Below are positions 1-64,000 of a stretch of 64,000 nt of DNA, piece after piece (positions within the stretch are counted from its first letter, which is position 1; the number at the start of each line of letters is the position of its first letter). This stretch comes from Petrachloros mirabilis ULC683 (GTDB lineage Bacteria; Cyanobacteriota; Cyanobacteriia; Thermosynechococcales; Thermosynechococcaceae). The notes below the pieces were generated by a model that made no database searches, was not told the DNA's origin, and saw only the letters and a list, made by a program, of their open reading frames with translations. The position numbers and the translations under genes are program-made. Location: positions 1 through 64,000 of the forward strand of contig NZ_WVIC01000002.1 in NCBI RefSeq assembly GCF_009939295.1. Reading direction: 5' to 3'.

Positions 1-87
1 TGATCTTCCACACTGAAGTTTTGACCAGAATGTAATACCTACCCCATTTCCTGCTGGACTATCGCGGTTCTCACCTGAGTGAGGTAC

Positions 88-137
88 GGGGTGTGGGGGT
101 TCCACCCCCACGCAGGGGGCACTGCCCCCTGCACCCC
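88..137. repeat. Clustered GC-rich hairpins
   Basis: An outer 6-bp stem (GGGGTG at 88-93 with CACCCC at 132-137) encloses an 8-bp hairpin (93-100 with 104-111) and a 9-bp hairpin (112-120 with 124-132), each with a 3-nt loop. The result is a compact cruciform-like block between genes. It resembles REP-like intergenic palindromes. No coding frame through it is credible. Function unknown; it may be a transcription barrier or a dispersed repeat. Confidence 0.6.
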
Positions 138-276
138 ATGTACTCCATTGATCTGTAAACCGCTATAAGAAGCTAGGGAGTACCTAAGAAGTGTGAATTC
201 ACGCTTTTTGGGCATCGTCGAGTGGTCTCTTGTCAGTCAACCAGGGTTTGTTGTTTGGCTCTGCATCACTCAAAAA

Positions 277-341
277 CTGGTCGTGATCTGAAACTAGTGG
301 CGAGGCTTAAGCCCTTGCCACTAGTTTCAGATCACGACCAG
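277..341. repeat. 25-bp perfect inverted repeat
   Basis: The arms 277-301 and 317-341 are exact reverse complements over 25 bp. The 15-nt spacer itself contains the palindrome GGCTTAAGCC (304-313), so nearly the whole 65 bp can fold into one long hairpin. No T-run follows and no gene ends next to it. Apart from this hairpin and the block at 88-137, I see no gene in positions 1-457. Confidence 0.8.
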
Positions 342-457
342 ATTGAGAATCACGGTATCGTTCTGGTCGGGAATAGTACGAGTCATGGTGCGGCTAGTCC
401 ACTCAGGGCTTAATGGGTAAAGTCAGCAGCCAGCAGACTCAAAACTGGTTGTGCAAT

Positions 458-838
458 CTAGTCTTCAAGCACTTGCACCGTAACATCGACTGCATCTACA
501 TCAATGGTGCCAGGAGCACTCAGACGCTGGAACTGACCTTCCACCACTTGCAGGGTTGTGCCGCAGCTTGGGCATTGGGTAGATGTCTTTTTCAGGCCAA
601 TGAGTTGAGCTTGACACACTGGACAGGGGGCTTGCAGGACGTTGCGGTGCACCCACCAGCGAAAGCCAATCAGCACAATCACAGGGACAAGCATCAGGAA
701 GGCTACCAAGATCAGCAATGATCTGACTAGCCATCCTAACCCCACTAGACCCAGTAGCCAGAACACAGCCAACCATATCAGCCAGGTGCGGAGGGTAGGG
801 AGGTTAAAAACGAAGCTTGATGAGTTTCCAGAATTCAC
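458..838 (-). CDS. Small membrane protein with zinc ribbon
   Basis: A 126-residue protein. Two adjacent hydrophobic segments (about residues 16-37 and 38-60) form a membrane hairpin. They are followed by a CPVC...CPSC pair of CxxC knuckles (about residues 73-94), a typical zinc ribbon, and a short acidic tail. I do not recognise a named family. The composition fits a conserved cyanobacterial membrane protein with a cytosolic metal-binding domain. It is transcribed away from bchM, sharing the roughly 130-bp upstream region. Function unknown; the zinc ribbon could bind protein or nucleic acid. Confidence 0.7.
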   Translation of the reverse strand: MNSGNSSSFVFNLPTLRTWLIWLAVFWLLGLVGLGWLVRSLLILVAFLMLVPVIVLIGFRWWVHRNVLQAPCPVCQAQLIGLKKTSTQCPSCGTTLQVVEGQFQRLSAPGTIDVDAVDVTVQVLED

Positions 839-971
839 GGTGCTGATCCAGAGTATGCAGGAATACGTTTTATTCTACGCGACTTTTTCTCTCGGCTGGC
901 GGTAGTGTATGCCGTCCCCCCGTGCCGTTAAGATGAGTGATGGCTCTATATCTTTCAGTGCGAATTTTCCT

Positions 972-1670
972 ATGACTGTAACGGATCAGAAAATTACCGA
1001 CGATAAATCCATCGTTCAAGACTATTTTAATTCGGTCGGTTTTGACCGCTGGCGGCGCATTTATGGTCAGGATGAGGTGAACAAGGTTCAGCTCGATATT
1101 CGCATGGGTCATCAGCAAACGGTGGATAAGGTACTGGCTTGGCTGAAGTCGGAGGCAGATTTGGCGATGACCACTATTTGTGATGCTGGTTGTGGGGTAG
1201 GCAGCCTCAGTATCCCGCTGGCAAAAATGGGAGCCCAGGTGTTTGCTAGTGATATTTCCGAAAAAATGGTGGCGGAGGCTCGCGATCGCGCCACTACTCA
1301 GCTCGGCCAAAGCAATAATCTGACCTTTGCGGTACAGGACTTAGAGGCACTGACGGGCAGCTACCATACCGTGGTGTGTTTGGACGTGTTGATTCACTAC
1401 CCCCAGGACAAGGCGGCGGCAATGATTCAGCACTTAAGTAAGTTGGCAACCCATCGATTTATCCTCAGCTTTGCCCCCAAAACCCTCTGCTATAGCCTCT
1501 TAAAGCGGATTGGAGATTTTTTCCCGGGGCCAAGCAAGGCCACCCGTGCCTATTTACACCGGGAAGCCGAGGTAGTGGCGGTGTTAGAGGCCGCAGGCTG
1601 GACGGTGCAGCGAACCGAAATGACGAAGACTCGCTTTTACTTCTCTCGGCTGTTGGAAGTAACGCGTTGA
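972..1670 (+). CDS. bchM: Mg-protoporphyrin IX O-methyltransferase
   Basis: Transfers a methyl group from S-adenosylmethionine to the 13-propionate of Mg-protoporphyrin IX, the step after Mg-chelatase in chlorophyll synthesis (chlM in plants and many cyanobacteria). The N-terminal block DYFNSVGFDRWRRIYG is characteristic of the family. SAM motif I is DAGCGVGSLS at residues 71-80, followed by the acidic FASDIS. The length of 232 residues is normal. The ATG at 972 is preferred over in-frame starts at 909 and 933 because the added N-terminus looks unlike the family. The gene stands alone and converges on aroF across a shared hairpin. Confidence 0.95.
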   Translation: MTVTDQKITDDKSIVQDYFNSVGFDRWRRIYGQDEVNKVQLDIRMGHQQTVDKVLAWLKSEADLAMTTICDAGCGVGSLSIPLAKMGAQVFASDISEKMVAEARDRATTQLGQSNNLTFAVQDLEALTGSYHTVVCLDVLIHYPQDKAAAMIQHLSKLATHRFILSFAPKTLCYSLLKRIGDFFPGPSKATRAYLHREAEVVAVLEAAGWTVQRTEMTKTRFYFSRLLEVTR

Positions 1671-1674
1671 CATC

Positions 1675-1713
1675 CGCTCGATACCATATTGCCAGGCGAT
1701 ATGGTATCGAGCG
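1675..1713. terminator. Bidirectional hairpin between bchM and aroF
   Basis: A 15-bp perfect stem (1675-1689 with 1699-1713) and a 9-nt loop fill the 50-bp gap between two convergent genes. There is no T-run on either side, so it would be a weak or factor-assisted terminator working in both directions. Confidence 0.6.
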
Positions 1714-1720
1714 TCCTATC

Positions 1721-2776
1721 TCAAGACACGGTGGCAAGCTGTGGCCATCGTTCCATGGCATTACCTACCACAGCTAGCTCTTGCATTAAAGCCATAAACT
1801 GATCTGGGGTGAGCGACTGCGGACCATCGGATAAAGCTTTGCTGGGATTGGGGTGAACTTCAATCATGAGGGCGTCGGTTCCGGCTGCGATCGCAGCCTT
1901 GGCCATAGCAGGCACATAGGGTGCCCAACCCGTCCCGTGGCTGGGATCCACCATGATTGGTAGATGCGTCAACGACTGTAGCACTGGCACTGCCGACAAA
2001 TCGAGGGTATTGCGGGCATACTGGCGGTCAAAGGTACGGATCCCTCGCTCACAGAGGATTACATTGGGGTTTCCGGCTGCCAAAATATACTCCGCTGCCA
2101 TCAACCATTCTTCGATGGTAGCGGACATGCCGCGCTTTAGCAGCACGGGTTTATCTTGAGCCCCAACCCGCTTCAGCAGTGAAAAGTTGTGCATATTGCG
2201 GGCTCCAATCTGCACCACATCAGCCACTTCTGCAACCTTGTCGAGGTCAGCAGCATCCATCACTTCTGTGATAATACCTAAGCCAGAAGCCTGCCGAGCG
2301 GCTGCCAATAGCCCGAGGGCACTCTCACCATGTCCTTGGAAAGCATAGGGAGAGGTGCGAGGCTTATAAGCGCCGCCCCGGAGAAACGACGCTCCAGCGG
2401 CCTTGACCTGTTTGGCCGTGGCAATAATCATGGCCTCATCTTCGACGGAGCAAGGGCCAGCTACCACGACAATGTTATGACCTTGACCAAAGGTGACATC
2501 TCCCTGGGGTGTGGCTACCACGACCTCACTGACCTGACCATGGCGAAACTCTCGACTGACCCGTTTGTAGGGTTTTTCAACTCGAATCACTTGCTCAATC
2601 CAAGGACTGACATCTTGAACATGATCGGGGTCAAGCTCTTGGGTGTCACCCACAAGGCCAATCACCACTTTATGGGCTCCAATAATTTTTTCCGGGGTTA
2701 AACCGCGATCGCGCATCTCTTCACAGATCTGCTCAATCTCCCCGCCTGGGGCATCGTTTTTCATGACAATGATCAT
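1721..2776 (-). CDS. aroF: 3-deoxy-7-phosphoheptulonate synthase (DAHP synthase)
   Basis: Condenses phosphoenolpyruvate and erythrose 4-phosphate to DAHP, the first step of the shikimate pathway. The 351-residue protein has an N-terminal ferredoxin-like domain (residues 1 to about 75, starting [17 protein letters not shown]). The TIM barrel follows, with GPCSVE, the KPRTSP substrate loop, [15 protein letters not shown] and VDPSHGTG. This is the type I-beta architecture. In that type the N-terminal domain usually mediates feedback control by aromatic amino acids; the ligand here is not predictable. Chorismate mutase (aroH) lies 3.2 kb away in the same pathway, but is not in the same operon. 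Confidence 0.96.
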
Positions 2777-2830
2777 CGCGGTCGATTCCTAAACAAGCGA
2801 TATGACTCTAGTGTAGCCAGACCCCTATAA

Positions 2831-3328
2831 CTATGACCGAGACTCACGCCAACTTTCGAGAACCCGGCCAAAGTTGGTGCGAAACTCTGACCAGCCTAAA
2901 GCACTGCCAGATACCTCTTCATCCCAAGAGGCAGAAAGTGCGCCATAACTCAGCCCCAAAACACCCAGACCAAAGCCCCCCATACTCACGAGCAAAACCG
3001 CCACATTGGGAAGCTCTACCCATCCCTGAGACACCACTAAATAGCTTAGGGGAAAAGTGGCCAGCCCCAAAAAGGTAGGCAAGCCACAAAAAAGCATCAT
3101 CCGCTTAACCATTCGCTGACTGACCGCTTCAGGGATGCTCCCCCGTAGATCTGTCCCTTTAGATTTAGCTTGAGACCCCTTTGTCGATTGATCAGCAGAA
3201 CGTTTTCCAGTCTTCAACGACTGGAGTCGAGGAGAAGAGGCTCGCTTCACCTGACTCCCAGGGGCAACATCAAAACCTGGCTTGACGTTCGCTGACTGAT
3301 TTATGGGTTTGCGGGACTTAGCAGCCAT
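2831..3328 (-). CDS. PAM68-family protein (DUF3464)
   Basis: A photosystem II assembly factor by family. Plant PAM68 and its cyanobacterial homologue assist early D1 and CP47 assembly at the thylakoid membrane. The roughly 165-residue protein has a long basic, disordered N-terminus (about 85 residues). Two membrane segments follow (about 100-120 and 128-148), with the family ending LSASWDEEVSGS...LGWSEFRTNFGRV. The ATG at 3328 is preferred to a TTG two codons upstream. It lies 14 bp downstream of rpsO on the same strand, a linkage common in cyanobacteria, so the two are probably cotranscribed. Confidence 0.9.
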   Translation of the reverse strand: MAAKSRKPINQSANVKPGFDVAPGSQVKRASSPRLQSLKTGKRSADQSTKGSQAKSKGTDLRGSIPEAVSQRMVKRMMLFCGLPTFLGLATFPLSYLVVSQGWVELPNVAVLLVSMGGFGLGVLGLSYGALSASWDEEVSGSALGWSEFRTNFGRVLESWRESRS

Positions 3329-3342
3329 GGGCAAAACTGAGA

Positions 3343-3612
3343 TTAACCACGAATTCCTAAGCGGGTAATCAAAGCTCGATAGTGTTCAGGATCTTGCTTC
3401 ATGATATAGGCCAACAACCGCTTGCGACGACCAATCATTTGCAGAAGACCTCGACGGGAGCCGTGATCCTTTTTATTGACTTTGAGGTGGTCGCTGAGGC
3501 GCGAGATGCGCTCAGTGAGCATCGCCACTTGCACATCCGCTGAACCAGTGTCAGTGTCGTGAACCTGGTATGCCTCAATGATTTCTTGTTTCTGTTCTTG
3601 CAAAAGAGCCAT
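3343..3612 (-). CDS. rpsO: 30S ribosomal protein S15
   Basis: S15 binds the central domain of 16S rRNA during early 30S assembly and contacts 23S rRNA in a bridge. The 89-residue length is exact for the family. Signature blocks are [47 protein letters not shown] and the LG[IV]RG end. In other bacteria S15 represses its own mRNA through a structured leader. The 205 bp upstream contain a 6-bp hairpin (3684-3703), but I cannot identify an S15-binding leader by eye. It is followed by the PAM68-like gene. Confidence 0.97.
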
Positions 3613-3817
3613 AGGTTATTGGTTGTTGCTGCAAACAGTAATCTTAGCATAGGCAGCCTGCTCACAATCGAATTTGCCTAAATCCTCAATGTACCGTTGA
3701 GGGTTTAATTTCTGTCGTCTCTGTGCTCATCGAATCTGAAACTCCTACTTCGGGTTGAACTTGCTGCCATCCTAGCTGCCCCAACCTCGCATAGACAGCA
3801 TCAGCGGGAGTCCACGA

Positions 3818-4144
3818 CTACATCCGAGCCAGGGCTGCTACTTTGGAGCGTTTACTGGCTTCGAGTCCCTGCAACTCATCGATTTGCAACCAGCCCTCGC
3901 GCACGAGCTGCGAAAACACAAACAGCAGCATGGTGTAGCGATAGTCGTACTTACCGTCAATTTCATGGCGTCTAGCACTTAAATAGTCATGTAAGCGCCA
4001 TAAATCTTCAATATCGGACAGATCAACAGCTCTGGCTTTGACTTCGGCCATGAGAGCTTCGATCTCGCGCTCATAGGCACGTTCAAAGGCAGCGCGGGCA
4101 ATTTTTTTTTCTGAGGCAGACCACTCTATATCGGTAACAGGCAT
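3818..4144 (-). CDS. frp: Fluorescence recovery protein
   Basis: Binds the photoactivated (red) orange carotenoid protein, speeds its return to the orange form and helps detach it from the phycobilisome, ending thermal quenching. At 108 residues it matches family length. The conserved helix DLWRLHDYLSARRHEIDGKY (residues 47-66) carries W49, H52, D53 and R59. These line up with the Trp, His, Asp and Arg that I recall as essential in the Synechocystis protein. The rest is helical, with a FVFSQLVREGWL segment. No OCP gene lies in the window, although frp is often next to it. rpsO follows after 205 bp. Confidence 0.9.
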   Translation of the reverse strand: MPVTDIEWSASEKKIARAAFERAYEREIEALMAEVKARAVDLSDIEDLWRLHDYLSARRHEIDGKYDYRYTMLLFVFSQLVREGWLQIDELQGLEASKRSKVAALARM

Positions 4145-4494
4145 TACTAGATTTTATTGCTTGAATTTATGGAACCTATTTATTTTGACGTGATTACGGG
4201 ATTTGAGCCACCTTCTCCAGGATGAAAGTGCCAGCCAACCGCTTGGACTGGCTGCTGGTTGGGTTATAGCCATCGCCAGAACGGTTAGAACATGATCTAC
4301 AGACTTAGAGCGATGGCTATACCGCCATTGCGCTGTCCCAGTTTTGACATTGGAAGGGGCTGATGTTTTAAGCGTAATGGCCATCGCTATATATCTACAG
4401 CTACAACGTTCAGCCAATAAAGGTTCAGCCAGCAAGAGTCAAACACATTATGGCTGTGAGCTTTTAGAGAGGGCGTCACTATCGGATCGGGAAT
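4145..4494. other. Gene-free stretch with short palindromes
   Basis: Contains a 12-bp inverted repeat (4265-4276 with 4310-4321, core GCGATGGCTATA) and a third related copy near 4380-4391. A minus-strand open frame covers much of it (4154-4435), but has no family resemblance and low-complexity composition. It may be decayed mobile DNA. No gene is supported. Confidence 0.5.
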
Positions 4495-5367
4495 TCACGT
4501 CTGGGCAGCTTCATACTCAGCGACTAGGCCATCCAGGGCGGCTTGCATCTGGGTATAGACTTGGTTGTAGCACTGCTGGACATAGTGTGGATCGCGGGAT
4601 GCCTCGACTCCATAGTGCTCAAAGAAGATGGGGGGGCAAACCCGAGTGTAAATTTGGGTGGGGAAGGGAAAATTAAAGATGGGGCCAATTCCGATCCCCC
4701 AAGGCAGCCCCAGAAAAATTGGAAAGACTTCAGGGTCAATGTCAAACAGCCAAGGCATCCCCATTTGGTGTAATCGCTGCATCAACGGATAGAGGTCTGC
4801 CAGTACCCGTAGGGTATCGTGGGCACCCGCTGAAATTACGGGCATCATGGGCATGTGCTCTCGCAGAGCCAGTTTAATAAATCCTTTCCGACCCAAAAAG
4901 TGAATTTTATGGCGCAGGGTGTGGGGTCGAAAGACATCTTGAGCCCCGCCTGGATACACTAAGAGGCTGGCATTTTTCTGGAGAGCCGCAATGGCCATCT
5001 TGGGGTGGGCGACAATAGCGCCCCCCTGAACCGCTAGTTTTACTAGCCCTGGATAGGCTTTCCAGACCGTGGGGTGCATGAGACCATAGGCCAGACGTTG
5101 GGTGCCAAACCGCCGATACCAGTCATACATGAACATGAACATATCAGGTGCGGCTAGCCCTCCATTGTGGGAGCCAACAAACAACACTTTTCCCTGAGCG
5201 GGTACGTGCTCCCAGCCATCGGTGCGGACACGAAAATAATGATGATAGAACCAAGCCCACAGTGGCATCAAAGACTCAATTACCTGGGGATCTCGATCCG
5301 CTAAAGACCAGCCGCTGTAGGTTTCTGAGGGTTGCACAGACGGAGTTTTAAATCGAGAATCAAACAA
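4495..5367 (-). CDS. Lysophospholipid/diacylglycerol acyltransferase-like protein
   Basis: A 290-residue PlsC/DAGAT-like acyltransferase. The block VLFVGSHNGGLAAPDMFMF holds the catalytic His, with the Asp spaced as in the DAGAT-related branch (H-x7-D) rather than classical H-x4-D. It is followed by GGAIVAHPKMAIAAL and LLVYPGGAQDVFRP, the usual second and third blocks. A hydrophobic stretch near residues 185-215 could lie at the membrane. The substrate is unknown; family members esterify lysophospholipids, diacylglycerol or phytol/quinol head groups. The start appears to be TTG at 5367, because no ATG or GTG precedes the conserved N-terminus before a stop. Confidence 0.8.
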   Translation of the reverse strand: MFDSRFKTPSVQPSETYSGWSLADRDPQVIESLMPLWAWFYHHYFRVRTDGWEHVPAQGKVLFVGSHNGGLAAPDMFMFMYDWYRRFGTQRLAYGLMHPTVWKAYPGLVKLAVQGGAIVAHPKMAIAALQKNASLLVYPGGAQDVFRPHTLRHKIHFLGRKGFIKLALREHMPMMPVISAGAHDTLRVLADLYPLMQRLHQMGMPWLFDIDPEVFPIFLGLPWGIGIGPIFNFPFPTQIYTRVCPPIFFEHYGVEASRDPHYVQQCYNQVYTQMQAALDGLVAEYEAAQT

Positions 5368-5511
5368 AAGTGGCGCCTTCCAAGGTCTAGAGTGGATAAG
5401 AACCGATTGGTTGATCGGAACGAATGTCTACACGATTCACTGCCCACTGCTGTGGCTAGTCACAGCAGTGGGGGTGCTGGGAGGGAACTGTCAGGTTGCA
5501 CCTCGATCGAT

Positions 5512-6006
5512 TCAGGTGTTGTCAGCTAGGTCAGGCACAATTTGAGATCTGAGGGCTCGCACCAGGTCGTGTCGAGTAATAATCCCTACCAGCTTGTGCT
5601 CAGCATCAACTACCGGCAGGCGCTTAATATGCTTTTCTAGCATCAGTTGAGCCACGTCAGTTAAACAGGCATCTGGGGGGGTGGTGAGGGGTTTAGGAGT
5701 CATCACATCTTGAACCAACATCCCTAAGGATTTTTTGAGGTGTTGGTGAAAGGTGGCAGGAGACTCAAAGTAAATGACGCTGCCCAAAAAGGTCATGTAG
5801 AGGGGGGGCTTCATGGGAGACTCGCGCACCAATAAATCGCCTTCAGAAATAATGCCCACCACCTTGCCCGTTTCATCGACGACAGGTAGACCACTAATGC
5901 GATGTTCTTCTAAAATCTTGACCACAGATTCCACCGTTTCTGTCGGGGAGGTGGTGATGGGATTGGGGGTCATATGATCTTTGACCGGCAGAGATGGGGT
6001 TGACAT
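5512..6006 (-). CDS. Tandem CBS-domain protein
   Basis: About 164 residues, almost entirely two CBS domains: the first (about residues 8-65) begins VKDHMTPNPITTSPTET, the second (about 105-160) begins VQDVMTPKPLTTPPDA. Each ends with the typical G[IL]I[ST]..D.[LV]R. Paired CBS domains (a Bateman module) bind adenine nucleotides such as AMP, ATP or SAM and act as sensors; no effector domain is attached. The start is ATG 6006, since the in-frame codon at 6018 is TTG. It follows aroH after 16 bp on the same strand and is probably cotranscribed. Confidence 0.9.
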   Translation of the reverse strand: MSTPSLPVKDHMTPNPITTSPTETVESVVKILEEHRISGLPVVDETGKVVGIISEGDLLVRESPMKPPLYMTFLGSVIYFESPATFHQHLKKSLGMLVQDVMTPKPLTTPPDACLTDVAQLMLEKHIKRLPVVDAEHKLVGIITRHDLVRALRSQIVPDLADNT

Positions 6007-6022
6007 CGGGTTCCTCAATCAA

Positions 6023-6439
6023 TCAATGGGAGGTCAACGGTGAGACAGGGAGATTGGCAGAGACAAATCCCCAGTCTGGTCGCAGGTTTTGCGCCTGTCG
6101 CAGATAAACGTGGTGAATTTCGAGGCTGAGTGTGGGGGTGTTGAAGTGAATCAGGCAACGGATACAGTGGGGCAAATCTGTGGGCACGTACATTTGCTGG
6201 ACATCCAGGAGGGGAATGCTTTCCCAGTGGGGACGCTCTCGGGCGATGGCCGCTGGAAAGGTTTTGTCTAAATCCCGCGTCACAGAAAAGGTGACACTGA
6301 CCACTTCAGTCAGGTCTATGGTGTTGCGCTCCTCAATGACGTCCAGCAGTTCGCTGACAGCATCTCGAATGGCCTCAACTGAATTTTCGTCGGCGGTCGT
6401 TGCACCGCGAATGGCTCTGACTCGCCAGGTCACTGTCAT
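6023..6439 (-). CDS. aroH: Chorismate mutase, AroH class
   Basis: Converts chorismate to prephenate, the branch to phenylalanine and tyrosine. The roughly 138-residue protein has the monofunctional AroH fold signatures: VRAIRGATTADENSVEAI at the N-terminus, SVTFSVTRDLDKTFPA, and ARERPHWESIPLLDVQQMYV. The start is placed at ATG 6439 because GGAGGAA sits just upstream of it; the ATG at 6448 overlaps that ribosome-binding site. It leads the CBS-domain gene. sppA lies 250 bp upstream on the same strand. Confidence 0.93.
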   Translation of the reverse strand: MTVTWRVRAIRGATTADENSVEAIRDAVSELLDVIEERNTIDLTEVVSVTFSVTRDLDKTFPAAIARERPHWESIPLLDVQQMYVPTDLPHCIRCLIHFNTPTLSLEIHHVYLRQAQNLRPDWGFVSANLPVSPLTSH

Positions 6440-6687
6440 TTCCTCCATAGGTCAATCATGCCTCAGATTGCGCTGGAAACCTGAGTCATGTTAGCAAATT
6501 GACATTATCTCCTTAGGGCGGTGTCGTTATGATCAAAGGCGAGCGACGTAGCCCCCTTGCTCTAACCTCCCATGGGCTGATGCGATAAGGTGATCATCGA
6601 GTGTCGTTGGCATTTCTGTTTTTAGTCTAGGAGAGAAGCGCCTCTGTCTTTAGAATCAGCCTTTAGAATCAGGTTGATTGAAGTGCT

Positions 6688-7524
6688 TTATGGGCGATAC
6701 AGCCATAAGGGCAACCCACTGGTAGAGAGTTCAAATTCAATCATCTCTTGCATCTGGGCAGATAGGGGCAGATTCTGGAGCCAGTGACTCTGGCGGTTGC
6801 TTGGTAATAGGCGATTCCAAAATGGTTTGGGTTCTTCCAGGGTTTGACATTTGGCTTTATCTGGATCGAGGCCAGCTAACTCAGCAGCCCATCGACGGGC
6901 GTCTTCTTCGGTGCCTAAGCGATCGACGAGCTGTAGCTCTAAGGCTTGCTGTCCAGTAAAGACACGGCCATCGGCAAAGCTTTTAACTACGTCTTCGGTG
7001 AGGTTGCGAGCTTCGGCAACGGTTTGGACAAATTGCTGATAGCTGGTGTCAATTAAGGCTTGCAGAATGTTTTTCTCGGGTTCGGTAATTTCGCGATCGA
7101 AAGCGAGGATGTCTTTGTAGGGACCTGACTTAATTACCTTAAAGGACACCCCTACTTTTTCTAGGAGCCGCTCTAGGTTGTTGCCCCGCAAAATTACCCC
7201 GATGCTGCCAGTGATGGTGCCGGGGTTGGCCATGATGTGGGAAGCGCCCATGCCGATATAAACGCCACCGGAGGCGGAAATGTTGCCAAAGCTGGCGACG
7301 ATTTTCACTTTTTCGCGGAGGCGCCTGAGGGCGGCGTAGATTTCTTGGGAGTCCCCTACTGTGCCCCCAGGGCTATCAATGCGAAGCAAAAGGACGGGGA
7401 ATTCTCGCTCTTCGACGGTTTTGAGTGCTTCTAAAACATGCTTGCGGGTACTGCCTGCGATCGCACCTTTGACTTCGATGCGGGCAATTTGCTTGCGAGT
7501 ATTGGGTTTAAATGGCCAAACCAT
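6688..7524 (-). CDS. sppA: Signal peptide peptidase SppA (S49 family)
   Basis: A membrane-associated serine protease that degrades cleaved signal peptides; in cyanobacteria SppA homologues also act in light acclimation. About 278 residues, the short form. The predicted nucleophile is S85 in NISASGGVYIG and the general base K137 in SGPYKDI. This 52-residue spacing matches short bacterial SppA. LLLRIDSPGGTVGDSQEI (residues 46-63) is a further family block. No clear N-terminal membrane helix is visible, so it may be peripheral. ATG 7524 is preferred over TTG 7530. Confidence 0.93.
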   Translation of the reverse strand: MVWPFKPNTRKQIARIEVKGAIAGSTRKHVLEALKTVEEREFPVLLLRIDSPGGTVGDSQEIYAALRRLREKVKIVASFGNISASGGVYIGMGASHIMANPGTITGSIGVILRGNNLERLLEKVGVSFKVIKSGPYKDILAFDREITEPEKNILQALIDTSYQQFVQTVAEARNLTEDVVKSFADGRVFTGQQALELQLVDRLGTEEDARRWAAELAGLDPDKAKCQTLEEPKPFWNRLLPSNRQSHWLQNLPLSAQMQEMIEFELSTSGLPLWLYRP

Positions 7525-7782
7525 GAACAATTTGTATTGGGGTAAAGAACATTAGCCAGAAAGCCATAAACCGCCCAAGGACGGCTCACCTGTCCTTGAT
7601 TCTAGCTCGTTAGCCTTTAACGATACCCCAACCATGAGCAGACTATGCCCGCAGGGTTATGTGCCAAAAGAATTTATAATGTATAACAAATATTACGAAA
7701 AGTATAGATTTTCTGGTCTAAACTTAATAAGACTAGATCTGCGATACCCCTTTTCTGCTCTTGCTCACCTCAGCGACTCTCC

Positions 7783-8853
7783 ATGCGTTTGCCCACTGCC
7801 ACCCCCCTAAATCGTTTGTTGCTCATTGCTCCGTTCTTCTTATGGGGCACAGCCATGGTGGCGATGAAGGGCGTTATTCCCCAGACAACACCCTTATTTA
7901 TGGCGGGTCTGAGGATTATTCCAGCGGGCATCTTAGTCGTGATTGTCGCAGGGTTATGGGGTAGCCGGTTCCCCCAAACCTGGGCAGCTTGGGGCTGGAT
8001 CTGTCTCTTTGCCCTAGTGGATGGAACACTCTTTCAAGGTTTTTTGGCCACCGGGTTGGTGAAAACCGGGGCTGGCCTGGGCTCGGTAATGATTGACTCC
8101 CAACCGCTAGCAGTAGCCCTCTTGGCACTGTGGCTCTATGGTGAACGCATTGGCATTTGGGGCTGGATCGGTTTGTTGGTTGGTATCACAGGCATTAGTT
8201 GCATTGGCCTACCCGACGACTGGATCCACATGCTACTCTCTGGGACGGTTTCTCCCCTGGCGCTCTTGCAAGAGACGTCGCTATCCAGTTTTCTGCACAA
8301 TGGTGAAGCCCTGATGCTATTTGCGGCTCTAGCCATGGCAGTTGGAACCGTCATGATTCCGCGAGTTGCCAAATCAGCGGATCCGATCATGGCTACCGGC
8401 TGGCACATGATTTTGGGAGGATTGCCCCTGTGGTTGGGGTCAGGACTGTGGGAGTCCCAGCAATGGCAACAGTTAGATCTATCGGCTTGGCTGGCCATTG
8501 GCTATGCCACTGTGTTTGGTAGCGCCATCGCCTACGGCTTATTTTTCTACTACGCATCTCTAGGGAATGTCACCAGCCTCAGCGCCCTTACCTTTTTAAC
8601 TCCGGTGTTTGCTCTAGTGTTTGGGCATTGGTTTTTGGCAGAGGTGTTGACCCCCATTCAGTTTGGAGGAGTCTGCCTGACTTTGATCAGCATTTATCTG
8701 GTCAATCAGCGAGGCGCTTTGGCAGCAGTATGGGCCGATCTATGGCAAGCCCAGTGGGCTCGACGCCAGTTTCGTGGCTTACTCGGTCGGGGCAAAATGA
8801 TTGAAGTTGCCATAGAAGTGATGGAAGCTTCCTCCAAGCCTCGCCAGCCGTAA
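7783..8853 (+). CDS. EamA/DMT-family transporter
   Basis: A 356-residue polytopic protein with about ten hydrophobic segments, arranged as two EamA repeats (roughly residues 12-135 and 175-305). The first repeat opens LLIAPFFLWGTAMVAMKGV, a typical EamA start. Ends of both repeats carry the G...[LI]...G[IV] pattern. DMT-superfamily exporters move amino acids, nucleosides or other metabolites; the substrate cannot be told here. The last 45 residues are an amphipathic cytosolic tail. A loop between the repeats (about 145-170) is longer than usual. The gene is monocistronic, 93 bp upstream of the tRNA. Confidence 0.9.
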   Translation: MRLPTATPLNRLLLIAPFFLWGTAMVAMKGVIPQTTPLFMAGLRIIPAGILVVIVAGLWGSRFPQTWAAWGWICLFALVDGTLFQGFLATGLVKTGAGLGSVMIDSQPLAVALLALWLYGERIGIWGWIGLLVGITGISCIGLPDDWIHMLLSGTVSPLALLQETSLSSFLHNGEALMLFAALAMAVGTVMIPRVAKSADPIMATGWHMILGGLPLWLGSGLWESQQWQQLDLSAWLAIGYATVFGSAIAYGLFFYYASLGNVTSLSALTFLTPVFALVFGHWFLAEVLTPIQFGGVCLTLISIYLVNQRGALAAVWADLWQAQWARRQFRGLLGRGKMIEVAIEVMEASSKPRQP

Positions 8854-8945
8854 GCGAGTTGGTGTTTTGCAGTTGTCTTCTCTCTAGCAATGGCAGAATC
8901 TGAGTGATACCCTAGTAAAGGCCAGACTCAAATAGGGACTGATGC

Positions 8946-9019
8946 CGGGATGTGGCGCAGCTTGGTAGCGCACTTCGTTCGGGACGAAGGGGCCGGAGGT
9001 TCAAATCCTCTCATCCCGA
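8946..9019 (+). tRNA. tRNA-Pro(CGG)
   Basis: A complete 74-nt cloverleaf without encoded CCA: acceptor CGGGATG (8946-8952) pairs with CATCCCG (9012-9018), with discriminator A at 9019. The D-arm is GCGC-AGCTTGGTA-GCGC. Anticodon stem CTTCG/CGAAG encloses TTCGGGA, giving anticodon CGG (proline, codon CCG). The T-arm loop is TTCAAAT. An IS remnant begins 53 bp downstream. Confidence 0.96.
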
Positions 9020-9072
9020 TTCTTTTAAAGGTATTGATATAAAGAGGTCTAGAGGTTTTTCGGGGACATCTA

Positions 9073-9252
9073 TCCCTCTTTTGTCACTCTGTGGGAAAGA
9101 AAATATTATAGAGAAACAGAGTTTACCCGAAACAGTCCTATGTCTTCCTCAAGAGAGATACGTCCAACGATTGGTTGTATCGATGAGTACTGTCAACGGT
9201 TTGAGGGATTATTTCCGGAAGTTCGTAGCTGCTTAGAGTGACAAAAGAGGGA
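9073..9252. mobile_element. Internally deleted insertion sequence (MITE-like)
   Basis: An 18-bp perfect terminal inverted repeat (9073-9090 and 9235-9252, core CCCTCTTTTGTCACTC) bounds 180 bp. Inside is a 33-codon frame resembling the N-terminus of an IS4/IS701-type transposase, running into the right arm and stopping there. This is the structure expected of an element that lost most of its transposase gene. No clear target-site duplication is visible. It sits just downstream of the tRNA. Confidence 0.65.
9140..9241 (+). pseudogene. Transposase N-terminal fragment
   Basis: ATG at 9140 opens 33 codons that include PTIGCIDEYCQRFEGLFPEV. This strongly resembles the start of cyanobacterial IS4/IS701-family transposases. 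A stop falls inside the right inverted repeat. The catalytic domain is absent, so it can only be mobilised by a transposase encoded elsewhere. Confidence 0.6.
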
Positions 9253-9383
9253 CATTGGCACCAAACTGCCCCAAGTTTAACCTACTGTGATGTAGATCAT
9301 CTGCCACCTCAGGTTCAATCACGTCGAGAGGTGCCCTGACGTGGAATCATCAGAGTATTGCATACCTCACAGGAGCTTATTGC

Positions 9384-9971
9384 ATGAAGTCTCGGCTGTA
9401 TTTGTGGAGTGCGATGGCCGGAAGCCGGTCTTTGACCATCGCAGCTCTGATGCTTGGGGGAATCGCCTGCGGTTATTCTCCAGAAGCCAACGGTCACATA
9501 GCGGCCTCGGTAGACAACCATTCCCTTGACGGTTTAGAGGGTGGGAACCTTTCTAAGGAACAGCATTTAGCCCTATGGTCTGGGTATTCCGAGGCCACAG
9601 AGGCCGATGGTCTTACAACTGAGCAAGTATCGGCTCGCCGCCAATATGAGGAAATTTCCCTGGAGAGCTTGTTTTCCGCCCTGCCAGTGATTGTCAAAAA
9701 TGACGAGTCTCTGGCATTTGAGATGTTTGGCCGATCTCAACCCCAAGAGGGTGAACAAGAGACTGTCATCGAAACTGTAGGCACCTACGAGAACTACAGG
9801 GTCTTGCAATTGACTAACCTAGGGGCGGCGGATGACTCAATTGGCGGGCAGCGCTACCGGTTTGAGTTTGAATACTTTGACAATGACCAGCTCAATCTGG
9901 TTTGGGTCGGACAACAGCGCTACTGTCGTCATACCACACCTCCACAGTGGACCCATGAAAGGTGTCCTTGA
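9384..9971 (+). CDS. Putative lipoprotein of unknown function
   Basis: A 195-residue protein with an N-terminal basic region, a hydrophobic segment and a lipobox-like LMLGGIAC (Cys29). A signal-peptidase-II lipoprotein is therefore likely. The mature part is acidic and Gln/Glu-rich. It contains SLFSALPVIVKNDESLAFEMFG and a C-terminal beta-rich segment (GGQRYRFEFEYFDNDQLNLVWVGQQRYC). I recognise no domain. It is monocistronic, between the IS remnant and a palindromic repeat. Confidence that it is a gene rests on the coherent signal sequence and length. Confidence 0.65.
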   Translation: MKSRLYLWSAMAGSRSLTIAALMLGGIACGYSPEANGHIAASVDNHSLDGLEGGNLSKEQHLALWSGYSEATEADGLTTEQVSARRQYEEISLESLFSALPVIVKNDESLAFEMFGRSQPQEGEQETVIETVGTYENYRVLQLTNLGAADDSIGGQRYRFEFEYFDNDQLNLVWVGQQRYCRHTTPPQWTHERCP

Positions 9972-10128
9972 GAAGGTGCGACCTCTATTAATTGGGGCGT
10001 CCTGCTCTGCTGCTCACAAACTGACAGGGGAGACGATTGATTAATTTGCATGGTTTCTACGCAGACACGCCACTATATTTCTCAATTCGATGAGCTTATC
10101 CAAGAGCAGAACAGCGATTTTGCCCAAA

Positions 10129-10260
10129 GCGGCTTAAAAGTCTTGCTCTACATTCGCCCCCCAACCCCCCATTTTGGGGGGCTTTTATCACTCTTAAGTC
10201 CCCCAAAATGGGGGATTTAGGGAGCGAGTGCAAGGCATTAGAAACGTTTCAAACTGCCTC
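10129..10260. repeat. Dispersed palindromic repeat, copy 1
   Basis: The core is two nested G/C-tract hairpins (10155-10182 region and 10199-10216). It is closely matched, in reverse orientation, by 25689-25828, including the outer segments (...TTAAAAGTCTT at the left and GTTTCAAACTGCCTC at the right). The two ends are imperfect inverted repeats of each other, as in a MITE. It lies between the lipoprotein and the convergent hypothetical gene, so it may also block transcription. Confidence 0.75.
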
Positions 10261-10292
10261 TCAGATGCCATTCTGTTTGGGGTAACCCAGAC

Positions 10293-10649
10293 TTAGCCTT
10301 CAGCGCCAGCAACGCTGGCCACTAAACTCCAGCCTTTATTTTCTGAGAGAGCCTGATTGAGCTGTTGATAAACCTGAAAGCAATGGTTATTTGATTTCAG
10401 GGGCAGCTCTTCATTTTTGATCACAAAGTTAAGTTGTGTTCTGTCTTTTGTCGCTCGCGTATTGTCCACTAAAACTTCAACCGTCACCAGCTTCGGAAAT
10501 GGCACCTTGCCAGGTTGCTCACGGGCAATCAAGTAGTCTTCAGTTAAGTAAAGCACTTCAAAATTGCAGGATTTCAGTAAATCCGTCACTTGCTCGTAGA
10601 GCCGACCCAGGGGAACCGCAACTGTTAAAAGATGTGTATAGCGAGCCAT
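10293..10649 (-). CDS. Conserved hypothetical protein
   Basis: A 118-residue soluble protein without signal peptide or membrane helix. Predicted alternating strands and helices: MARYTHLLTVAVPLGRLYEQ, VLYLTEDYLIAREQPGKVPF, KLVTVEVLVD, TQLNFVIKNEELPLKS. It has the look of a small single-domain alpha/beta protein common in cyanobacteria, but I cannot name the family. It ends 33 bp from the palindromic repeat. No operon partner is evident. Confidence 0.65.
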   Translation of the reverse strand: MARYTHLLTVAVPLGRLYEQVTDLLKSCNFEVLYLTEDYLIAREQPGKVPFPKLVTVEVLVDNTRATKDRTQLNFVIKNEELPLKSNNHCFQVYQQLNQALSENKGWSLVASVAGAEG

Positions 10650-10755
10650 AGAGTCTAGGCATAGACATCATGAATGCTACCTATCATAACGAATTTGGCT
10701 CAGCCGTCCTGAAGGGTAGCGTGAATCGAACCCCGCTTCCAAACTTGACCCTGTG

Positions 10756-10793
10756 ATGGGGCTGATGTCAACCATGGATAACATCAGCCCCAT
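10756..10793. terminator. 13-bp perfect hairpin downstream of DUF4168 gene
   Basis: Arms 10756-10768 and 10781-10793 pair perfectly around a 12-nt loop, 68 bp beyond the stop of the DUF4168 gene. The lack of a T-run makes this a probable 3' stabiliser or weak terminator. Confidence 0.5.
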
Positions 10794-10860
10794 AGGGTTG
10801 TTTTAGAGGGGAAACGACGCTCAGGGAGACGTCTTGGATAACCTCCCAAACGCAATGGTG

Positions 10861-11343
10861 CTATTGAGCAGGTTCTTGCTGAAGCACTTCTTGCACCTGT
10901 GCCTGCAAGCTTGGATCAGCCTGATATTGAGTGAGCAGCTCGTTAAAGCGGGGCATATCTAGGGCATTTACTTCTAAAATTTGACCCATTTGAACTTCAG
11001 CCGCTTGTTGAATGCCTTGCAATTCGCTCACCGCTTGATTGTATTGATCGCTCTGGGCAGAGGGCACCGATTCGTTTGCCTGCACAGCAGCCTGAATCTG
11101 TTGAAACTCTTGAGGATTTAGCCCTTGCTCTTGGATGGCATCAGCCATCTCTTGCTGTGCGGCTTGTTGTAATCTAGCAATATCCCGGAGAGACACCGCG
11201 AAAGCTCGAAGTTCCGACGCTTCCAGAGGGGTTGCTTCGGTGGTTTCAGGGGTGGCTTCAGGGGAAGGCTGCATTTGAGCCTGAGCAGGAATTCCCCATA
11301 GCGCAGCGGTGAGGGTCGTCCCCATCAAAATAGTTTTCAGCAT
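10861..11343 (-). CDS. DUF4168-domain secreted protein
   Basis: A 160-residue exported protein. The Sec signal peptide is MLKTILMGTTLTAALWGIPAQAQ, with probable cleavage after AQA. A Pro/Thr/Glu-rich linker (about residues 24-43) leads into a helical DUF4168 domain with EASELRAFAVSLRDIARLQ, QGLNPQEFQQIQAAVQ and FNELLTQYQADPSLQAQVQ. The family is periplasmic in cyanobacteria and proteobacteria, with no assigned biochemical role. Upstream lies a 9-bp hairpin and then purM on the same strand (130 bp), so readthrough from purM is possible. Confidence 0.85.
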   Translation of the reverse strand: MLKTILMGTTLTAALWGIPAQAQMQPSPEATPETTEATPLEASELRAFAVSLRDIARLQQAAQQEMADAIQEQGLNPQEFQQIQAAVQANESVPSAQSDQYNQAVSELQGIQQAAEVQMGQILEVNALDMPRFNELLTQYQADPSLQAQVQEVLQQEPAQ

Positions 11344-11371
11344 GGGATTTCTCCTTTAAACAGCTGACACT

Positions 11372-11400
11372 AGGCTGAACAAAAGGAGTGGGTTCAGCCT
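11372..11400. terminator. Hairpin between purM and DUF4168 gene
   Basis: AGGCTGAAC (11372-11380) pairs with GTTCAGCCT (11392-11400), an 11-nt loop. It lies in the 129-bp gap after purM and before the DUF4168 start. It could be a weak purM terminator or part of the next gene's leader. Confidence 0.4.
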
Positions 11401-11472
11401 GGGCGTCACTTTGGCTATCCTAGTCAGCTCTCTGTTGACTGTCAAATCGGGTCTTGCCGTTGTCACCTAAAC

Positions 11473-12540
11473 TCAAGACGACTCTGAGTTGACGGGAATC
11501 CCGAGGACGGTTTTCGCCCCGGCAACCACATGACCCATTGGGTAAGCATTGATACTTCGATCTTCAAACCAAGTGATCGCGCTATCTGCATGGGAAGGGG
11601 GAACCAGCAGCACAAATCCAATGCCCATATTAAACGTGTCAAACATTACCTCTGGACTGACGTTACCGGCTGTGGCAATCCAGTGAAAAATGGGAGGAAC
11701 CGGCCAGGAGTCTGGCTGGAGTACCACAGATTGATCCACCCCTAGACAACGAGGCAAGTTTTCGGGTAGACCACCCCCGGTGATGTGGGCCATGCCATGG
11801 ATGTCTAGTCCGGCTTGTCGTGCTGCTAAAACCGACTTCACATAGATCTGTGTGGGGGTCAGCAATGCATCGCCAAGAGACTGCCCACCTAACGCCTGCG
11901 GTTGTTCCTCCCAAGCCCAGCCCGGCAAATTGCGATCGCCCCGAAGTCCATCCTGCATAATCTTTCGCACTAGGCTAAAGCCATTGCTGTGAATCCCTCG
12001 ACTGGCCAAGCCAATGGCAATATCGCCTAAGGCAACTTGAGAGCCATCTAACAAGTTATCCCGCTCTACAATTCCCACGCAGAATCCAGCCAAATCATAG
12101 TCTTTGGGTTGATAAAACCCTGGCATCTCTGCTGTTTCTCCCCCTAAAAGGGCGCAGCCACTTTGCTGACAGCCTTCTGCAATTCCAGAAATGACCTGTA
12201 CCAATTCCTCAGGCTCTAGCTTGCCTGTGGCTAAATAATCTAAGAAAAATAAGGGCTCTGCGCCACAGGTGAGGACGTCGTTCACGCACATGGCTACCAA
12301 GTCAATGCCTACGGTGTCATGCCGATTGAGATCTCGGGCAAGCTTGAGTTTTGTGCCAACTCCATCTGCCCCTGAGACGAGAACGGGTGCTTGGTAGCCC
12401 TGAGGCAGTTGAAAGAATCCCCCAAACCCGCCCAAGCTGCCCAAAACTTCTGGTCGAGTTGTCCGAGCCACTAGCTCCTGAATGCGGGACACAAACTCAC
12501 GACCTGCCTGAATATTCACCCCTGCATCTTGATAATCCAT
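11473..12540 (-). CDS. purM: Phosphoribosylformylglycinamidine cyclo-ligase (AIR synthetase)
   Basis: ATP-dependent closure of the imidazole ring, FGAM to AIR, step five of de novo purine synthesis. 355 residues, normal for the family. Blocks seen: [16 protein letters not shown] at the N-terminus, [52 protein letters not shown], and [16 protein letters not shown]. It belongs to the PurM/SelD/HypE fold. ATG 12540 is preferred over an in-frame GTG two codons upstream. No other purine gene is nearby. Confidence 0.96.
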
Positions 12541-12779
12541 GCCCACCCTATCTATGCGCTATGGCCAGCATCCCATGGAACGAAGCTGCTGCGATCGCAG
12601 CAGCCCTCAGTAAATTTACGCAAAGCTCATGGGTGTGATCCCATTGCCTAGATTTTTCTCTTGTGAAGATACTTTTGAAATTCAAAAACATCTATGCCTG
12701 TGTGATTACATTTTGTTATCTTTGAGCGCCCTCTCTCTTAAGACTGAAATTCTTGCTCCAGACTGGTTTGATTAAGTTT

Positions 12780-12960
12780 TGTACGGAATGGCTAGCCAAA
12801 CTAAGGCTAGCCCCTGGGTACCCTAAGGGGGATCCTCTCCGAAGATTCCCGGATCCCATGGGAAAAACCTTCGTGATAGGGTGAGTCAGTTCTAAGCACA
12901 TGGAGTAAAGCCGGAATGAGTCCGGGTAACCGGTCTCTGCGCACCAGAAAATTTTATTTA
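12780..12960 (+). promoter_or_regulatory. Structured leader upstream of rlpA, candidate c-di-AMP (ydaO-type) riboswitch
   Basis: The 180 bp before rlpA are rich in pairing segments, including GGCTAGCC repeats (12790-12820) and CCCCT/AGGGG. ATGGGAAAAACC...AGGGTGAGTC (12858-12887) resembles the GGGGAACC...GGGGTGAATC element of ydaO RNAs. GCCGGAATGAGTCCGGGTAA (12911-12930) partly matches the GCCGAATCCG..GCTAACC element. The invariant GACAGCTAAC block is not present exactly. ydaO-class riboswitches are known upstream of cell-wall genes, including rlpA-type ones. This is a candidate only. Confidence 0.45.
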
Positions 12961-12986
12961 CTGTGCCTTCCTTGAAAAGGACGCTT

Positions 12987-14006
12987 ATGAAGAAAATCAT
13001 GCTATCGGGTCTTACTGCGGCCCTTTCGGTTTCCATTATTGGAACCCTATCTATCAGTCAAGCCAGCCCACCTGTGACTTTGGAAGCCAATGTTTCCGAG
13101 TCTACAGTGATGCCAGCAACTGACGAGGAATCTCAAATTAGCTCTGCGGCTGAGGATTCTGGCGTACGCAGTCAAGCCCTCAAGGTGGGTGAGCGCCAAG
13201 GCCGCTCAGGAGGTTCGACAAGCGATGATGGCATTGCCAAAATATACTCCCATGCGATTTCGGGACGCAATGCGGTGACGCTTTATGTTCACAATATTCC
13301 TGTGGTCACTTTTTTGGGAGTCAAGCCCGATACTGCAGAAGCTGAAGGGGTAAAGGTGGCCTCTGTGGGTGAGTCGGTGCCTGCTGCGACAACGGCGCAA
13401 GATCCGATGTGGCGAGCGACAACGGTTGCGGCTCGGATTAATCAGCTTCATCGATCTGGTGTCGAGGCCAAAGAGATTCAGGTTCGCTGGGATTCAGAAC
13501 GCCGCAGCTACCGAATTGGAGCTGATAATCTGCATCTGCTGGAAATGAGTGATGGCACCATCTCTCCCCAAACCACTCAAGATGTGGCGGAGGATGCCCT
13601 CCAAATTACCAATCGCTTACGGCGTCAACTGGGGAACGCAGAACCGCTTTCTGACATTCAAGGGCGTCCCCAACCGCCTCGGCCTGCCCAAACGGTTGCA
13701 CTTGGCCCGGTGCGACTGCAAGTTCAGGGAATGGCTTCTTGGTATGGCCCGGGGTTTCATGGGAATCGCACGGCGAATGGCGAGCGATTTAACCAGTACG
13801 ATATGACCGCAGCTCATCGCAACCTGCCCTTTGGCACCCGGGTGCGAGTGACCAATCTCCATAATGGTCGCTCGGTGGTTGTGAGAATTAATGATCGAGG
13901 GCCTTTTACGGGGGGGCGGGTGATTGATCTATCTAAAGGAGCCGCCCAAACCCTGGGGGTGGTTTCTAGTGGTGTAGCACCGGTGAGGCTAGACGTTTTG
14001 CAGTAG
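12987..14006 (+). CDS. rlpA: RlpA-like septal ring/cell-wall lytic protein
   Basis: RlpA-type proteins carry a double-psi beta-barrel; characterised members are lytic transglycosylases that act on stem-less peptidoglycan at the septum. The 339-residue protein has a signal peptide ([20 protein letters not shown]..., cleavage near QAS), a roughly 220-residue linker with low complexity, and the barrel at the C-terminus. That starts [20 protein letters not shown] and continues [17 protein letters not shown] and [11 protein letters not shown]. The catalytic Asp of the barrel is probably in INDRGPF. The start is ATG 12987, preceded by AAAGG. No SPOR domain is seen. The leader may be a riboswitch. 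Confidence 0.88.
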
Positions 14007-14016
14007 TAAAGCTGTC

Positions 14017-14057
14017 ACTCATGCTTTGGCTCTGATGCCAGGGCATGAGTCGTTTTT
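14017..14057 (+). terminator. Rho-independent terminator after rlpA
   Basis: ACTCATGC (14017-14024) pairs with GCATGAGT (14043-14050), with an inner TGGC/GCCA stem, and is followed by CGTTTTT. It starts 11 bp after the rlpA stop. Confidence 0.75.
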
Positions 14058-14120
14058 GGGGTTGGATGGAGCGCTCTAAACGAGAGTGTGTTAGGGTTTC
14101 CCCATGGCTTTCTGATCCTT

Positions 14121-14465
14121 ATGGTGCAGTCTTCCGCTTCGTCATCTGCCTACATTGTGGTGTTGGTCACCGCAGCCAACCAGTCTGAAGCGACACAGAT
14201 AGCCACAGCGCTGTTGGAGGCTAAGCTCGCTGCCTGTATCAGTATCTTTCCCGTGACTTCACACTATACTTGGCAAGGCCAGCTTCACTGTGAGTCAGAA
14301 TATCAATTGGTGATCAAAACTCAGGTACACTGCTTTGGGGCTCTAGAAGCTAAGGTGCGATCGCAGCACTCCTACGAAGTCCCAGAAATCATTGGACTTC
14401 CCCTGGTCACTGGCTCAACCCCCTATCTGGATTGGATTTTTGCCCAGCTTAATCCTGACTTCTAA
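14121..14465 (+). CDS. cutA: Divalent-cation tolerance protein CutA
   Basis: A small trimeric PII-like protein, named for copper tolerance in E. coli but without a settled biochemical role. About 114 residues. Signature blocks are VLVTAANQSEATQIATALLEAKLAACI, then SHYTWQGQLHCESEYQLVIKT and VPEIIGLPLVTGSTPYLDWI. ATG 14121 is preferred to a GTG at 14088, because the added residues are hydrophobic and not part of the family. ycf20 starts 27 bp downstream on the same strand. Confidence 0.93.
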   Translation: MVQSSASSSAYIVVLVTAANQSEATQIATALLEAKLAACISIFPVTSHYTWQGQLHCESEYQLVIKTQVHCFGALEAKVRSQHSYEVPEIIGLPLVTGSTPYLDWIFAQLNPDF

Positions 14466-14492
14466 GCGTTCTTGATCACAGAGCATCAGCCG

Positions 14493-14825
14493 ATGCAAAA
14501 CACGCGACTTAACACCCTGCTCACCGGACTGAGCAACCAACTGAATCAACAACTGCGTAACCCCTGGCGACGCCTCTCTGTTGTTGCCATTTCGCTCTTG
14601 TTTGGGGTCTATCTGGGGGTTGCTTTTTCGGCCATTTCTGGACAACTGGCTTACTTAGACATCAGCATGTCTTTCATCAGTTTGCTCTTTACCGAGCTGA
14701 TTAGCTGGCTGTTTTACAGCGATCGCTGGCGACTGAAGCGCTCCATTTGGGGTGAAGCCCTCAATGCCCTCAAAATTGGCCTCATCTATGGTCTGTTTTT
14801 GTTGGGGTTTATGCTAGGCAGCTAA
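14493..14825 (+). CDS. ycf20: Ycf20-like protein (DUF565)
   Basis: A roughly 110-residue membrane protein of the chloroplast/cyanobacterial Ycf20 family; plant and algal homologues affect thermal dissipation of light energy. The N-terminus MQNTRLNTLLTGLSNQLNQQ and the NPWRRLSVVAISLLFGVYLG block are typical. Three hydrophobic segments lie at about 34-52, 55-75 and 90-109. ATG 14493 is chosen over an in-frame TTG at 14472. Its function in cyanobacteria is unresolved. Confidence 0.9.
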   Translation: MQNTRLNTLLTGLSNQLNQQLRNPWRRLSVVAISLLFGVYLGVAFSAISGQLAYLDISMSFISLLFTELISWLFYSDRWRLKRSIWGEALNALKIGLIYGLFLLGFMLGS

Positions 14826-14957
14826 AGATTGCCTCTGCTAGCCATCAACCTGTTGGTGCCAAAGGCTTTGCCAGAGCATGGGGCTTCTGCGAAAAAGCTG
14901 AATTCACAATGTCATGCCATCATAGACACATCCCGATGCCCAAAGCTCTGAGCTGGA

Positions 14958-15239
14958 GTGCTAAACGTGTCAGAACCCAATCATAAGGCTAAGGACGATT
15001 TTCTCTATCCCCGCAGTACCTACCGGGGAAACTTCACCCCTGAGAACCTAGTTTTTAATGCCAATTTACAAGAGTTTGCTCAAAAGATTGGCTATATTTG
15101 TGCCCTAGAGACCAGTGGCAAAGTTCCCCCTGATGCTGCTTACGAAGAAATTAAAAAACTCTGGAAAGAGCTAAAAGTGAGTAAGCGAGAGTTGGGAATT
15201 CAGTCTACCCCGCCCCCAGACTCAAATCAGTCGGAGTGA
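14958..15239 (+). CDS. DUF7219-type small cyanobacterial protein
   Basis: A soluble, charged protein of about 90 residues with the conserved run DDFLYPRSTYRGNFTPENLV then FNANLQEFAQKIGYICALET and YEEIKKLWKELKVSKREL. I recognise it as a small protein family widespread in cyanobacteria, but its role is unknown to me. The start is GTG (14958 or 14967); there is no ATG in frame before the conserved block. The C-terminus is disordered. It stands between ycf20 and mtnP on the same strand. Confidence 0.8.
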   Translation: MLNVSEPNHKAKDDFLYPRSTYRGNFTPENLVFNANLQEFAQKIGYICALETSGKVPPDAAYEEIKKLWKELKVSKRELGIQSTPPPDSNQSE

Positions 15240-15344
15240 AGACGCTTCTGGTTTGCTCTAATCACCTTGGTAGTGGATAAACCCATTGTTCTGTGTCCCT
15301 GAGCCGCTTACACTACGGTATGGACGCTCAAAGGCAGGTTTTCT

Positions 15345-16217
15345 ATGGCTGAGGCAAGTATTGGCATTATTGGGGGCAGTGGTCTCTATCAAATGGAGGC
15401 TCTGAGCGATCTCGAAGAGGTGCGGGTGGAAACCCCCTTTGGAGATCCTTCAGATGCGTTGATCCTGGGCACCTTAGAAGGGGCACGGGTGGCTTTTTTG
15501 GCTCGCCATGGTCGCAACCATACTCTGATGCCCACGGAGCTGCCGTTCCGGGCCAATATCTACGCCCTTAAAAGCCTGGGGGTCAAATATGTGATCTCAG
15601 CTTCGGCGGTGGGTTCCCTGCAAGGGGAGGCCAAGCCCTTAGATATGGTGATTCCGGATCAGTTTATTGATCGCACCCGCAATCGGGTCTCGACTTTCTT
15701 TGGGGAGGGCATTGTCGCCCACATTAGTTTTGGGGAACCTATCTGTGGTCAGTTGGCAACGGTGTTGGGGGATGCGATCGCATCCCTCCAACTTGCCGAC
15801 GTTACCCTGCATCGGGGCGGCACCTACATCTGCATGGAAGGACCAGCTTTCTCCACCAAAGCCGAATCGAATCTTTATCGCAGTTGGGGCGGCACCGTCA
15901 TTGGCATGACCAATCTACCGGAAGCCAAACTGGCTCGTGAAGCTGAGATGGCCTACGCCACCTTAGCCCTGGTCACTGACTACGACTGCTGGCATCCCGA
16001 CCACGACAGCGTCACCGTAGACATGGTGATTCAAAACCTGAAGCGCAACGCCAGCAACGCTCAGGCCGTAATTCACGAAGCCGTAAAGCGCTTGGGGCAA
16101 AATCCCCCAGCCTCAACAGCTCATAAAGCGCTCAAAAATGCAGTTTTGACCCCCCTAGACAAAGCACCCCCAGAAGCCAAAGCCAAACTGTCTCTGCTCT
16201 TGCAAAAGTATCTGTAG
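15345..16217 (+). CDS. mtnP: S-methyl-5'-thioadenosine phosphorylase
   Basis: Splits methylthioadenosine (MTA) with phosphate into adenine and 5-methylthioribose 1-phosphate, the entry to methionine salvage. 290 residues. Family blocks: [54 protein letters not shown] and [40 protein letters not shown] and TDYDCWH complete the nucleoside-binding site. The C-terminus is longer than in many homologues. It begins a tight three-gene run with the YciI-like gene (7-bp gap) and mtnB. Confidence 0.95.
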
Positions 16218-16224
16218 GCTCACT

Positions 16225-16500
16225 ATGCCGTGGTTTGTCAAAATTGAGCGGGGCATTGTCGCCAAGTCTATCTTCGATCAATATGTGCCAGCCCATAGAG
16301 CCTTCGTCGAGGCTTTGATTGCCGAAGGGCGAGCTGCCCGCACTGGCTACTGGGCTGATAGTCGGGGAGGGATGCTGATCTTTCGAGCCGAGTCTATGGC
16401 AGAGGCCCAGGCTATCGTCGCTCAAGATCCGTTGATTGTGAACCAATGCGTGGAGTATGAACTGCACCAATGGGTTCCCGTCGTCGGCACCGATCTGTAG
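16225..16500 (+). CDS. YciI-family protein
   Basis: A 91-residue dimeric alpha+beta barrel-type protein: MPWFVKIERGIV, HRAFVEALIAEGRAARTGYW, GGMLIFRAESMAEAQAIVAQ, and DPLIVNQCVEYELHQW. The His/Asp pair of YciI-like domains appears as VPAHRAF and AQDPL. No activity is known for most members. It sits between mtnP and mtnB with gaps of 7 and 14 bp, and is almost certainly cotranscribed with them. That suggests a helper role in MTA salvage, for example on a reactive intermediate, but this is inference. Confidence 0.85.
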   Translation: MPWFVKIERGIVAKSIFDQYVPAHRAFVEALIAEGRAARTGYWADSRGGMLIFRAESMAEAQAIVAQDPLIVNQCVEYELHQWVPVVGTDL

Positions 16501-16514
16501 CTGTTCCCCTAGCA

Positions 16515-17147
16515 ATGTCTTCCTTTTCTGTGCCTGACTCAGATCCGCGCGGTCAACTGATTGCCCATGCCCGTCACTTTTACCAACAAGGTTGGATGGT
16601 GGGCACGGCTGGCAACCTCTCAGCGCGAATGCCCGACGGCAGTTTCTGGATTACCGCCAGCGGCTGTGCCAAGGGAGCACTCACCCTAGAGCAATTTGTG
16701 CATCTGAGCCTGGATGGCGAGATTTTGGAGCAGCCCAGCGGCAAGCCTTCGGCAGAAACCCACATCCATCAGGTGATTTATCAGCAGGTACCAGCGGCTC
16801 AAGCCTGCTATCATGTGCATTCTGTGGAGGCAAACCTGGTCAGCCGCTTTTCTGCCGCTCAGCACTTGGATTTACCCCCTTTAGAGATGCTCAAAGGGCT
16901 GGGAAGTTGGGACGAAAATCCCCAGGTGCAATTGCCTGTGTTTGCCAATCATGCCCATGTACCAGCCATCGCCGCCGAGATACAGACCCGATTCCAGGCG
17001 TTTCCATCCAGGGTTCCGGCCTTGCTGATTCGAGATCACGGCGTCACCGTGTGGGGCACCTCTGTGCAGGCCACCTTCCATCACCTAGAAATTATGGAGT
17101 ACTTGTTTCGGTACATGGTGGCAGCTCGTTCCTTTGAAATAAGATAA
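16515..17147 (+). CDS. mtnB: Methylthioribulose-1-phosphate dehydratase
   Basis: Removes water from 5-methylthioribulose 1-phosphate in methionine salvage; a zinc-dependent class II aldolase-fold enzyme. 210 residues. The zinc site is predicted from AETHIHQVIYQ and a downstream His in EIMEYLFRYM/HHLEIMEYL. The block GWMVGTAGNLSARMPDGSFW, the CYHVHSVEAN run and LLIRDHGVTVWGTS are typical. ATG 16515 is used; an upstream in-frame start would overlap the YciI gene. MtnA, MtnC/D and MtnE are not in the window, so the pathway is completed elsewhere. Confidence 0.93.
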   Translation: MSSFSVPDSDPRGQLIAHARHFYQQGWMVGTAGNLSARMPDGSFWITASGCAKGALTLEQFVHLSLDGEILEQPSGKPSAETHIHQVIYQQVPAAQACYHVHSVEANLVSRFSAAQHLDLPPLEMLKGLGSWDENPQVQLPVFANHAHVPAIAAEIQTRFQAFPSRVPALLIRDHGVTVWGTSVQATFHHLEIMEYLFRYMVAARSFEIR

Positions 17148-17171
17148 TCATGAACCGTTGGTCTGAACCTA

Positions 17172-17414
17172 ATGAGACTCGATCGAATTACCAGCAATCC
17201 AAAACGAATGAATGGGCAACCCTGCATTCGCCATCTTCGCCTTACCGTTCGTCGAGTAATTGAGCTGCTAGCAACTTACCCTGATCGAGAAGAGTTACAT
17301 CAAGAATTTCCAGAGCTAGAGGATGAAGACATCCGACAAGCCCTGATTTTTGCCTCTTCTTATTTGGATGATCGCATCATTGAGCTTCCTAATCACCATG
17401 AAACTGTTGCTTGA
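17172..17414 (+). CDS. DUF433-family antitoxin-like protein (pair 1)
   Basis: 80 residues. The block ITSNPKRMNGQPCIRHLRLT, then VRRVIELLATYPDREELHQE and FPELEDEDIRQALIFASSYL, is the DUF433 (COG2442) winged-helix fold. These small proteins are predicted antitoxins for DUF5615 partners and probably bind their own promoter. The gene overlaps the next by 17 nt, so the two are translationally linked. A second DUF433 gene lies at 21059. Confidence 0.88.
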   Translation: MRLDRITSNPKRMNGQPCIRHLRLTVRRVIELLATYPDREELHQEFPELEDEDIRQALIFASSYLDDRIIELPNHHETVA

Positions 17415-17772
17415 TCAGGGATTGCCTGTTTCTGCGGCAAATTTATTGAGTGATGCAGGTGTCGATACGATTCATGTGAGTGAAATCGGAATGTCTAAGA
17501 CTGAAGATGCAAACATCCTTCAAAGGGGCAGAGACGAGAGGCGTATTGTTGCTACCCTTGATGCAGATTTTCACTCGCTGCTGGCACTTGAGGCGGCGAT
17601 TACTCCCTCAGTTATTCGGATTCGAATTGAAAGATTGCGGGCTCAAGCTCTCACAGACCTTCTATTAGCAGTAATTGCCGAATGTAAGGAGGATTTAGAA
17701 AAAGGATCCGCCATTACGGTTGAACCAAGCCGTATTCGTATTCGTCATTTGCCATTGATACCAGATGTTTGA
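17398..17772 (+). CDS. DUF5615 PIN-like toxin candidate (pair 1)
   Basis: About 124 residues from ATG 17398. The start MKLLLDQGLPVSAANLLSDA and the block RIVATLDADFHSLLAL are the Asp-containing core of DUF5615 (COG4634), a PIN-like nuclease fold. Acidic residues D6, D45 region and D57/D59 region could coordinate metal. Family members are predicted ribonuclease toxins paired with DUF433; few are tested. The start is inside the 3' end of the antitoxin gene. An upstream TTG in frame (17350) is rejected because the conserved domain begins at MKLLLDQ. Confidence 0.85.
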   Translation: MKLLLDQGLPVSAANLLSDAGVDTIHVSEIGMSKTEDANILQRGRDERRIVATLDADFHSLLALEAAITPSVIRIRIERLRAQALTDLLLAVIAECKEDLEKGSAITVEPSRIRIRHLPLIPDV

Positions 17773-17955
17773 TAATTCTGACCTTATGCAGCCTCTGCTT
17801 GGATCAACTGCCTACTAGCGACAATTTATGGTTAAACAAACATTTTTCTATGGTGCTGTAGGGCTTTTGGCCGGGGAGCTAGCGGTATATGGTTTACCAT
17901 CAAAAGAACTTAGGTTGCTGAAAATACTGCTGGTTGCCACAAGGATCACGTTGCC

Positions 17956-20169
17956 ATGACTGTTGCCCCCACCCCGATGACTCCTGATTTTTGTGCAGGT
18001 ATTCAATACTTCGGGGAGTCTTGGCCCGACTTTGACCGCTATGGACAGGAAGCTGCGATCGCCCCTCACCAATCGGCCATTCCCAGCCCTCGGGAGGCAG
18101 CCGCCATCTACCAAACCGCCCTAGCCGCTGACGCCCTCCGCTACCTGGTGCTGCAAATGACCGCTAGCAAGTCCTCTGGACACCCCGGTGGCTTTGCCAG
18201 CTCCGTCGAAGCCTATGCCGCCTTAGTCATGCTGGGCTACAAAAACATCTTGACGGAAGTGGGGCACCACGCCCCTGGCTTCTACAGCGCCATGTTCCTA
18301 GATCGTTCCCTGGAAAAAATGGGGATTCACACCGTTCAGGATTTACGAGAGCGCTTTCGGGAACGCCATGGCCTCCTGGGTCACCTCTCTGGTCAAATTC
18401 CGGGCCTGCTGGGGCCAGCAGGTCCCCTAGGTCAAGGTCAGCACTTTGCCATGGCTGCTGCCCTGCTCCACCGGGAGAAACTCTTCCCCTTCACCATTGG
18501 TGATGGCGGCCTAGGCGAACCCTACGTGGTCAGCAGCATGGCCCACTTTCACACCGCCTATCCAGAAGTCACCAATTTTCTACCCGTCTTGGTCTGGAAC
18601 GGCTATAGCCAGGAACACCACAGCATGGTCTCCACCCAGTCCAATGCTGCTATGGTGCGCTACTGGCAGGGCAATGGGTTTGAGGAAGTCATCCTGGTGG
18701 ACGCCAAGGACTACGATGACCAAAACCAACCCGGTGACTACGTTGACAGCACCGCCTTTTCGTTCCCGCAGCGGTTGGCCTTCACGGAAGCGGTGCTAGT
18801 CGCCGCCGATCGCGCCGCCCAGTCGGCTCTGAGCGGTAAGCTCACCATCTTGATTCTGAAACAGCTCAAAGGGGCAGGGGTTCATGCTCGGGGTGCCAAG
18901 TCCCACAACCTCTACGCCTACCACACCCTGGACAATGCCGATATTGTCGAGGCGCTGAAGGCACGGGCGCTTTCTCCTGAAAGCTGGGCCTTGGTGCGCC
19001 AGGTACTAGAGCGAGCAGGAGGGGGACCCGCTGCCGAAACCGTAGTAACGGAATTTACCCTACCCGTCGCCGAGCTGGGAACTCTACCCCTGGAAGAATA
19101 CCCCATCAACGGCGATCCCAAAGTCTCCACCACCACGATGGGACGGTTGGTGGCGAAGGTAGGCCAGATGGATCCGCACTACCTGGTCAGCAATGCCGAC
19201 GGCAATGAAGCTTCGGGCATTGGCAACATCAACCAGGCTCTGAAAATTATTCACCCCACTGCCGATTCTCTCTACAATCAGGCTCCCCAAGGGCAAGTTT
19301 ACGAACCCTTGAGCGAAGACGCCTGTGCGGGGTTGGCTGCGAGCCTAGCGCTCATGGGCAGTCGCTCCCTGTGGTGCTCCTATGAGTCCTTTGCCGTGAA
19401 TGGTCTGCCCATCTGGCAGACTGTCATCCAGGCCATGGCGGAACTGCGACGGCCCACCCCCGCCACCGTAACCCTATTTACTGCGGGTGCCTTGGAGCAG
19501 GGCCGCAACGGTTGGACCCACCAGCGCCCTGAAATTGAAGCCTACTTTGCGGCGCTGATGCGCAACGGCAATGTGTTTCCGCTGTTTCCCCCCGATGCCA
19601 ATGGGATTCAGGTGGCCTATGAGTGGGCACTCCAGGCCCAGAACAAGGGGGTGGTGATTACGGCCAGCAAATCCCCCCTGCCGATTCGAGTGACCTTAGA
19701 GCAGGCTCGCCAGGGATTACAGGAGGGTGCGATCGCACTCCAAGATCTCGACGGCACCGAGCGGGGCAAAAAAGTGGTTTTTGCCGTCGTGGGGGACATG
19801 ATTTTAATGCCCGTCTTCGAGGCTGCGGCCCAGCTTGAAGCCGAAGGCTACGGCATTCGCATTGTGTCCGTTGTCAATCCCCGACGGCTGTACCGTCCCC
19901 ACGATGTGGCCTGGGAGACCTGTGCCCAGCCCGATGGCAACTTCCTCAGCAACGCTCGCTTTGCTGAACTCTTTGGCGGTGATGCCCTCATCGGCGTCAC
20001 GGGGGGTGCCAGTGCCATGTTAGAGCCCGTGATGCTACGCAGCCAGTGCCCCCGCGACACCATCGCCTGGAAGCGAGGGGAAACTACCGCCAGCGCTGGG
20101 GAACTGATGGCCTTTAATGGGATTACTGCCGAAGCCCTGACCAAGCGCGCCTTAGAGCTGGTGCATTAG
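17956..20169 (+). CDS. Thiamine-diphosphate enzyme of the phosphoketolase/transketolase group
   Basis: A 737-residue ThDP-dependent enzyme. The ThDP site is GDGG...LPVLVWNGY (residues 182-217), with spacing and wording close to phosphoketolase. The N-terminal half also carries SGHPGG (74-79) and GPLGQG (156-161), both typical of transketolase. In the C-terminal half TLFTAGALEQGRNGWTHQRP and FPPDAN...KGVVITASKSPLP align by eye with phosphoketolase NGFSHQ and PPDAN...VNVIVAGK. It is shorter than standard phosphoketolase (about 790-810). I recall a second phosphoketolase-like protein in Synechocystis (Sll0529) of similar length. The likely substrate is a sugar phosphate; the exact reaction is uncertain. 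Confidence 0.82.
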   Translation: MTVAPTPMTPDFCAGIQYFGESWPDFDRYGQEAAIAPHQSAIPSPREAAAIYQTALAADALRYLVLQMTASKSSGHPGGFASSVEAYAALVMLGYKNILTEVGHHAPGFYSAMFLDRSLEKMGIHTVQDLRERFRERHGLLGHLSGQIPGLLGPAGPLGQGQHFAMAAALLHREKLFPFTIGDGGLGEPYVVSSMAHFHTAYPEVTNFLPVLVWNGYSQEHHSMVSTQSNAAMVRYWQGNGFEEVILVDAKDYDDQNQPGDYVDSTAFSFPQRLAFTEAVLVAADRAAQSALSGKLTILILKQLKGAGVHARGAKSHNLYAYHTLDNADIVEALKARALSPESWALVRQVLERAGGGPAAETVVTEFTLPVAELGTLPLEEYPINGDPKVSTTTMGRLVAKVGQMDPHYLVSNADGNEASGIGNINQALKIIHPTADSLYNQAPQGQVYEPLSEDACAGLAASLALMGSRSLWCSYESFAVNGLPIWQTVIQAMAELRRPTPATVTLFTAGALEQGRNGWTHQRPEIEAYFAALMRNGNVFPLFPPDANGIQVAYEWALQAQNKGVVITASKSPLPIRVTLEQARQGLQEGAIALQDLDGTERGKKVVFAVVGDMILMPVFEAAAQLEAEGYGIRIVSVVNPRRLYRPHDVAWETCAQPDGNFLSNARFAELFGGDALIGVTGGASAMLEPVMLRSQCPRDTIAWKRGETTASAGELMAFNGITAEALTKRALELVH

Positions 20170-20204
20170 CTAGAGTAGATTCACTCGGCTCAGGAGCAAA
20201 CTGA

Positions 20205-20660
20205 ATGTCTTCCATTCAAGACTCTCGCTCTCTCTACGAACAGGATATTCTGCTGTGGTCAGAAGATACCGTTGCCAAGCTCAAGGCACGAAACTTTGAC
20301 CAACTTGATTTTGAACACCTGATTGAAGAGGTTGAAGCATTGGGGATTGCCCAAAAGCGGGAATTGATTAGTCGCTTGATCGTGCTATTAGAACATCTAT
20401 TAAAGCGGCTATACGTCAACTTACCCAATGATTACAATGGCTGGGAGCAAACAATTCGCACCCAGCGCGGCGAGCTAGAAGTTCTGCTGGATACTGTTCC
20501 TAGCCTTAGTAGTCGCTGGGGCATCAGTTTTGACAAGGCTTGGAAAATTGCGTTCAAAAATGTACGCAAGGAATATCCCCGCGTCTCCTTGCCGGAGATG
20601 TGGCCCTATGAGCGATCGCCAGAAGCCATCCTCGATCGTGATTTTTGGCTTGAATCGTAG
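20205..20660 (+). CDS. DUF29-family protein
   Basis: A 151-residue soluble, helical protein with the family pattern LYEQDILLWSEDTVAKLKAR, FDQLDFEHLIEEVEALG, KRELISRLIVLLEHLLKRLY, and a C-terminal LPEMWPYERSPEAILD. DUF29 is frequent in cyanobacteria, often in many copies, and is of unknown role; suggested links to toxin-antitoxin or defence loci are unproven. It starts 35 bp after the phosphoketolase-like gene and may be cotranscribed. Confidence 0.9.
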   Translation: MSSIQDSRSLYEQDILLWSEDTVAKLKARNFDQLDFEHLIEEVEALGIAQKRELISRLIVLLEHLLKRLYVNLPNDYNGWEQTIRTQRGELEVLLDTVPSLSSRWGISFDKAWKIAFKNVRKEYPRVSLPEMWPYERSPEAILDRDFWLES

Positions 20661-21058
20661 CTATTTCCCTATGATGCCGTGAGTCCTCGATTAGGGCAGT
20701 CCATGAAGTTTTTCGATAAGTTGCTTGGCTTAGTTGAGCTTTTGATGATTTTTCAGAGAACACTGATTTCAGTGAAATTGACGAAGGCATAGCCTATCTT
20801 GGGAATTTTATGTCTTTCTTCACTCCAACACTGGATATATCCCTGAATCGAGAATCCTGACATATTATAGGTGTTTGCTGAGGGGGAAAAATTTAACGAG
20901 AATCGACTCTTTTGGCTTAAATATGTCAAATAAATCTATTACTCTTTACATAGATAATAGACTGAAATCTTGAGGTCACTCAACCTTATTCCAGAATTTT
21001 GACTTGGGAAAATATTTATATTTGATAGAATTGAGAGAGGTCATACGAGGTTTTAACT
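20661..21058. other. AT-rich gene-free stretch
   Basis: About 400 bp of AT-rich DNA before the second DUF433/DUF5615 pair. A 29-codon frame (20703-20792) exists but has no recognisable family or clear ribosome-binding site. The promoter for the pair should lie here. No repeat or RNA gene was recognised. Confidence 0.5.
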
Positions 21059-21394
21059 ATGTCTCTTGCAATCTCGGCAGAACCTGCACCCTTGACAGTC
21101 AACCTTGATGGTGTCGTTCGTGTTGGTGGAACGCGAGTGACTTTGGATACTGTCATTACTGTATTCAAGCAAGGGGCAACTGCTGAGGAGATTGTCTATC
21201 GTTATCCATCTTTAAGATTGGGTGACGTTTATGCTTCAATTGCTTTCTATCTCAATCATCAAGAGGATGTAGAAGCGTATCTTAAGCAGCGGCAGCAACA
21301 AGCGCAAGAAATTCGGCAAATGAATGAGGCTCGATTTGATCCGCAGGGCTTGCGCGATCGGCTACTGGCTCGAAGAGTCGAGCAGCAAGAATGA
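21059..21394 (+). CDS. DUF433-family antitoxin-like protein (pair 2)
   Basis: 111 residues, longer than the partner at 17172. VRVGGTRVTLDTVITVFKQG, then ATAEEIVYRYPSLRLGDVYA and SIAFYLNHQEDVEAYLKQRQ, give the DUF433 winged-helix core. A C-terminal extension (residues 80-111, Gln/Arg-rich) probably wraps the toxin. Its stop overlaps the toxin start by 4 nt (ATGA), a translational-coupling signature. Confidence 0.88.
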   Translation: MSLAISAEPAPLTVNLDGVVRVGGTRVTLDTVITVFKQGATAEEIVYRYPSLRLGDVYASIAFYLNHQEDVEAYLKQRQQQAQEIRQMNEARFDPQGLRDRLLARRVEQQE

Positions 21395-21741
21395 TTAAGT
21401 TGCTCGCTGATGAAAATTTAGACAATACAATTATTAGGGGATTGCTGCGTCGAAATCCAGATATTGATATAGTCCGCGTCCAAGACATTGGCCTGTCAGG
21501 AGAAGATGATCCCGTTGTGCTTGAATGGGCAGCTAATCAGGGGCGCGCCCTGCTGACACATGATGTGACAACAATTACCCGCTACGCCTATGAAAGGTTG
21601 GCTCAGGATCTGGCGATGCCAGGGGTAGTTGAGATTGGCGCAGATGTACCTGTAGGTAAGGTCATAGAGGACATCTTCATTATTCTAGAGTGTGGTGTCG
21701 CAGAGGATTTAGAGGGTCAAGTTTATTACCTCCCTCTATGA
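21391..21741 (+). CDS. DUF5615 PIN-like toxin candidate (pair 2)
   Basis: 116 residues: MIKLLADENLDNTIIRGLLR, then DIVRVQDIGLSGEDDPVVLE and the conserved GRALLTHDVTTITRYAYERL. The Asp of ADEN and the Asp of THD are the likely metal ligands of the PIN-like fold. It starts within the antitoxin stop. Sequence divergence from the pair at 17398 is large, so the two modules are probably independent acquisitions rather than a recent duplication. Confidence 0.87.
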   Translation: MIKLLADENLDNTIIRGLLRRNPDIDIVRVQDIGLSGEDDPVVLEWAANQGRALLTHDVTTITRYAYERLAQDLAMPGVVEIGADVPVGKVIEDIFIILECGVAEDLEGQVYYLPL

Positions 21742-21835
21742 AGCACGGCGGCGGCATATCCTCTGTTACAGTCTCATCCCCCATACCCCCCTTGCAGCGG
21801 ATGGTTGAGAGATCTTTGCGGTGAAACAAAAGTGA

Positions 21836-22789
21836 CTAGCCGCTGAACGATCTCGATTCGGGTGAGGTTGTGAACCGAGCCACAGTAGCCCCCTCCTCGG
21901 ATTTTAAGATCAAGGTATTATTCTCAATCTCGAATTGAGTCGCCGTTGTCAATGCCTGTAAATAGGCCGACTCTTGGGTCATGACCCCTTCAGGCTGATT
22001 ACAGAACTTGCGGGTGCTGGCGCTGGTGCTGATGTTGAGGGCAGTGTCTGTGACCTCGTAGGCAGCCATATAGGTGTTGCAGCCGGCAAAGCCCGTTAAC
22101 CCGCCATTGGCATCGAAGGTGGCCGTAATATGGGTTCCGGCAATCAAAGAGGTCACCGCATCTTGTCCGTTGTTGTAGGCGGTTAAGTGCCACAGAGTAC
22201 CGGTGAGGGCTGGCGGGATTGATTGCGCAAAGGTGAGCAGGACGGCCCCCTCGCCATCCAGCAGACGCAGTTCGCCATTGGCGATCGCAGTTCCCCTGAC
22301 TTGCTCCAGGGCGGCAAAAAATCCCTGCTCTTGAGCCATCAGCTCTTCTGGGCAGGCCATCAGGGTTGCCCCCCCGGACTGAATGGAAAGCGTTTCTCCG
22401 TCCAGGGTATAGTCTCCAAAGAAGCGATTGCAGGTGGCGTTCCCGCCGACTCGACCCTCCCGAAATTGAATCGAGGCAGGGGTCACAAAGGTTTGTGCTG
22501 GAACTGTGTTGCCTGCTGGGGTTCGGTAGTGGGTGAGAGACCAAAGGGTGTGTTCCAGTGTGGCTATGGTTTCATTGGGTGATGATACGACATCAGTACT
22601 CTCTGGCTGGGCTTGCTGGGTGTACCAGCGATCGCACCATGCCCGCTTTGCTGGCGTAAAGACTTCACGGGTCAAGCAATTATACCTGGGTGCCTCTGAC
22701 TCAGCTATGGCCGGTTGTTTTAGGGACTCTAACCCGCCAAGTGCTGCTGCAACTAAACCCAGGATGAACCAATACACAGATAGCTTCAT
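21836..22789 (-). CDS. Secreted protein with two META (HslJ-like) domains
   Basis: A 317-residue exported protein with a signal peptide (MKLSVYWFILGLVAAALGGL...). Two META/DUF306 domains follow. The first (about 80-165) has LEHTLWSLTHYRTPAGN, GNATCNRFFGDYTLDG and SGGATLMACPEELMAQEQGF. The second (about 195-300) has LTGTLWHLTAYNNG, FAGCNTYMAAYEV and RKFCNQPEGVMTQESAYL. Each carries the conserved Cys pair that may form a disulphide. E. coli HslJ is linked to novobiocin resistance and heat shock; the role here is unknown. Confidence 0.9.
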   Translation of the reverse strand: MKLSVYWFILGLVAAALGGLESLKQPAIAESEAPRYNCLTREVFTPAKRAWCDRWYTQQAQPESTDVVSSPNETIATLEHTLWSLTHYRTPAGNTVPAQTFVTPASIQFREGRVGGNATCNRFFGDYTLDGETLSIQSGGATLMACPEELMAQEQGFFAALEQVRGTAIANGELRLLDGEGAVLLTFAQSIPPALTGTLWHLTAYNNGQDAVTSLIAGTHITATFDANGGLTGFAGCNTYMAAYEVTDTALNISTSASTRKFCNQPEGVMTQESAYLQALTTATQFEIENNTLILKSEEGATVARFTTSPESRSFSG

Positions 22790-22946
22790 AGTTTTACCTC
22801 ACAACCCACCACTATATTAGACGTTCAATCAAAGGGGATTGGTTCCAGGGTCAATAGGGCAATTTGTACAGAGCCGTTATGCTGAGACCATGGCCTTTCA
22901 GGATGGGCTGGTCTTTGCGCGGATTCTTGAGTGATAAGGAGCTTCA

Positions 22947-23435
22947 GTGATGATTGATCAACTCAGGCAAAGTTTAGAACCCATTGCCGCATTTTTTCGA
23001 AGCTTGGGGATGCCTGAACCCATTGTGCATTGGGGGCATCCGGCCATGATGGCGATTGTCGTTTTTGTTATGGGTAGCTTTGTCGCCATCAAGGGTTGGC
23101 AGGGACGCCGACATAAGCAGGCAGATCCACAAATGGCTAGCCAAAATCTGGCCGATCATCGCAAGCTAGCTCCGTGGATGTTTTTGTTTATCGTGTTGGG
23201 CTACACGGGCGGAATTTTATCCCTGGTGATGCAGGAACAACCGATTCTAGAAAGCCCGCACTTTTGGTCGGGTTCGACGGTGATTGGACTATTGGGGATC
23301 AATGCGGCCTTGTCTTTAACCAAGTTTGGCGGTCAGGGGTCTCTGCGCACAGCCCATGCTTACTTGGGCAGTGTGGCGCTGGGGGTCTTGGTCATCCATA
23401 CGTTGCTCGGGCTCAAGCTCGGGTTCACAATTTAA
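22947..23435 (+). CDS. DUF4079-family membrane protein
   Basis: A 162-residue protein with four membrane segments (about 36-54, 84-103, 116-133, 140-158). The His residues in IVHWGHPAMMA, ADHRKLAPWMF and RTAHAYLGS, near membrane boundaries, are the pattern of cytochrome-b561-like haem ligation. DUF4079 proteins are common in cyanobacteria with no experimentally fixed role. comEC starts 11 bp after the stop and may be cotranscribed. Confidence 0.88.
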   Translation: MMIDQLRQSLEPIAAFFRSLGMPEPIVHWGHPAMMAIVVFVMGSFVAIKGWQGRRHKQADPQMASQNLADHRKLAPWMFLFIVLGYTGGILSLVMQEQPILESPHFWSGSTVIGLLGINAALSLTKFGGQGSLRTAHAYLGSVALGVLVIHTLLGLKLGFTI

Positions 23436-23445
23436 GCGCCCTAGG

Positions 23446-25689
23446 ATGCTTTGGCTATTGGCCTGGATTTTGGGGCTGTTGGCGACTGGGCTTTCCTGGG
23501 GGGCTTGGGGGGTGCTCATCCTGGGTCTGGCATTAGCACTCCTGCGCTGGCAAGCTCCGCGCTGGCGGGGGCTCTTCAAACTGGCTCTAGGTCCTAGGAG
23601 CAGGGATTTTTTGGTGGCGACGGGTGTGGCACTGTTGGCGATGGTGTATCTGCACCTACGCACTCCCTACCCTGGGTTGACAGATGTGAGTCGGGTGATT
23701 CCATCTGTACCGCAAGCGGGGGCGTCATTGACGGTGGTGGGGCGAGTGCAAACCCTGCCAAGGCAAACGCGCAGTGGCCAAAGTCAGGTGTGGCTTAATG
23801 CTCAGCAGGTGAGCTGGACTGGGGCTGCCCAAGCTGCTCAAACTCAACGGGTGCAGGGACGGTTATATGTTACGGCACCCCCAGAACAGATGTTGACGGT
23901 GCATCCTGGGCAAACTCTGGCTCTTCAGGGCAGTCTCTATCGGCCTCGTGCGGCCTCACAACCGGGTGGCTTTGATTTTGCCACCTACCTTTTGCGTCAG
24001 GGTTCCTTTGCCGGACTTCGGGCTGAGTCTGTTTCAATTCAGCAGCAGGGTAGCGCTTGGGGTCTGTGGGCATTGCGTCAGCGAATTCTGCGATCGCACG
24101 CCCAGGGGGTCGGACAACCGGAAGGAATGCTGCTGAGTGCCATGGTGTTAGGGGGTCGGGTGGTCGATTTGCCCTTCGAGATTCGGGAGGGCTTTACCCA
24201 GGTGGGGCTGGCTCATGCCTTGGCGGCATCGGGTTTTCATGTTTCGGTCTTGTTGGCAGGGGTTTTAGCTCTGACCCGCAACCTAGGGGAACCCCAGCGA
24301 TTGGGGGTGGGGCTGGGAGTATTGGCGGTATTTGCTGCCTTAAGTGGGCTGGAGCCGTCGGTGCTGCGGGCAGCTTGTATGGGAGCCGCCAGCCTAGTGG
24401 CGCTGACTCAACGGCGTCAAACTCAACCTGTGGGCGTTTTGGTGGGGGTTGCCGCCGTGCTTCTGGTGATCAATCCACTATGGATCTGGCATTTGGGCTT
24501 TCAGTTTAGCTTTTTGGCGACCCTGGGGCTGATTGTGACGGTGCCCCCCCTTAGCCAACGACTGGATATATTGCCCCCTGCGATCGCAGCCTTGCTTGCC
24601 GTGCCCTTAGCTGCCACCCTCTGGACGCTGCCGCTACAGTTGTCTACTTTTGGGGTGGTGCCCGCCTACAGCCTCTTGGTCAATGTGCTGACCACACCGC
24701 TATTGATTGTGATGGTGGTGGGTGGGTTTATTAGCGCCTTAGTTGCTGTGGTGTGGCCCTTTGCCGGTAGCGCCATTGCCTGGGTTTTATACTACCCCTG
24801 CCACGGCCTACTGACTTTGGTGCTGGGAATTAGCCAGTGGCCAAACCCCACCCTGACCCTCGGACGCATTGACCTCGGCCAAGTGTTGCTACTCTATGGC
24901 ATCTTAGGGCTGATCTGGCTGTGGCCTTGGGCACGACGGCATTGGCAATGGGGAGTTGTTCTCATGGGGATGACCCTGGTGATTCCCCTCTGGCAGGTGC
25001 AGGCGCATCGATTCCAGATCACCGTTTTTGACTATGCCCCCATGCCCATCATGGTCGTGCAACAACCTGGGGCAACCATCCTCTTAAATAGCGGGGATGT
25101 GGCCATGGCCACCCAGTCCTTGATCCCCTTCTTGCAACAGCAGGGGGTTCGCCAAATTGACTGGGCGATTGCGACTGACACCCGCCCTAATGCCCAAGAA
25201 GCCTGGCAAGCTCTAGGACAACGCATCCCCATCAAAGAAATAAGTGCGATCGCACCAACTACTGCACCCCCCCCGCTCAGAACCGCCACAGAGCGACCTC
25301 TCTCTCTCCAGGCCGTAACCACAGCAGGTCAGTTTCAACTTCAAATCTTGCGCCAGCGCCCGCTGACCCTTTTACTGACCCTTGCCGACCATCCATGGTT
25401 GCTTCTCGGTCCAGGCACAGATCACAGCACTTGGATCCAAACGGCTCCCCTTCCCCAAGTTCAGGTCTTGTGGTGGCCAGATCGATCCCCATTGCCCTCC
25501 CTAGGGGCAAACCTCCAGCCAGAGACTATTATTGTGTCCACATCCAGTTCGCTAGACCCTGGCTCCTCACGGCTACCCCCAACCACTCAGATCTTAAGTA
25601 CCCAGCAAGCCGGTGCCCTAGTGTGGACGCCCCATCAGGGCTTTACGCCCACCCTAGCGCCTGCGGATCAAATCCCCGACTTGTCTTAG
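23446..25689 (+). CDS. comEC: ComEC/Rec2 DNA-uptake channel
   Basis: The inner-membrane channel that carries single-stranded DNA into the cell during natural transformation. 747 residues from ATG 23446, a start chosen because earlier in-frame codons lie within the DUF4079 gene. An N-terminal DUF4131/OB region (about 75-210) has VVGRVQTLPRQTRSGQ, followed by the Competence domain (about 240-500) with GLAHALAASGFHVSVLLAGV. A C-terminal beta-lactamase-like domain (about 525-740) lacks the usual HxHxDH motif. In cyanobacteria this region is often degenerate. A palindromic repeat abuts the stop codon. Confidence 0.9.
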   Translation: MLWLLAWILGLLATGLSWGAWGVLILGLALALLRWQAPRWRGLFKLALGPRSRDFLVATGVALLAMVYLHLRTPYPGLTDVSRVIPSVPQAGASLTVVGRVQTLPRQTRSGQSQVWLNAQQVSWTGAAQAAQTQRVQGRLYVTAPPEQMLTVHPGQTLALQGSLYRPRAASQPGGFDFATYLLRQGSFAGLRAESVSIQQQGSAWGLWALRQRILRSHAQGVGQPEGMLLSAMVLGGRVVDLPFEIREGFTQVGLAHALAASGFHVSVLLAGVLALTRNLGEPQRLGVGLGVLAVFAALSGLEPSVLRAACMGAASLVALTQRRQTQPVGVLVGVAAVLLVINPLWIWHLGFQFSFLATLGLIVTVPPLSQRLDILPPAIAALLAVPLAATLWTLPLQLSTFGVVPAYSLLVNVLTTPLLIVMVVGGFISALVAVVWPFAGSAIAWVLYYPCHGLLTLVLGISQWPNPTLTLGRIDLGQVLLLYGILGLIWLWPWARRHWQWGVVLMGMTLVIPLWQVQAHRFQITVFDYAPMPIMVVQQPGATILLNSGDVAMATQSLIPFLQQQGVRQIDWAIATDTRPNAQEAWQALGQRIPIKEISAIAPTTAPPPLRTATERPLSLQAVTTAGQFQLQILRQRPLTLLLTLADHPWLLLGPGTDHSTWIQTAPLPQVQVLWWPDRSPLPSLGANLQPETIIVSTSSSLDPGSSRLPPTTQILSTQQAGALVWTPHQGFTPTLAPADQIPDLS

Positions 25690-25828
25690 AGGCGGTTTGA
25701 AAAGTTTCTAACGCCTTGCACCCGCCCCCTAAATCCCCCATTCTGGGGGACTTAAGAGTGATCAAAGCCCCCCAGAATGGGGGGTTGGGGGGCAAATGTA
25801 GAGCATGGAAAGACTTTAAGACAGCCTC
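25689..25828. repeat. Dispersed palindromic repeat, copy 2 (MITE-like)
   Basis: 140 bp with imperfect terminal inverted repeats (GAGGCGGTTTGAAAAGTTT against AGACTTTAAGACAGCCTC) and the same G/C hairpin core as 10129-10260, in reverse orientation. TTA flanks both ends, consistent with a 3-bp target duplication. Its first base is the last base of the comEC stop, so it may have inserted exactly there. Confidence 0.75.
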
Positions 25829-25851
25829 TTAGCCAGACTGATTCCCTTGCC

Positions 25852-26955
25852 CTAAGACGGCAACTGTAGCCAAGACAATTCTGTTCCAGGGTAGAAATAC
25901 CCCAAAATCTGTTGAAAATTAAAATTTTGCTGAACCGCTAACTGTTGCGCCCCATTTTGGCTCATGCCAAATCCTCGATGCACCTCTTTAACAATGTCAT
26001 CAGACGCGGCATAGAGTGACTCAACCACCCCCCCCTGATAGGACAAAAAGAGTCCCCGAGTCGCATTGACTGCCTCGTGGGTAGTGTTGGTTTCAGTCGT
26101 TACGCCAGTATAGGCTTGCCACCGTGGGGTCGCACCCAGGTCATAGTCCGCACTGGCGGGTCGGGCAATATGTACCAGAGCATAGGAACGCGCCGCAATC
26201 GCCTGAGCCTTCAGGGCTTCTAAAGACCAAGACGCTGGCATCTCTGCCCCCACCACACTGTAGAGATAAGATTCTAAATCCAGGTGATTCACTGCCAGCA
26301 GTCGCTGCTCTCGGCGGATCACCTGCACAGGTCCTCGATACCAACGCCCTTCGACATAGACCAACCCATCCCCCTGGGGCTGCACCCACAAAACCGTTGG
26401 GGCTTGCCAATCTCCAATCTGAATTCCTTCTTGGGCAGGTATCGCCTGTACCGCAGATTGGGTGCCGAGCTCGCCAATGCGGTAGCCCTGGGCATCTGTA
26501 ATCACCGCCCCAGTGGACGCGCCCAAGGTCAGGGTAGAAGCACCGGTCGTAATCGCCACCCGCAGAGGCACCTGGGGAATCTCGGCGGGTGGCGTCGGAA
26601 TACTGGGCGTTACCGGCATGAGAAACGACTGACGCCTATCCGTTGAACTCGGAAACGGTTGCTGGTTTTTCAGTGATGAGGGAGACGCAGCCGGTGCTGG
26701 GGCGGCAGGGGGTTCTGGAGACGACTCAGGAGCAGTTTCAACCTGGGTCGATGCCTCAGGCTCTGGAATCGTTAACCAATCCAAACCCGACAACTCTAAG
26801 GCAGACTGCTCCAAAGCCTGTGGTTCCGACAGGGGCACATCTGATCGCTGCTGGATGACCGGTGGGATGGCCGCTGCGCCTAACAGTAGGGGCAACAGCA
26901 GTGGGGCAGCTTTTTTCAGTCCTGAGAGCCGCCGGAACAGAGTCGGTTTCGTCAT
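25852..26955 (-). CDS. SpoIID/LytB-domain protein
   Basis: A roughly 367-residue exported protein. A signal anchor (LSGLKKAAPLLLPLLLGAAA) is followed by a Pro/Ser/Glu-rich linker (about 50-115). The SpoIID domain occupies the C-terminal 200 residues: VNHLDLESYLYSVVGAEMPA, then SWSLEALKAQAIAARSYALV, AYTGVTTETNTTHEAVNATR and GVVESLYAAS. SpoIID is a lytic transglycosylase in sporulators; cyanobacterial homologues are presumed peptidoglycan enzymes. The catalytic Glu is probably in VVGAEMPASW. ATG 26955 is preferred over a start 12 codons upstream. Confidence 0.9.
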   Translation of the reverse strand: MTKPTLFRRLSGLKKAAPLLLPLLLGAAAIPPVIQQRSDVPLSEPQALEQSALELSGLDWLTIPEPEASTQVETAPESSPEPPAAPAPAASPSSLKNQQPFPSSTDRRQSFLMPVTPSIPTPPAEIPQVPLRVAITTGASTLTLGASTGAVITDAQGYRIGELGTQSAVQAIPAQEGIQIGDWQAPTVLWVQPQGDGLVYVEGRWYRGPVQVIRREQRLLAVNHLDLESYLYSVVGAEMPASWSLEALKAQAIAARSYALVHIARPASADYDLGATPRWQAYTGVTTETNTTHEAVNATRGLFLSYQGGVVESLYAASDDIVKEVHRGFGMSQNGAQQLAVQQNFNFQQILGYFYPGTELSWLQLPS

Positions 26956-27082
26956 AAGCAATGCGGGTAAAGACTCAGCTAGGGAATGCAAAAAGCCATT
27001 TTGGTATTCTAAGGGCTACGGGTGGAAAATGGCTTCCCCTTCAGGATGCCCCCAGGCCCATCACCTTCGACAAAGCGAGCCC

Positions 27083-27718
27083 ATGGCAACTATTTTGCGA
27101 GACTGGAGCTATCAATATCAGTGGCTATATGATGGGATTTCGCGCTTGGCGGCTCTAAGCGTTGGGGGCGAAGCCCGATTGCGCCGCTTAGCGTTGGCGG
27201 GCTTGCCCCTCACCCCACACATGGCCATACTCGATCTGTGCTGTGGTAGCGGTCAGACCACCCAAATTTTAGTTGAGCACTCCCAGGCGGTCACGGGTCT
27301 AGATGCCTCACCCCTCTCCCTCCAGCGAGCCCGACGGAATGTTCCTGAGGCTACCTATGTTGAGGCATTTGCAGAAGCGATGCCCTTCTCAAGGGATCAA
27401 TTTGACCTGGTACACACCAGTATGGCTCTCCATGAAATGCCCCCCGACACACTTCAGCAAATTTTGCTAGAGGTCTATCGTGTCCTCAAGCCCGGTGGGT
27501 TTTTTGCCCTCTTAGATTTCCATCGCCCCACCCAGATGGTCCTGTGGCCGGGTCTGGCACTTTTTCTGGCACTCTTTGAGACTGAGACGGCCTGGCAACT
27601 GCTGCGAACCGATCTCGCTGGCCAACTGACTGCATTGGGATTTCACCCAGTGACGAAGTACACTCAAGCCGGGGGTAGCTTACAAGTGATTCAGGCTCAA
27701 AAGCCGAACCCGAACTGA
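27083..27718 (+). CDS. Class I SAM-dependent methyltransferase
   Basis: A 211-residue Rossmann methyltransferase. Motif I is AILDLCCGSGQTTQILV, with the acidic end of strand 2 in VTGLDASPLSLQRAR. AEAMPFSRDQFDLVHTSMAL (motif II/post II) and LLEVYRVLKPGGFFALLDFH (motif III) follow. The set is UbiE/COQ5-like. It has a hydrophobic stretch near residue 155-175 that may sit on a membrane. The substrate is unknown. The start is ATG 27083, since the upstream frame overlaps the SpoIID promoter region and is not family-like. Confidence 0.85.
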   Translation: MATILRDWSYQYQWLYDGISRLAALSVGGEARLRRLALAGLPLTPHMAILDLCCGSGQTTQILVEHSQAVTGLDASPLSLQRARRNVPEATYVEAFAEAMPFSRDQFDLVHTSMALHEMPPDTLQQILLEVYRVLKPGGFFALLDFHRPTQMVLWPGLALFLALFETETAWQLLRTDLAGQLTALGFHPVTKYTQAGGSLQVIQAQKPNPN

Positions 27719-27737
27719 TTGAGGAGGTGAGCAGGCC

Positions 27738-28832
27738 ATGGCTTGGACAAGACGTCAATTGTTGATTGCGGGGGGGGGGTTGGTTGGCGTCGGACTGGCG
27801 CAAGGACTCAAGTTGCAGTCTGGCAATGGGTTGGCTCAAAGTCCTGTAATTCCTCCTGAGGGTCAGTCCTTGGCTATGGCCCCAGCGGGGTTCTATGCCC
27901 CCCCTCGGGGCAGCGTTCGCATTGCTGTGATTAGTGACCTCAATAGCCAGTACGGATCCACTCACTATGAGGCTGAGGTGATTGAGTCTATGCGGCTGTT
28001 GCCGCAGTGGAAACCCGATTTGGTGTTGTGTGGTGGCGACATGATTGCAGGACAGTCTTTGTCGCTGTCCCGAGGGCAAGTACAGGCCATGTGGGCAGCC
28101 TTTGATCGCCATGTGGCCGCTCCGTTGCGTCAGGCTGGTTTACCCTTTGGCTTTACCATCGGGAATCATGATGGGTCTGGGGCACTGGAACGAGAGGGTC
28201 GCTTTCGCTTTGCCCTGGATCGGGAGTTGGCTAGGGCGTATTGGAAGCAACCCAGCCATAATCCAGGACTTACTTTTGTGGATCAGGCTCAGTTTCCGTT
28301 CTCCTATACCTTTACCCAAAACCAGATTTTCTACTTGGTGTGGGATGCCTCAACCGCGCAGATTTCTGAAGCCCAACTGGGTTGGGTAGAGCGCAGTTTG
28401 GCCAGTGCGGCGGCTCAACAGGCTCGGCTGCGGATGGTGATTGGTCATTTGCCGCTATACGGTATTGCCGTGGGACGCGATCGCCCTGGGGAATTTTTGA
28501 ACCAAGCAGAACGGCTGCGATCGCTCCTAGAGCGGTACCGCGTCCATACCTATATCAGTGGCCATCACCACGCCTACTATCCGGGTCATCGCGGACAGTT
28601 ACAGCTTTTGCACACCGGAGCCTTGGGTAGCGGCCCGAGACGACTCCTGGGGAGCGATCGCACCCCCCAAAAAACCTTGACGATTGTGGATGTAAGCCTG
28701 GAACCAGCCAACACCCGCTACACCACCTATGACATGACCACCCGACAAGTCCTTGACTCACGCCAGTTGCCGACTCAGATTTCGGCCCCCAATGGCAGGG
28801 TCTTCCGTCGAGACATTAATCCTGGGGCGTGA
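27738..28832 (+). CDS. Metallophosphoesterase with probable Tat signal
   Basis: 364 residues. The N-terminus TRRQLLIAGGGLVGVGLAQG has a twin-arginine-like motif and hydrophobic core, so it is likely exported folded. The calcineurin-like phosphoesterase domain (about 57-320) shows VISDLNS (first block, with Asn where His is usual), LVLCGGDMIAG, IGNHDG, MVIGHLPLYG and ISGHHHAYY. The start codon lies 17 bp downstream of the methyltransferase stop, with GAGGAGG as ribosome-binding site. Substrate unknown; a Mn/Fe-dependent phosphomonoester or diester hydrolase is likely. Confidence 0.88.
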   Translation: MAWTRRQLLIAGGGLVGVGLAQGLKLQSGNGLAQSPVIPPEGQSLAMAPAGFYAPPRGSVRIAVISDLNSQYGSTHYEAEVIESMRLLPQWKPDLVLCGGDMIAGQSLSLSRGQVQAMWAAFDRHVAAPLRQAGLPFGFTIGNHDGSGALEREGRFRFALDRELARAYWKQPSHNPGLTFVDQAQFPFSYTFTQNQIFYLVWDASTAQISEAQLGWVERSLASAAAQQARLRMVIGHLPLYGIAVGRDRPGEFLNQAERLRSLLERYRVHTYISGHHHAYYPGHRGQLQLLHTGALGSGPRRLLGSDRTPQKTLTIVDVSLEPANTRYTTYDMTTRQVLDSRQLPTQISAPNGRVFRRDINPGA

Positions 28833-28857
28833 CAGCTTGTCGTCTCAGCGCTAAAAG

Positions 28858-29032
28858 CTACGGTGTATACACCTCTCTGGATAAACCCATTCCACCCTGC
28901 ATTAGCCCCCCCGACCCCCCAATTCTGGGGGGAGATCAACAAAAACTGGGACTATTTCCCCCCAGAATTGGGGGGCTAGGGGGGCGAGTGCAAAGATTTT
29001 GAATCTTTTCAAGACTTGTGTGTACACCGTAG
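28858..29032. repeat. Palindromic repeat, copy 3 with different ends
   Basis: Its core, G/C hairpins and GCGAGTGCAAAG are shared with copies 1 and 2. The outer ends are a distinct inverted repeat, CTACGGTGTATACAC (28858-28872) and GTGTGTACACCGTAG (29018-29032), 14 of 15 matching. The right end recurs as a direct copy (GACTTGTGTGTACAC at 29146-29160). Between 29033 and 29145 no gene is seen. Confidence 0.6.
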
Positions 29033-29169
29033 TGCTAAGGGGAGGGAACAATTTTCTCCGGCTTTCTCCCTGAGCCCTGCGGGCAGGCTTCGCCAAGGGC
29101 AAGGGGAGATTAAGGGAGCTAATGCAGGATGTGCGCAGTAAATTCGACTTGTGTGTACACTGTGAAGCG

Positions 29170-29751
29170 TTAAAAAGCGTCTAGGTGGAGGGTAAATCCT
29201 GGTAAAACGGTCTCATCCGAAAGTTCTGTTGGTAACGGGCGCGGTTCCGGGGCTTGGCCGGGTCGATAGATCTCAACCTGTTGTAACTGCGGATCTACCA
29301 ACCATGCCAGACGCACACCACTGTCGATATATTCCTGCATCTTGTCTTGGAGCGTGGGCAGGTCATCGGTGCGCGATCGCAACTCAATCACAAAATCCGG
29401 GGCAATGGGGGGAAACTTCTGGCGCTGTTCTGGGGCAAGCGCCTGCCAGCGGCTGTTTTCTATCCAGGCCACATCTGGCGACCGGCTGCTGCCGATGGGC
29501 AAGCGAAAAATCGTAGAAGAGCTAAAAACCTTACCCAGACCAGTTTGACGGTTCCAAAGACCTATGTCAATGCCGAGTTCAATTTCGCGGTTGCCACTTT
29601 CACCACCAACGGGGGGCATAAAGATTAAAACTCCTTGTCGATTGCGTTCAATATTCAGATCTGGGTTGTGAATGCAGAGTTGATAAAACTGCTCATCTGT
29701 GAGCTGTAGGGGGTCAATGTTGACCTTCAACATAGAGGTGAGCGGGGACAT
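29170..29751 (-). CDS. Uma2-family restriction-endonuclease-fold protein
   Basis: 193 residues. Uma2 (DUF820) proteins have a PD-(D/E)XK nuclease fold, are abundant in cyanobacteria, and have no demonstrated role. FSSSTIFRLPIGSSRSPDVAW holds the Asp and FPPIAPDFVIELRSRTDDLP the E-x-R/K pair. LAWLVDPQLQQVEIYRPGQ is the standard C-terminal strand block. A second, broken Uma2 gene is at 58825. ATG 29751 is used over a GTG three codons upstream. Confidence 0.9.
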   Translation of the reverse strand: MSPLTSMLKVNIDPLQLTDEQFYQLCIHNPDLNIERNRQGVLIFMPPVGGESGNREIELGIDIGLWNRQTGLGKVFSSSTIFRLPIGSSRSPDVAWIENSRWQALAPEQRQKFPPIAPDFVIELRSRTDDLPTLQDKMQEYIDSGVRLAWLVDPQLQQVEIYRPGQAPEPRPLPTELSDETVLPGFTLHLDAF

Positions 29752-29919
29752 AGCAGGCACCCTTAAACGCTATCTTCATAATGGCGCATTCGTTCACTGG
29801 ATGGAACTTTGCAGGTATGCGCAGCCTGGGACAAAATAGGGGCTAAAATAGCAGTCTATGTTGAGATCAAAATTTTGCCTCAAAGTCTTGCCTAAAAATA
29901 CAGTCCTCGCACCAGGGAC

Positions 29920-31668
29920 ATGGAGCATCTAACCTGTAGTCAAGGTCATCAAAATCCCCTGCAATCTCGCTTTTGCCAGTACTGCGGTGAGCAACTGGGG
30001 GAGCCCCAGGCTGTGGAGCAGGGAACCACTGTCCCGCCAACCGACCTGCAACCGATTTCAACCGCCCTCTCCACGGGCACTCGCCTGCGCGATCGCTACG
30101 TGATTCAAACTCAAATTGGCCAGGGTGGGTTTGGCCGAGCCTATCGGGCTGAAGATACGGGACGCTTTAATGAGCCTGTTGTCCTCAAAGAACTCTTGCC
30201 TTCAGTGCAGGGAACCTATGCCCTTAAAAAAGCAGAGGAGCTCTTCCAACGGGAAGCTCTCACGCTCCATCGACTGCAACACCCCCAAATCCCTCGCTTC
30301 TGGGAAATTTTTCAGGCTCAGCGACGGCTTTTTCTGGTGCAAGATTTTATCCCTGGCTCAACCTACCAGCAATTGCTGATGCAGCGGCAACAGCAGGGGC
30401 AAACCTTTTCTGAAACAGAGGTGCTGCAACTGCTGCGGGATCTGCTGCCCGTGTTGAGCTACCTTCACCACCAGGGAATTATTCATCGAGATATATCCCC
30501 CGACAACATTATTCGGCGAGACTCTGACCAACTACCAGTGCTCATTGATTTAGGGGGGGTGAAGCAAATTGCCCTAGAAATCGAACATCAGGTTGCTGAG
30601 CGCGATGGCTCTGGGGCAGGTGGCACCCGTCTCGGCAAAATTGGCTATTCTCCTGATGAGCAAATGCGGCTAGGTGTTGTCGCCCCCCACAGCGATCTCT
30701 ATGCCCTGGCGGTCACGTCCTTAGTGCTCTTGACGGGGAAATCTCCCCAAGACTTGCAAGACCCCTACAGCCTAGAGTGGCGGTGGCAGCAATGTGCCAC
30801 CGTCAGCCCCGCCTTGGCAACAGTCCTGGATCGAATGCTGGCGGCTCGTCCGGTGCATCGCTATGGGCAGGCCAGCGAAGTTTTGATGGCATTAACGCCC
30901 CCTGGTGACCGCAAAATTCCGGAGACAATTTATCAGCCTCAAGACTCCAGAACCCCTGAAGCAGTTGAGGTTGAGCATCCCACATTTGAAGATCCCCTTC
31001 CGTCGCGCTCCTCCAGTAACACTACTTTGTGGGTTATTGCCAGCTTGATTACCTTGTCCTTGTTGGGCTTAGGGGCTGCCTTCTACGGGCGTCAACTCAT
31101 TGGCTCTAACGAACCCGTCAATCCCAGCACCGCCTTGACCGAAGAGATGGCTCAAACCCAAGAGACACAAGCGATTCTTGAAGGTAATCCTAGCGACATT
31201 CAGATGGATGATCTGGTTGCTTTCCGCCATGAGTCTGGGGCGTTTGAGTGGGTTGTGCCCTCTAACTGGAGTGTCAGCGATCGCAGCGAATCCGACTTTG
31301 TCTCTGTGCAGTGGAGTGACCCCACCGGTTTAGCGTTCCTGACCGCCTTTGTTGTAACTGACCTTGAGGAACCCGATCTCGACACCTGGATCGAGGTGAC
31401 GCTCACCGCCCTGGAGAATACCGTTGGTCAGGAGACTGATTTTCAATTTGAAGGGGAGCGCACAGCCTTTGATGATGGGCAAGTCCGCCTGATATGGACT
31501 TACACAGAATCCGATACTGGGTCGTCGTTGATGATCCTGGGTAACACGTTTATGCAGGTACAAGGATCTCAGGCCGGCGTCATTCAGTTTCAGTTGCCCA
31601 GAGATGAATTTGAGAGACTCCAGCCCATGTTGGATCAGATTGTGAACGGTTTTATTCTCAGTCCTTGA
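29920..31668 (+). CDS. Membrane Ser/Thr protein kinase with zinc-ribbon N-terminus
   Basis: 582 residues. An N-terminal CSQGHQ...FCQYCG ribbon (residues 6-23) precedes the kinase domain (about 60-325). Seen: P-loop IGQGGFGRAYR (66-76), K90, catalytic HRDISPDN (189-196, in place of HRDLKPEN), DLGG (210-213, in place of DFG). A membrane helix follows near 363-385. The extracytoplasmic C-terminus (about 415-582) has a FEWVVPSNWSVSDRSESDFV block. This is the layout of SpkB/PknB-type cyanobacterial receptor kinases. HRD and the DLG Asp are present, so activity is plausible. Signal unknown. Confidence 0.9.
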   Translation: MEHLTCSQGHQNPLQSRFCQYCGEQLGEPQAVEQGTTVPPTDLQPISTALSTGTRLRDRYVIQTQIGQGGFGRAYRAEDTGRFNEPVVLKELLPSVQGTYALKKAEELFQREALTLHRLQHPQIPRFWEIFQAQRRLFLVQDFIPGSTYQQLLMQRQQQGQTFSETEVLQLLRDLLPVLSYLHHQGIIHRDISPDNIIRRDSDQLPVLIDLGGVKQIALEIEHQVAERDGSGAGGTRLGKIGYSPDEQMRLGVVAPHSDLYALAVTSLVLLTGKSPQDLQDPYSLEWRWQQCATVSPALATVLDRMLAARPVHRYGQASEVLMALTPPGDRKIPETIYQPQDSRTPEAVEVEHPTFEDPLPSRSSSNTTLWVIASLITLSLLGLGAAFYGRQLIGSNEPVNPSTALTEEMAQTQETQAILEGNPSDIQMDDLVAFRHESGAFEWVVPSNWSVSDRSESDFVSVQWSDPTGLAFLTAFVVTDLEEPDLDTWIEVTLTALENTVGQETDFQFEGERTAFDDGQVRLIWTYTESDTGSSLMILGNTFMQVQGSQAGVIQFQLPRDEFERLQPMLDQIVNGFILSP

Positions 31669-31988
31669 CCAAGCTTGTGATGGGTTTCAAGCCCTGCCCT
31701 TCAGGACAAAAGCGCAATATACTTATGCCAGCGGTGGGGCACACCGACTTTAATGGGCGTGTGAGCCTGAGAACCGCTATAAAGCGAGGCAAAAGCATTA
31801 TCCCATGGAAAAAATTGTGGGAATCTTAAGTGATTTAGAGGCAGAGGAGCTACAGGTAACCATCATGGCAGAATGTCGGCAGGTAGATTTGAATGGAGCT
31901 ATGGCAATTGCTGTGGGTGGGAGATCCCGGCACCCACGACGTTGATCCGTTAGGCTATTTGTGACAGTGCGATCGCAAGGATTTCTGC
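31669..31988. other. Gene-poor stretch with one small frame
   Basis: 320 bp between the kinase and tldD. A 46-codon frame (31805-31945) begins MEKIVGILSDLEAEELQVTI; no family is recognised and the ribosome-binding site is weak. The promoter of tldD should be here. A GCGATCGC octamer is at 31970. Confidence 0.4.
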
Positions 31989-33428
31989 ATGGACTTTGAT
32001 CTCAATCGTGCCCTCAACGTGCTTCAGACCGACGCCGATTGGATTGGGCTGCGCCAGGTGAGTGAAACCACCACCACCCGCTATGTTCGCGATGGTCATC
32101 CCCAAAGCAACCACAGACATCAGACCCAGGGCATCATGGTCGAAGTCTTGGCCAAAGGACAGTTTGGCTATGCCGCCACCAACCGTCTGGATCAAGAGAG
32201 CTTACAGGCCGCCACAGATCGGGCCTATGCCCAGGCAGTGGCCACTGCTCCCTGGGCGGTGCATTCCTTCACAACCGCAGTGCGCCCCCGAGCGGTGGGT
32301 CAATATCAGTCTCCGATACAGCAGCCCCTAGAGCTGATCAATGTGGCCGATTTGATGCAGTTGCTCACCCAGGTGTGTGCCACCCTTAAGGTTTGCGAAC
32401 AAATCGTCAAAACCACAGCTCTGGCGCAAACCGTCGAAACCGAGCACACCTTTGTCAGCAGCAATGGCTCTAGCGTTTACCAGCGCTTTTTCAGCATCAA
32501 CACCGACTACGGTGTGACGGCTCAGGATGGTACTGTGATTCAGCAGCGCACCGACAACGGCATGTTTGCCCGCTGCTACCAGGCCGGAGCTGAAGTCCTC
32601 GACCCCCAAGCTGTCCTGGATCGGGCGCAGCGGATTGGGGAGCAGGCCATCGAACTCCTCAGCGCCCCAGAATGCCCCACCACCACCACCACCTTGGTCT
32701 TGGCTCCCGACCAGATGATGCTACAAATCCATGAAAGTGTGGGGCACCCTCTGGAGCTGGATCGGATTCTGGGGGATGAGCGCAACTATGCGGGTTCTAG
32801 CTTTGTAAAGCTCTCGGACTTTGGTACTCTCACCTACGGGTCACCCCTAATGAATATTACCTTTGACCCCACCGTGCCGGGAGAGCTGGCCACCTATGCC
32901 TTTGATGACGCTGGGGTGCCTGCCACTCGGGAATATCTGATTCAGGAGGGGCGGCTGCTGCGGGGTCTGGGCAGCCTGGAGAGTCAGACCCGGGCAGGCG
33001 TGCCGGGGGTGGCCAACTTTCGGGCGACCTCCTGGAATCGCCCCCCCATTGACCGCATGGCCAACCTCAACCTGGAGCCAGGGGACACCCCCTTTGAGGA
33101 GATTATCGGATCCATTGAAAAGGGAATCTATATGGAGTCCAATAGCTCCTGGTCCATTGATGACTATCGCAACAAATTTCAGTTTGGCTGTGAGTATGCC
33201 CGCCGGATTGAAGATGGCCAGCTCACCCAGACCCTTCGCAATCCCAACTATCGGGGTATCACCAATCAGTTCTGGGGCAATCTGGTGCAGGTGGGCGATC
33301 GCAGCACCCTGGGGATGTATGGCACCCCTTACTGTGGGAAGGGGGAACCCAATCAGTGCATCCGAGTCGGTCATGCGGCTCCGGTTTGTGCATTTACCGA
33401 TATTGAAGTTTTTGGAGGCCATGGGTGA
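31989..33428 (+). CDS. tldD: Metalloprotease TldD
   Basis: TldD and TldE form a heterodimeric zinc protease that trims unfolded peptides; in E. coli it matures microcins and CcdA. 479 residues. The active site HESVGH (H248, E249, H252) is the TldD-type HExxxH. It is followed by LELDRILGDERNYAGSSFV, DDAGVPATREYLIQEGRL and a conserved C-terminal MYGTPYCGKGEPNQCIRVGH. It overlaps the next gene by 4 nt (GTGA), so the two subunits are translationally coupled. Confidence 0.95.
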   Translation: MDFDLNRALNVLQTDADWIGLRQVSETTTTRYVRDGHPQSNHRHQTQGIMVEVLAKGQFGYAATNRLDQESLQAATDRAYAQAVATAPWAVHSFTTAVRPRAVGQYQSPIQQPLELINVADLMQLLTQVCATLKVCEQIVKTTALAQTVETEHTFVSSNGSSVYQRFFSINTDYGVTAQDGTVIQQRTDNGMFARCYQAGAEVLDPQAVLDRAQRIGEQAIELLSAPECPTTTTTLVLAPDQMMLQIHESVGHPLELDRILGDERNYAGSSFVKLSDFGTLTYGSPLMNITFDPTVPGELATYAFDDAGVPATREYLIQEGRLLRGLGSLESQTRAGVPGVANFRATSWNRPPIDRMANLNLEPGDTPFEEIIGSIEKGIYMESNSSWSIDDYRNKFQFGCEYARRIEDGQLTQTLRNPNYRGITNQFWGNLVQVGDRSTLGMYGTPYCGKGEPNQCIRVGHAAPVCAFTDIEVFGGHG

Positions 33429-34816
33429 GCTTCACTGATATTAATTCTGATATTAATTCTGATATTAATTCTGATATTGATACTGATATTGGCACCTGGG
33501 AAGGAATCTTTAATCAACTCTGCGATCGCATCTTCACCAACCTCAATGCCCAAGAACATCTGGTGATCGAACTGGTGGGTGAGCACAGCCACTTCATGCG
33601 TCTAAACGGGGGCAAAGTCCGTCAAACTGGCACCGTTACAGATGGTGCCCTCACCTTGCGCCTCATGGCCGACCAGCGCACCGCCGCCGCCACCGTTCCC
33701 TTCACAGGCAACCTAGATCGAGACTCTATGGCTGGGCTGGAGAGCCTAGGCCATCTGCGCCAAGAGCTGCCCCAACTGCCCGTCGATCCCTATCTGGTGC
33801 TGCCCCAAAACCTGGGCTCTAGTCACGCCATGTACCGGGGCGATCTGCTTTCCCCCCAACAAGCTCCCCAGGCCATTCTGCCAGCGGTTCAGTCTGCGGA
33901 CTTTACGGGTCTCTATGCCGCTGGACCCATCCTTCGCGCCAATCGCAACTCGGCTGGGCAGCAGCACTGGTTTGCCACGGAAACCTTTGTGTTGGACTAT
34001 TCCATGATTGCCCCCTCCGAAAAGGCAGTGAAGGCGACCTATGCCGACACCCATTGGCATCAAGATCAGTTTGAAGCCCAAATTCAACAGGCCAGATCCC
34101 AGCTTCAGGTTTTGGATCGTCCCCGTCGAGATGTTGTCCCCGGACGTTATCGCACCTACTTTGCCCCAGCGGCTCTGGCCGATTTGGTGGGAATGCTCTC
34201 TTGGGGTGCTGTTAGTGAAGCCTCGCTACAGCAAGGGGGCAGTGCCCTCGGCAAGCTGCGGGAAGGCAAAACCCTATCGCCGCTGCTGAGCCTCCGGGAA
34301 GACTTTACCCATGGCACCGTTCCCCGCTTTAACAGCCATGGGGAAGTGGCTCCGGAAGTCTTGCCCATTTTGGCTGACGGGAAACTGGTCAATACCTTGA
34401 TCAATGCCCGCACCGCCAAAGAATATGACCTCACTAGCACCGCCGCCAACGGCTCCGAGAGTTTGCGCGCACCTGAAGTGGCCGTGGGCACCTTGCCCCC
34501 CGAAGCGGTGTTGTCAGCCTTGGGGACAGGACTCTATTTGTCGAATTTGCACTACCTTAACTGGAGCGATCGCAGCGGGGGTCGGATTACCGGCATGACC
34601 CGCTACGCCTGTTTTTGGGTTGAAAACGGCGAGATTGTCGCCCCAATTCAGGATCTACGCTTTGATGAGAGTCTCTATGCCTTTTGGGGCGACAACCTAG
34701 AGGCGCTAACCACCCATGCCGAATTTGTTCCTGATGTGGATACCTACGACATGCGTTCCCTCGGAGGCACTCGGGTTCCCGGAATGCTGGTGAATGCCTT
34801 TACCTTTACCCTCTAG
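33425..34816 (+). CDS. pmbA: TldE/PmbA-family protein
   Basis: 463 residues, the partner of TldD, which lacks the zinc motif as expected. The start is GTG overlapping the tldD stop. Residues 5-20 are a low-complexity DINS-repeat insert. The family core begins FTNLNAQEHLVIELVGE and includes KVRQTGTVTDGALTLRLMADQ, then LVGMLSWGAVSEASLQQGGSAL and the C-terminal RDLRFDESLYAFWGDNLEAL-type end. The pair is widespread in cyanobacteria; targets are unknown. Confidence 0.93.
   Translation: MSFTDINSDINSDINSDIDTDIGTWEGIFNQLCDRIFTNLNAQEHLVIELVGEHSHFMRLNGGKVRQTGTVTDGALTLRLMADQRTAAATVPFTGNLDRDSMAGLESLGHLRQELPQLPVDPYLVLPQNLGSSHAMYRGDLLSPQQAPQAILPAVQSADFTGLYAAGPILRANRNSAGQQHWFATETFVLDYSMIAPSEKAVKATYADTHWHQDQFEAQIQQARSQLQVLDRPRRDVVPGRYRTYFAPAALADLVGMLSWGAVSEASLQQGGSALGKLREGKTLSPLLSLREDFTHGTVPRFNSHGEVAPEVLPILADGKLVNTLINARTAKEYDLTSTAANGSESLRAPEVAVGTLPPEAVLSALGTGLYLSNLHYLNWSDRSGGRITGMTRYACFWVENGEIVAPIQDLRFDESLYAFWGDNLEALTTHAEFVPDVDTYDMRSLGGTRVPGMLVNAFTFTL
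33437..33484 (+). repeat. 12-bp in-frame tandem repeat in pmbA
   Basis: GATATTAATTCT occurs three times exactly (33437-33472), then a degenerate copy (33473-33484). Each unit encodes Asp-Ile-Asn-Ser. Being a multiple of three, it can change copy number without shifting the frame. Confidence 0.9.
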
Positions 34817-34820
34817 CTAG

Positions 34821-34873
34821 TTGGAGCCTAGGCTCCAATCAAAAACCTCCGGTAAAACCGGAGGTTTTTGATT
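34821..34873 (+). terminator. Two-hairpin terminator after tldD-pmbA
   Basis: The palindrome TTGGAGCCTAGGCTCCAA (34821-34838) is followed by a perfect 17-bp stem (34837-34853 with 34857-34873, 3-nt loop). The right arm ends GGTTTTTGATT, giving the T-run. It starts 5 bp after the stop and should terminate strongly. The A-rich left arm would also serve the reverse direction. Confidence 0.9.
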
Positions 34874-35226
34874 TGGGACTTTATAAGCGATACAAAAAGA
34901 GAACATTGTATTGGCATTCCATGAACGTAGAATGAGGCAGTATACAGAGTTTGCGGTAGCATCGTAGTAGCGGCGCAGGCTAACAATGTGCTGGTGTGGA
35001 CGGTACAGAGATTATCGGTGAGAGTTCAAGGTTATCTGCCGCCGCACAACTACACCGTTGTACTGCCTGAGTTATCGGTTAGGGCACAGTTTGAAGCCTA
35101 TCTGTAGGTTGCAAATGCCCAGTGCATTCAAACCTGGGTTTGTGGTTTGGCTGAGCAGATGTTGATGAGATAAGATTGGGGTAGATCCATGCTGGGTATA
35201 GCTTTCAACTCTAGGAGGTAAGCAGT
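34874..35226. other. Gene-free stretch before a toxin-antitoxin pair
   Basis: 350 bp with short broken frames and no recognised family. A plus-strand frame near 34975-35107 reads like degraded coding sequence. The strong AGGAGGT at 35213-35219 belongs to the leader frame at 35227. Confidence 0.5.
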
Positions 35227-35271
35227 ATGGTAAATCTCTTGAATCAACACGATGGGGTCTTGAACCAATGA
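35227..35271 (+). CDS. 14-codon leader frame coupled to antitoxin gene
   Basis: An ATG at 35227, 7 nt after a consensus AGGAGGT, opens MVNLLNQHDGVLNQ and stops at 35269-35271, overlapping the antitoxin ATG (ATGA). The antitoxin start itself has no ribosome-binding site. Translation of this peptide is therefore expected to feed ribosomes to the antitoxin. It may alternatively be the old start of a longer antitoxin. Confidence 0.5.
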   Translation: MVNLLNQHDGVLNQ

Positions 35272-35474
35272 CTTTTAGTGATGTGGTCGAAGTGATTAAA
35301 AGTCTTTCTATAGACGAAAAGCGCGAAATTCAACTGTTGTTGCAGCAGTACCTCCGTGAAGAACGCCGTGACGAGATATACAACAGCTTCACGTCGGCGC
35401 AAGTTGAGCAGCAAAAAGGTGAACTGAAGTTTTCTTCCAACATCAAAGAACTGCGAAAACTGATAGAGGAGTAA
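35268..35474 (+). CDS. Antitoxin-like protein of a RelE-type pair
   Basis: 68 residues, charged and helical (FSDVVEVIKSLSIDEKREIQ...LRKLIEE). I recognise no named family. Its identity rests on position: it precedes a RelE/YafQ-like toxin by 2 bp, and its size and charge suit an antitoxin. Start ATG 35268 lies inside the stop of the leader frame. Confidence 0.7.
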   Translation: MTFSDVVEVIKSLSIDEKREIQLLLQQYLREERRDEIYNSFTSAQVEQQKGELKFSSNIKELRKLIEE

Positions 35475-35476
35475 TT

Positions 35477-35743
35477 GTGGAGGTCAGTTTCAGTTCTCCA
35501 TTCAAACGGGCTTTCAAAAAGCGCATCAAAGGCAATGCGGATCTAGAGGCAAGGTTTTGGCAAAAGTTGGAACAGTTTGCCGTAGATCCATTTGATCCAA
35601 GTTTGAAAACGCATAAACTATCGGGCAAGCTCAAGGAATTTTGGAGTTTTAGCGTAGATTACGATGAAAGAGTGTTGTTCTACTTTAGGGAAGATGGAAA
35701 GGCTGTGTTTGTAGATATTGGTAGTCATGATGAGGTGTATTGA
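35477..35743 (+). CDS. RelE/YafQ-type toxin
   Basis: 88 residues, GTG start. SSPFKRAFKKRIKGNADLEA and PFDPSLKTHKLSGKLKEFWS, then FSVDYDERVLFYFREDGKAV and VDIGSHDEVY, match the RelE/ParE superfamily closely. The HKLSG, SVDYDERV and C-terminal SHDEVY are the usual YafQ-like elements. A ribosome-dependent mRNA interferase is the likely activity. The gene is adjacent to the antitoxin-like gene. Confidence 0.88.
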   Translation: MEVSFSSPFKRAFKKRIKGNADLEARFWQKLEQFAVDPFDPSLKTHKLSGKLKEFWSFSVDYDERVLFYFREDGKAVFVDIGSHDEVY

Positions 35744-35855
35744 GCAGCAGTAGTTGCAGAAGTACAACAATGCTGTTGCAGCGGACTGAATCAAGCTATT
35801 GACATAGATCCAAGGGCTACTGACAGCCACTGAACAGCACCGTTATGCTGCCAAG

Positions 35856-36248
35856 CTAGGGAATAACGGCAATACAGTCAATTTCGACCAAGACATCTTT
35901 AGGGAGACGGGCGGCTTGCACACAGGCGCGGGCTGGAGCGGTAGCATCGTCAAAGTATCGACCATACACAGCATTGACTTTGGCAAAGTCATTCATGTCA
36001 GCTAAGAACACAGTGGTTTTGACAACATGACCCCACTGAGCGCCAGCAGCAGTGAGAACGGCGGCCAAATTGGCCATCACCTGCTCAGCTTGTGTCTCAA
36101 CGTCGCCCTCACCGACTAACCCACCAGTTGCCGGGTCTAAAGCAATTTGCCCGGAGAGAAAGACCAGTTGCCCCTGAGCCTGAACAGCCTGATTATAAGG
36201 ACCGACGGGAGCAGGTGCGCGATCGGTTTGAATAATTTTATGGGTCAT
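35856..36248 (-). CDS. ridA: RidA-family enamine/imine deaminase
   Basis: Hydrolyses reactive 2-aminoacrylate made by PLP enzymes, protecting other enzymes. 130 residues, typical trimer subunit. Family motifs: APAPVGPYNQAVQAQGQLVF, SGQIALDPATGG, QAEQVMANLAAVLTAAGAQW and ARACVQAARLPKDVLVEIDC. The active-site Arg (in PARACVQ) and the C-terminal Glu-Ile-Asp block are present. It overlaps nothing; the pentapeptide gene lies 6 bp upstream on the same strand and is probably cotranscribed. Confidence 0.95.
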   Translation of the reverse strand: MTHKIIQTDRAPAPVGPYNQAVQAQGQLVFLSGQIALDPATGGLVGEGDVETQAEQVMANLAAVLTAAGAQWGHVVKTTVFLADMNDFAKVNAVYGRYFDDATAPARACVQAARLPKDVLVEIDCIAVIP

Positions 36249-36254
36249 GTTGTG

Positions 36255-36668
36255 TTAGGGGTGCACTAAACCATCCGGCATGATTGTGCCGCTCAACTGT
36301 GCCCCCGTCAATGTTGCCCCAGCCAGGTTGGCATCACGCAAGTCGGCGTTGCGCAAATCGGCGTTGCGCAGATCCGCATTGCGCAGATCTGCACGGGTGA
36401 GGCTGGCATCGCGCAGGTTAGCACCCTGCAAGTTACAGCCAGGGCACTGATTGGACTCGCGCAGCCGTTGGAGCGGAGAGGTTGCCAAAGGGCCAGGTTG
36501 ACGCTGGGGCAAGGCAAACGGAAATATACTGGCGTCGGGCATGACAATTCCAGGCTGGAGGATCGGCAGATCCCGAAGCTGCGCCAGGGCGGGAGGCATT
36601 GTTCCCAGGGTGGCAATTGCCAGCGACAGCGAGCCCTGCGCCAACCAAAAGTAGGTCTTCATAAGCAT
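36255..36668 (-). CDS. Secreted pentapeptide-repeat protein
   Basis: 137 residues: a signal peptide ([20 protein letters not shown], cleavage near ALA), a Pro-rich spacer, a CPGC pair, then seven pentapeptide repeats (about 86-126) including ADLRN three times in succession. The DNA repeats are 15-bp, nearly identical. Pentapeptide proteins form a right-handed quadrilateral beta helix; no function is assigned for exported short forms. It leads ridA by 6 bp. Two ATG starts (36668, 36662) are equally possible. Confidence 0.85.
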
Positions 36669-36881
36669 GAGGAGTGAATCGAGTGTCAGAGGCCATAATA
36701 CTGGATCTCACAGGTTCCGCAAATTCTCTTGCCCCGATAGACATGGTCTTAGCCCAGATGCGAAGGTTGACGAAATCTTGAGTTTCTCCAGCTATTGTCA
36801 GAAATATAGCACTACCATGTGACGTATCATTGCACTGAGCGGCATTGGGCTAAAGGGCACAGTAATAGAGCTGAAGCAGCG

Positions 36882-36995
36882 ATGAGCAAAGGATTTGGGC
36901 AGCCAGCGGATTTGGTCCATCAGCTCAAGCAGGAGGATGTCAAAGCCTTCGCACCTATTTCGCTGCCGCCAGGGACGGGGGATAACTCAGCATGA
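36882..36995 (+). CDS. 37-codon frame coupled to hydrolase gene
   Basis: ATG 36882 opens a 37-residue frame (MSKGFGQPADLVHQLKQEDV...) whose TGA overlaps the hydrolase ATG by 4 nt. A weak AGCAGCGA precedes it. No family recognised. It may be a translated leader or a genuine micro-protein. Confidence 0.4.
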   Translation: MSKGFGQPADLVHQLKQEDVKAFAPISLPPGTGDNSA

Positions 36996-37747
36996 GCACA
37001 TTTGTTTTAATTCATGGTGCTGGATCTGGAGCCTGGGTATGGCATAAGGTTGTCCCCTTACTGAAGCAGCAAGGCCACCTCGTGATCACGCCCGATCTGC
37101 CTGGTCATGGCCAGAACCTCTGCTCCTTGGCGGAGGTCACGTTATCGGCCTATGTAGACTGCGTTGGCCAAGCCTTAAAGGAGCAGTCAGAACCCGTGAT
37201 ATTAGTGGGTCACAGCATGGGGGGCGGCATCATTACCCAGGTGGCAGAGTATTACCCCGATCGCATCCAGACCTTGGTCTACCTGGCGGGGTATCTGCTG
37301 CGCTCCGGCGAGACTATGCTGGAGATCACCCAGGCTGACGCTGAGTCAATTTTGCTCGCCAACGCCATATTTACTGAAGACCAATTGGCGGCGACATTCC
37401 GTCCGGAAGCCCTGAAAGAGATTGGCTATGGAGATTGCTCAGATGAGGATATGGCACTGGTGCGATCGCGTTTAATCCCCCAAGCCGTTGCTCCCCTGGT
37501 GACTCCTGTGAGTACCACGACCGGCAATTTTGGCCGTGTGCCACGAGTTTATATCGAGTGTTTGCGCGATCGCACCATTGGCCCTACTGCCCAAAAGCGT
37601 ATGTACACAGCACTACTCTGTGAGCAGGTGATCTCAATGGACACTAGCCATAACCCCTATCTCTCTTGCCCCCAAGCTTTGGCAGGGCATCTGCTGGCCT
37701 TACAGAACAGCAAGTCAGTTAACGGCGAATCCGGAGCTCAGAGGTGA
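36992..37747 (+). CDS. Alpha/beta hydrolase, esterase/HNL-like
   Basis: 251 residues. FVLIHGAGSGAWVWHKVVPL opens the domain, with the nucleophile in GHSMGGG (Ser95-96 region). The acid Asp is in YIECLRDRTI and the catalytic His in MDTSHNPYLS, all in the order expected. The subgroup resembles plant salicylate-methylesterase and hydroxynitrile lyases (COG0596). The ester substrate is unknown. The 3' end overlaps the convergent secreted-protein gene by 29 bp. Confidence 0.9.
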   Translation: MSTFVLIHGAGSGAWVWHKVVPLLKQQGHLVITPDLPGHGQNLCSLAEVTLSAYVDCVGQALKEQSEPVILVGHSMGGGIITQVAEYYPDRIQTLVYLAGYLLRSGETMLEITQADAESILLANAIFTEDQLAATFRPEALKEIGYGDCSDEDMALVRSRLIPQAVAPLVTPVSTTTGNFGRVPRVYIECLRDRTIGPTAQKRMYTALLCEQVISMDTSHNPYLSCPQALAGHLLALQNSKSVNGESGAQR

Positions 37748-38522
37748 GGCGCACGTCTAGATCTCGCTGCGGAGAGATCACAACTAGATCCTCGCGCAGT
37801 CGGGGATCAAAGCGGCCATCGTCGTGGGGCCTTCGAGAATTGCCCCGCAGGTCAAATAAGCCTCCGAGCAGCCCCGGATCAAAGGTTGAGCGTCCCCCCA
37901 ATACTGAAGACAAGAGCACTCGTGCCGCATCGCTCAGAAGTACACCACCAATATTGGAGCTAGGACGCCGATCTGGGAAGCGGGCAAATTGGTCACGGCT
38001 GGGCAAGATGGTCTCTGATCGGCCTCGAATTCGATATTCGCCTCCATTCCGGAGATACAGGGTATTGGCTTCAAAGACAGTCCCCCCACTGCGGGGTCGT
38101 AGTTCTCCTTCGATGATGCTATCTCTGGGAATTACGACTTGCCGGGTATCGTTGGCACGGATGTCTCGATCGACAAAGACTCGCAGCGGTAATCGCTCAT
38201 TGCGTCTAAGGACAATGCGATCGCGGTTTGTTGTCGAAACTGGAATCAAGGTTCCCGAGGCAACACGACCCTCGGGAAAACCCCGTCGATCGGTACGCCA
38301 GTCTCGGTTGGATTCAAACCAGTCCCAGCGAGAATCTCGCTGGTTTATAGAGCCACAGTCGTAACGATTACCCCGAAGATCACAGCGAGAGCCCCAGCCC
38401 GGATCTCGGTTGAGCCCTTGGCGAAACTGTGCGCTTGCAGCGTCTATTCCTAAACTTAACCCTGAGCCAAGAATAAGAAGCGATGCCAGCGCAGAAGGAA
38501 TCAATCTTTTGCGCGTACTCAT
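37719..38522 (-). CDS. Secreted Arg/Asp-rich hypothetical protein
   Basis: 267 residues with a signal peptide (TRKRLIPSALASLLILGSGL..., cleavage near ASA). The mature region is Arg-, Asp- and Gly-rich. A beta-rich middle region (VDRDIRANDTRQVVIPRDSI, then EGELRPRSGGTVFEANTLYL) resembles a small beta-barrel of the conjugal-transfer VirB10/TrbI type. I cannot name the family. ATG 38522 is preferred over GTG 38534. It converges on and overlaps the hydrolase gene. Confidence 0.7.
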   Translation of the reverse strand: MSTRKRLIPSALASLLILGSGLSLGIDAASAQFRQGLNRDPGWGSRCDLRGNRYDCGSINQRDSRWDWFESNRDWRTDRRGFPEGRVASGTLIPVSTTNRDRIVLRRNERLPLRVFVDRDIRANDTRQVVIPRDSIIEGELRPRSGGTVFEANTLYLRNGGEYRIRGRSETILPSRDQFARFPDRRPSSNIGGVLLSDAARVLLSSVLGGRSTFDPGLLGGLFDLRGNSRRPHDDGRFDPRLREDLVVISPQRDLDVRLTSELRIRR

Positions 38523-38694
38523 AAGGTTCACCACCCCGAATAGGTGAATTGGTGTAGTCAGAAAGTACTTTTAGTGACGCAGGTCTGGGTCAATAGTTCC
38601 GGGTCGCCTGAGCCAGGGTGACTCAGGTTTATTTTGAGCAGTTTGTTTTGGGTATGGGAGTCTGCAAGCGTCCCACAGCTACCTGGGGGTGAGC

Positions 38695-40098
38695 TTAGAC
38701 TAAGGAACTACGATTCAGGGGTTCTGGAGCAATGGGTTCAGGGACTTGGAGACCATAACTGGTCACCAGAGCCACCAATAACCACCAAAGGGTAGCAATT
38801 TCGGGACGGTACCAAACTGTATCAACAATGCCATGGGCTAACATCCCTGCAATGGCTGCGATCGCACCCAACAGCCAAAACCCCTCTCGGTCTTGACTTA
38901 AGCGCAGTCGTTTTAGTGCCTGCACCCCTTGCCAGAGTATTGTGGCCAACAGCGCTAACATCACCCCAAAGCCTAAAACACCCAGTTCAACCAACAGCTC
39001 TAGGTAAATTGAATAGGCACCCAGGGCACTGAAGCTAGGCCGTTGATAGCGAGGATAGATTTGATTAAAAGCGGTATTACCTGGCCCAATCCCCGTCCAG
39101 GGATAATCTCGGATCATGTGTAGCACCGCCTGCCAGACGTTAATGCGGAAATTGTTGCTGTCGTCTGCTCGAAACGCAAACATGCTAAGAACGCGATCGC
39201 GAAGCGGAGCCACCGTCGCCAACCCCAGCCCCAAAAGCATAAACAAACTGCCCAGCACCACGGGAAAAGCCCAAGTCTGCCAGAATTTGGGGAGTTGTGG
39301 CAGCAACCAGTAAAGCAATAGCAGAGCCAGGGTGAATCCCGCCACCACCAACCCAATCCAGCCCCCTCGGCTAAAGGTGAGCACTAGGCACAGGGTATTC
39401 GACACAGCCAGAACCCCAGCCAGCAGCTTGGCTCCCCAGGGTCGCCAAGTTAATCCTGCCACTACACTCAGCGGCACCGCAGGCACAAGATAAGCCGCCA
39501 GCAAATTGGGATTGCCCAAATAGCTGTAGACTCGTGTCACCCCAGCCATCGAAGATTCGGGATCTACCCAGGTGGCCAGAGCTGGGGCTCCAAAGAACCA
39601 CTGGCGAATTCCATATACGACCACCACCGCTGCCGTGAACAAATAGACCCATAAAACCCCCTGTCGCCAGCGAGGTGAGCGCAACACTCGTGCTGCCAAA
39701 GCAAACAAAAATAAATAGAGCGTGAGCTTGGCCAACCCTGCTGCTGCCGCCATCTTAACCGGAGAGAACCCTGTGGCGATCAGCGCTGTCAGCCAATAAA
39801 GGGCAACCAGGCCATGAATAGGAGTGAAGGGGCGACCGGGAGCATCAGAAATCGCCAGCAGCAGCCACAGGCCACCACAGGCCACCAGCAGGAGTCCTGT
39901 GAGACTGTTGGGCACAAAGGGGGCAGAAGCCAGTACCACAGACACTAGCCCCCCACCCACCCAAGGGCTTCGCTGCAAAAGCAAGCTATCTTGCCGCCAC
40001 GCGTTTAGGTAAGATTGTCCTTTACCAAGCCAACTGGTGCGGTGCCACTGAGAAACAGTGCCGCCCATCAAAGTCAGTTGTTGCCAGACTCCGTTCAT
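38695..40098 (-). CDS. ictB: O-antigen ligase/IctB-like membrane protein
   Basis: 467 residues with about ten membrane segments. The Wzy_C domain (about 210-400) includes LVLTFSRGGWIGLVVAG and PWTGIGPGNTAFNQIYPRYQ. In cyanobacteria this branch is IctB, first reported as inorganic carbon transport-related, though the family chemistry is O-antigen ligation. Both assignments are recorded as alternatives; the sequence does not settle it. It is monocistronic and faces no nearby glycan cluster. Confidence 0.8.
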   Translation of the reverse strand: MNGVWQQLTLMGGTVSQWHRTSWLGKGQSYLNAWRQDSLLLQRSPWVGGGLVSVVLASAPFVPNSLTGLLLVACGGLWLLLAISDAPGRPFTPIHGLVALYWLTALIATGFSPVKMAAAAGLAKLTLYLFLFALAARVLRSPRWRQGVLWVYLFTAAVVVVYGIRQWFFGAPALATWVDPESSMAGVTRVYSYLGNPNLLAAYLVPAVPLSVVAGLTWRPWGAKLLAGVLAVSNTLCLVLTFSRGGWIGLVVAGFTLALLLLYWLLPQLPKFWQTWAFPVVLGSLFMLLGLGLATVAPLRDRVLSMFAFRADDSNNFRINVWQAVLHMIRDYPWTGIGPGNTAFNQIYPRYQRPSFSALGAYSIYLELLVELGVLGFGVMLALLATILWQGVQALKRLRLSQDREGFWLLGAIAAIAGMLAHGIVDTVWYRPEIATLWWLLVALVTSYGLQVPEPIAPEPLNRSSLV

Positions 40099-40462
40099 TG
40101 CTCTCCGGGACCAAATCTGAGGTCGCTTGTCATTTTACAGCCTGGGTTGGCGATTTCGAGTGGCTTGGGGCCTTGCTCACTGCCAAAGCCAATTCAGCAT
40201 GAGGGTAAAACCGGGCAGAACCAGCTCCCAGAGGTACGTTCAAACTTGATTTCAGGATTAGCGGCCCAGAGGCGGTCAAACTGCTCGTGGGCGAGTGTGG
40301 TGATGGATACTGTTGGCGATGGTGAAGGCTGTCATCGCCAAGTCCCTCAAGGGTTATGAATCCAGCATGACAAGAATGCAAGCAATTACCCAATCCCACC
40401 AGGCAGTTGCTCACTAGAGCCAATATCAGGGAGCTGATTGAGGGTAAGGGCAATGATATACT
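40099..40462. other. Gene-free stretch before mazEF
   Basis: About 360 bp. A minus-strand frame (40130-40453) is compositionally unlike a protein gene. No repeat or RNA gene recognised. The promoters of ictB and mazEF should lie near the two ends. Confidence 0.5.
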
Positions 40463-40474
40463 TTAGATATCTAA
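40463..40474. promoter_or_regulatory. Candidate MazE operator
   Basis: TTAGATATCTAA, a perfect 12-bp palindrome 29 bp before the mazE start in AT-rich DNA. Antitoxins of this fold repress their own promoter by binding such sites. Confidence 0.4.
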
Positions 40475-40502
40475 TACTCAATCATAGAGTTGCAAAAGCG
40501 TT

Positions 40503-40745
40503 ATGAAAGCACAGATAGGACAGTGGGGAAACTCTTTGGCCGTGCGCATTCCAAAGCAGGCTGTTGATGCGCTTCATCTCAAAGCCAATGATGCTCTAGA
40601 GTTTTCTGTTGCAGATGGCAAGCTAGTATTGGAACCTGTGCAAGCTTTGCCACAGCTCAGTTTAGAGGAATTATTGTCTGAGGCCACCGAAACTTCTGAG
40701 CCGGAGGTGAATTGGGGAGAGCCGGTGGGAAATGAGGTTTGGTAA
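40503..40745 (+). CDS. mazE: MazE-type antitoxin (AbrB/SpoVT fold)
   Basis: 80 residues. The swapped-hairpin DNA-binding core is AQIGQWGNSLAVRIPKQAVD, then LHLKANDALEFSVADGKLVL. The acidic C-terminus (LLSEATETSEPEVNWG...) would occupy the toxin. Stop TAA overlaps the toxin ATG (TAATG), so the two are coupled. Confidence 0.92.
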   Translation: MKAQIGQWGNSLAVRIPKQAVDALHLKANDALEFSVADGKLVLEPVQALPQLSLEELLSEATETSEPEVNWGEPVGNEVW

Positions 40746-41074
40746 TGTATATCCCTCAACGGGGCGACTTGATCTGGATCAGTTTTGACCCTCAAGCTGG
40801 CCATGAGCAGAGGGGAAAACGTCCGGCCTTGGTCTTGAGTCATGATGGGTTTAACAGAACGATGGGCTTTGCTTATGTATGTCCTATCAGCAATACGAAA
40901 CGGCGAAATCCTTTTTATGTCAGGCTCCCTGAAGATTTGTCTGTAACGGGTGTGATCATGGCTGACCAAATGCGATCGCTGGATTTCCGTGCCCGAACAG
41001 CGAGCTTGATCTGTTCATGTCCTGATCTAGTGCTGCAAGATGTTTTGCGACGGATTAAGCCAGTTCTATTTTGA
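40745..41074 (+). CDS. mazF: MazF/PemK-type mRNA interferase
   Basis: 109 residues. IPQRGDLIWISFDPQAGHEQ and RGKRPALVLSHDGFNRTMGF are the classical start. AYVCPISNTKRRNPF and SVTGVIMADQMRSLDFRART follow. The Arg and Thr/Ser of the MazF catalytic pair appear in GKRPAL and the PISNT region. Cleaves mRNA at short sequences; the exact specificity is not predictable. ATG 40745 is taken rather than a TTG two codons before. Confidence 0.93.
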   Translation: MYIPQRGDLIWISFDPQAGHEQRGKRPALVLSHDGFNRTMGFAYVCPISNTKRRNPFYVRLPEDLSVTGVIMADQMRSLDFRARTASLICSCPDLVLQDVLRRIKPVLF

Positions 41075-41137
41075 GCGGCTATTGCCGCTGGGATGGTTTG
41101 GACGAGACAAAGGCTATCATCGAGCGTTTGAGTTTTT

Positions 41138-42664
41138 TTACTGTAAGCGATCAATGGTGCGATACTGTACTGCTTCTGCGACATGGGCAGTTTCAATGGT
41201 GTCGGTCTCGGCCAAATCGGCAATGGTGCGGGCAACTTTGAGTATGCGGTCGGTGGCGCGCGCCGACAGCCCTAGGCGCTTAATGGCCGCTTCCAGCAGT
41301 TGCCGGGTGCCATCATCCAACGGGCACCACTGGGGGAGATGACGGCTCTGCATCTGGGCATTGCAATAGAGCTTGGGTTCCCTGGCAAAGCGATGACAGG
41401 CACGATCTCGGGCAGCGAGGACGCGCGATCGCACCCCCTCCGAAGGCTCACCCCCAGACTGCTGGGTCATTTCCTCAGGCTTTAAGCGGCTGACCGTCAC
41501 CTGAAGATCAATGCGATCCATCAGTGGCCCAGAGAGCTTAGCCCAATAGGCCTCTCGTTGCCGGGGTGTGCAAGTACAAGGTTGAATCGGGTCAGCAAAA
41601 TACCCACAAGCACAGGGATTAGTACTAGCCACCAGCGTAAACTGAGCCGGGAACACCACCGACTGCCGCGTCCGCGAAATACTGACAAACCCATCTTCTA
41701 AAGGCTGACGCAAAAATTCCAGCACATCCCGCTTAAACTCCGTCAACTCATCGAGAAACAACACCCCCCGATGCGCCAGCGAAATCTCCCCCGGCTTGGG
41801 GAAACTGCCACCCCCCACCAACGAAGGGCCAGAGGCCGAATGGTGCGGACTGCGAAATGGGCGATCTTGCAATAAAAATCCGCGCTCCTTCAGCAGCCCC
41901 GCCACCGAATGAATCTTAGTCACCTCCAACGCCTCATCAAAACTCAGAGGCGGCAAAATTCCCGGTAGACGCCGTGCCAGCATCGTTTTGCCGCTTCCTG
42001 GCGGCCCCACAAAGATCAAATTGTGCCCGCCCGCCGCCGCAATTTCTAGGGCACGACGGGCATGGGTCTGCCCCTTGACATCCCGCAAATCTAACCGGCG
42101 GATACTGGCTGGCTTTGGGTCAGTAGCCCCACCCTGATAAGGGGCATGCTGCTCCGGTGCATTCAGAAACGCACTCACCTCAGAGACATGCTCAAACCCA
42201 TAGACCGATAGCCCCGCCACCACTGCTGCCTCCCCAGCATTCACCTTGGGCACCACCAGTCCCCGAAACCCTAACCCCTGAGCCGCTGCCGCAATCGGTA
42301 ATACCCCCGTAATCGGTCGCAGTTGACCATCGAGAGACACTTCTCCCAGAAACAGAAAATGATCTAAAAGCTGCACATCAATTTGCTCAGAGGCCGCGAG
42401 AATGCCCATACTAATCGGCAGATCAAAACTAGGGCCTTCCTTGCGTAGATCAGCAGGGGTAAGATTAATCACAATCCGCCGCATCGGAAACGCAAATCCA
42501 GCATTACGCAGGGCGGCCTTGACCCGCTCTTTAGACTCCTGCACCGCCGCATCGGGCAACCCCACAATGACGATCCCCGGCAAACCCCCAGCGACATCCA
42601 CCTCAACACCCACTTGCACCGCTTCAATCCCGACTAGGGCTGCACTCCACACACGCGCCAACAT
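41138..42664 (-). CDS. YifB-family Mg-chelatase-like AAA+ ATPase
   Basis: 508 residues. The N-terminal ChlI (Lon-protease-like) domain (about 18-140, with GLPGIVIVGLPDAAVQESKE) is followed by the AAA+ module. Walker A GPPGSGKTMLARRLPG and Walker B GVLFLDELTEFKRDV lie there, with a C4 motif CACG..ADP...CTC. The C-terminal Mg_chelatase_C domain ends LSARATDRILKVARTIADL. E. coli YifB/ComM is a branch-migration helicase that aids transformation. With comEC also in the window, the cell may be transformable. Confidence 0.93.
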   Translation of the reverse strand: MLARVWSAALVGIEAVQVGVEVDVAGGLPGIVIVGLPDAAVQESKERVKAALRNAGFAFPMRRIVINLTPADLRKEGPSFDLPISMGILAASEQIDVQLLDHFLFLGEVSLDGQLRPITGVLPIAAAAQGLGFRGLVVPKVNAGEAAVVAGLSVYGFEHVSEVSAFLNAPEQHAPYQGGATDPKPASIRRLDLRDVKGQTHARRALEIAAAGGHNLIFVGPPGSGKTMLARRLPGILPPLSFDEALEVTKIHSVAGLLKERGFLLQDRPFRSPHHSASGPSLVGGGSFPKPGEISLAHRGVLFLDELTEFKRDVLEFLRQPLEDGFVSISRTRQSVVFPAQFTLVASTNPCACGYFADPIQPCTCTPRQREAYWAKLSGPLMDRIDLQVTVSRLKPEEMTQQSGGEPSEGVRSRVLAARDRACHRFAREPKLYCNAQMQSRHLPQWCPLDDGTRQLLEAAIKRLGLSARATDRILKVARTIADLAETDTIETAHVAEAVQYRTIDRLQ

Positions 42665-42836
42665 AGGCTTTCCTTCTCACGTTTTGCTTCACTGGTTGCA
42701 GCAACCTTCAGGTGTTGAACCCGAGGCTTTTAGAACACAAGCAGCATATTGAACAATCGTAACCCCCAAAACAGACGACGATGGTTACAGACACCAACAC
42801 CTCAACCCTCTCGCTCATAATCTTCGCATCAGACCC

Positions 42837-44120
42837 ATGACCTCACCGATTTGGCAACCCTTTACCCAAATGAAAACCGCCCCACCTCCCCTGAAAGTGG
42901 TCAGCGGCAAGGGCATACTGCTAGAGCTCGAAGATGGTCGTCAAATCATGGACTGCATCTCCAGTTGGTGGGTGACCCTCCATGGTCATAGTCATCCTGT
43001 GTTGGCAGAAGCTCTTTATACACAAGCCCAAACCCTAGAGCAGGTAATCTTTGCGGGCTTTACCCATGAACCCGCAGAACAACTGGCGGCTCAACTGCTC
43101 ACTCATTTGCCGCCAAACCTGACGCGCGTCTTCTTCTCTGACAACGGCTCCACAGCAGTCGAAGTGGCGCTAAAAATGGCCTATCAGTATTGGCAACGCC
43201 AGGGCGAGACCCAGCGCACCCGCTTTCTTGGCTTTGAAGGGGGCTACCACGGTGACACCGTGGGAGCCATGTCCATCGGCCAAGGCTCGTTGTGGTGGCA
43301 GTCCTTTGCACCGCTGCTATTTCACACTGACCTCATCCCCTTTCCGGCTACTTTTCCAGGTGACCCGGCACTAGCGACCCGAGAGGCTGAGGCATTGGCC
43401 AAACTTGAGCATCTGCTCCAAACCCAGGGCGAGTGCTATGCCGGGATTTTTATTGAACCCCTAGTACAAGGAGCCGGGGGAATGCGCATGTGTCGGCCTC
43501 AGTTCTTGCAAGCTCTAGCCCAACTCACCCGACCCTATGGGGTGCTGCTGATCTATGACGAAGTGATGACCGGCTTTGGCCGGACAGGAGAGCTCTTTGC
43601 CTGCCTCAAATCCACCACCGCACCCGATCTGATCTGCCTGTCTAAGGGGCTGTCGGGGGGGTGCTTACCCCTGGCCGTCACGGTGGCCACCGAGGCGATT
43701 TATCAAGCCTTTTACCAAGACGATGCCACCCAAGCCTTCTATCACAGCCATTCCTATACCGGCAATCCCCTGGCCTGTGCCACGGGGCTGGCCTCTCTCG
43801 CGCTGTTAGCTGAAACCCCCAATCGCTATCGCAGGTTGGAAAAACTACACTGGCAGGGGTACCAAGACTGGCTGCAAAATTGTCCGGCCATTGAACATTT
43901 CCGGGTCTGTGGCACCATTAGCGCCATGGAAATCAAGACTCATAAAGACCCTGGATACTACAGTCAATTAGGGTCACTCCTCAAAGCACGGTTTTTAGAG
44001 GCAGGTTTTTTGATGCGTCCCTTAGGCAACACTCTCTATTTGATGCCTCCCTACTGCATCACCTCCACCCAGATAGATGCAGTGTACAAGGCGATAGCGC
44101 ATATTTTATCTGAAATCTGA
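42837..44120 (+). CDS. bioA: Adenosylmethionine-8-amino-7-oxononanoate aminotransferase
   Basis: A PLP enzyme that makes 7,8-diaminopelargonate from KAPA, using SAM as amino donor, in biotin synthesis. 427 residues. SSWWVTLHGHSHP is the family start, NGSTAVEVALKMAYQYW binds the cofactor phosphate, and YDEVMTGFGRTG contains the PLP-stacking Asp. The PLP lysine is in LICLSKGLSGG. The length is normal. No other bio gene is in the window. Confidence 0.95.
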   Translation: MTSPIWQPFTQMKTAPPPLKVVSGKGILLELEDGRQIMDCISSWWVTLHGHSHPVLAEALYTQAQTLEQVIFAGFTHEPAEQLAAQLLTHLPPNLTRVFFSDNGSTAVEVALKMAYQYWQRQGETQRTRFLGFEGGYHGDTVGAMSIGQGSLWWQSFAPLLFHTDLIPFPATFPGDPALATREAEALAKLEHLLQTQGECYAGIFIEPLVQGAGGMRMCRPQFLQALAQLTRPYGVLLIYDEVMTGFGRTGELFACLKSTTAPDLICLSKGLSGGCLPLAVTVATEAIYQAFYQDDATQAFYHSHSYTGNPLACATGLASLALLAETPNRYRRLEKLHWQGYQDWLQNCPAIEHFRVCGTISAMEIKTHKDPGYYSQLGSLLKARFLEAGFLMRPLGNTLYLMPPYCITSTQIDAVYKAIAHILSEI

Positions 44121-44266
44121 CGGGGTGGAATCTAACCTCTCTTGGCATTCGCGTTAATCAAAACTGAAAAAGCAAGGGCTATTCAGGACTTGTCTCAAGA
44201 CTGGAGTAGCTGCAAGAGATGCAATTGTCTGGCTGATTGTCTCCCTTGGCAATACCCTTCAGCCAT

Positions 44267-46186
44267 TCAGAACAAAGACCTAGGCACCTGCCAGAGGTGT
44301 AACTTACCCATAATATCCCCAACTGCCAAAAGACGACCATCAGGACTTAACGCCAAGGATCTAACTGCTTCGACATCCTCGGCAAGGGCAATCCGGCGCA
44401 CCACTCGCTGACTGGGAATATGCCAAAGGGTGACCTCACCCGGTTCGGAAACAAACGCGAGCAGATGACCATCTGTACTTAGACTCACCAGTGAAGCCTC
44501 TCTACCTCTGGCATCCTTCCTGAATACCGGTAACGATGTACTCAGATCCCCCGTTGATGCCGACCTTAGTTCGATCCACCCATTGACCACAATTGCCAGC
44601 AGATCATCCCTTAATGCCAGGTTCCAGATATATCCATTCTCCTCTGGCAAAATCACCTGCTTGGCCTGAGTCTCCAAATCCCAGATCTCAATAGGGGAAT
44701 TGGCAGACCAATGGGAAGGGCTGAACACCAGCTTGCCAGAATCAGCCAGTATGGCTCTAGGATGCATACGCTCAGATTCTAACCCCATGATTTGGGTGGC
44801 GGTCGAAACATCCCACAGTCGTATCGAGGTGCTGCGCTCAGCCAGGGTTACCAGTGGCCCCGATGGAATCAGGCGTATTCTATTGAGCGAATTGAGTACC
44901 AGTTGCTCGGGCTCCCGCACCTGCGCCAGTAATTGCCCAGATTCTCCATTCCAGACTCGTGTGACGACCTGGCTACCCACTATCAGCAAGGCATTTTCCC
45001 TCAGCCAAACCTGACGTCTAAAGTGAGAGGTGCTGCTGGGGATCTGACTCTGCTCAATCCCTGTGGTTACATCCCATGAACTCAACGAGCCGTCGAGGTT
45101 GCTACCGATCAGGATCCGACTATCTGGGCTAAAGGCCAAAAGAGAACCAGATTCTTCTGTCTCGAAGGTCGTTATCAGGCGACGCGAGCCCACCTCTCTG
45201 ATCTCAATTTCGTAGGCATCCCTCAGGGCAACCCGCTGACCATCGGGACTGAAGACCGTGGGGCGATTTTGAGGCTCACTGGCAATCTCCAGATCGATGC
45301 TGTTCGATGGTTTTGTCAGGGTGTTGGTGGCCAAATCCCATTGCTGCCAGGTGTCTTCACTAGATCGAAACCACAGGGTTTCCCCTACAAAGCCCATCTG
45401 ACTAAGGGTAGGGTTGTCTGTTTCGGTAGAGCGATTTTGGCCCTGACTCCTGTCATTAATCAGGGAAAGCTCCCGGTCATAGCGTGTGCCACCCATCACA
45501 TCCCAAACGGTAGCCATAGCGGGGGTGTCGGGGTCTGTTGATAGAGTCGCCACAGCAAGCTGCGAGCCATCCTGGTTTAGGGCCAGCTTCTCATGGCCGG
45601 TCAGGGAAATGTGGGTCAAGGTCAAACCCGTCTCCAATTCCCATAGCAGGACAGACCACTCGCCTGTTTCTGGCTGATAGCGCCGCGTGGCCACCACCTG
45701 GCCATTATCACTGATCAGATGCTGGGTAATCAGATGGTTCTGAAGTTCGGTGGGCAAGGACAGAGGCAGGGGTTGCCCTGTGCTCAAGGTCCAACGTTCC
45801 AGAATAGGCTCAGACTCTGCGAAGGCTAGCCGTCGAGTCGTCGCATCAAACGCAACCAACCGGGTATTTTCAGTTCCAATCGGATTGCTCAAAACCGCCA
45901 ACGCTTCCCCCGTCGTCACATCCCATGCTTTGATGTCAGGCGATCGCCTCGAATCAACAAGGCCAGATCTCAGGGAACTGGTGAAGATGGACTGCCCGTC
46001 AGGGCTAAACTCCAGACTGTAAATCTCGTCAGCATGGGCTGACAGGGTGGCAATCCGCTCAATCGGACGAAAGACATGGGTCAAGGGGGCAGTGCCAAAG
46101 CGATACTGGGTATAGAGGGTGAGGCCAGTGCCGATGGCGATGACTCCGGCACCCAAAACCAGGGCTAGTTTGTGTAAAGCGTTCAT
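44267..46186 (-). CDS. Membrane-anchored WD40-repeat protein 1
   Basis: 639 residues. A single N-terminal membrane helix (about 8-27, LALVLGAGVIAIGTGLTLYT) is followed by an extracytoplasmic-looking domain of degenerate WD40 repeats. Several units match [SL]xFSPDG[QR]...: LEFSPDGQSI, VFSPDGQRVAL, AFSPDSRILIGS and LALSPDGRLLAVGD. At least ten blades can be sketched, more than a single seven-bladed propeller. It is followed (upstream on the same strand) by a shorter paralogue. Propellers serve as protein scaffolds; the partner is unknown. Confidence 0.85.
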   Translation of the reverse strand: MNALHKLALVLGAGVIAIGTGLTLYTQYRFGTAPLTHVFRPIERIATLSAHADEIYSLEFSPDGQSIFTSSLRSGLVDSRRSPDIKAWDVTTGEALAVLSNPIGTENTRLVAFDATTRRLAFAESEPILERWTLSTGQPLPLSLPTELQNHLITQHLISDNGQVVATRRYQPETGEWSVLLWELETGLTLTHISLTGHEKLALNQDGSQLAVATLSTDPDTPAMATVWDVMGGTRYDRELSLINDRSQGQNRSTETDNPTLSQMGFVGETLWFRSSEDTWQQWDLATNTLTKPSNSIDLEIASEPQNRPTVFSPDGQRVALRDAYEIEIREVGSRRLITTFETEESGSLLAFSPDSRILIGSNLDGSLSSWDVTTGIEQSQIPSSTSHFRRQVWLRENALLIVGSQVVTRVWNGESGQLLAQVREPEQLVLNSLNRIRLIPSGPLVTLAERSTSIRLWDVSTATQIMGLESERMHPRAILADSGKLVFSPSHWSANSPIEIWDLETQAKQVILPEENGYIWNLALRDDLLAIVVNGWIELRSASTGDLSTSLPVFRKDARGREASLVSLSTDGHLLAFVSEPGEVTLWHIPSQRVVRRIALAEDVEAVRSLALSPDGRLLAVGDIMGKLHLWQVPRSLF

Positions 46187-46243
46187 CAACCAGTCTGCTC
46201 TTTTCGATGGTAAATTAAGCCAAAAATATCCCCACTAAATTGC

Positions 46244-47335
46244 TTAAAACAGCAACAAGGCTTGAGGCAATTGCCAGAGATGTAGACTCCCTCCATAGTC
46301 GCCCATCGCTAACAGGCGGCCATCGGGGCTAAATGTCAGCGTGCGGGGCACCCCCTGACCACTGGTTTTTGGCTCCAGCTTAATTTTGCGCATCACCCGC
46401 CCATTCGACCCACGCATCAGCCAGATGTCGCTACCCACTCGCAGAGCCAGACGATTGCCGTCCGGGCTAAAGGCTAGGGTTCCTGAGGTCCAGGACAGGT
46501 CAAGCCACAACCGTCGCAGGTTAGGTAGCCAATCAGAATAGGATACCGAGGCGATGGATCGCCCTGTGATCACATTCATCAAAACCAGGCGATTACCTTG
46601 ATCGATGGCGAGGCGATCGCCGTTGGGGCTCAAGGCCAGCGCTCTGACCTCATCTGGGCTGCTGATGTTAAGGGTCTGGAGTATTTCTGCGGTCTCTAAA
46701 TTCCAGACCTGCACAAAATGGTGATGTCCGGCGGCGAGAATGTGCCCATTGGCCGAAAAGGCGAGCAGCGAGACCTGGCCTTGATCCATCGTTAGGGTTT
46801 GCTGGCGATCGCCTGTGGTGGCATTCCACTGCTGTACGGTAGAGCCTGTGGTGGTAAACAAGCGAGCCTGGGCATGATCAAAATCGACCAGTTGCAGATC
46901 AGAGTCATCTAGCTCGGCCAACAAACGCCCCGAGGCCACTTCCCAGAGGTGAATAATTTTAGTCTGGCTCGCCAGGATTCCCAGGCTGGGGCTAAATACC
47001 AGGTTATTACTCAAACCCAATGGGTCAGAAAAATCTTGAACGGGGGTAGCGGTCTGCCAGTGCCACTGTTTAACCGTTGTCGCCCCTTCCACCCCCCACA
47101 TGGCCTCCGTTTTAGTAGAGCCACCATAGTTCCATCGGTTGGCTCCGCGTAGCGTCAGGTTGGGGACAGTGGTGATCAGATCTCCATCGGGACTAAAGTG
47201 AATCGCCTCAATGGGTTCGGAATGGGCTTGGATGGTCGCAATCGGCTGAATCGGCGCAAAAACATAGAAAATACCCCAATTAACCAGGATGATGACAGTA
47301 GCTATGAGAACGATGGCAGCTATCCTTTTAGGCAT
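46244..47335 (-). CDS. Membrane-anchored WD40-repeat protein 2
   Basis: 363 residues. A membrane segment (about 4-24, RIAAIVLIATVIILVNWGIF) precedes roughly seven WD40 blades: HFSPDGDLITTV, VFSPSLGILAS, AFSANGHILAAGHH, ALSPNGDRLAI, AFSPDGNRLAL and TFSPDGRLLAMGDYG. Its N-terminus (FAPIQPIATIQAHSEPIEAI) mirrors that of its larger neighbour (FRPIERIATLSAHADEIYSL), so the two are paralogues. They lie 57 bp apart on the same strand and are likely one transcription unit. Confidence 0.87.
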   Translation of the reverse strand: MPKRIAAIVLIATVIILVNWGIFYVFAPIQPIATIQAHSEPIEAIHFSPDGDLITTVPNLTLRGANRWNYGGSTKTEAMWGVEGATTVKQWHWQTATPVQDFSDPLGLSNNLVFSPSLGILASQTKIIHLWEVASGRLLAELDDSDLQLVDFDHAQARLFTTTGSTVQQWNATTGDRQQTLTMDQGQVSLLAFSANGHILAAGHHHFVQVWNLETAEILQTLNISSPDEVRALALSPNGDRLAIDQGNRLVLMNVITGRSIASVSYSDWLPNLRRLWLDLSWTSGTLAFSPDGNRLALRVGSDIWLMRGSNGRVMRKIKLEPKTSGQGVPRTLTFSPDGRLLAMGDYGGSLHLWQLPQALLLF

Positions 47336-47521
47336 TTCAGCTAATGGATCAGCACGACTTCATGAGTTGACACTGCTCAACATCAAAGCTCAGGAATTTT
47401 GGGTTTAGTGAGTTTCTATTAGCAGGCATAATGGCTCCAGCTCACCGAGAGATTGACTCTCGCCAAGCCTATACAGTTCCCTAAACCGTCGCAGTCTAAC
47501 GACCCATGAGAGACCGTCACT

Positions 47522-48967
47522 TTAGTTGGGCTGAGCTTGCGGTCGTTGCCCAGGTGGAAAATCGATAAAGACACGCTCGTTCGGGGATAGCCCATCCAGA
47601 ATCTGGGTTTTGTCTTGCTCCGAGGATCCAATCGTCACCGAGCGAAATTGGGGTCGATTTTGGCTATCGGGGACGTAAACCCCAGTTTGCCCACGCTCGG
47701 TGACAATCGCCACTGTAGGTACGACCAAGGCATCAGCCACCGTGTCGCCAAGGAAAGTCAAGTCGGTATTCATTCCCGACAGCAGTTGGCCTTGGCCAGT
47801 TTGTAAGCGCACCCGCACCTGAAAAAAGGTGACGTTTTGCTCCACCACCGCCTCAGGAGAAACCAGACGCACCTGCCCCTGAAATCCCTCGCCGGGAAAG
47901 GCATCTGCCCGAACTTCCACAGCTTGCCCTGGCCGAATCTGACCAATATCGACTTCAGGCACTTCTGCTAATACCTCTAGCGTCGTAGCTAGCGCCACAA
48001 TCGAAGTGGAAGTGGCTGAAGTGGTTGCTGATGCGGTGGTGGTGGGCGTCACAAAGGCACCTTCGGTGGCGTATTTCTGGGTGATAATACCGGCAAAGGG
48101 GGCGCGAATAACCGTGTCATCTAACTGGGTTTGCACCACTTGCAGCCGGCCTCGGGCTTCATTTACCGCAGCCTCTGCCTGAGCAATTTCTTCAATGCGG
48201 GTGCCTCGACGTAGTAGCTCATAAGCTTGGCGCGCTTCCACAACGGCGGCTTCTGCTCGCTGGATGGCTTCAACCCGAGAGCCTTGTCTGAGGAGCGCCA
48301 GCCGCCGCTCTGCTTCCCGTTGGTTGGCCTGGGCACTGTTATTTTCAGCGATAGCCTGATCAAGGCGATCTTGAGATTCTGCGCCTTGACTGGCTAAGAA
48401 CCGAAACCGCTCGACCCGGCTGGCAGCCAGTTCTGCCTGAGCGGTGGCAGCGGCTAATTGGCTTTGGGCTTGATCCACTTCTTCGGGACGATTGCCTGCT
48501 CTCACCTCTGAAAGCTGGGCTTCGGCCTGTTGTAAGCGAGCTTGAGCTTGGGCAATTTCCTCGGGGCGATTACCTGCCCTGAGTTGGGCAAGTCGGGCTT
48601 GGGTCTGATCTAACCCCGCCATAGCCTGTTGCTGTTGCCCTAAAAGGTCACGGTCATCCATGCGGGCAATCACTTGCCCCTGCTCAACTCGGTCGCCTTG
48701 CTCGACCAACAGATCTTGAAGAATCCCTGATGTTTGAGGACTTAAGTTGACGCTTTGAACGGGGACAATCGTGCCACTGGCACTGATCTGAAGGGTGAGC
48801 GATTCTGTTTCTGCGGGAACCGTAAAGGCTTCTAAATTGAGCCGTTGCCCCGACTGGCGCACCCCAATCCAGATGGCGGTAGCAGTTGCCAGTGCCACAA
48901 GGCTGATCCCTCCTAGAATCCAGGGGGAAATGCGGAGCCGTTTACGGAAGCGAGAGCGATCAGGCAC
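47522..48967 (-). CDS. HlyD/RND-type membrane-fusion (adaptor) protein
   Basis: 481 residues with an N-terminal membrane anchor (about 13-32). A lipoyl half-domain (QTSGILQDLLVEQGDRVEQG) leads into a long coiled coil (about 105-275). This holds four similar units starting GNRPEEIAQAQARL, GNRPEEVDQAQSQL, GSRVEAIQRAEAAV and GTRIEEIAQAEAAV. The second lipoyl half (DDTVIRAPFAGIITQKYAT) and the beta-barrel (VRADAFPGEGFQGQV) follow. This type works with ABC (DevBCA/MacAB) or RND exporters; no partner permease is in the window. The start is GTG 48967. Confidence 0.9.
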   Translation of the reverse strand: MPDRSRFRKRLRISPWILGGISLVALATATAIWIGVRQSGQRLNLEAFTVPAETESLTLQISASGTIVPVQSVNLSPQTSGILQDLLVEQGDRVEQGQVIARMDDRDLLGQQQQAMAGLDQTQARLAQLRAGNRPEEIAQAQARLQQAEAQLSEVRAGNRPEEVDQAQSQLAAATAQAELAASRVERFRFLASQGAESQDRLDQAIAENNSAQANQREAERRLALLRQGSRVEAIQRAEAAVVEARQAYELLRRGTRIEEIAQAEAAVNEARGRLQVVQTQLDDTVIRAPFAGIITQKYATEGAFVTPTTTASATTSATSTSIVALATTLEVLAEVPEVDIGQIRPGQAVEVRADAFPGEGFQGQVRLVSPEAVVEQNVTFFQVRVRLQTGQGQLLSGMNTDLTFLGDTVADALVVPTVAIVTERGQTGVYVPDSQNRPQFRSVTIGSSEQDKTQILDGLSPNERVFIDFPPGQRPQAQPN

Positions 48968-49174
48968 AGGTCTAGGGGCTACCTCTTCTCATCGTGAGTT
49001 TCTTGCGACGCTCACCCATACAAGCGAGCGATACCCGTCCTTGATAGATTCGGTAGCGGTCGGTCAAGTTCAACACCTTCACATTTTAACTTCTCTTCCA
49101 TTGCAATCTGGGGGGATCAAGCTACCCTGTATAGGAAATCTGTTGCCAGCGTGCCATTTATCTGGAAGAGCCTT

Positions 49175-50605
49175 ATGTCGCAACAACAATTTGGTCTCAT
49201 TGGCCTTGCCGTTATGGGAGAGAACTTGGCGCTCAACGTTGAGCGCAATGGGTTTTCAGTCGCGGTTTACAACCGCACGGCAGATAAAACCGAAACCTTT
49301 ATGCAAACGCGTGCCCAAGGCCGCAACTTCCAGGCTACATATTCGCCTGAGGAGCTAATTGCTTCTCTAGAAAAGCCTCGCCGCATTTTGATCATGGTGA
49401 AAGCAGGAGCCCCGGTCGATGCCGTCATCGACCAACTCAAACCGATGCTTGAGCCGGGGGATATTTTAATCGATGGTGGTAATTCGCTCTACGAAGATAC
49501 GGTGCGACGCACCCAAGATCTGGAGGCTCAAGGGCTACGATTTATTGGCATGGGCGTCAGTGGCGGAGAAGAAGGTGCCCTCAATGGCCCTAGTCTCATG
49601 CCGGGTGGTACCCAGGAAGCCTATGCTGAGTTGGCTCCCATTCTGACCAAAATTGCAGCTCAGGTTGATGATGGCCCCTGCGTTACCTATATTGGCTCTG
49701 GGGGTGCTGGACACTATGTCAAAATGGTGCATAACGGCATTGAGTATGGCGATATGCAGCTCATTGCTGAGGCCTATGATTTACTCCGCAATGTGTTGGA
49801 ACTCGGACATACCCAGCTTCATGAAATTTTTAGCGAATGGAATCAAACCGACGAGCTCAATTCATTTTTGATTGAAATTACTGCTCAGATCTTTCGCTAC
49901 GTCGATCCTGAAACCCACCAACCGCTGGTGGAGCTGATTTTGGATTCTGCTGGCCAAAAGGGAACCGGTCGTTGGACGGTGATCAGTGCCCTGGAGTTGG
50001 GGGTTCCTATTCCTACTATTACCGCTGCTGTAAATGCCCGAATTGCCTCTTCTTATAAGGGAGAGCGGGTAGCAGCTTCCAAGGTGCTGGCTGGTCCTAC
50101 TGCCACCTTTGAGGGGAATGCTCAAGACTTTATCCTGAAGGTACGAGATGCCTTGTACTGCTCCAAGATTTGTTCCTATGCTCAGGGCATGGCTTTGATG
50201 AGCAAAGCTTCGCAGGAGTATGGCTTTGACCTGAACTTGAGCGAAATTTCGCGGATTTGGAAAGGGGGCTGTATTATCCGGGCGGGGTTCTTAGACAAGA
50301 TTAAGTCTGCGTTTGCTGAGCAGCCTGAGCTGCCCAACCTACTCTTGGCTCCTGAGTTTAGGCAAACGATTCTTGATCGCCAGAGCGCTTGGCGGGACGT
50401 TATGATGGTGGCAGCCCAATTTGGGATTCCGGTGCCTGCTTTTAGTGCTTCTCTGGACTATTTTGATACGTATCGCCGCGATCGCTTACCCCAAAATCTT
50501 ACCCAAGCTCAGCGCGATTTATTTGGGGCTCACACCTACGAGCGGGTGGACAAAGAAGGGGTCTTTCACACGGAATGGACAGCGATTCAGGAAGTCTCTG
50601 TCTAA
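49175..50605 (+). CDS. gnd: 6-phosphogluconate dehydrogenase (decarboxylating)
   Basis: Oxidative pentose phosphate pathway: converts 6-phosphogluconate to ribulose 5-phosphate, CO2 and NADPH; the main night-time NADPH source in cyanobacteria. 476 residues. NADP-binding GLAVMGENLALNVERNG, then DGGNSLYEDTVRR, GMGVSGGEEGALNGPSLMPGG and the catalytic KMVHNGIEYGDMQLIAEAYD. ATG 49175 matches the family start MSQQQFG. A weak GGAAGAG precedes it. Confidence 0.97.
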   Translation: MSQQQFGLIGLAVMGENLALNVERNGFSVAVYNRTADKTETFMQTRAQGRNFQATYSPEELIASLEKPRRILIMVKAGAPVDAVIDQLKPMLEPGDILIDGGNSLYEDTVRRTQDLEAQGLRFIGMGVSGGEEGALNGPSLMPGGTQEAYAELAPILTKIAAQVDDGPCVTYIGSGGAGHYVKMVHNGIEYGDMQLIAEAYDLLRNVLELGHTQLHEIFSEWNQTDELNSFLIEITAQIFRYVDPETHQPLVELILDSAGQKGTGRWTVISALELGVPIPTITAAVNARIASSYKGERVAASKVLAGPTATFEGNAQDFILKVRDALYCSKICSYAQGMALMSKASQEYGFDLNLSEISRIWKGGCIIRAGFLDKIKSAFAEQPELPNLLLAPEFRQTILDRQSAWRDVMMVAAQFGIPVPAFSASLDYFDTYRRDRLPQNLTQAQRDLFGAHTYERVDKEGVFHTEWTAIQEVSV

Positions 50606-50629
50606 GGAAGCTGCTCGTTGCCTGAGTTT

Positions 50630-51460
50630 ATGCTAGGTCGCGTTCTGAGCCAAGCTGCCCGAGAAGGAACACTCTGCCTCCCAGGGGTAGCTTGGCCTAT
50701 TGAGCGGGCGGATCAAGCGGTGATTGAGTCAACTCAGTTTTCCTGCGCTGAGATCACAACGTCAACGCTGCGCATCTTAAACTGGAATATTGCCAAGAAC
50801 AATCATCAACCTGACTGGCTCGCTGATGTCACTCAAATTTTGAGCCAGGTCAACCTCGATCTGGTGTTTTTACAAGAGGTGCACCTCGATTGTCGCCAAG
50901 TCCCATCGCTACCTTTTGTCAATATGGGGTGGCATTTTGCTCCTAATTTTATGGCCACAAACAGTCAATACTTTGGCATTCTCACTGCTTCCAAGGCTCA
51001 GCACTGCTCTCGACGCTCCTTGCTCACCCAGCACTATGAGCCGATTGTGCAGACGCCCAAGGTGTCTTTGATTACCGAGTATCCCCTGGCGGGGGAGCGA
51101 CAAACGTTTTTGGCTGTGAATATCCACGCCATTAATTTCGTGAGTTTGTCTAAATTTAGAGCCCAACTGCACCAGCTTGAAGCTGCTCTGACCCACCATG
51201 TTGGTCCTTTGCTTTTGTCTGGGGACTTCAACACCTGGAGTCGCTATCGACTTCGCTTGCTAAAAGCTATGGCAGAGCGTCTGGGGTTGACTCATTTGCA
51301 ATTCGAGCCAGCCCATCGGCAGCAACTCAAACATTTCTGGGTACATCCCTTGGATCATATTTTTTACCGGGGGCTGGCTGCCCTTCAAACTGAGGTATGG
51401 GGTCATGTAACTTCCTCAGACCATGCCCCGATGATTGCTGAGTTTGAGCTGCATACTTAG
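50630..51460 (+). CDS. Endonuclease/exonuclease/phosphatase-fold protein
   Basis: 276 residues. The DNase-I-like core shows LRILNWNIAKN (Asn), LVFLQEVHLD (Glu), VNIHAINF (His), LLLSGDFNTWSRYR (Asp-Asn), LDHIFYRG and SSDHAPMIAEF (Asp-His). All ligands of the EEP metal site are present. The substrate may be nucleic acid, a phosphoinositide or a sphingolipid; not resolved. N-terminal about 45 residues are not part of the domain and look like a linker. ATG 50630 is used; TTG at 50618 is another possibility. Confidence 0.88.
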   Translation: MLGRVLSQAAREGTLCLPGVAWPIERADQAVIESTQFSCAEITTSTLRILNWNIAKNNHQPDWLADVTQILSQVNLDLVFLQEVHLDCRQVPSLPFVNMGWHFAPNFMATNSQYFGILTASKAQHCSRRSLLTQHYEPIVQTPKVSLITEYPLAGERQTFLAVNIHAINFVSLSKFRAQLHQLEAALTHHVGPLLLSGDFNTWSRYRLRLLKAMAERLGLTHLQFEPAHRQQLKHFWVHPLDHIFYRGLAALQTEVWGHVTSSDHAPMIAEFELHT

Positions 51461-51543
51461 TTGTCTGCCCTACTTCGGATGGACTGAGCGCAGTGCTGGA
51501 TGCTTAATGGGGCGGGGTTGTCTTGGCATAAAGGTATTGTTTC

Positions 51544-52329
51544 ATGTTTCTTTGGCTCTCAAAATTGCTGCCGTTGTTTCTGTATCCGGTGGGATTGACC
51601 TGTGTGCTGTTAGGGGTTGCGATCGCAGCCTTCTGGAAATTCCCTCAACTGGCTGCTCTTGCCGTGACTGTGGCTCTTAGTATTCAATTGATTGCTGCCA
51701 ATCCTTGGGTAGCGCGCACTTTAACCGAGTCCTTAGAGCGGCAGCACTTGCCCCCAGATCCAATGCCCAGCGCCAGTGCCATTGTGATTTTGGGGGGTGG
51801 TATTCAGCCGCAGCGCGCCCCCCGACCTTGGGTGGAGGTATCAGAAGCAGGGGATCGGGTGTTGTACGGAGCCAAACTTTACCGGGAGGGGAAAGCCCCC
51901 AGGGTAATCCTCAGCGGCGGGCGCATTGACTGGCGGCACGGGGGACGAGCCGAGTCTAAAGACATGGCAGAGCTAATTCAAACCATGGGGGTACCCGCTT
52001 CAGCCCTATGGCAAGATAAAACTTCCCTCAACACGCGTGAAAATGCCGTTAATGTTAAACAAATCTTAGACACCCAAACCATTACAGGCTCTATCTTACT
52101 GGTTACCTCGGCCACCCACATGCCCCGTGCCCTAGCCATTTTTGAAAAACTAGGCATAGACGCCATTGCCTCCCCCACAGATTTCCAAGTCACCCAGGCA
52201 GATCAAGATCTAAGTTGGGCTGGGTTCATTTTTGAGCTGCTGCCCAATTCTCAAGCTCTGGATCAGACCACTCGAGCTCTCAAAGAATACCTGGGGTGGG
52301 GCGTCTACTGGCTGCGGGGCTGGATCTGA
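51544..52329 (+). CDS. YdcF/ElyC-family (DUF218) membrane protein
   Basis: 261 residues with two N-terminal membrane helices (about 4-25 and 33-52). The DUF218 domain follows: AIVILGGGIQPQRAPRPWVE, LYREGKAPRVILSGG, SLNTRENAVNVKQIL, LLVTSATHMPRALAIFEKLG. The long gap between the two helices and GGG suits the ElyC/SanA type. ElyC affects envelope integrity and peptidoglycan precursor supply in E. coli. The gene converges on the permease gene with an 11-bp gap. Confidence 0.88.
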   Translation: MFLWLSKLLPLFLYPVGLTCVLLGVAIAAFWKFPQLAALAVTVALSIQLIAANPWVARTLTESLERQHLPPDPMPSASAIVILGGGIQPQRAPRPWVEVSEAGDRVLYGAKLYREGKAPRVILSGGRIDWRHGGRAESKDMAELIQTMGVPASALWQDKTSLNTRENAVNVKQILDTQTITGSILLVTSATHMPRALAIFEKLGIDAIASPTDFQVTQADQDLSWAGFIFELLPNSQALDQTTRALKEYLGWGVYWLRGWI

Positions 52330-52340
52330 CGGTTCAGGAG

Positions 52341-53246
52341 CTAACGCTTTCTCCCAAACAGTTCTCTAGCCTCCTGCCAGAGCGGAGAAACCGCTGCCAA
52401 GCTGGTGGGATGCGTCAGCACCCCCTGGCTCGGACTCAGCAAAAAAGCAATCATGAATAGCCCAAAGGACACCAGGACAATGGCAGGCCCAGAGGGAAGA
52501 TTGACATAATAGCTGAGATACAAGCCCGTAACGCTAGCAATCACCCCCAGGATGGCTCCAAAAGTCATCATCTGATGTAGGCGCGTCACCAACAGATAGG
52601 CCGTTGCACCGGGGGTAATCAGCATCGCCAGGACTAAAATCACCCCCACCGCTTTGAGACTGGCCACAATGGTGAGGGCAATCAAAATCATCAGACCCAG
52701 ATTCAGCAGATGTACCGGCAGTCCGGCGGCTTGGGCACCGATGGGGTCAAAAGTGTAAAACATTAGCTCTTTGTAGAGCAGGGCAATCACGAGCAACACC
52801 AACACCGTAATGATCAAGGTGTTGCGGACTTCACTGGGGGTAACGCTGAGAATATTGCCAAATAGAAAATGATTCAGGTCGATTTTGTTCTCTTTCTGAA
52901 TCACCGTAATCAAGGTAATTCCCAGGGCAAAGAAGGCCGAGAAGACAATGCCCATAGCAGCATCTTCTTTAATCTGAGACTGGGTACGAATCCAGGTGAT
53001 CAAAATGGTGCTTAAAACCCCGGCAATAAAGGCACCCAGAAAAATGTCAGCTCCGAGCCAAAAAGCAATGGCTAACCCTGGCAGCACCGAGTGACTGATG
53101 GCATCGCCCAGCAAGGCCAACCGCTGCACCATCAAGTAGCTACCTACGACAGCACAGAGGATGCCAACTAACACGGCGGTCAGCAGTGAACGCTGCATAA
53201 AGCTAAATTGCAGCGGCTCCCAAAGAATTTCTAGCAGTTGACTCAT
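52341..53246 (-). CDS. mntB: Manganese/zinc-type ABC transporter permease
   Basis: 301 residues, about eight membrane segments, ABC-3 family. The coupling helix region LLALIGDA appears as LALLGDAISHSVLPGLAIAF. The family also shows FYTFDPIGAQAAGLPV and VGVILVLAMLITPGATAYLL. It follows the ATPase by 6 bp on the same strand. Metal (Mn versus Zn) cannot be distinguished from the permease; the operator and binding protein support Mn. The last residues (ELFGRKR) are a short basic tail. Confidence 0.9.
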   Translation of the reverse strand: MSQLLEILWEPLQFSFMQRSLLTAVLVGILCAVVGSYLMVQRLALLGDAISHSVLPGLAIAFWLGADIFLGAFIAGVLSTILITWIRTQSQIKEDAAMGIVFSAFFALGITLITVIQKENKIDLNHFLFGNILSVTPSEVRNTLIITVLVLLVIALLYKELMFYTFDPIGAQAAGLPVHLLNLGLMILIALTIVASLKAVGVILVLAMLITPGATAYLLVTRLHQMMTFGAILGVIASVTGLYLSYYVNLPSGPAIVLVSFGLFMIAFLLSPSQGVLTHPTSLAAVSPLWQEARELFGRKR

Positions 53247-53252
53247 GGGGAA

Positions 53253-53987
53253 CTAGGCAGCGGCTTCACCGGGAAATAAGACCACCTGCCCCCCAAAGGC
53301 ACGTTGCAGATTTTGGGGCGTGAGCACTTCAGCTCGGGGACCAGAGGCGATCAGTTCCCGGTTGAGCAGAATCAGATCATCAAAGTGGGTCATGGCCTGC
53401 CCCAAGTCGTGATGCACCACTGCCACTAGGTGTCCAGCCTGAGTGAGTTCGCGCAAAATTTGAAACACAACGGCTTCGGTTTTTTTGTCAATGCCAGCCA
53501 GGGGTTCATCCAGAAAAAAGACCTCGGCTTCTTCGCTCAGCGCTCGGGCCAGGAAGACCCGCTGCTGCTGCCCCCCTGACAGTTGCCCAATGGGGCGATC
53601 GCGGTAGGCCATCATCTCTACGCGCTCTAGAGCCGCCATGGCTGAGCGTCGAGCTACGGTGGAATGCCGTCGCAACCAGCCCGTTTTACGTACCCGACCC
53701 ATGAGCACCACATCCCAAACCGTGGCTGGATAGGTCCAGTCCACCTGGGAGCGCTGGGGCACGTAGGCGACGCGATCGCGCTGCAACAACTCGCCACCAT
53801 AGGTCACCCGTCCGTGACTGGGGATCACCAACCCCAGTAGGGCTTTGATTAAGGTACTTTTTCCGGCCCCATTGGGACCTAGAATCCCGGTCAGCCGCCC
53901 TGGGGCAAGGGTGCAAGACACCTGACTCAGGGCTTCAACCCGGCGATATTGGACGCTTAGAGACTCGATATGGAGGGCAGAGGCCAT
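53253..53987 (-). CDS. mntA: Manganese/zinc-type ABC transporter ATPase
   Basis: 244 residues. Walker A GPNGAGKSTLIKALLG, Q-loop YVPQRSQVDWTYP, signature LSGGQQQRVFLARAL, Walker B EVFFLDEPLAGID, and H-loop VAVVHHD. It partners mntB (6-bp gap). ATG 53987 is used rather than a TTG two codons upstream. It is divergent from mntC, with a 75-bp shared region holding four phased repeats. Confidence 0.93.
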   Translation of the reverse strand: MASALHIESLSVQYRRVEALSQVSCTLAPGRLTGILGPNGAGKSTLIKALLGLVIPSHGRVTYGGELLQRDRVAYVPQRSQVDWTYPATVWDVVLMGRVRKTGWLRRHSTVARRSAMAALERVEMMAYRDRPIGQLSGGQQQRVFLARALSEEAEVFFLDEPLAGIDKKTEAVVFQILRELTQAGHLVAVVHHDLGQAMTHFDDLILLNRELIASGPRAEVLTPQNLQRAFGGQVVLFPGEAAA

Positions 53988-53997
53988 GGGCAAAGAT

Positions 53998-54059
53998 TAT
54001 GAAACAACTATGAAAATAGTGTAGCTTAAAAATGAAGGGAATATGAAAGGAATATGAAA
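53998..54059. promoter_or_regulatory. Phased TATGAAA direct repeats between mntA and mntC
   Basis: TATGAAA occurs at 53998, 54009, 54042 and 54053. The spacings are 11, 33 and 11 bp, so all copies lie on one face of the helix. A half-conserved fifth copy (AATGAAG) is in phase at 54031. Eleven-bp direct repeats are typical of OmpR/PhoB-type response regulators; in Synechocystis the mnt operon is controlled by such a regulator (ManR). The site overlaps in-frame ATG codons before mntC. Confidence 0.6.
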
Positions 54060-54062
54060 GGG

Positions 54063-55028
54063 ATGAACAAACAACCGGGATGGGAACCAAGTCTCCGCAG
54101 ATGGGGGTGGGGGTTACTCGGGATCGGTGCGATCGCCCTCAGCAGTTGCACCAACACCTCACCTCTCAGCGATGACCCAGACCGCCCCCTAAAAGTGGTC
54201 ACCACCAGTACCATTCTCCAGGACTGGGCTGACACAGTGGCTGGGGACAGCTTAGAAGTGGTAGGAATTTTGCAACCCGGCGTAGACCCCCATGTCTATG
54301 AACCCGTACCCGCCGACTTACAGAAGCTAGAGCAAGCCGATCTAGTGTTTTACAACGGCCATAACCTGGAGCCGGGCTTGATTCGCATGATCCAGGCATC
54401 TGTTCCCGAAGACCAAGCCTTTGCCGTGGGCGAAGTGATTCCCCCCCTAGACTTGGAAAAAGCAGGAGAAACAGTGCCGGATCCCCATGTGTGGGGAGAT
54501 GTCGGCAATGCCAGGGTGATGGTCACCGCCATGCGCGATCGCCTGATTGAGCTCTCTCCAGATCACCGGCAGGTCTTTACCACCAATGCCGCCGACTATC
54601 AACAAATTTTGGCGACCCTAGATGAGTGGGTCCGCGATCAGATGCAAACGCTGCCGCCCCAACGCCGCTATTTGGTCACCACCCACGATGCATTTCAATA
54701 CTATGGTCGAGCCTACGGTCTTACCATTGCGGGAACCTTGATTGGCATCAGCACCGAAGAGCAGCCCAGCGCCCGCACTGTGGGCACACTCGCCCAGCGG
54801 ATCCGAGAGGTAGCGGTACCCACCATCTTTGCCGAGACCACCATTAACCCCGCGCTAATTCAGACCGTAGCCCAAGAAGCGGGCGTTGAGGTGGCCACTC
54901 AACCGCTCTACTCCGATTCTCTAGGGGCACCAGGCAGCCAAGCCGACACCTATGTGGATATGCAGGTGATCAATACCCAAACCATTGTGGAAGGGTTAGG
55001 GGGTTCGCTCAGCCCCTTTCAAAAATAG
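54063..55028 (+). CDS. mntC: Manganese/zinc-type ABC transporter substrate-binding lipoprotein
   Basis: 321 residues. Lipobox ALSSC follows a hydrophobic segment. The cluster A-I metal site appears as DPHVYEP (His), DPHVWGD (His), FAETTIN (Glu) and YSDSLG (Asp), a 2-His/acidic set. There is no His-rich loop, which favours Mn over Zn. The start is taken as ATG 54063, downstream of the phased repeats; ATG 54054 would lie inside the last repeat. In Synechocystis mntC-A-B form one operon; here mntC is divergent from mntA-mntB. Confidence 0.92.
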   Translation: MNKQPGWEPSLRRWGWGLLGIGAIALSSCTNTSPLSDDPDRPLKVVTTSTILQDWADTVAGDSLEVVGILQPGVDPHVYEPVPADLQKLEQADLVFYNGHNLEPGLIRMIQASVPEDQAFAVGEVIPPLDLEKAGETVPDPHVWGDVGNARVMVTAMRDRLIELSPDHRQVFTTNAADYQQILATLDEWVRDQMQTLPPQRRYLVTTHDAFQYYGRAYGLTIAGTLIGISTEEQPSARTVGTLAQRIREVAVPTIFAETTINPALIQTVAQEAGVEVATQPLYSDSLGAPGSQADTYVDMQVINTQTIVEGLGGSLSPFQK

Positions 55029-55199
55029 TTGATGATCCTTCGGGAAACTCCATGCTTGGCCTAGTTGCCCGCGTCTTTGGTTGGATCAAACTCGATCTCC
55101 ATGATTTATTGGAGTCACAGTAAATCAGTCTGTCAAGCCACCGCTCCGCCGTGAAACCCAACATACTTTAGAATGCCGGCAGTGCAACACATCAAAGCT

Positions 55200-56267
55200 A
55201 TGCAACTGATTTGGCATTGTTGGATCACTCCGATCCTTTTCCTCAGTGCAGTTATTTCCTTCGGGGGCACCTATGCGAGTTTGGCAGTTGCCGACATCAC
55301 CCCCCCAGCCGTTTCTCCCCCCAGGGAAACGCTTCGAGTCCGACGCCCAATCCCCCTCGAAGCCAATCTGCAAGCTATTGTGCATTTGCAAGATTTTGCG
55401 GTGGATCCCCCGCAAACCTTTGGGAGTGGGCGCTTGCCCCTGGTTCCTTTTGGCGATACGGGAGTCCATGTCCTCAGGGGCACTTTTGGCAATCAACCCC
55501 AGTGGTTTCTGCTGGATACTGGGGCTTCTACCTCTTTGCTGTCCGATGCGATTACCCAGACCCTTCCCGGATCTGGCCAGGTGATTTCGCCGCAGCAACT
55601 AGGGTTTGCCGTGGCCGGAGAAGACTGCCCTGATATGAGCGCCACCCTTCACCAAGTTCCAGACTTGCAACTGGAAACCGTGCGAATTACCAACCTGTGG
55701 GGGCTTCAGTTTCAGCATGTGCAAATTCCCCAGGGCATCTCAGCAGTCTTGGGCATGGATGTTCTGCGGCAGTTTGATGTTCACATTCAGCCTGGGCAAA
55801 AGTCGCTGCGTTTGCTTCCCCCCACGATCTTGCCCGCCAACGTTGTGGCTGAGGCGATTCCTCTTAAAGAACGCCTCGGGGTTATGTTGACTAAGGTGCA
55901 ACTCAATGGTCAAGGACCCTTTACGATGCTTCTAGATACGGGGGCAGGCAGCACATTTATTTCTGAGGGGGTGGCGCAGCAGTTGCGTCTTCAGTCCGAC
56001 ACCCTGGAGCCTATCCATATCCAAGGATTTTGTGGGCTAGAAACGGCGATGCGATCGCGCCTCACCTCCCTCAAGCTCCAACAGCACGAGCAAACCAACC
56101 TAGAGACGATCATTCTGTCTTCCCCCATTCTGGAGATGCTGAATGTAGATGGCATTCTGGGGCAAAACTTTCTCAATGGCTATCGCCAATACTGGCGGTT
56201 TACGCCAGCCAACCTGCCTACGGGGAAGGTAGAGGGGAGCTTGTTGCTCTACCCAGAGTCCCCCTAG
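55200..56267 (+). CDS. Exported retropepsin-like aspartic protease with two DTG motifs
   Basis: 355 residues with a signal peptide ([20 protein letters not shown]...). Two retropepsin-like half-domains are visible: [17 protein letters not shown] (about residues 102-118) and [20 protein letters not shown] (about 240-259). The second is followed by [10 protein letters not shown], the paired flap/strand end. Two DTG in one chain suggests a pseudo-dimer, like pepsin. The start is ATG 55200, nine codons after an upstream ATG. The stop overlaps that of the convergent DUF445 gene (shared CTAG). Confidence 0.85.
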
Positions 56268-57493
56268 CGCAGCACTAAAATCACCGACTGCAACAACCCG
56301 ATGACCACGCCTAGAACGCCACCTAAGGTGACAATAGCCTGCAACTCCGTTTTGACGATGCCTTGAATCGCCGCCTCTAAGTCCTGGGGTGGCGTTCTTT
56401 TCACCCGATCCACAATCACCTGATCCAGATTCAAAATGGGAATTGCCTTGGCTACAATCACTTCTAAATCCCGCTCCAGGTAGCGCTCCAAAATTAGAGC
56501 CAACTCCTCACTGATCACATCTAAAGACGTGGCAACCGCTTCTGACATCCGCAACCGACTCAAAATTAAGCTGGTTACTTCATCCCAATCCACAGAGCTG
56601 CCCAAATTTTGTAAGAAGTCTGCCCCCTTATCTTGAAAATAACTGCGGACACTATCGCGGAACGTCGCCCGCAGTTGCCGCACTGTACTGACGGGCAAAC
56701 TCTGGAGCGAGGCACTAGAAAACCACTCAGCCAGACGCACCTTAATCCCCAAAGCCACAATCAACTCGGCCAGTCGAACATTGCAGGCTTCTCGCTCTTC
56801 GATGCAAAAGGTGCGGAAGCGGGTCAGGGCATTGCGCGCCCCCAGCAAATTGGCCACCACCCAGTAGGTGCCGCTGGTTTTTTCTCGAAAGCCTTCGTCT
56901 AAAACCTCAATATTGCGATCGGTGAGAAAATCAATCAGCGCCACCCGCAGGGCATCAGGGGGAAACACCACATCAATGACCCAGTTCGCCAGATTTTGAG
57001 CTTGGGCTTCGGAAAGCTGAATTTCGAGGAGCACCTGATCAAAGATCTGATTCAATTGGGTCTGGAGAAAATCTTCTCGACGAGCCAGGGTCGAGGTCAG
57101 TCGGGGTAACGACTGACTAACAAAATCCCGCAGAATGTGGGCAAAAACTTGGGTGGCTTTTTGATCGGTTTCAGCCTTAATTTGGTCTAGAGCCATTTGC
57201 AAAAGCCACTTGAGAGCACCTTGCACCCGTTCTGGGTCAAGCAAACGGCGAGCCAAGGCTTGCAGCTCCTCAGGGGTGAGCAGCGAGCCCATAATGGTAT
57301 CTGAGATGCGGTTGGCCAATCGATCTTGGTTGCGCGGAATCAACCCTGGGGTAAAGGGTAAGGATCGCTGCCCAATTTTGATAGCCCGGTAGGGGCGAAA
57401 TAACATTTTGATGGCGAGGTCATTGGTGAAATACCCAATCACCCCCCCCGCAACCGGGGGGACTGCTAAAACCCAGACTGTTGACCCATCCAA
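56264..57493 (-). CDS. DUF445-family membrane protein
   Basis: 409 residues. An N-terminal membrane segment ([20 protein letters not shown]) is followed by [24 protein letters not shown] in two blocks typical of DUF445 (YheB in Bacillus). The long middle is helical/coiled coil, and a C-terminal helix ([19 protein letters not shown]) re-enters the membrane. Function unknown. The start is a TTG at 57493; no ATG or GTG precedes it before a stop. Confidence 0.87.
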
Positions 57494-57628
57494 GGCGTTA
57501 TCCCAACTCTCACCCGAGCAATGTGTGGTGACTCCCTAGGAGCTGACTTGTGACTATCACATCCCCTATGATCCTATCAAGCCCCACCCTTGCTGCGGGC
57601 AGATTTTGGTTTTGATCGCCTTCCCGGT

Positions 57629-58738
57629 TTAACCCAATCCATTGCAGGAGTGGGGTAAGAGGGCTGCCCCTGTGGTGGCATCAAAGGCCATCAATTGGCT
57701 CAGCACTACATTCAGGCTTAAGCGATCTCCGGCTTGAAAGGGCATAGAGACAGCGGTGACCAGATTCAAAGACTGCTCCGGCATCTCTGTCAGAGTAGCG
57801 CGAATTAAGGTTTCTCGTCCTAGGGGTTCAACAACTGCGATCGCGGCTGAGAGATGCCCCGGCCTATCCGGGGACAGCACTTGTACATGCTCTGGACGCA
57901 GCCCTAGATCAATAGTTTGCTCCAGATGAGTTGCTTTGAGCCCGTGCAGATGGGTGGGATACGGAACCATCGCTGAGCCAAGGCGCAGTCCATTGGCCGT
58001 ACAGGTGGCGCGCAGGAGGTTGGCCGGTGGACTGCCCAAAAAGGTGGCGACCATACGATTAGCGGGGAATTGATAAATCTGCTGCGGGGGGCCAATCTGC
58101 TGGATTTTACCTTGAAAGAGCACCACAACTTGATCGGCAAGGGTCATGGCTTCGGTTTGATCATGGGTGACGTAGAGAGTGGTCACGCCAACTTGAGAGT
58201 GGAGCTGTTTCAGTTGAGCGCGGGTGTCATCTCGCAGTTGGGCATCAAGGTTAGAGAGGGGTTCGTCTAAGAGGAACACCTGGGGTTGACGGGCAATGGC
58301 TCGCCCTAGCGCCACCCGCTGTTGCTGCCCCCCTGACAACTGACGGGGCTTACGCTGGAGCAGATGAGTTAAGTCCAACATTTGAGCAACCTGTTGTACC
58401 CGATTGCGCAGGGTACTGGGTTCAGCTTTCCGCATCTTGAGGCCAAAAGCCAGGTTCTCAGCCACGGTCATGTGGGGATAGAGAGCATAGTTTTGGAATA
58501 CCATGGCGACATCGCGATCGCGAGCCGACACCTGATTGACCAGGCGATCCCCAATATAAATCTGCCCCGTTGTGATCGATTCTAGACCAGCAATCATCCG
58601 TAAAATAGTAGACTTGCCGCACCCCGATGGCCCCACCAGCACCCAAAACTCTCCATCTGGGACTTCAAAGCTAATCTCTGCAACCGCCAGGGTCGAATTG
58701 AATTGTCGCCCAACATTGTCTAACCATACCCGAGCCAT
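57629..58738 (-). CDS. ugpC: UgpC/MalK-type ABC transporter ATPase
   Basis: 369 residues. Walker A GPSGCGKSTILRMIAG, signature LSGGQQQRVALGRA, Walker B VFLLDEPLSNLDAQ, and a C-terminal TOBE region (LGLRPEHVQVLSPD). This branch powers sugar or glycerol-3-phosphate importers, and one such ATPase often serves several permeases. No permease or binding protein is nearby, consistent with that. ATG 58738 is preferred over GTG 58750. Confidence 0.92.
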   Translation of the reverse strand: MARVWLDNVGRQFNSTLAVAEISFEVPDGEFWVLVGPSGCGKSTILRMIAGLESITTGQIYIGDRLVNQVSARDRDVAMVFQNYALYPHMTVAENLAFGLKMRKAEPSTLRNRVQQVAQMLDLTHLLQRKPRQLSGGQQQRVALGRAIARQPQVFLLDEPLSNLDAQLRDDTRAQLKQLHSQVGVTTLYVTHDQTEAMTLADQVVVLFQGKIQQIGPPQQIYQFPANRMVATFLGSPPANLLRATCTANGLRLGSAMVPYPTHLHGLKATHLEQTIDLGLRPEHVQVLSPDRPGHLSAAIAVVEPLGRETLIRATLTEMPEQSLNLVTAVSMPFQAGDRLSLNVVLSQLMAFDATTGAALLPHSCNGLG

Positions 58739-58824
58739 AGGCCAAACCACAGATCGCTACAATAAAAAGCAATGCCAGGGACTTAGCATCCCCTGTGCCA
58801 GACCGTCAAAACAGAGGGAAACCC

Positions 58825-59578
58825 ATGATCTCTCAGCCCCTTGCCATCCAAGATCCACTGCCTAGTGTAGCGGACGAGGTTGAATTTCCCCCGGGTGATC
58901 TATGGAGTGATGAGCCTCCCTTGGAAACTGACTTTCACCGCGATCAAATTGACTTGCTGATCCGACTGCTCAAAGCCTGGTGGCAAGACCAGGCCGAAGG
59001 CTATGTCTCCGGCAATCTCACGATCTACTTCAGCCCCAGCCAGCGCAAATCGGAAGACTTTCGCGGCCCCGACTTTTTTGTGGTGCGGGGGGCTTCCAAA
59101 CAGGAGCGCCGCAGTTGGGTGGTCTGGCAAGAAAATGGCCAATATCCCCACCTGATTGTGGAGGTGCTCTCAGAGAAAACTGCAACGATAGATCGAGGTT
59201 TTAAAAAGCAAATCTATCAAGATACTTGGCGAGTGCCAGACTATATTTTTGTTTGATCCCAGCACTCAAGCCTTGGAGGGATTTCACCTCACCGATGGCC
59301 AATATCAGCCCCTAGAACCTACTCCAGAGGGTTGGCTCTGGAGCCAACAATTGGAACTCTACCTGGGTGTGCGGTCTGGCAAACTGCGATTTCTCACCCC
59401 AGCAGGTGAATGGGTACCTTTGCCAGAAGAAGCCCTGGCGCGACAGCTTGAGCAAGAACGTCAGCAACTGGAGCAAGAACGTCAGCAACTGGAGCAAGAA
59501 CGTCAGCGAGCCGAGCTGGCAGAGCAAGAGCTGGCTCGACTTAAGACCAAGCTGCGGGAGCAAGGCTTGGAATCCTAA
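58825..59578 (+). pseudogene. Uma2-family gene interrupted by a frameshift
   Basis: The first part (58825-59256, 143 residues) has the Uma2 core: FRGPDFFVVRG and QYPHLIVEVLSEKTATIDRG. It ends prematurely (...VPDYIFV, TGA at 59254-59256). The +1 frame continues without a gap (from 59249, FDPSTQALEGFHLTDGQYQP...), exactly where an intact protein would read YIFFDPST. One extra base in ATTTTTGTTTGA explains it. The tail contains a coiled coil. It may be a pseudogene, a sequencing error or a programmed +1 shift. Confidence 0.8.
59450..59512 (+). repeat. 21-bp tandem repeat, coiled-coil tail
   Basis: Three units of GAGCAAGAACGTCAGCAACT plus G (59450-59470, 59471-59491, 59492-59512; the last degenerate at its 3' end) encode the heptad EQERQQL. 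This gives a perfect heptad register in the Uma2 downstream frame. Confidence 0.9.
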
Positions 59579-59633
59579 GCTGTATTACACCGAACGGCTT
59601 ACCATGGGCAAGGGGCTTCAATGAGTGGTCAGC

Positions 59634-60350
59634 ATGGGCGGAAAACTAGTTGTTTTTGAGGGGGGCGAGGGAGCTGGAAAAACCACCCAAATCTCTCAAG
59701 TGCAAGCCTGGCTGCGGGACAGCGGCTGGGTTCACCGCATCCAAACGGCACTGGCGTTGCCAGCCAGCGAGGAACCCCTATGCCTGACCCGAGAGCCGGG
59801 CGGCACTGATTTGGGTCAACGGTTGCGAGCCTTGCTGCTCGATGGGTCTCTAACGACGGCAGCGCCAATGCAGGCTCAGACAGAGCTATTGCTCTACGCG
59901 GCAGATCGCTCACAACATGTGACCCAGGTGCTAAAACCCAAGCTGCAAAGTGGGTACTTGGTGCTGTGCGATCGCTTCACCGATTCGACCGTTGCCTATC
60001 AGGGGTATGGCCGTGGATTAGATCTAAACTTGATTGATCAACTCAACCAAATTGCCACGGCAGGGCTGGAAAGTGACCTGACTTTTTGGTTAGATTTAGA
60101 AGCTGAAGTGGGGTTGAATCGAGTACACCAGCGCCTGCTTGCCAACACCAGCGTGGATCGCATGGAAGCTGACACCCTTGAGTTTCATCGTCGGGTTCAG
60201 TCGGGATTTACAGCCCTTGCCCGTCAATATCCCCAGCGCATTGTCCGGGTTGAGGCTCAAGCCTCTGAAGTTGAGGTGACCCAAGTAATTCAAACCGTTT
60301 TAGAAGAGCGCCTCAAGGCATGGTATCCTCAGCTTTCGCCAACCTCCTAG
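59634..60350 (+). CDS. tmk: Thymidylate kinase
   Basis: Phosphorylates dTMP to dTDP. 238 residues; the P-loop is FEGGEGAGKTTQ, then LTREPGGTDLGQRLRALLLD, and the DRF motif is LVLCDRFTDSTVAYQGYGRG. The Lid appears as RLLANTSVDRMEADTLEFHR. The P-loop and lid arrangement is more type II-like. ATG 59634 is used; GTG 59625 is possible. The 3' end overlaps holB by 31 nt, a common cyanobacterial pairing. Confidence 0.96.
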   Translation: MGGKLVVFEGGEGAGKTTQISQVQAWLRDSGWVHRIQTALALPASEEPLCLTREPGGTDLGQRLRALLLDGSLTTAAPMQAQTELLLYAADRSQHVTQVLKPKLQSGYLVLCDRFTDSTVAYQGYGRGLDLNLIDQLNQIATAGLESDLTFWLDLEAEVGLNRVHQRLLANTSVDRMEADTLEFHRRVQSGFTALARQYPQRIVRVEAQASEVEVTQVIQTVLEERLKAWYPQLSPTS

Positions 60351-61276
60351 GCCAAGCTCAAGCTGTGGAGCTGTTGCAGCGAGCCATTGGGTGCGATCGC
60401 ATCGCCCCAGCTTACCTGTTTGTGGGTCCCCATGGCGTGGGGCGTCGTCTGGCCGCCCATGCCTTTGCGCGATGTCTATTATCGGCGACCCAGACCCCGT
60501 TGCGCCAAGAGCTAGAAAACCATCCCGACCTGCTTTGGGTAGAGCCTACCTACAACCAACAGGGAAAGCTGATCTCCGTCTCAGACCTCATGGGTCGAGG
60601 TGATCCCCTGCCTAAATCACAACCCCAGACTCGTCTTGAGCAAATTCGAGGACTCAGCCGCTTTCTGGGACGAACTCCCCTAGAGGCTCCCCGACTTTTA
60701 GTCGTTCTAGATCAAGCAGAAACCCTGGGAGAAGCCGCTGCCAATGCTTTGCTCAAAACCCTTGAAGAGCCTGGAAATGCCACCCTAATTCTGATTGCCC
60801 CCACGCCTGAATCCCTCTTGCCCACCCTAGTCTCTCGGTGCCAGCGGATTCCCTTTTATACCTTAAGCGAGGCTCAAGTTGCGACTGTACTCACCCGTAC
60901 CAACCATGCCGAGATATTGAGCCATCCTCAAATTTTAGCCATGGCCGCCGGCAGCCCTGGAACCGCTATTCTGCATTGGCAGCGATGGCAAGAAATGCCC
61001 TCAGCATTGCTTACTGCCTGTCAGCAACCGCTGCGATCGCCCCAGGACTGTCTAGGTCTGGCGCGCCAAGTAGACCAAGACTTAAATTTAGAGATGCAAC
61101 TGTGGCTGATCGATTACTTAGAGCAGGTGTACTGGCAGCAGCTTCACCAGCCCGCTCCAATGTTGGTGTTGGAGCAAGCCAAAAAATATCTCAAAGGCTA
61201 TGTTCAACCTCGACTAGTCTGGGAAGTGACGTTACTTGACCTTTGGGAGTTGAGAAGCTTTCAAGCTGTAAGCTAG
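60320..61276 (+). CDS. holB: DNA polymerase III delta' subunit
   Basis: Clamp-loader subunit. 318 residues; AYLFVGPHGVGRRLAAHAFA has a degenerate Walker A (GPHGVGRR), as usual for delta', which does not hydrolyse ATP. No CxxC zinc module is seen after FARCLLS, where other delta' proteins have one. LLVVLDQAETLGEAAANALL and KTLEEPGNATLILI are the Walker B/sensor regions, and SLLPTLVSRCQRI is the SRC-type motif. Overlaps tmk upstream and shares a CTAG stop tetranucleotide with the convergent pstS gene. Confidence 0.93.
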   Translation: MVSSAFANLLGQAQAVELLQRAIGCDRIAPAYLFVGPHGVGRRLAAHAFARCLLSATQTPLRQELENHPDLLWVEPTYNQQGKLISVSDLMGRGDPLPKSQPQTRLEQIRGLSRFLGRTPLEAPRLLVVLDQAETLGEAAANALLKTLEEPGNATLILIAPTPESLLPTLVSRCQRIPFYTLSEAQVATVLTRTNHAEILSHPQILAMAAGSPGTAILHWQRWQEMPSALLTACQQPLRSPQDCLGLARQVDQDLNLEMQLWLIDYLEQVYWQQLHQPAPMLVLEQAKKYLKGYVQPRLVWEVTLLDLWELRSFQAVS

Positions 61277-62340
61277 GTGCCCGAAAAAGAGCCCATGGCC
61301 TCTTCAATGGTAATTGTCGCCTGGACTTGCCCCTGAAAGGCTGTGCCGGTTTGCTTTTGCTGGAGGTGCGATCGCACCATATCATAGGCACGGTCTGATA
61401 ACGGTAGGTAGCCCACCAGCGGTATCCAGCTTTGAGGATTATCTAGATAAGCCGAGATAAACGACTGCACCTGAGGCTTTCGGGTGAGAGTGTCAGCATT
61501 GACATAGAGAAAGAGAGGACGACTGAGGGGGCGGTACTCCAGCTTGCGCACCGCCTCCAACTCAGGGTAGACCGGTCCATTGCCACTATCCACCGCAACA
61601 GACTTCAAGTCTTCCCAATTTTGGAGAAAGTGACCAATCCCGAAAAAAGCGAGGGCATTGGGTTCCTGACTGACCTGTGCCACCAAAAAATCCACATCCT
61701 CACTGGCGATATAATCCTTTCGACTTGCCCCCACCTCTCCCAAAATCACCTGGGTGAAGTAGTCATAGGTGCCCGAATCTTGCCCTCGACCCAGCAAGAC
61801 CAAGGGCTGATCTGGCCAGTCGCTCCGAACCTGAGACCAACGAGTCACTTGACCCTCCGCACTCGCCGCCCAGATTTGCCTCAACTCCTCGACAGTCAGA
61901 CTATCTGCCCAGGTATTGTCTGGATGCACCACAAGCGAGAGCGCATCCATGGCAATAGGAATCTCAATATAAGTCACCCCATTGGTCTGGCAAGCCTCAA
62001 TCTCTTCAGTGATGATCGGGCGAGAGGCATTTTGAATATCCGTTTCCCCCTGGCAAAAGGCACGGAAGCCCCCCCGTGTGCCGGAAAAATTGACGATCAC
62101 CTCAGCAGTTTGTCGCTGCCGTCCATAGCGTCGATTGGCTTCAACCGTAAGCGGATACACCGTACTAGAGCCATCCACAACAATCGCCTGAGTTTCCCGA
62201 GCCAAGACGGTACGCACTGTTTCTGGTGCTGCATCCACGGCAGGGGTTTGCGTTCCAGCAGGAGGCTCAGATGAGCAGCCCACTATCAAGACCAACATGA
62301 CCCCCACAATCGCAGGCCAGAATCGACGAAGCACATTCAT
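61273..62340 (-). CDS. PstS-family phosphate-binding lipoprotein
   Basis: 355 residues with a lipobox (LIVGC, Cys22). The PBP-like domain shows IVVDGSSTVYPLT, VIVNFSGTRGGFRAFCQGET, DIQNASRPI and LVLLGRGQDSGTYDYF, all phosphate-contact blocks. This suits PstS or SphX. No pstCAB genes are adjacent; the Na/Pi symporter is two genes upstream on the same strand, so phosphate uptake may be a theme. Gene symbol left open because PstS, SphX and related binders are hard to separate by sequence. Confidence 0.9.
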   Translation of the reverse strand: MNVLRRFWPAIVGVMLVLIVGCSSEPPAGTQTPAVDAAPETVRTVLARETQAIVVDGSSTVYPLTVEANRRYGRQRQTAEVIVNFSGTRGGFRAFCQGETDIQNASRPIITEEIEACQTNGVTYIEIPIAMDALSLVVHPDNTWADSLTVEELRQIWAASAEGQVTRWSQVRSDWPDQPLVLLGRGQDSGTYDYFTQVILGEVGASRKDYIASEDVDFLVAQVSQEPNALAFFGIGHFLQNWEDLKSVAVDSGNGPVYPELEAVRKLEYRPLSRPLFLYVNADTLTRKPQVQSFISAYLDNPQSWIPLVGYLPLSDRAYDMVRSHLQQKQTGTAFQGQVQATITIEEAMGSFSGT

Positions 62341-62374
62341 TTTTGCCAGACCTCAATGCTTTCTTGATAAATCA

Positions 62375-62647
62375 CTAGGACTGAAGCAGCTTTTGGAGGC
62401 TGTCCCGAATGCCATGGAGGGCATCTTCCAACATCACCTTCAAGTCTTGCCAACCCTCTTCTGTGGCCAGAGCCAAATCCTGCAAGCGAATTCGGGCACT
62501 GGCCAAGTGTGTTTCCAGCCGTTCGATTTCCTCGTGCTGGGCAGACTCACGCACTGCCTGGTAACGATTCTTCAGCGACTCTAAAGATTGATCGGCTTCC
62601 GCAATCTCTAGCTCAAGCTGTTTGAGATATTCAACTTTGGGATTCAT
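62375..62647 (-). CDS. Small coiled-coil protein
   Basis: 90 residues, almost wholly helical with heptads (KVEYLKQLELEIAEADQSLE..., ...EIERLETHLASARIRLQDLA). No signal peptide. No named family. It sits between the symporter gene and pstS on the same strand (44 bp from the former, 34 bp from the latter) and is probably cotranscribed with both. ATG 62647 is used over GTG 62668. Confidence 0.7.
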   Translation of the reverse strand: MNPKVEYLKQLELEIAEADQSLESLKNRYQAVRESAQHEEIERLETHLASARIRLQDLALATEEGWQDLKVMLEDALHGIRDSLQKLLQS

Positions 62648-62690
62648 AGGTCTTGAACTGAAGAACACATAGCCTTAATGACATGAGGTG

Positions 62691-63851
62691 CTAGAACACG
62701 AGAGACAGCCCTAGGCAAATACCCGGTAATACAAAAAACACGCCTGCCACGTAGATTAGCGCCACAGCCTTATGTTCGCTGGCGGCTGCCGCCAAAGACT
62801 CAGCTCCCAGAACGGGTAACCGACACAGGAAGGGAATCCCAAAGATGATCAGCAGTCCCAAGAAATTAAAGTAAAAATGCACCAGGGCAATTTCAAGCGC
62901 CGGAAGCGCGGCTGGCCCCGTCACAGCAGTTGCAGCCAGAAATGCCGTCACACAAGTGCCTACATTGGCACCCAATGTGAACGGATAGATTTCTGCCATG
63001 CCAAAAACACCTGAGCCGGCCAGGGGCACCATCAAACTGGTGGTGGTAGACGAAGACTGCACCAAAATAGTCATTAGAGTGCCTGACAAAATGCCAGCAA
63101 TGGGACCCCGACCGATGGCCATGTGTAAAATTTCCTTGGCCTTGCCAACCAGAAGTCGCTTCAGGAGCTTTCCCACAAAATAAATGGAGAAAAAGATGAG
63201 TAAAATGCCCAAGATGATTTGCAAAATTCCATCAAAGGGGGTAGGCAAAAAGCCAGTCGATCCTGTGATTAGCTGGGCTGCTGGGGCAGTGGCCGCACCA
63301 ATAAAATTAAAGCCCTTCATGCTGAGGGACTCATCGCTTAAAAAAAGCCCTGCCGTGGCCAAGCTCAGCCGCTCTAGGGGGTGAAACAAAATTTCCAGAG
63401 GCAAGAAAATCAAGACTGCCAAGAGGTTAAACATATCCAAGACCGTTGCCGCAGCAAAGGCACGGCGAAATTCTGCCTTGTTGCCGATATGTCCGGCACT
63501 GACCAGGGTGTTGGTAATCGAAGTGCCGATATTGGCTCCCATAATAATGGGGATAGCAGTAATAACAGGGAGTCCCCCAGCTACTAAACCCACCACAATT
63601 GAAGTTGTGGTACTTGAAGACTGAATCAAGGCTGTAGCGACAGTTCCCACGATCAATCCCAGAAAGGGATTTGTTGCAAAAGCAAAGAGCTCTGTGGCCT
63701 GTTCACCTACTGCGGCTTTGAACCCAGAACCAATTACGCTCACTGCCACAATCAAGAGATAGATCAGGGCAAGGACGCTTACCCAATTCAAAAAGTTTTG
63801 ACTGCCCAGGAAAGGGATGGGTCGAACTGAAGGCGATTGGGCGCTACTCAT
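62691..63851 (-). CDS. Na/Pi-cotransporter family protein
   Basis: 386 residues, about nine membrane segments. The two QSSSTTTS motifs (ALIQSSSTTTSIVVGLVAGG and TILVQSSSTTTSLMVPLAGS), in the two inverted halves, are the hallmark of NptA/SLC34-type sodium-phosphate symport. There is no C-terminal PhoU domain, unlike many bacterial members. It leads a likely three-gene unit with the coiled-coil gene and the PstS-like gene. Confidence 0.93.
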   Translation of the reverse strand: MSSAQSPSVRPIPFLGSQNFLNWVSVLALIYLLIVAVSVIGSGFKAAVGEQATELFAFATNPFLGLIVGTVATALIQSSSTTTSIVVGLVAGGLPVITAIPIIMGANIGTSITNTLVSAGHIGNKAEFRRAFAAATVLDMFNLLAVLIFLPLEILFHPLERLSLATAGLFLSDESLSMKGFNFIGAATAPAAQLITGSTGFLPTPFDGILQIILGILLIFFSIYFVGKLLKRLLVGKAKEILHMAIGRGPIAGILSGTLMTILVQSSSTTTSLMVPLAGSGVFGMAEIYPFTLGANVGTCVTAFLAATAVTGPAALPALEIALVHFYFNFLGLLIIFGIPFLCRLPVLGAESLAAAASEHKAVALIYVAGVFFVLPGICLGLSLVF

Positions 63852-64000
63852 CCATAAGTGCCAATGACATCACTAACCCATTAAAATATGCCTTCAAAAT
63901 TAAGCTGCCGATAAGCCTAAATTAAGATCTCCCTGAATGCAATCGATGCCCTCGTGGAGGCGAACTTGGGTTGCCTAGCCAGTGAAAGGCTCTGACTTAC

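Follow-up and report, generated by a model that had tools for sequence, protein, structure and literature searches.

Photosystem II needs manganese to assemble its water-splitting centre, and the supply of the metal limits this step. The response regulator ManR, known since 2002, binds the promoter of the mntCAB operon in Synechocystis sp. PCC 6803 and represses its transcription (PMC7020235; PMC11649195), which bears out the statement, made in a sequence-only reading of the locus described here, that Synechocystis ManR controls mnt genes. In Anabaena PCC 7120, a UPF0016 gene is reported to be under the control of ManS/ManR (Huang and Wu 2004, cited in the review PMC7380456). ManR control of mntCAB, the regulator itself and the class of its operator are already known, and no published ManR box or motif was found in the open literature. 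Two described binding sites of cyanobacterial OmpR-class regulators are close enough for comparison. The CopR site is TTCATN4-5TTCAT, in which TTCAT is the reverse complement of ATGAA, and CopR-like repeats have been reported upstream of mntC of PCC 6803 without a function (Giner-Lamia et al., PMC4182526). The HLR1 site of RpaB (KTTACAWW-N2-KTTACAWW, PMC13421787) is likewise a tandem direct repeat, and mediates repression at promoters where it covers the start site; it differs from the repeats studied here in its half-site, its 10-bp period and its photosynthesis target genes.

The window, that is, the whole stretch of 64,000 nucleotides of Petrachloros mirabilis ULC683 that was analysed, carries a locus of the same target class as Synechocystis mntCAB, a cluster A-I ABC importer (Table 1), and the genome encodes a ManR orthologue. 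Synechocystis mntCAB forms one operon with a His2-Glu-Asp MntC, whereas the mntC and mntAB genes of the window are divergent, with the putative operator between them, and their MntC belongs to a different subfamily. The start codons of mntA (53985-53987, minus strand) and mntC (54054) are separated by a gap of 66 bp. Four exact copies of TATGAAA had been noticed there on the plus strand, at 53998, 54009, 54042 and 54053, and all four coordinates proved exact. A further copy at 54031, AATGAAG on the plus strand, had been called partial; it is present and in phase, but comparison with relatives identifies it as a normal half-site, belonging to the second pair. Half-sites of the form ATGARA therefore start at 53999, 54010, 54032, 54043 and 54054, in steps of 11, 22, 11 and 11 bp. 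Two like-oriented half-sites 11 bp apart have the tandem direct-repeat geometry of OmpR/PhoB-type regulators (10-11 bp, one helical turn). We consider it very probable that these repeats are two operator pairs recognised by ManR, a response regulator of the OmpR class, and that phosphorylated ManR (ManR-P) represses mntC.

Table 1. Features of the mntA-mntC region, in window coordinates.
Feature	Position	Strand	Remarks
mntB-like permease	52341..53246	-	
mntA-like ATP-binding protein, cluster A-I metal ABC importer	53253..53987	-	
Predicted operator pair 1, TATGAAACAACTATGAAAA	53998..54016	+	Half-sites 11 bp apart; matches phylum consensus ATGARAnnnWATGAAAA
-10-like element, TAGTGTAG	54017..54024	+	In relatives, conserved either between operator pairs or directly ahead of them; putative promoter role
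Predicted operator pair 2, AATGAAGGGAATATGAAAG	54031..54049	+	33 bp from pair 1; contains the copy earlier called partial
Fifth half-site, TATGAAA	54053..54059	+	Overlaps mntC start codon
mntC-like metal-binding lipoprotein	54054..55028	+	Ligands His-His-His-Asp (TroA/AztC-like)

Taken alone, the TATGAAA word is no commoner in the whole window than expected by chance (6 copies seen, 6.1 expected), so the signal lies in the spacing and clustering of the copies. Across the 4.12-Mb genome, the 18-bp form TATGAAAN4TATGAAA has two mismatch-free copies, both of them at this locus. Among 20,000 dinucleotide shuffles of the repeat stretch, none exceeded two TATGAAA copies or contained a second 11-bp pair. 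This genome-wide rarity, the shuffles and the conservation described below rule out chance or low complexity. No riboswitch, of the yybP-ykoY or any other Rfam family, was found in 53000-55200. A strict sigma-70 promoter scan of the locus gave no match, so the putative promoter was placed by conservation. The fourth exact copy, at 54053, overlaps both the mntC start codon and a Shine-Dalgarno-like AAAGGA, which means that it may be coding or translational; it may be an operator half-site, a start codon or both.

Comparative analyses were performed on 386 genomes sampled across the phylum, of which 83 contained window-type mntC orthologues, sharing about 50-62% identity in the aligned part. We compared 82 of these and set the remaining one aside because no adjoining mntA was seen; mntA is divergent from mntC in 70 of the 82. 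The sequence-only reading had proposed aligning the intergenic regions of relatives and had named loss of the repeats in relatives of like gene layout as its refutation. That outcome did not occur, as the 11-bp repeats are kept there: the ATGARA-N5-ATGARA pair (11-bp period) was found upstream of mntC in 74/82 orthologues, from 48/49 genera and 22/22 families. A stricter form of the pair was present in 70/82, against 0.24 in shuffles, and this count of 70 is specific to the period of 11, as periods of 8, 9, 10 and 12-15 gave 0-7. The consensus is AAAATGARAnAAWATGAAAA. About half of the promoters contain at least two pairs, most commonly spaced by 34, 33, 23 or 22 bp; the window fits this two-pair class, and its 33/34-bp type of spacing is common in relatives. 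The earlier suggestion that the four copies lie on one helical face holds in the main, since the prevailing spacings are 11, 22/23, 33/34 and 44/45 bp; a further class, with 38/49 bp, is out of phase. In several Nostocales-type loci (L031, L032, L042, L048 and others), there is a conserved third half-site, GATAAATGAAACTAATAC, which stands alone, 38 bp past the second half-site and thus on the other side of the helix. The counterpart of the -10-like element in relatives is TAsTgTAcc in two-pair promoters and TTACTATAAAA before single pairs. The pairs appear to straddle the promoter core and the start site, which is the position of a repressor.

Most of the site-less mntC orthologues belong to one Microcystis-like genus, in which mntC sits away from mntA. 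In this genus (g31; L061, L064, L078, L079 and L081-L083), mntC has moved from mntA and lost the pair, and hmx keeps it; seven Microcystis-like genomes combine the presence of ManR, no site at mntC and a retained hmx site. In other genera where mntC and mntA have parted, each half retains its own pair. Judged by this conservation, the repeats are a conserved operator that, marine picocyanobacteria apart, is found in nearly all families of cyanobacteria and is almost always located beside Mn importers.

Further copies of the site were located by a strict pattern search and by reading their surroundings, with Pfam assignments of the targets. At hmx1-hmx2 (UPF0016, Pfam GDT1) and at NRAMP-type mntH, the site lies upstream of the first codon at a distance of 25-50 bp; it also precedes Synechocystis-type mntCAB operons and detached mntAB operons. 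Among the named contigs, the pair was present in 28/31 cyanobacterial mntCAB promoters and in 0/45 from other bacteria; four MAGs labelled Akkermansia, likewise without the pair, were set aside from the latter count. The same 11-bp repeats lie upstream of PCC 6803-like mntC in Synechocystis salina and in genome G076, whose MntC proteins are close to the sequence of the PCC 6803 MntC structure. In the window's genome, hmx1 bears a variant of the site with TATAAT directly before the repeats, which was judged real by its context, and Mn control of hmx1 is therefore predicted there; no NRAMP gene was found in this genome. The site was not found at hmx1 of Synechocystis, whose transcript is reported to stay the same under excess Mn, in contrast to that of mntCAB, which falls (PMC11649195).

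These observations make it likely that a single ManR operator persisted through most of the cyanobacterial phylum as the transporters under it were exchanged, one 11-bp ATGARA pair being located at Mn transporters of four unrelated types (two ABC subfamilies, NRAMP and UPF0016), with a half-site code shared with the paralogues CopR and NrsR. If this is true, Synechocystis, the source of most knowledge, would have a reduced regulon from which hmx has escaped. The sequence of the site and the phylum-wide list of its targets were not found published in the open literature. A defined site with a target list would make the Mn-limitation regulon readable from genome sequence, would offer an explanation for the CopR-like repeats upstream of Synechocystis mntC, and lets one predict that Mn controls hmx and mntH in most non-marine cyanobacteria.

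Two other targets were observed. In two unrelated genomes, G123 (L222) and G145 (L148), the pair precedes the gene for a short protein that resembles multicopper oxidases, has a twin-arginine-like start and may be a Mn-related oxidase of the periplasm. In another genome, G305 (L267), the pair is located 84 bp before an MntP-type manganese efflux gene; the other targets are importers.

ManR of Synechocystis was picked among the OmpR-type regulators by its Cys pattern, C64/C152/C228 compared with the published C64/C154/C230 (PMC4361706). The ManR orthologue encoded in the window's genome, at C16:81942-82655, is its reciprocal best match (54-56% identity, the next 42-46%). ManR is single-copy in 125 genomes of the 386 sampled, and it is present in 83/83 genomes with window-type mntC, including all 74 that bear the site. 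The strict motif was found 189 times in ManR-positive Cyanobacteriia, against 43 for the reversed control, and 5 times against 7 in ManR-negative ones, which are mostly one family (marine picocyanobacteria), so that this part of the association is not independent. The operator is common to orthologues of the proven ManR targets, mntCAB and the Anabaena UPF0016 gene, the orthologues compared being those of species other than the two strains themselves; UPF0016 (hmx) genes bear it in many related genomes. Autoregulation of manR was not indicated: 22 loci were checked upstream of manR, and none contained the site.

A CopR/NrsR-type OmpR regulator, sensing copper or nickel, might read the operator in place of ManR. 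The recognition-helix motif SNVxAAxxRLLRRK is common to ManR, CopR and NrsR, repeats of the CopR type are reported upstream of PCC 6803 mntC, and a CopR/NrsR paralogue is encoded in the window's genome, at C23:82846-83526, with TTTCATCTTTATTTCATA upstream of its own operon. This reading is nonetheless very unlikely. The period of CopR sites is reported as 9-10 bp, compared with 11 bp at the ATGARA pairs, the targets of these pairs are Mn transporters, and Synechocystis mntC is unresponsive to copper or to the loss of copR (PMC4182526). CopR/NrsR also does not co-occur with the operator: at the threshold used, an orthologue is missing in 26/74 site-bearing genomes, and the marine genomes that have CopR/NrsR and mntC but lack ManR have no site at mntC (0/7; 0/9 for the marine genomes tested overall). 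This double dissociation favours ManR, although it is no proof, because the ManR-negative genomes are mostly one clade. The same clade structure would suit another regulator that tracks the same genomes and reads the site, the presence of ManR being a coincidence of shared ancestry, and the link between ManR and the site is a predicted one. We regard this as improbable, since the two ManR-target families from earlier work, mntCAB and UPF0016, both bear the site, the geometry is that of the tandem repeats of OmpR-class regulators, and no site-bearing mntC genome is without ManR.

A local artefact, in which A-rich DNA with a Shine-Dalgarno sequence and a start codon (AAAGGAATATGAAA) was multiplied by slippage, would account for the overlap of the last copy with the mntC start codon, and a look-alike pair on contig C17 of the same genome is indeed a ribosome-binding site with a start codon. 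Its likelihood is close to negligible given the fixed 11-bp period, for which the shuffles expect 0.24, and pairs that are conserved far upstream of start codons and before genes with other starts. For pairs 1 and 2, conservation refutes a slippage or translational artefact, which could hold for 54053 only. We also weighed whether the importer carries zinc and the site serves zinc control. The ligands His-His-His-Asp, which are those of TroA and AztC, were found in 83/83 orthologues of the window mntC, and the window MntC does not have the His, His, Glu, Asp set of Synechocystis-type MntC. Its best NCBIfam score is for AztC, under the cut-off (248 < 350); the cut-offs of the AztABC zinc importer are also missed for AztA (191 < 220) and AztB (219 < 280), as is the equivalog cut-off for MntC. 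Zinc control is quite unlikely, however, as the operator is common to Mn transporters of three other families and the Zn importers of cyanobacteria are assigned to Zur/FurB (review PMC13421787). A paralogue on contig 15 of the window's genome (L104) has a Fur/Zur-like box, ATGATATTCAT, and no 11-bp ATGAAA pair, and the related locus L105 likewise has Fur/Zur-like boxes instead. The presumed Mn specificity of the window importer rests on the operator that it has in common with Mn transporters and not on homology; the importer may be regulated by Mn and yet have a zinc-like site, or it may carry both metals. The sequence-only reading, which had proposed one ManR-type operator switching a divergent Mn importer, stands as regards the operator, which is conserved, occurs at other Mn importers and tracks ManR rather than its nearest paralogue; the joint switching of both genes and the transport of Mn by the importer are predictions.

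With ManR as the regulator, each pair of two ATGARA half-sites 11 bp apart would bind one tandem ManR dimer. When Mn is plentiful, ManS would phosphorylate ManR, by analogy with Synechocystis, and ManR-P would occupy the pairs, covering the promoter core and the start region and turning mntC off. ManR-P would probably also switch off mntA-mntB, since the gap is so short. When Mn is scarce, ManR would leave and both sides would be transcribed. The binding of ManR, the repression and the coordinate control of both genes are predictions from sequence comparison.

At the CopR/NrsR-like operon of the window's genome, TTTCATCTTTATTTCATA is located just upstream (L006 1501-1518; C23:84103) and represents the same half-site in the opposite direction, which suggests a half-site code common to metal-sensing OmpR regulators. 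The contig 15 locus (L104 4600-4830) is a second divergent metal ABC importer, with an MntC 35-47% identical. Downstream of mntC, an open reading frame at 55173-56267 of the window contains two retropepsin-like motifs, FLLDTGAS and MLLDTGAG, and apparently encodes a duplicated aspartyl-protease-like domain.
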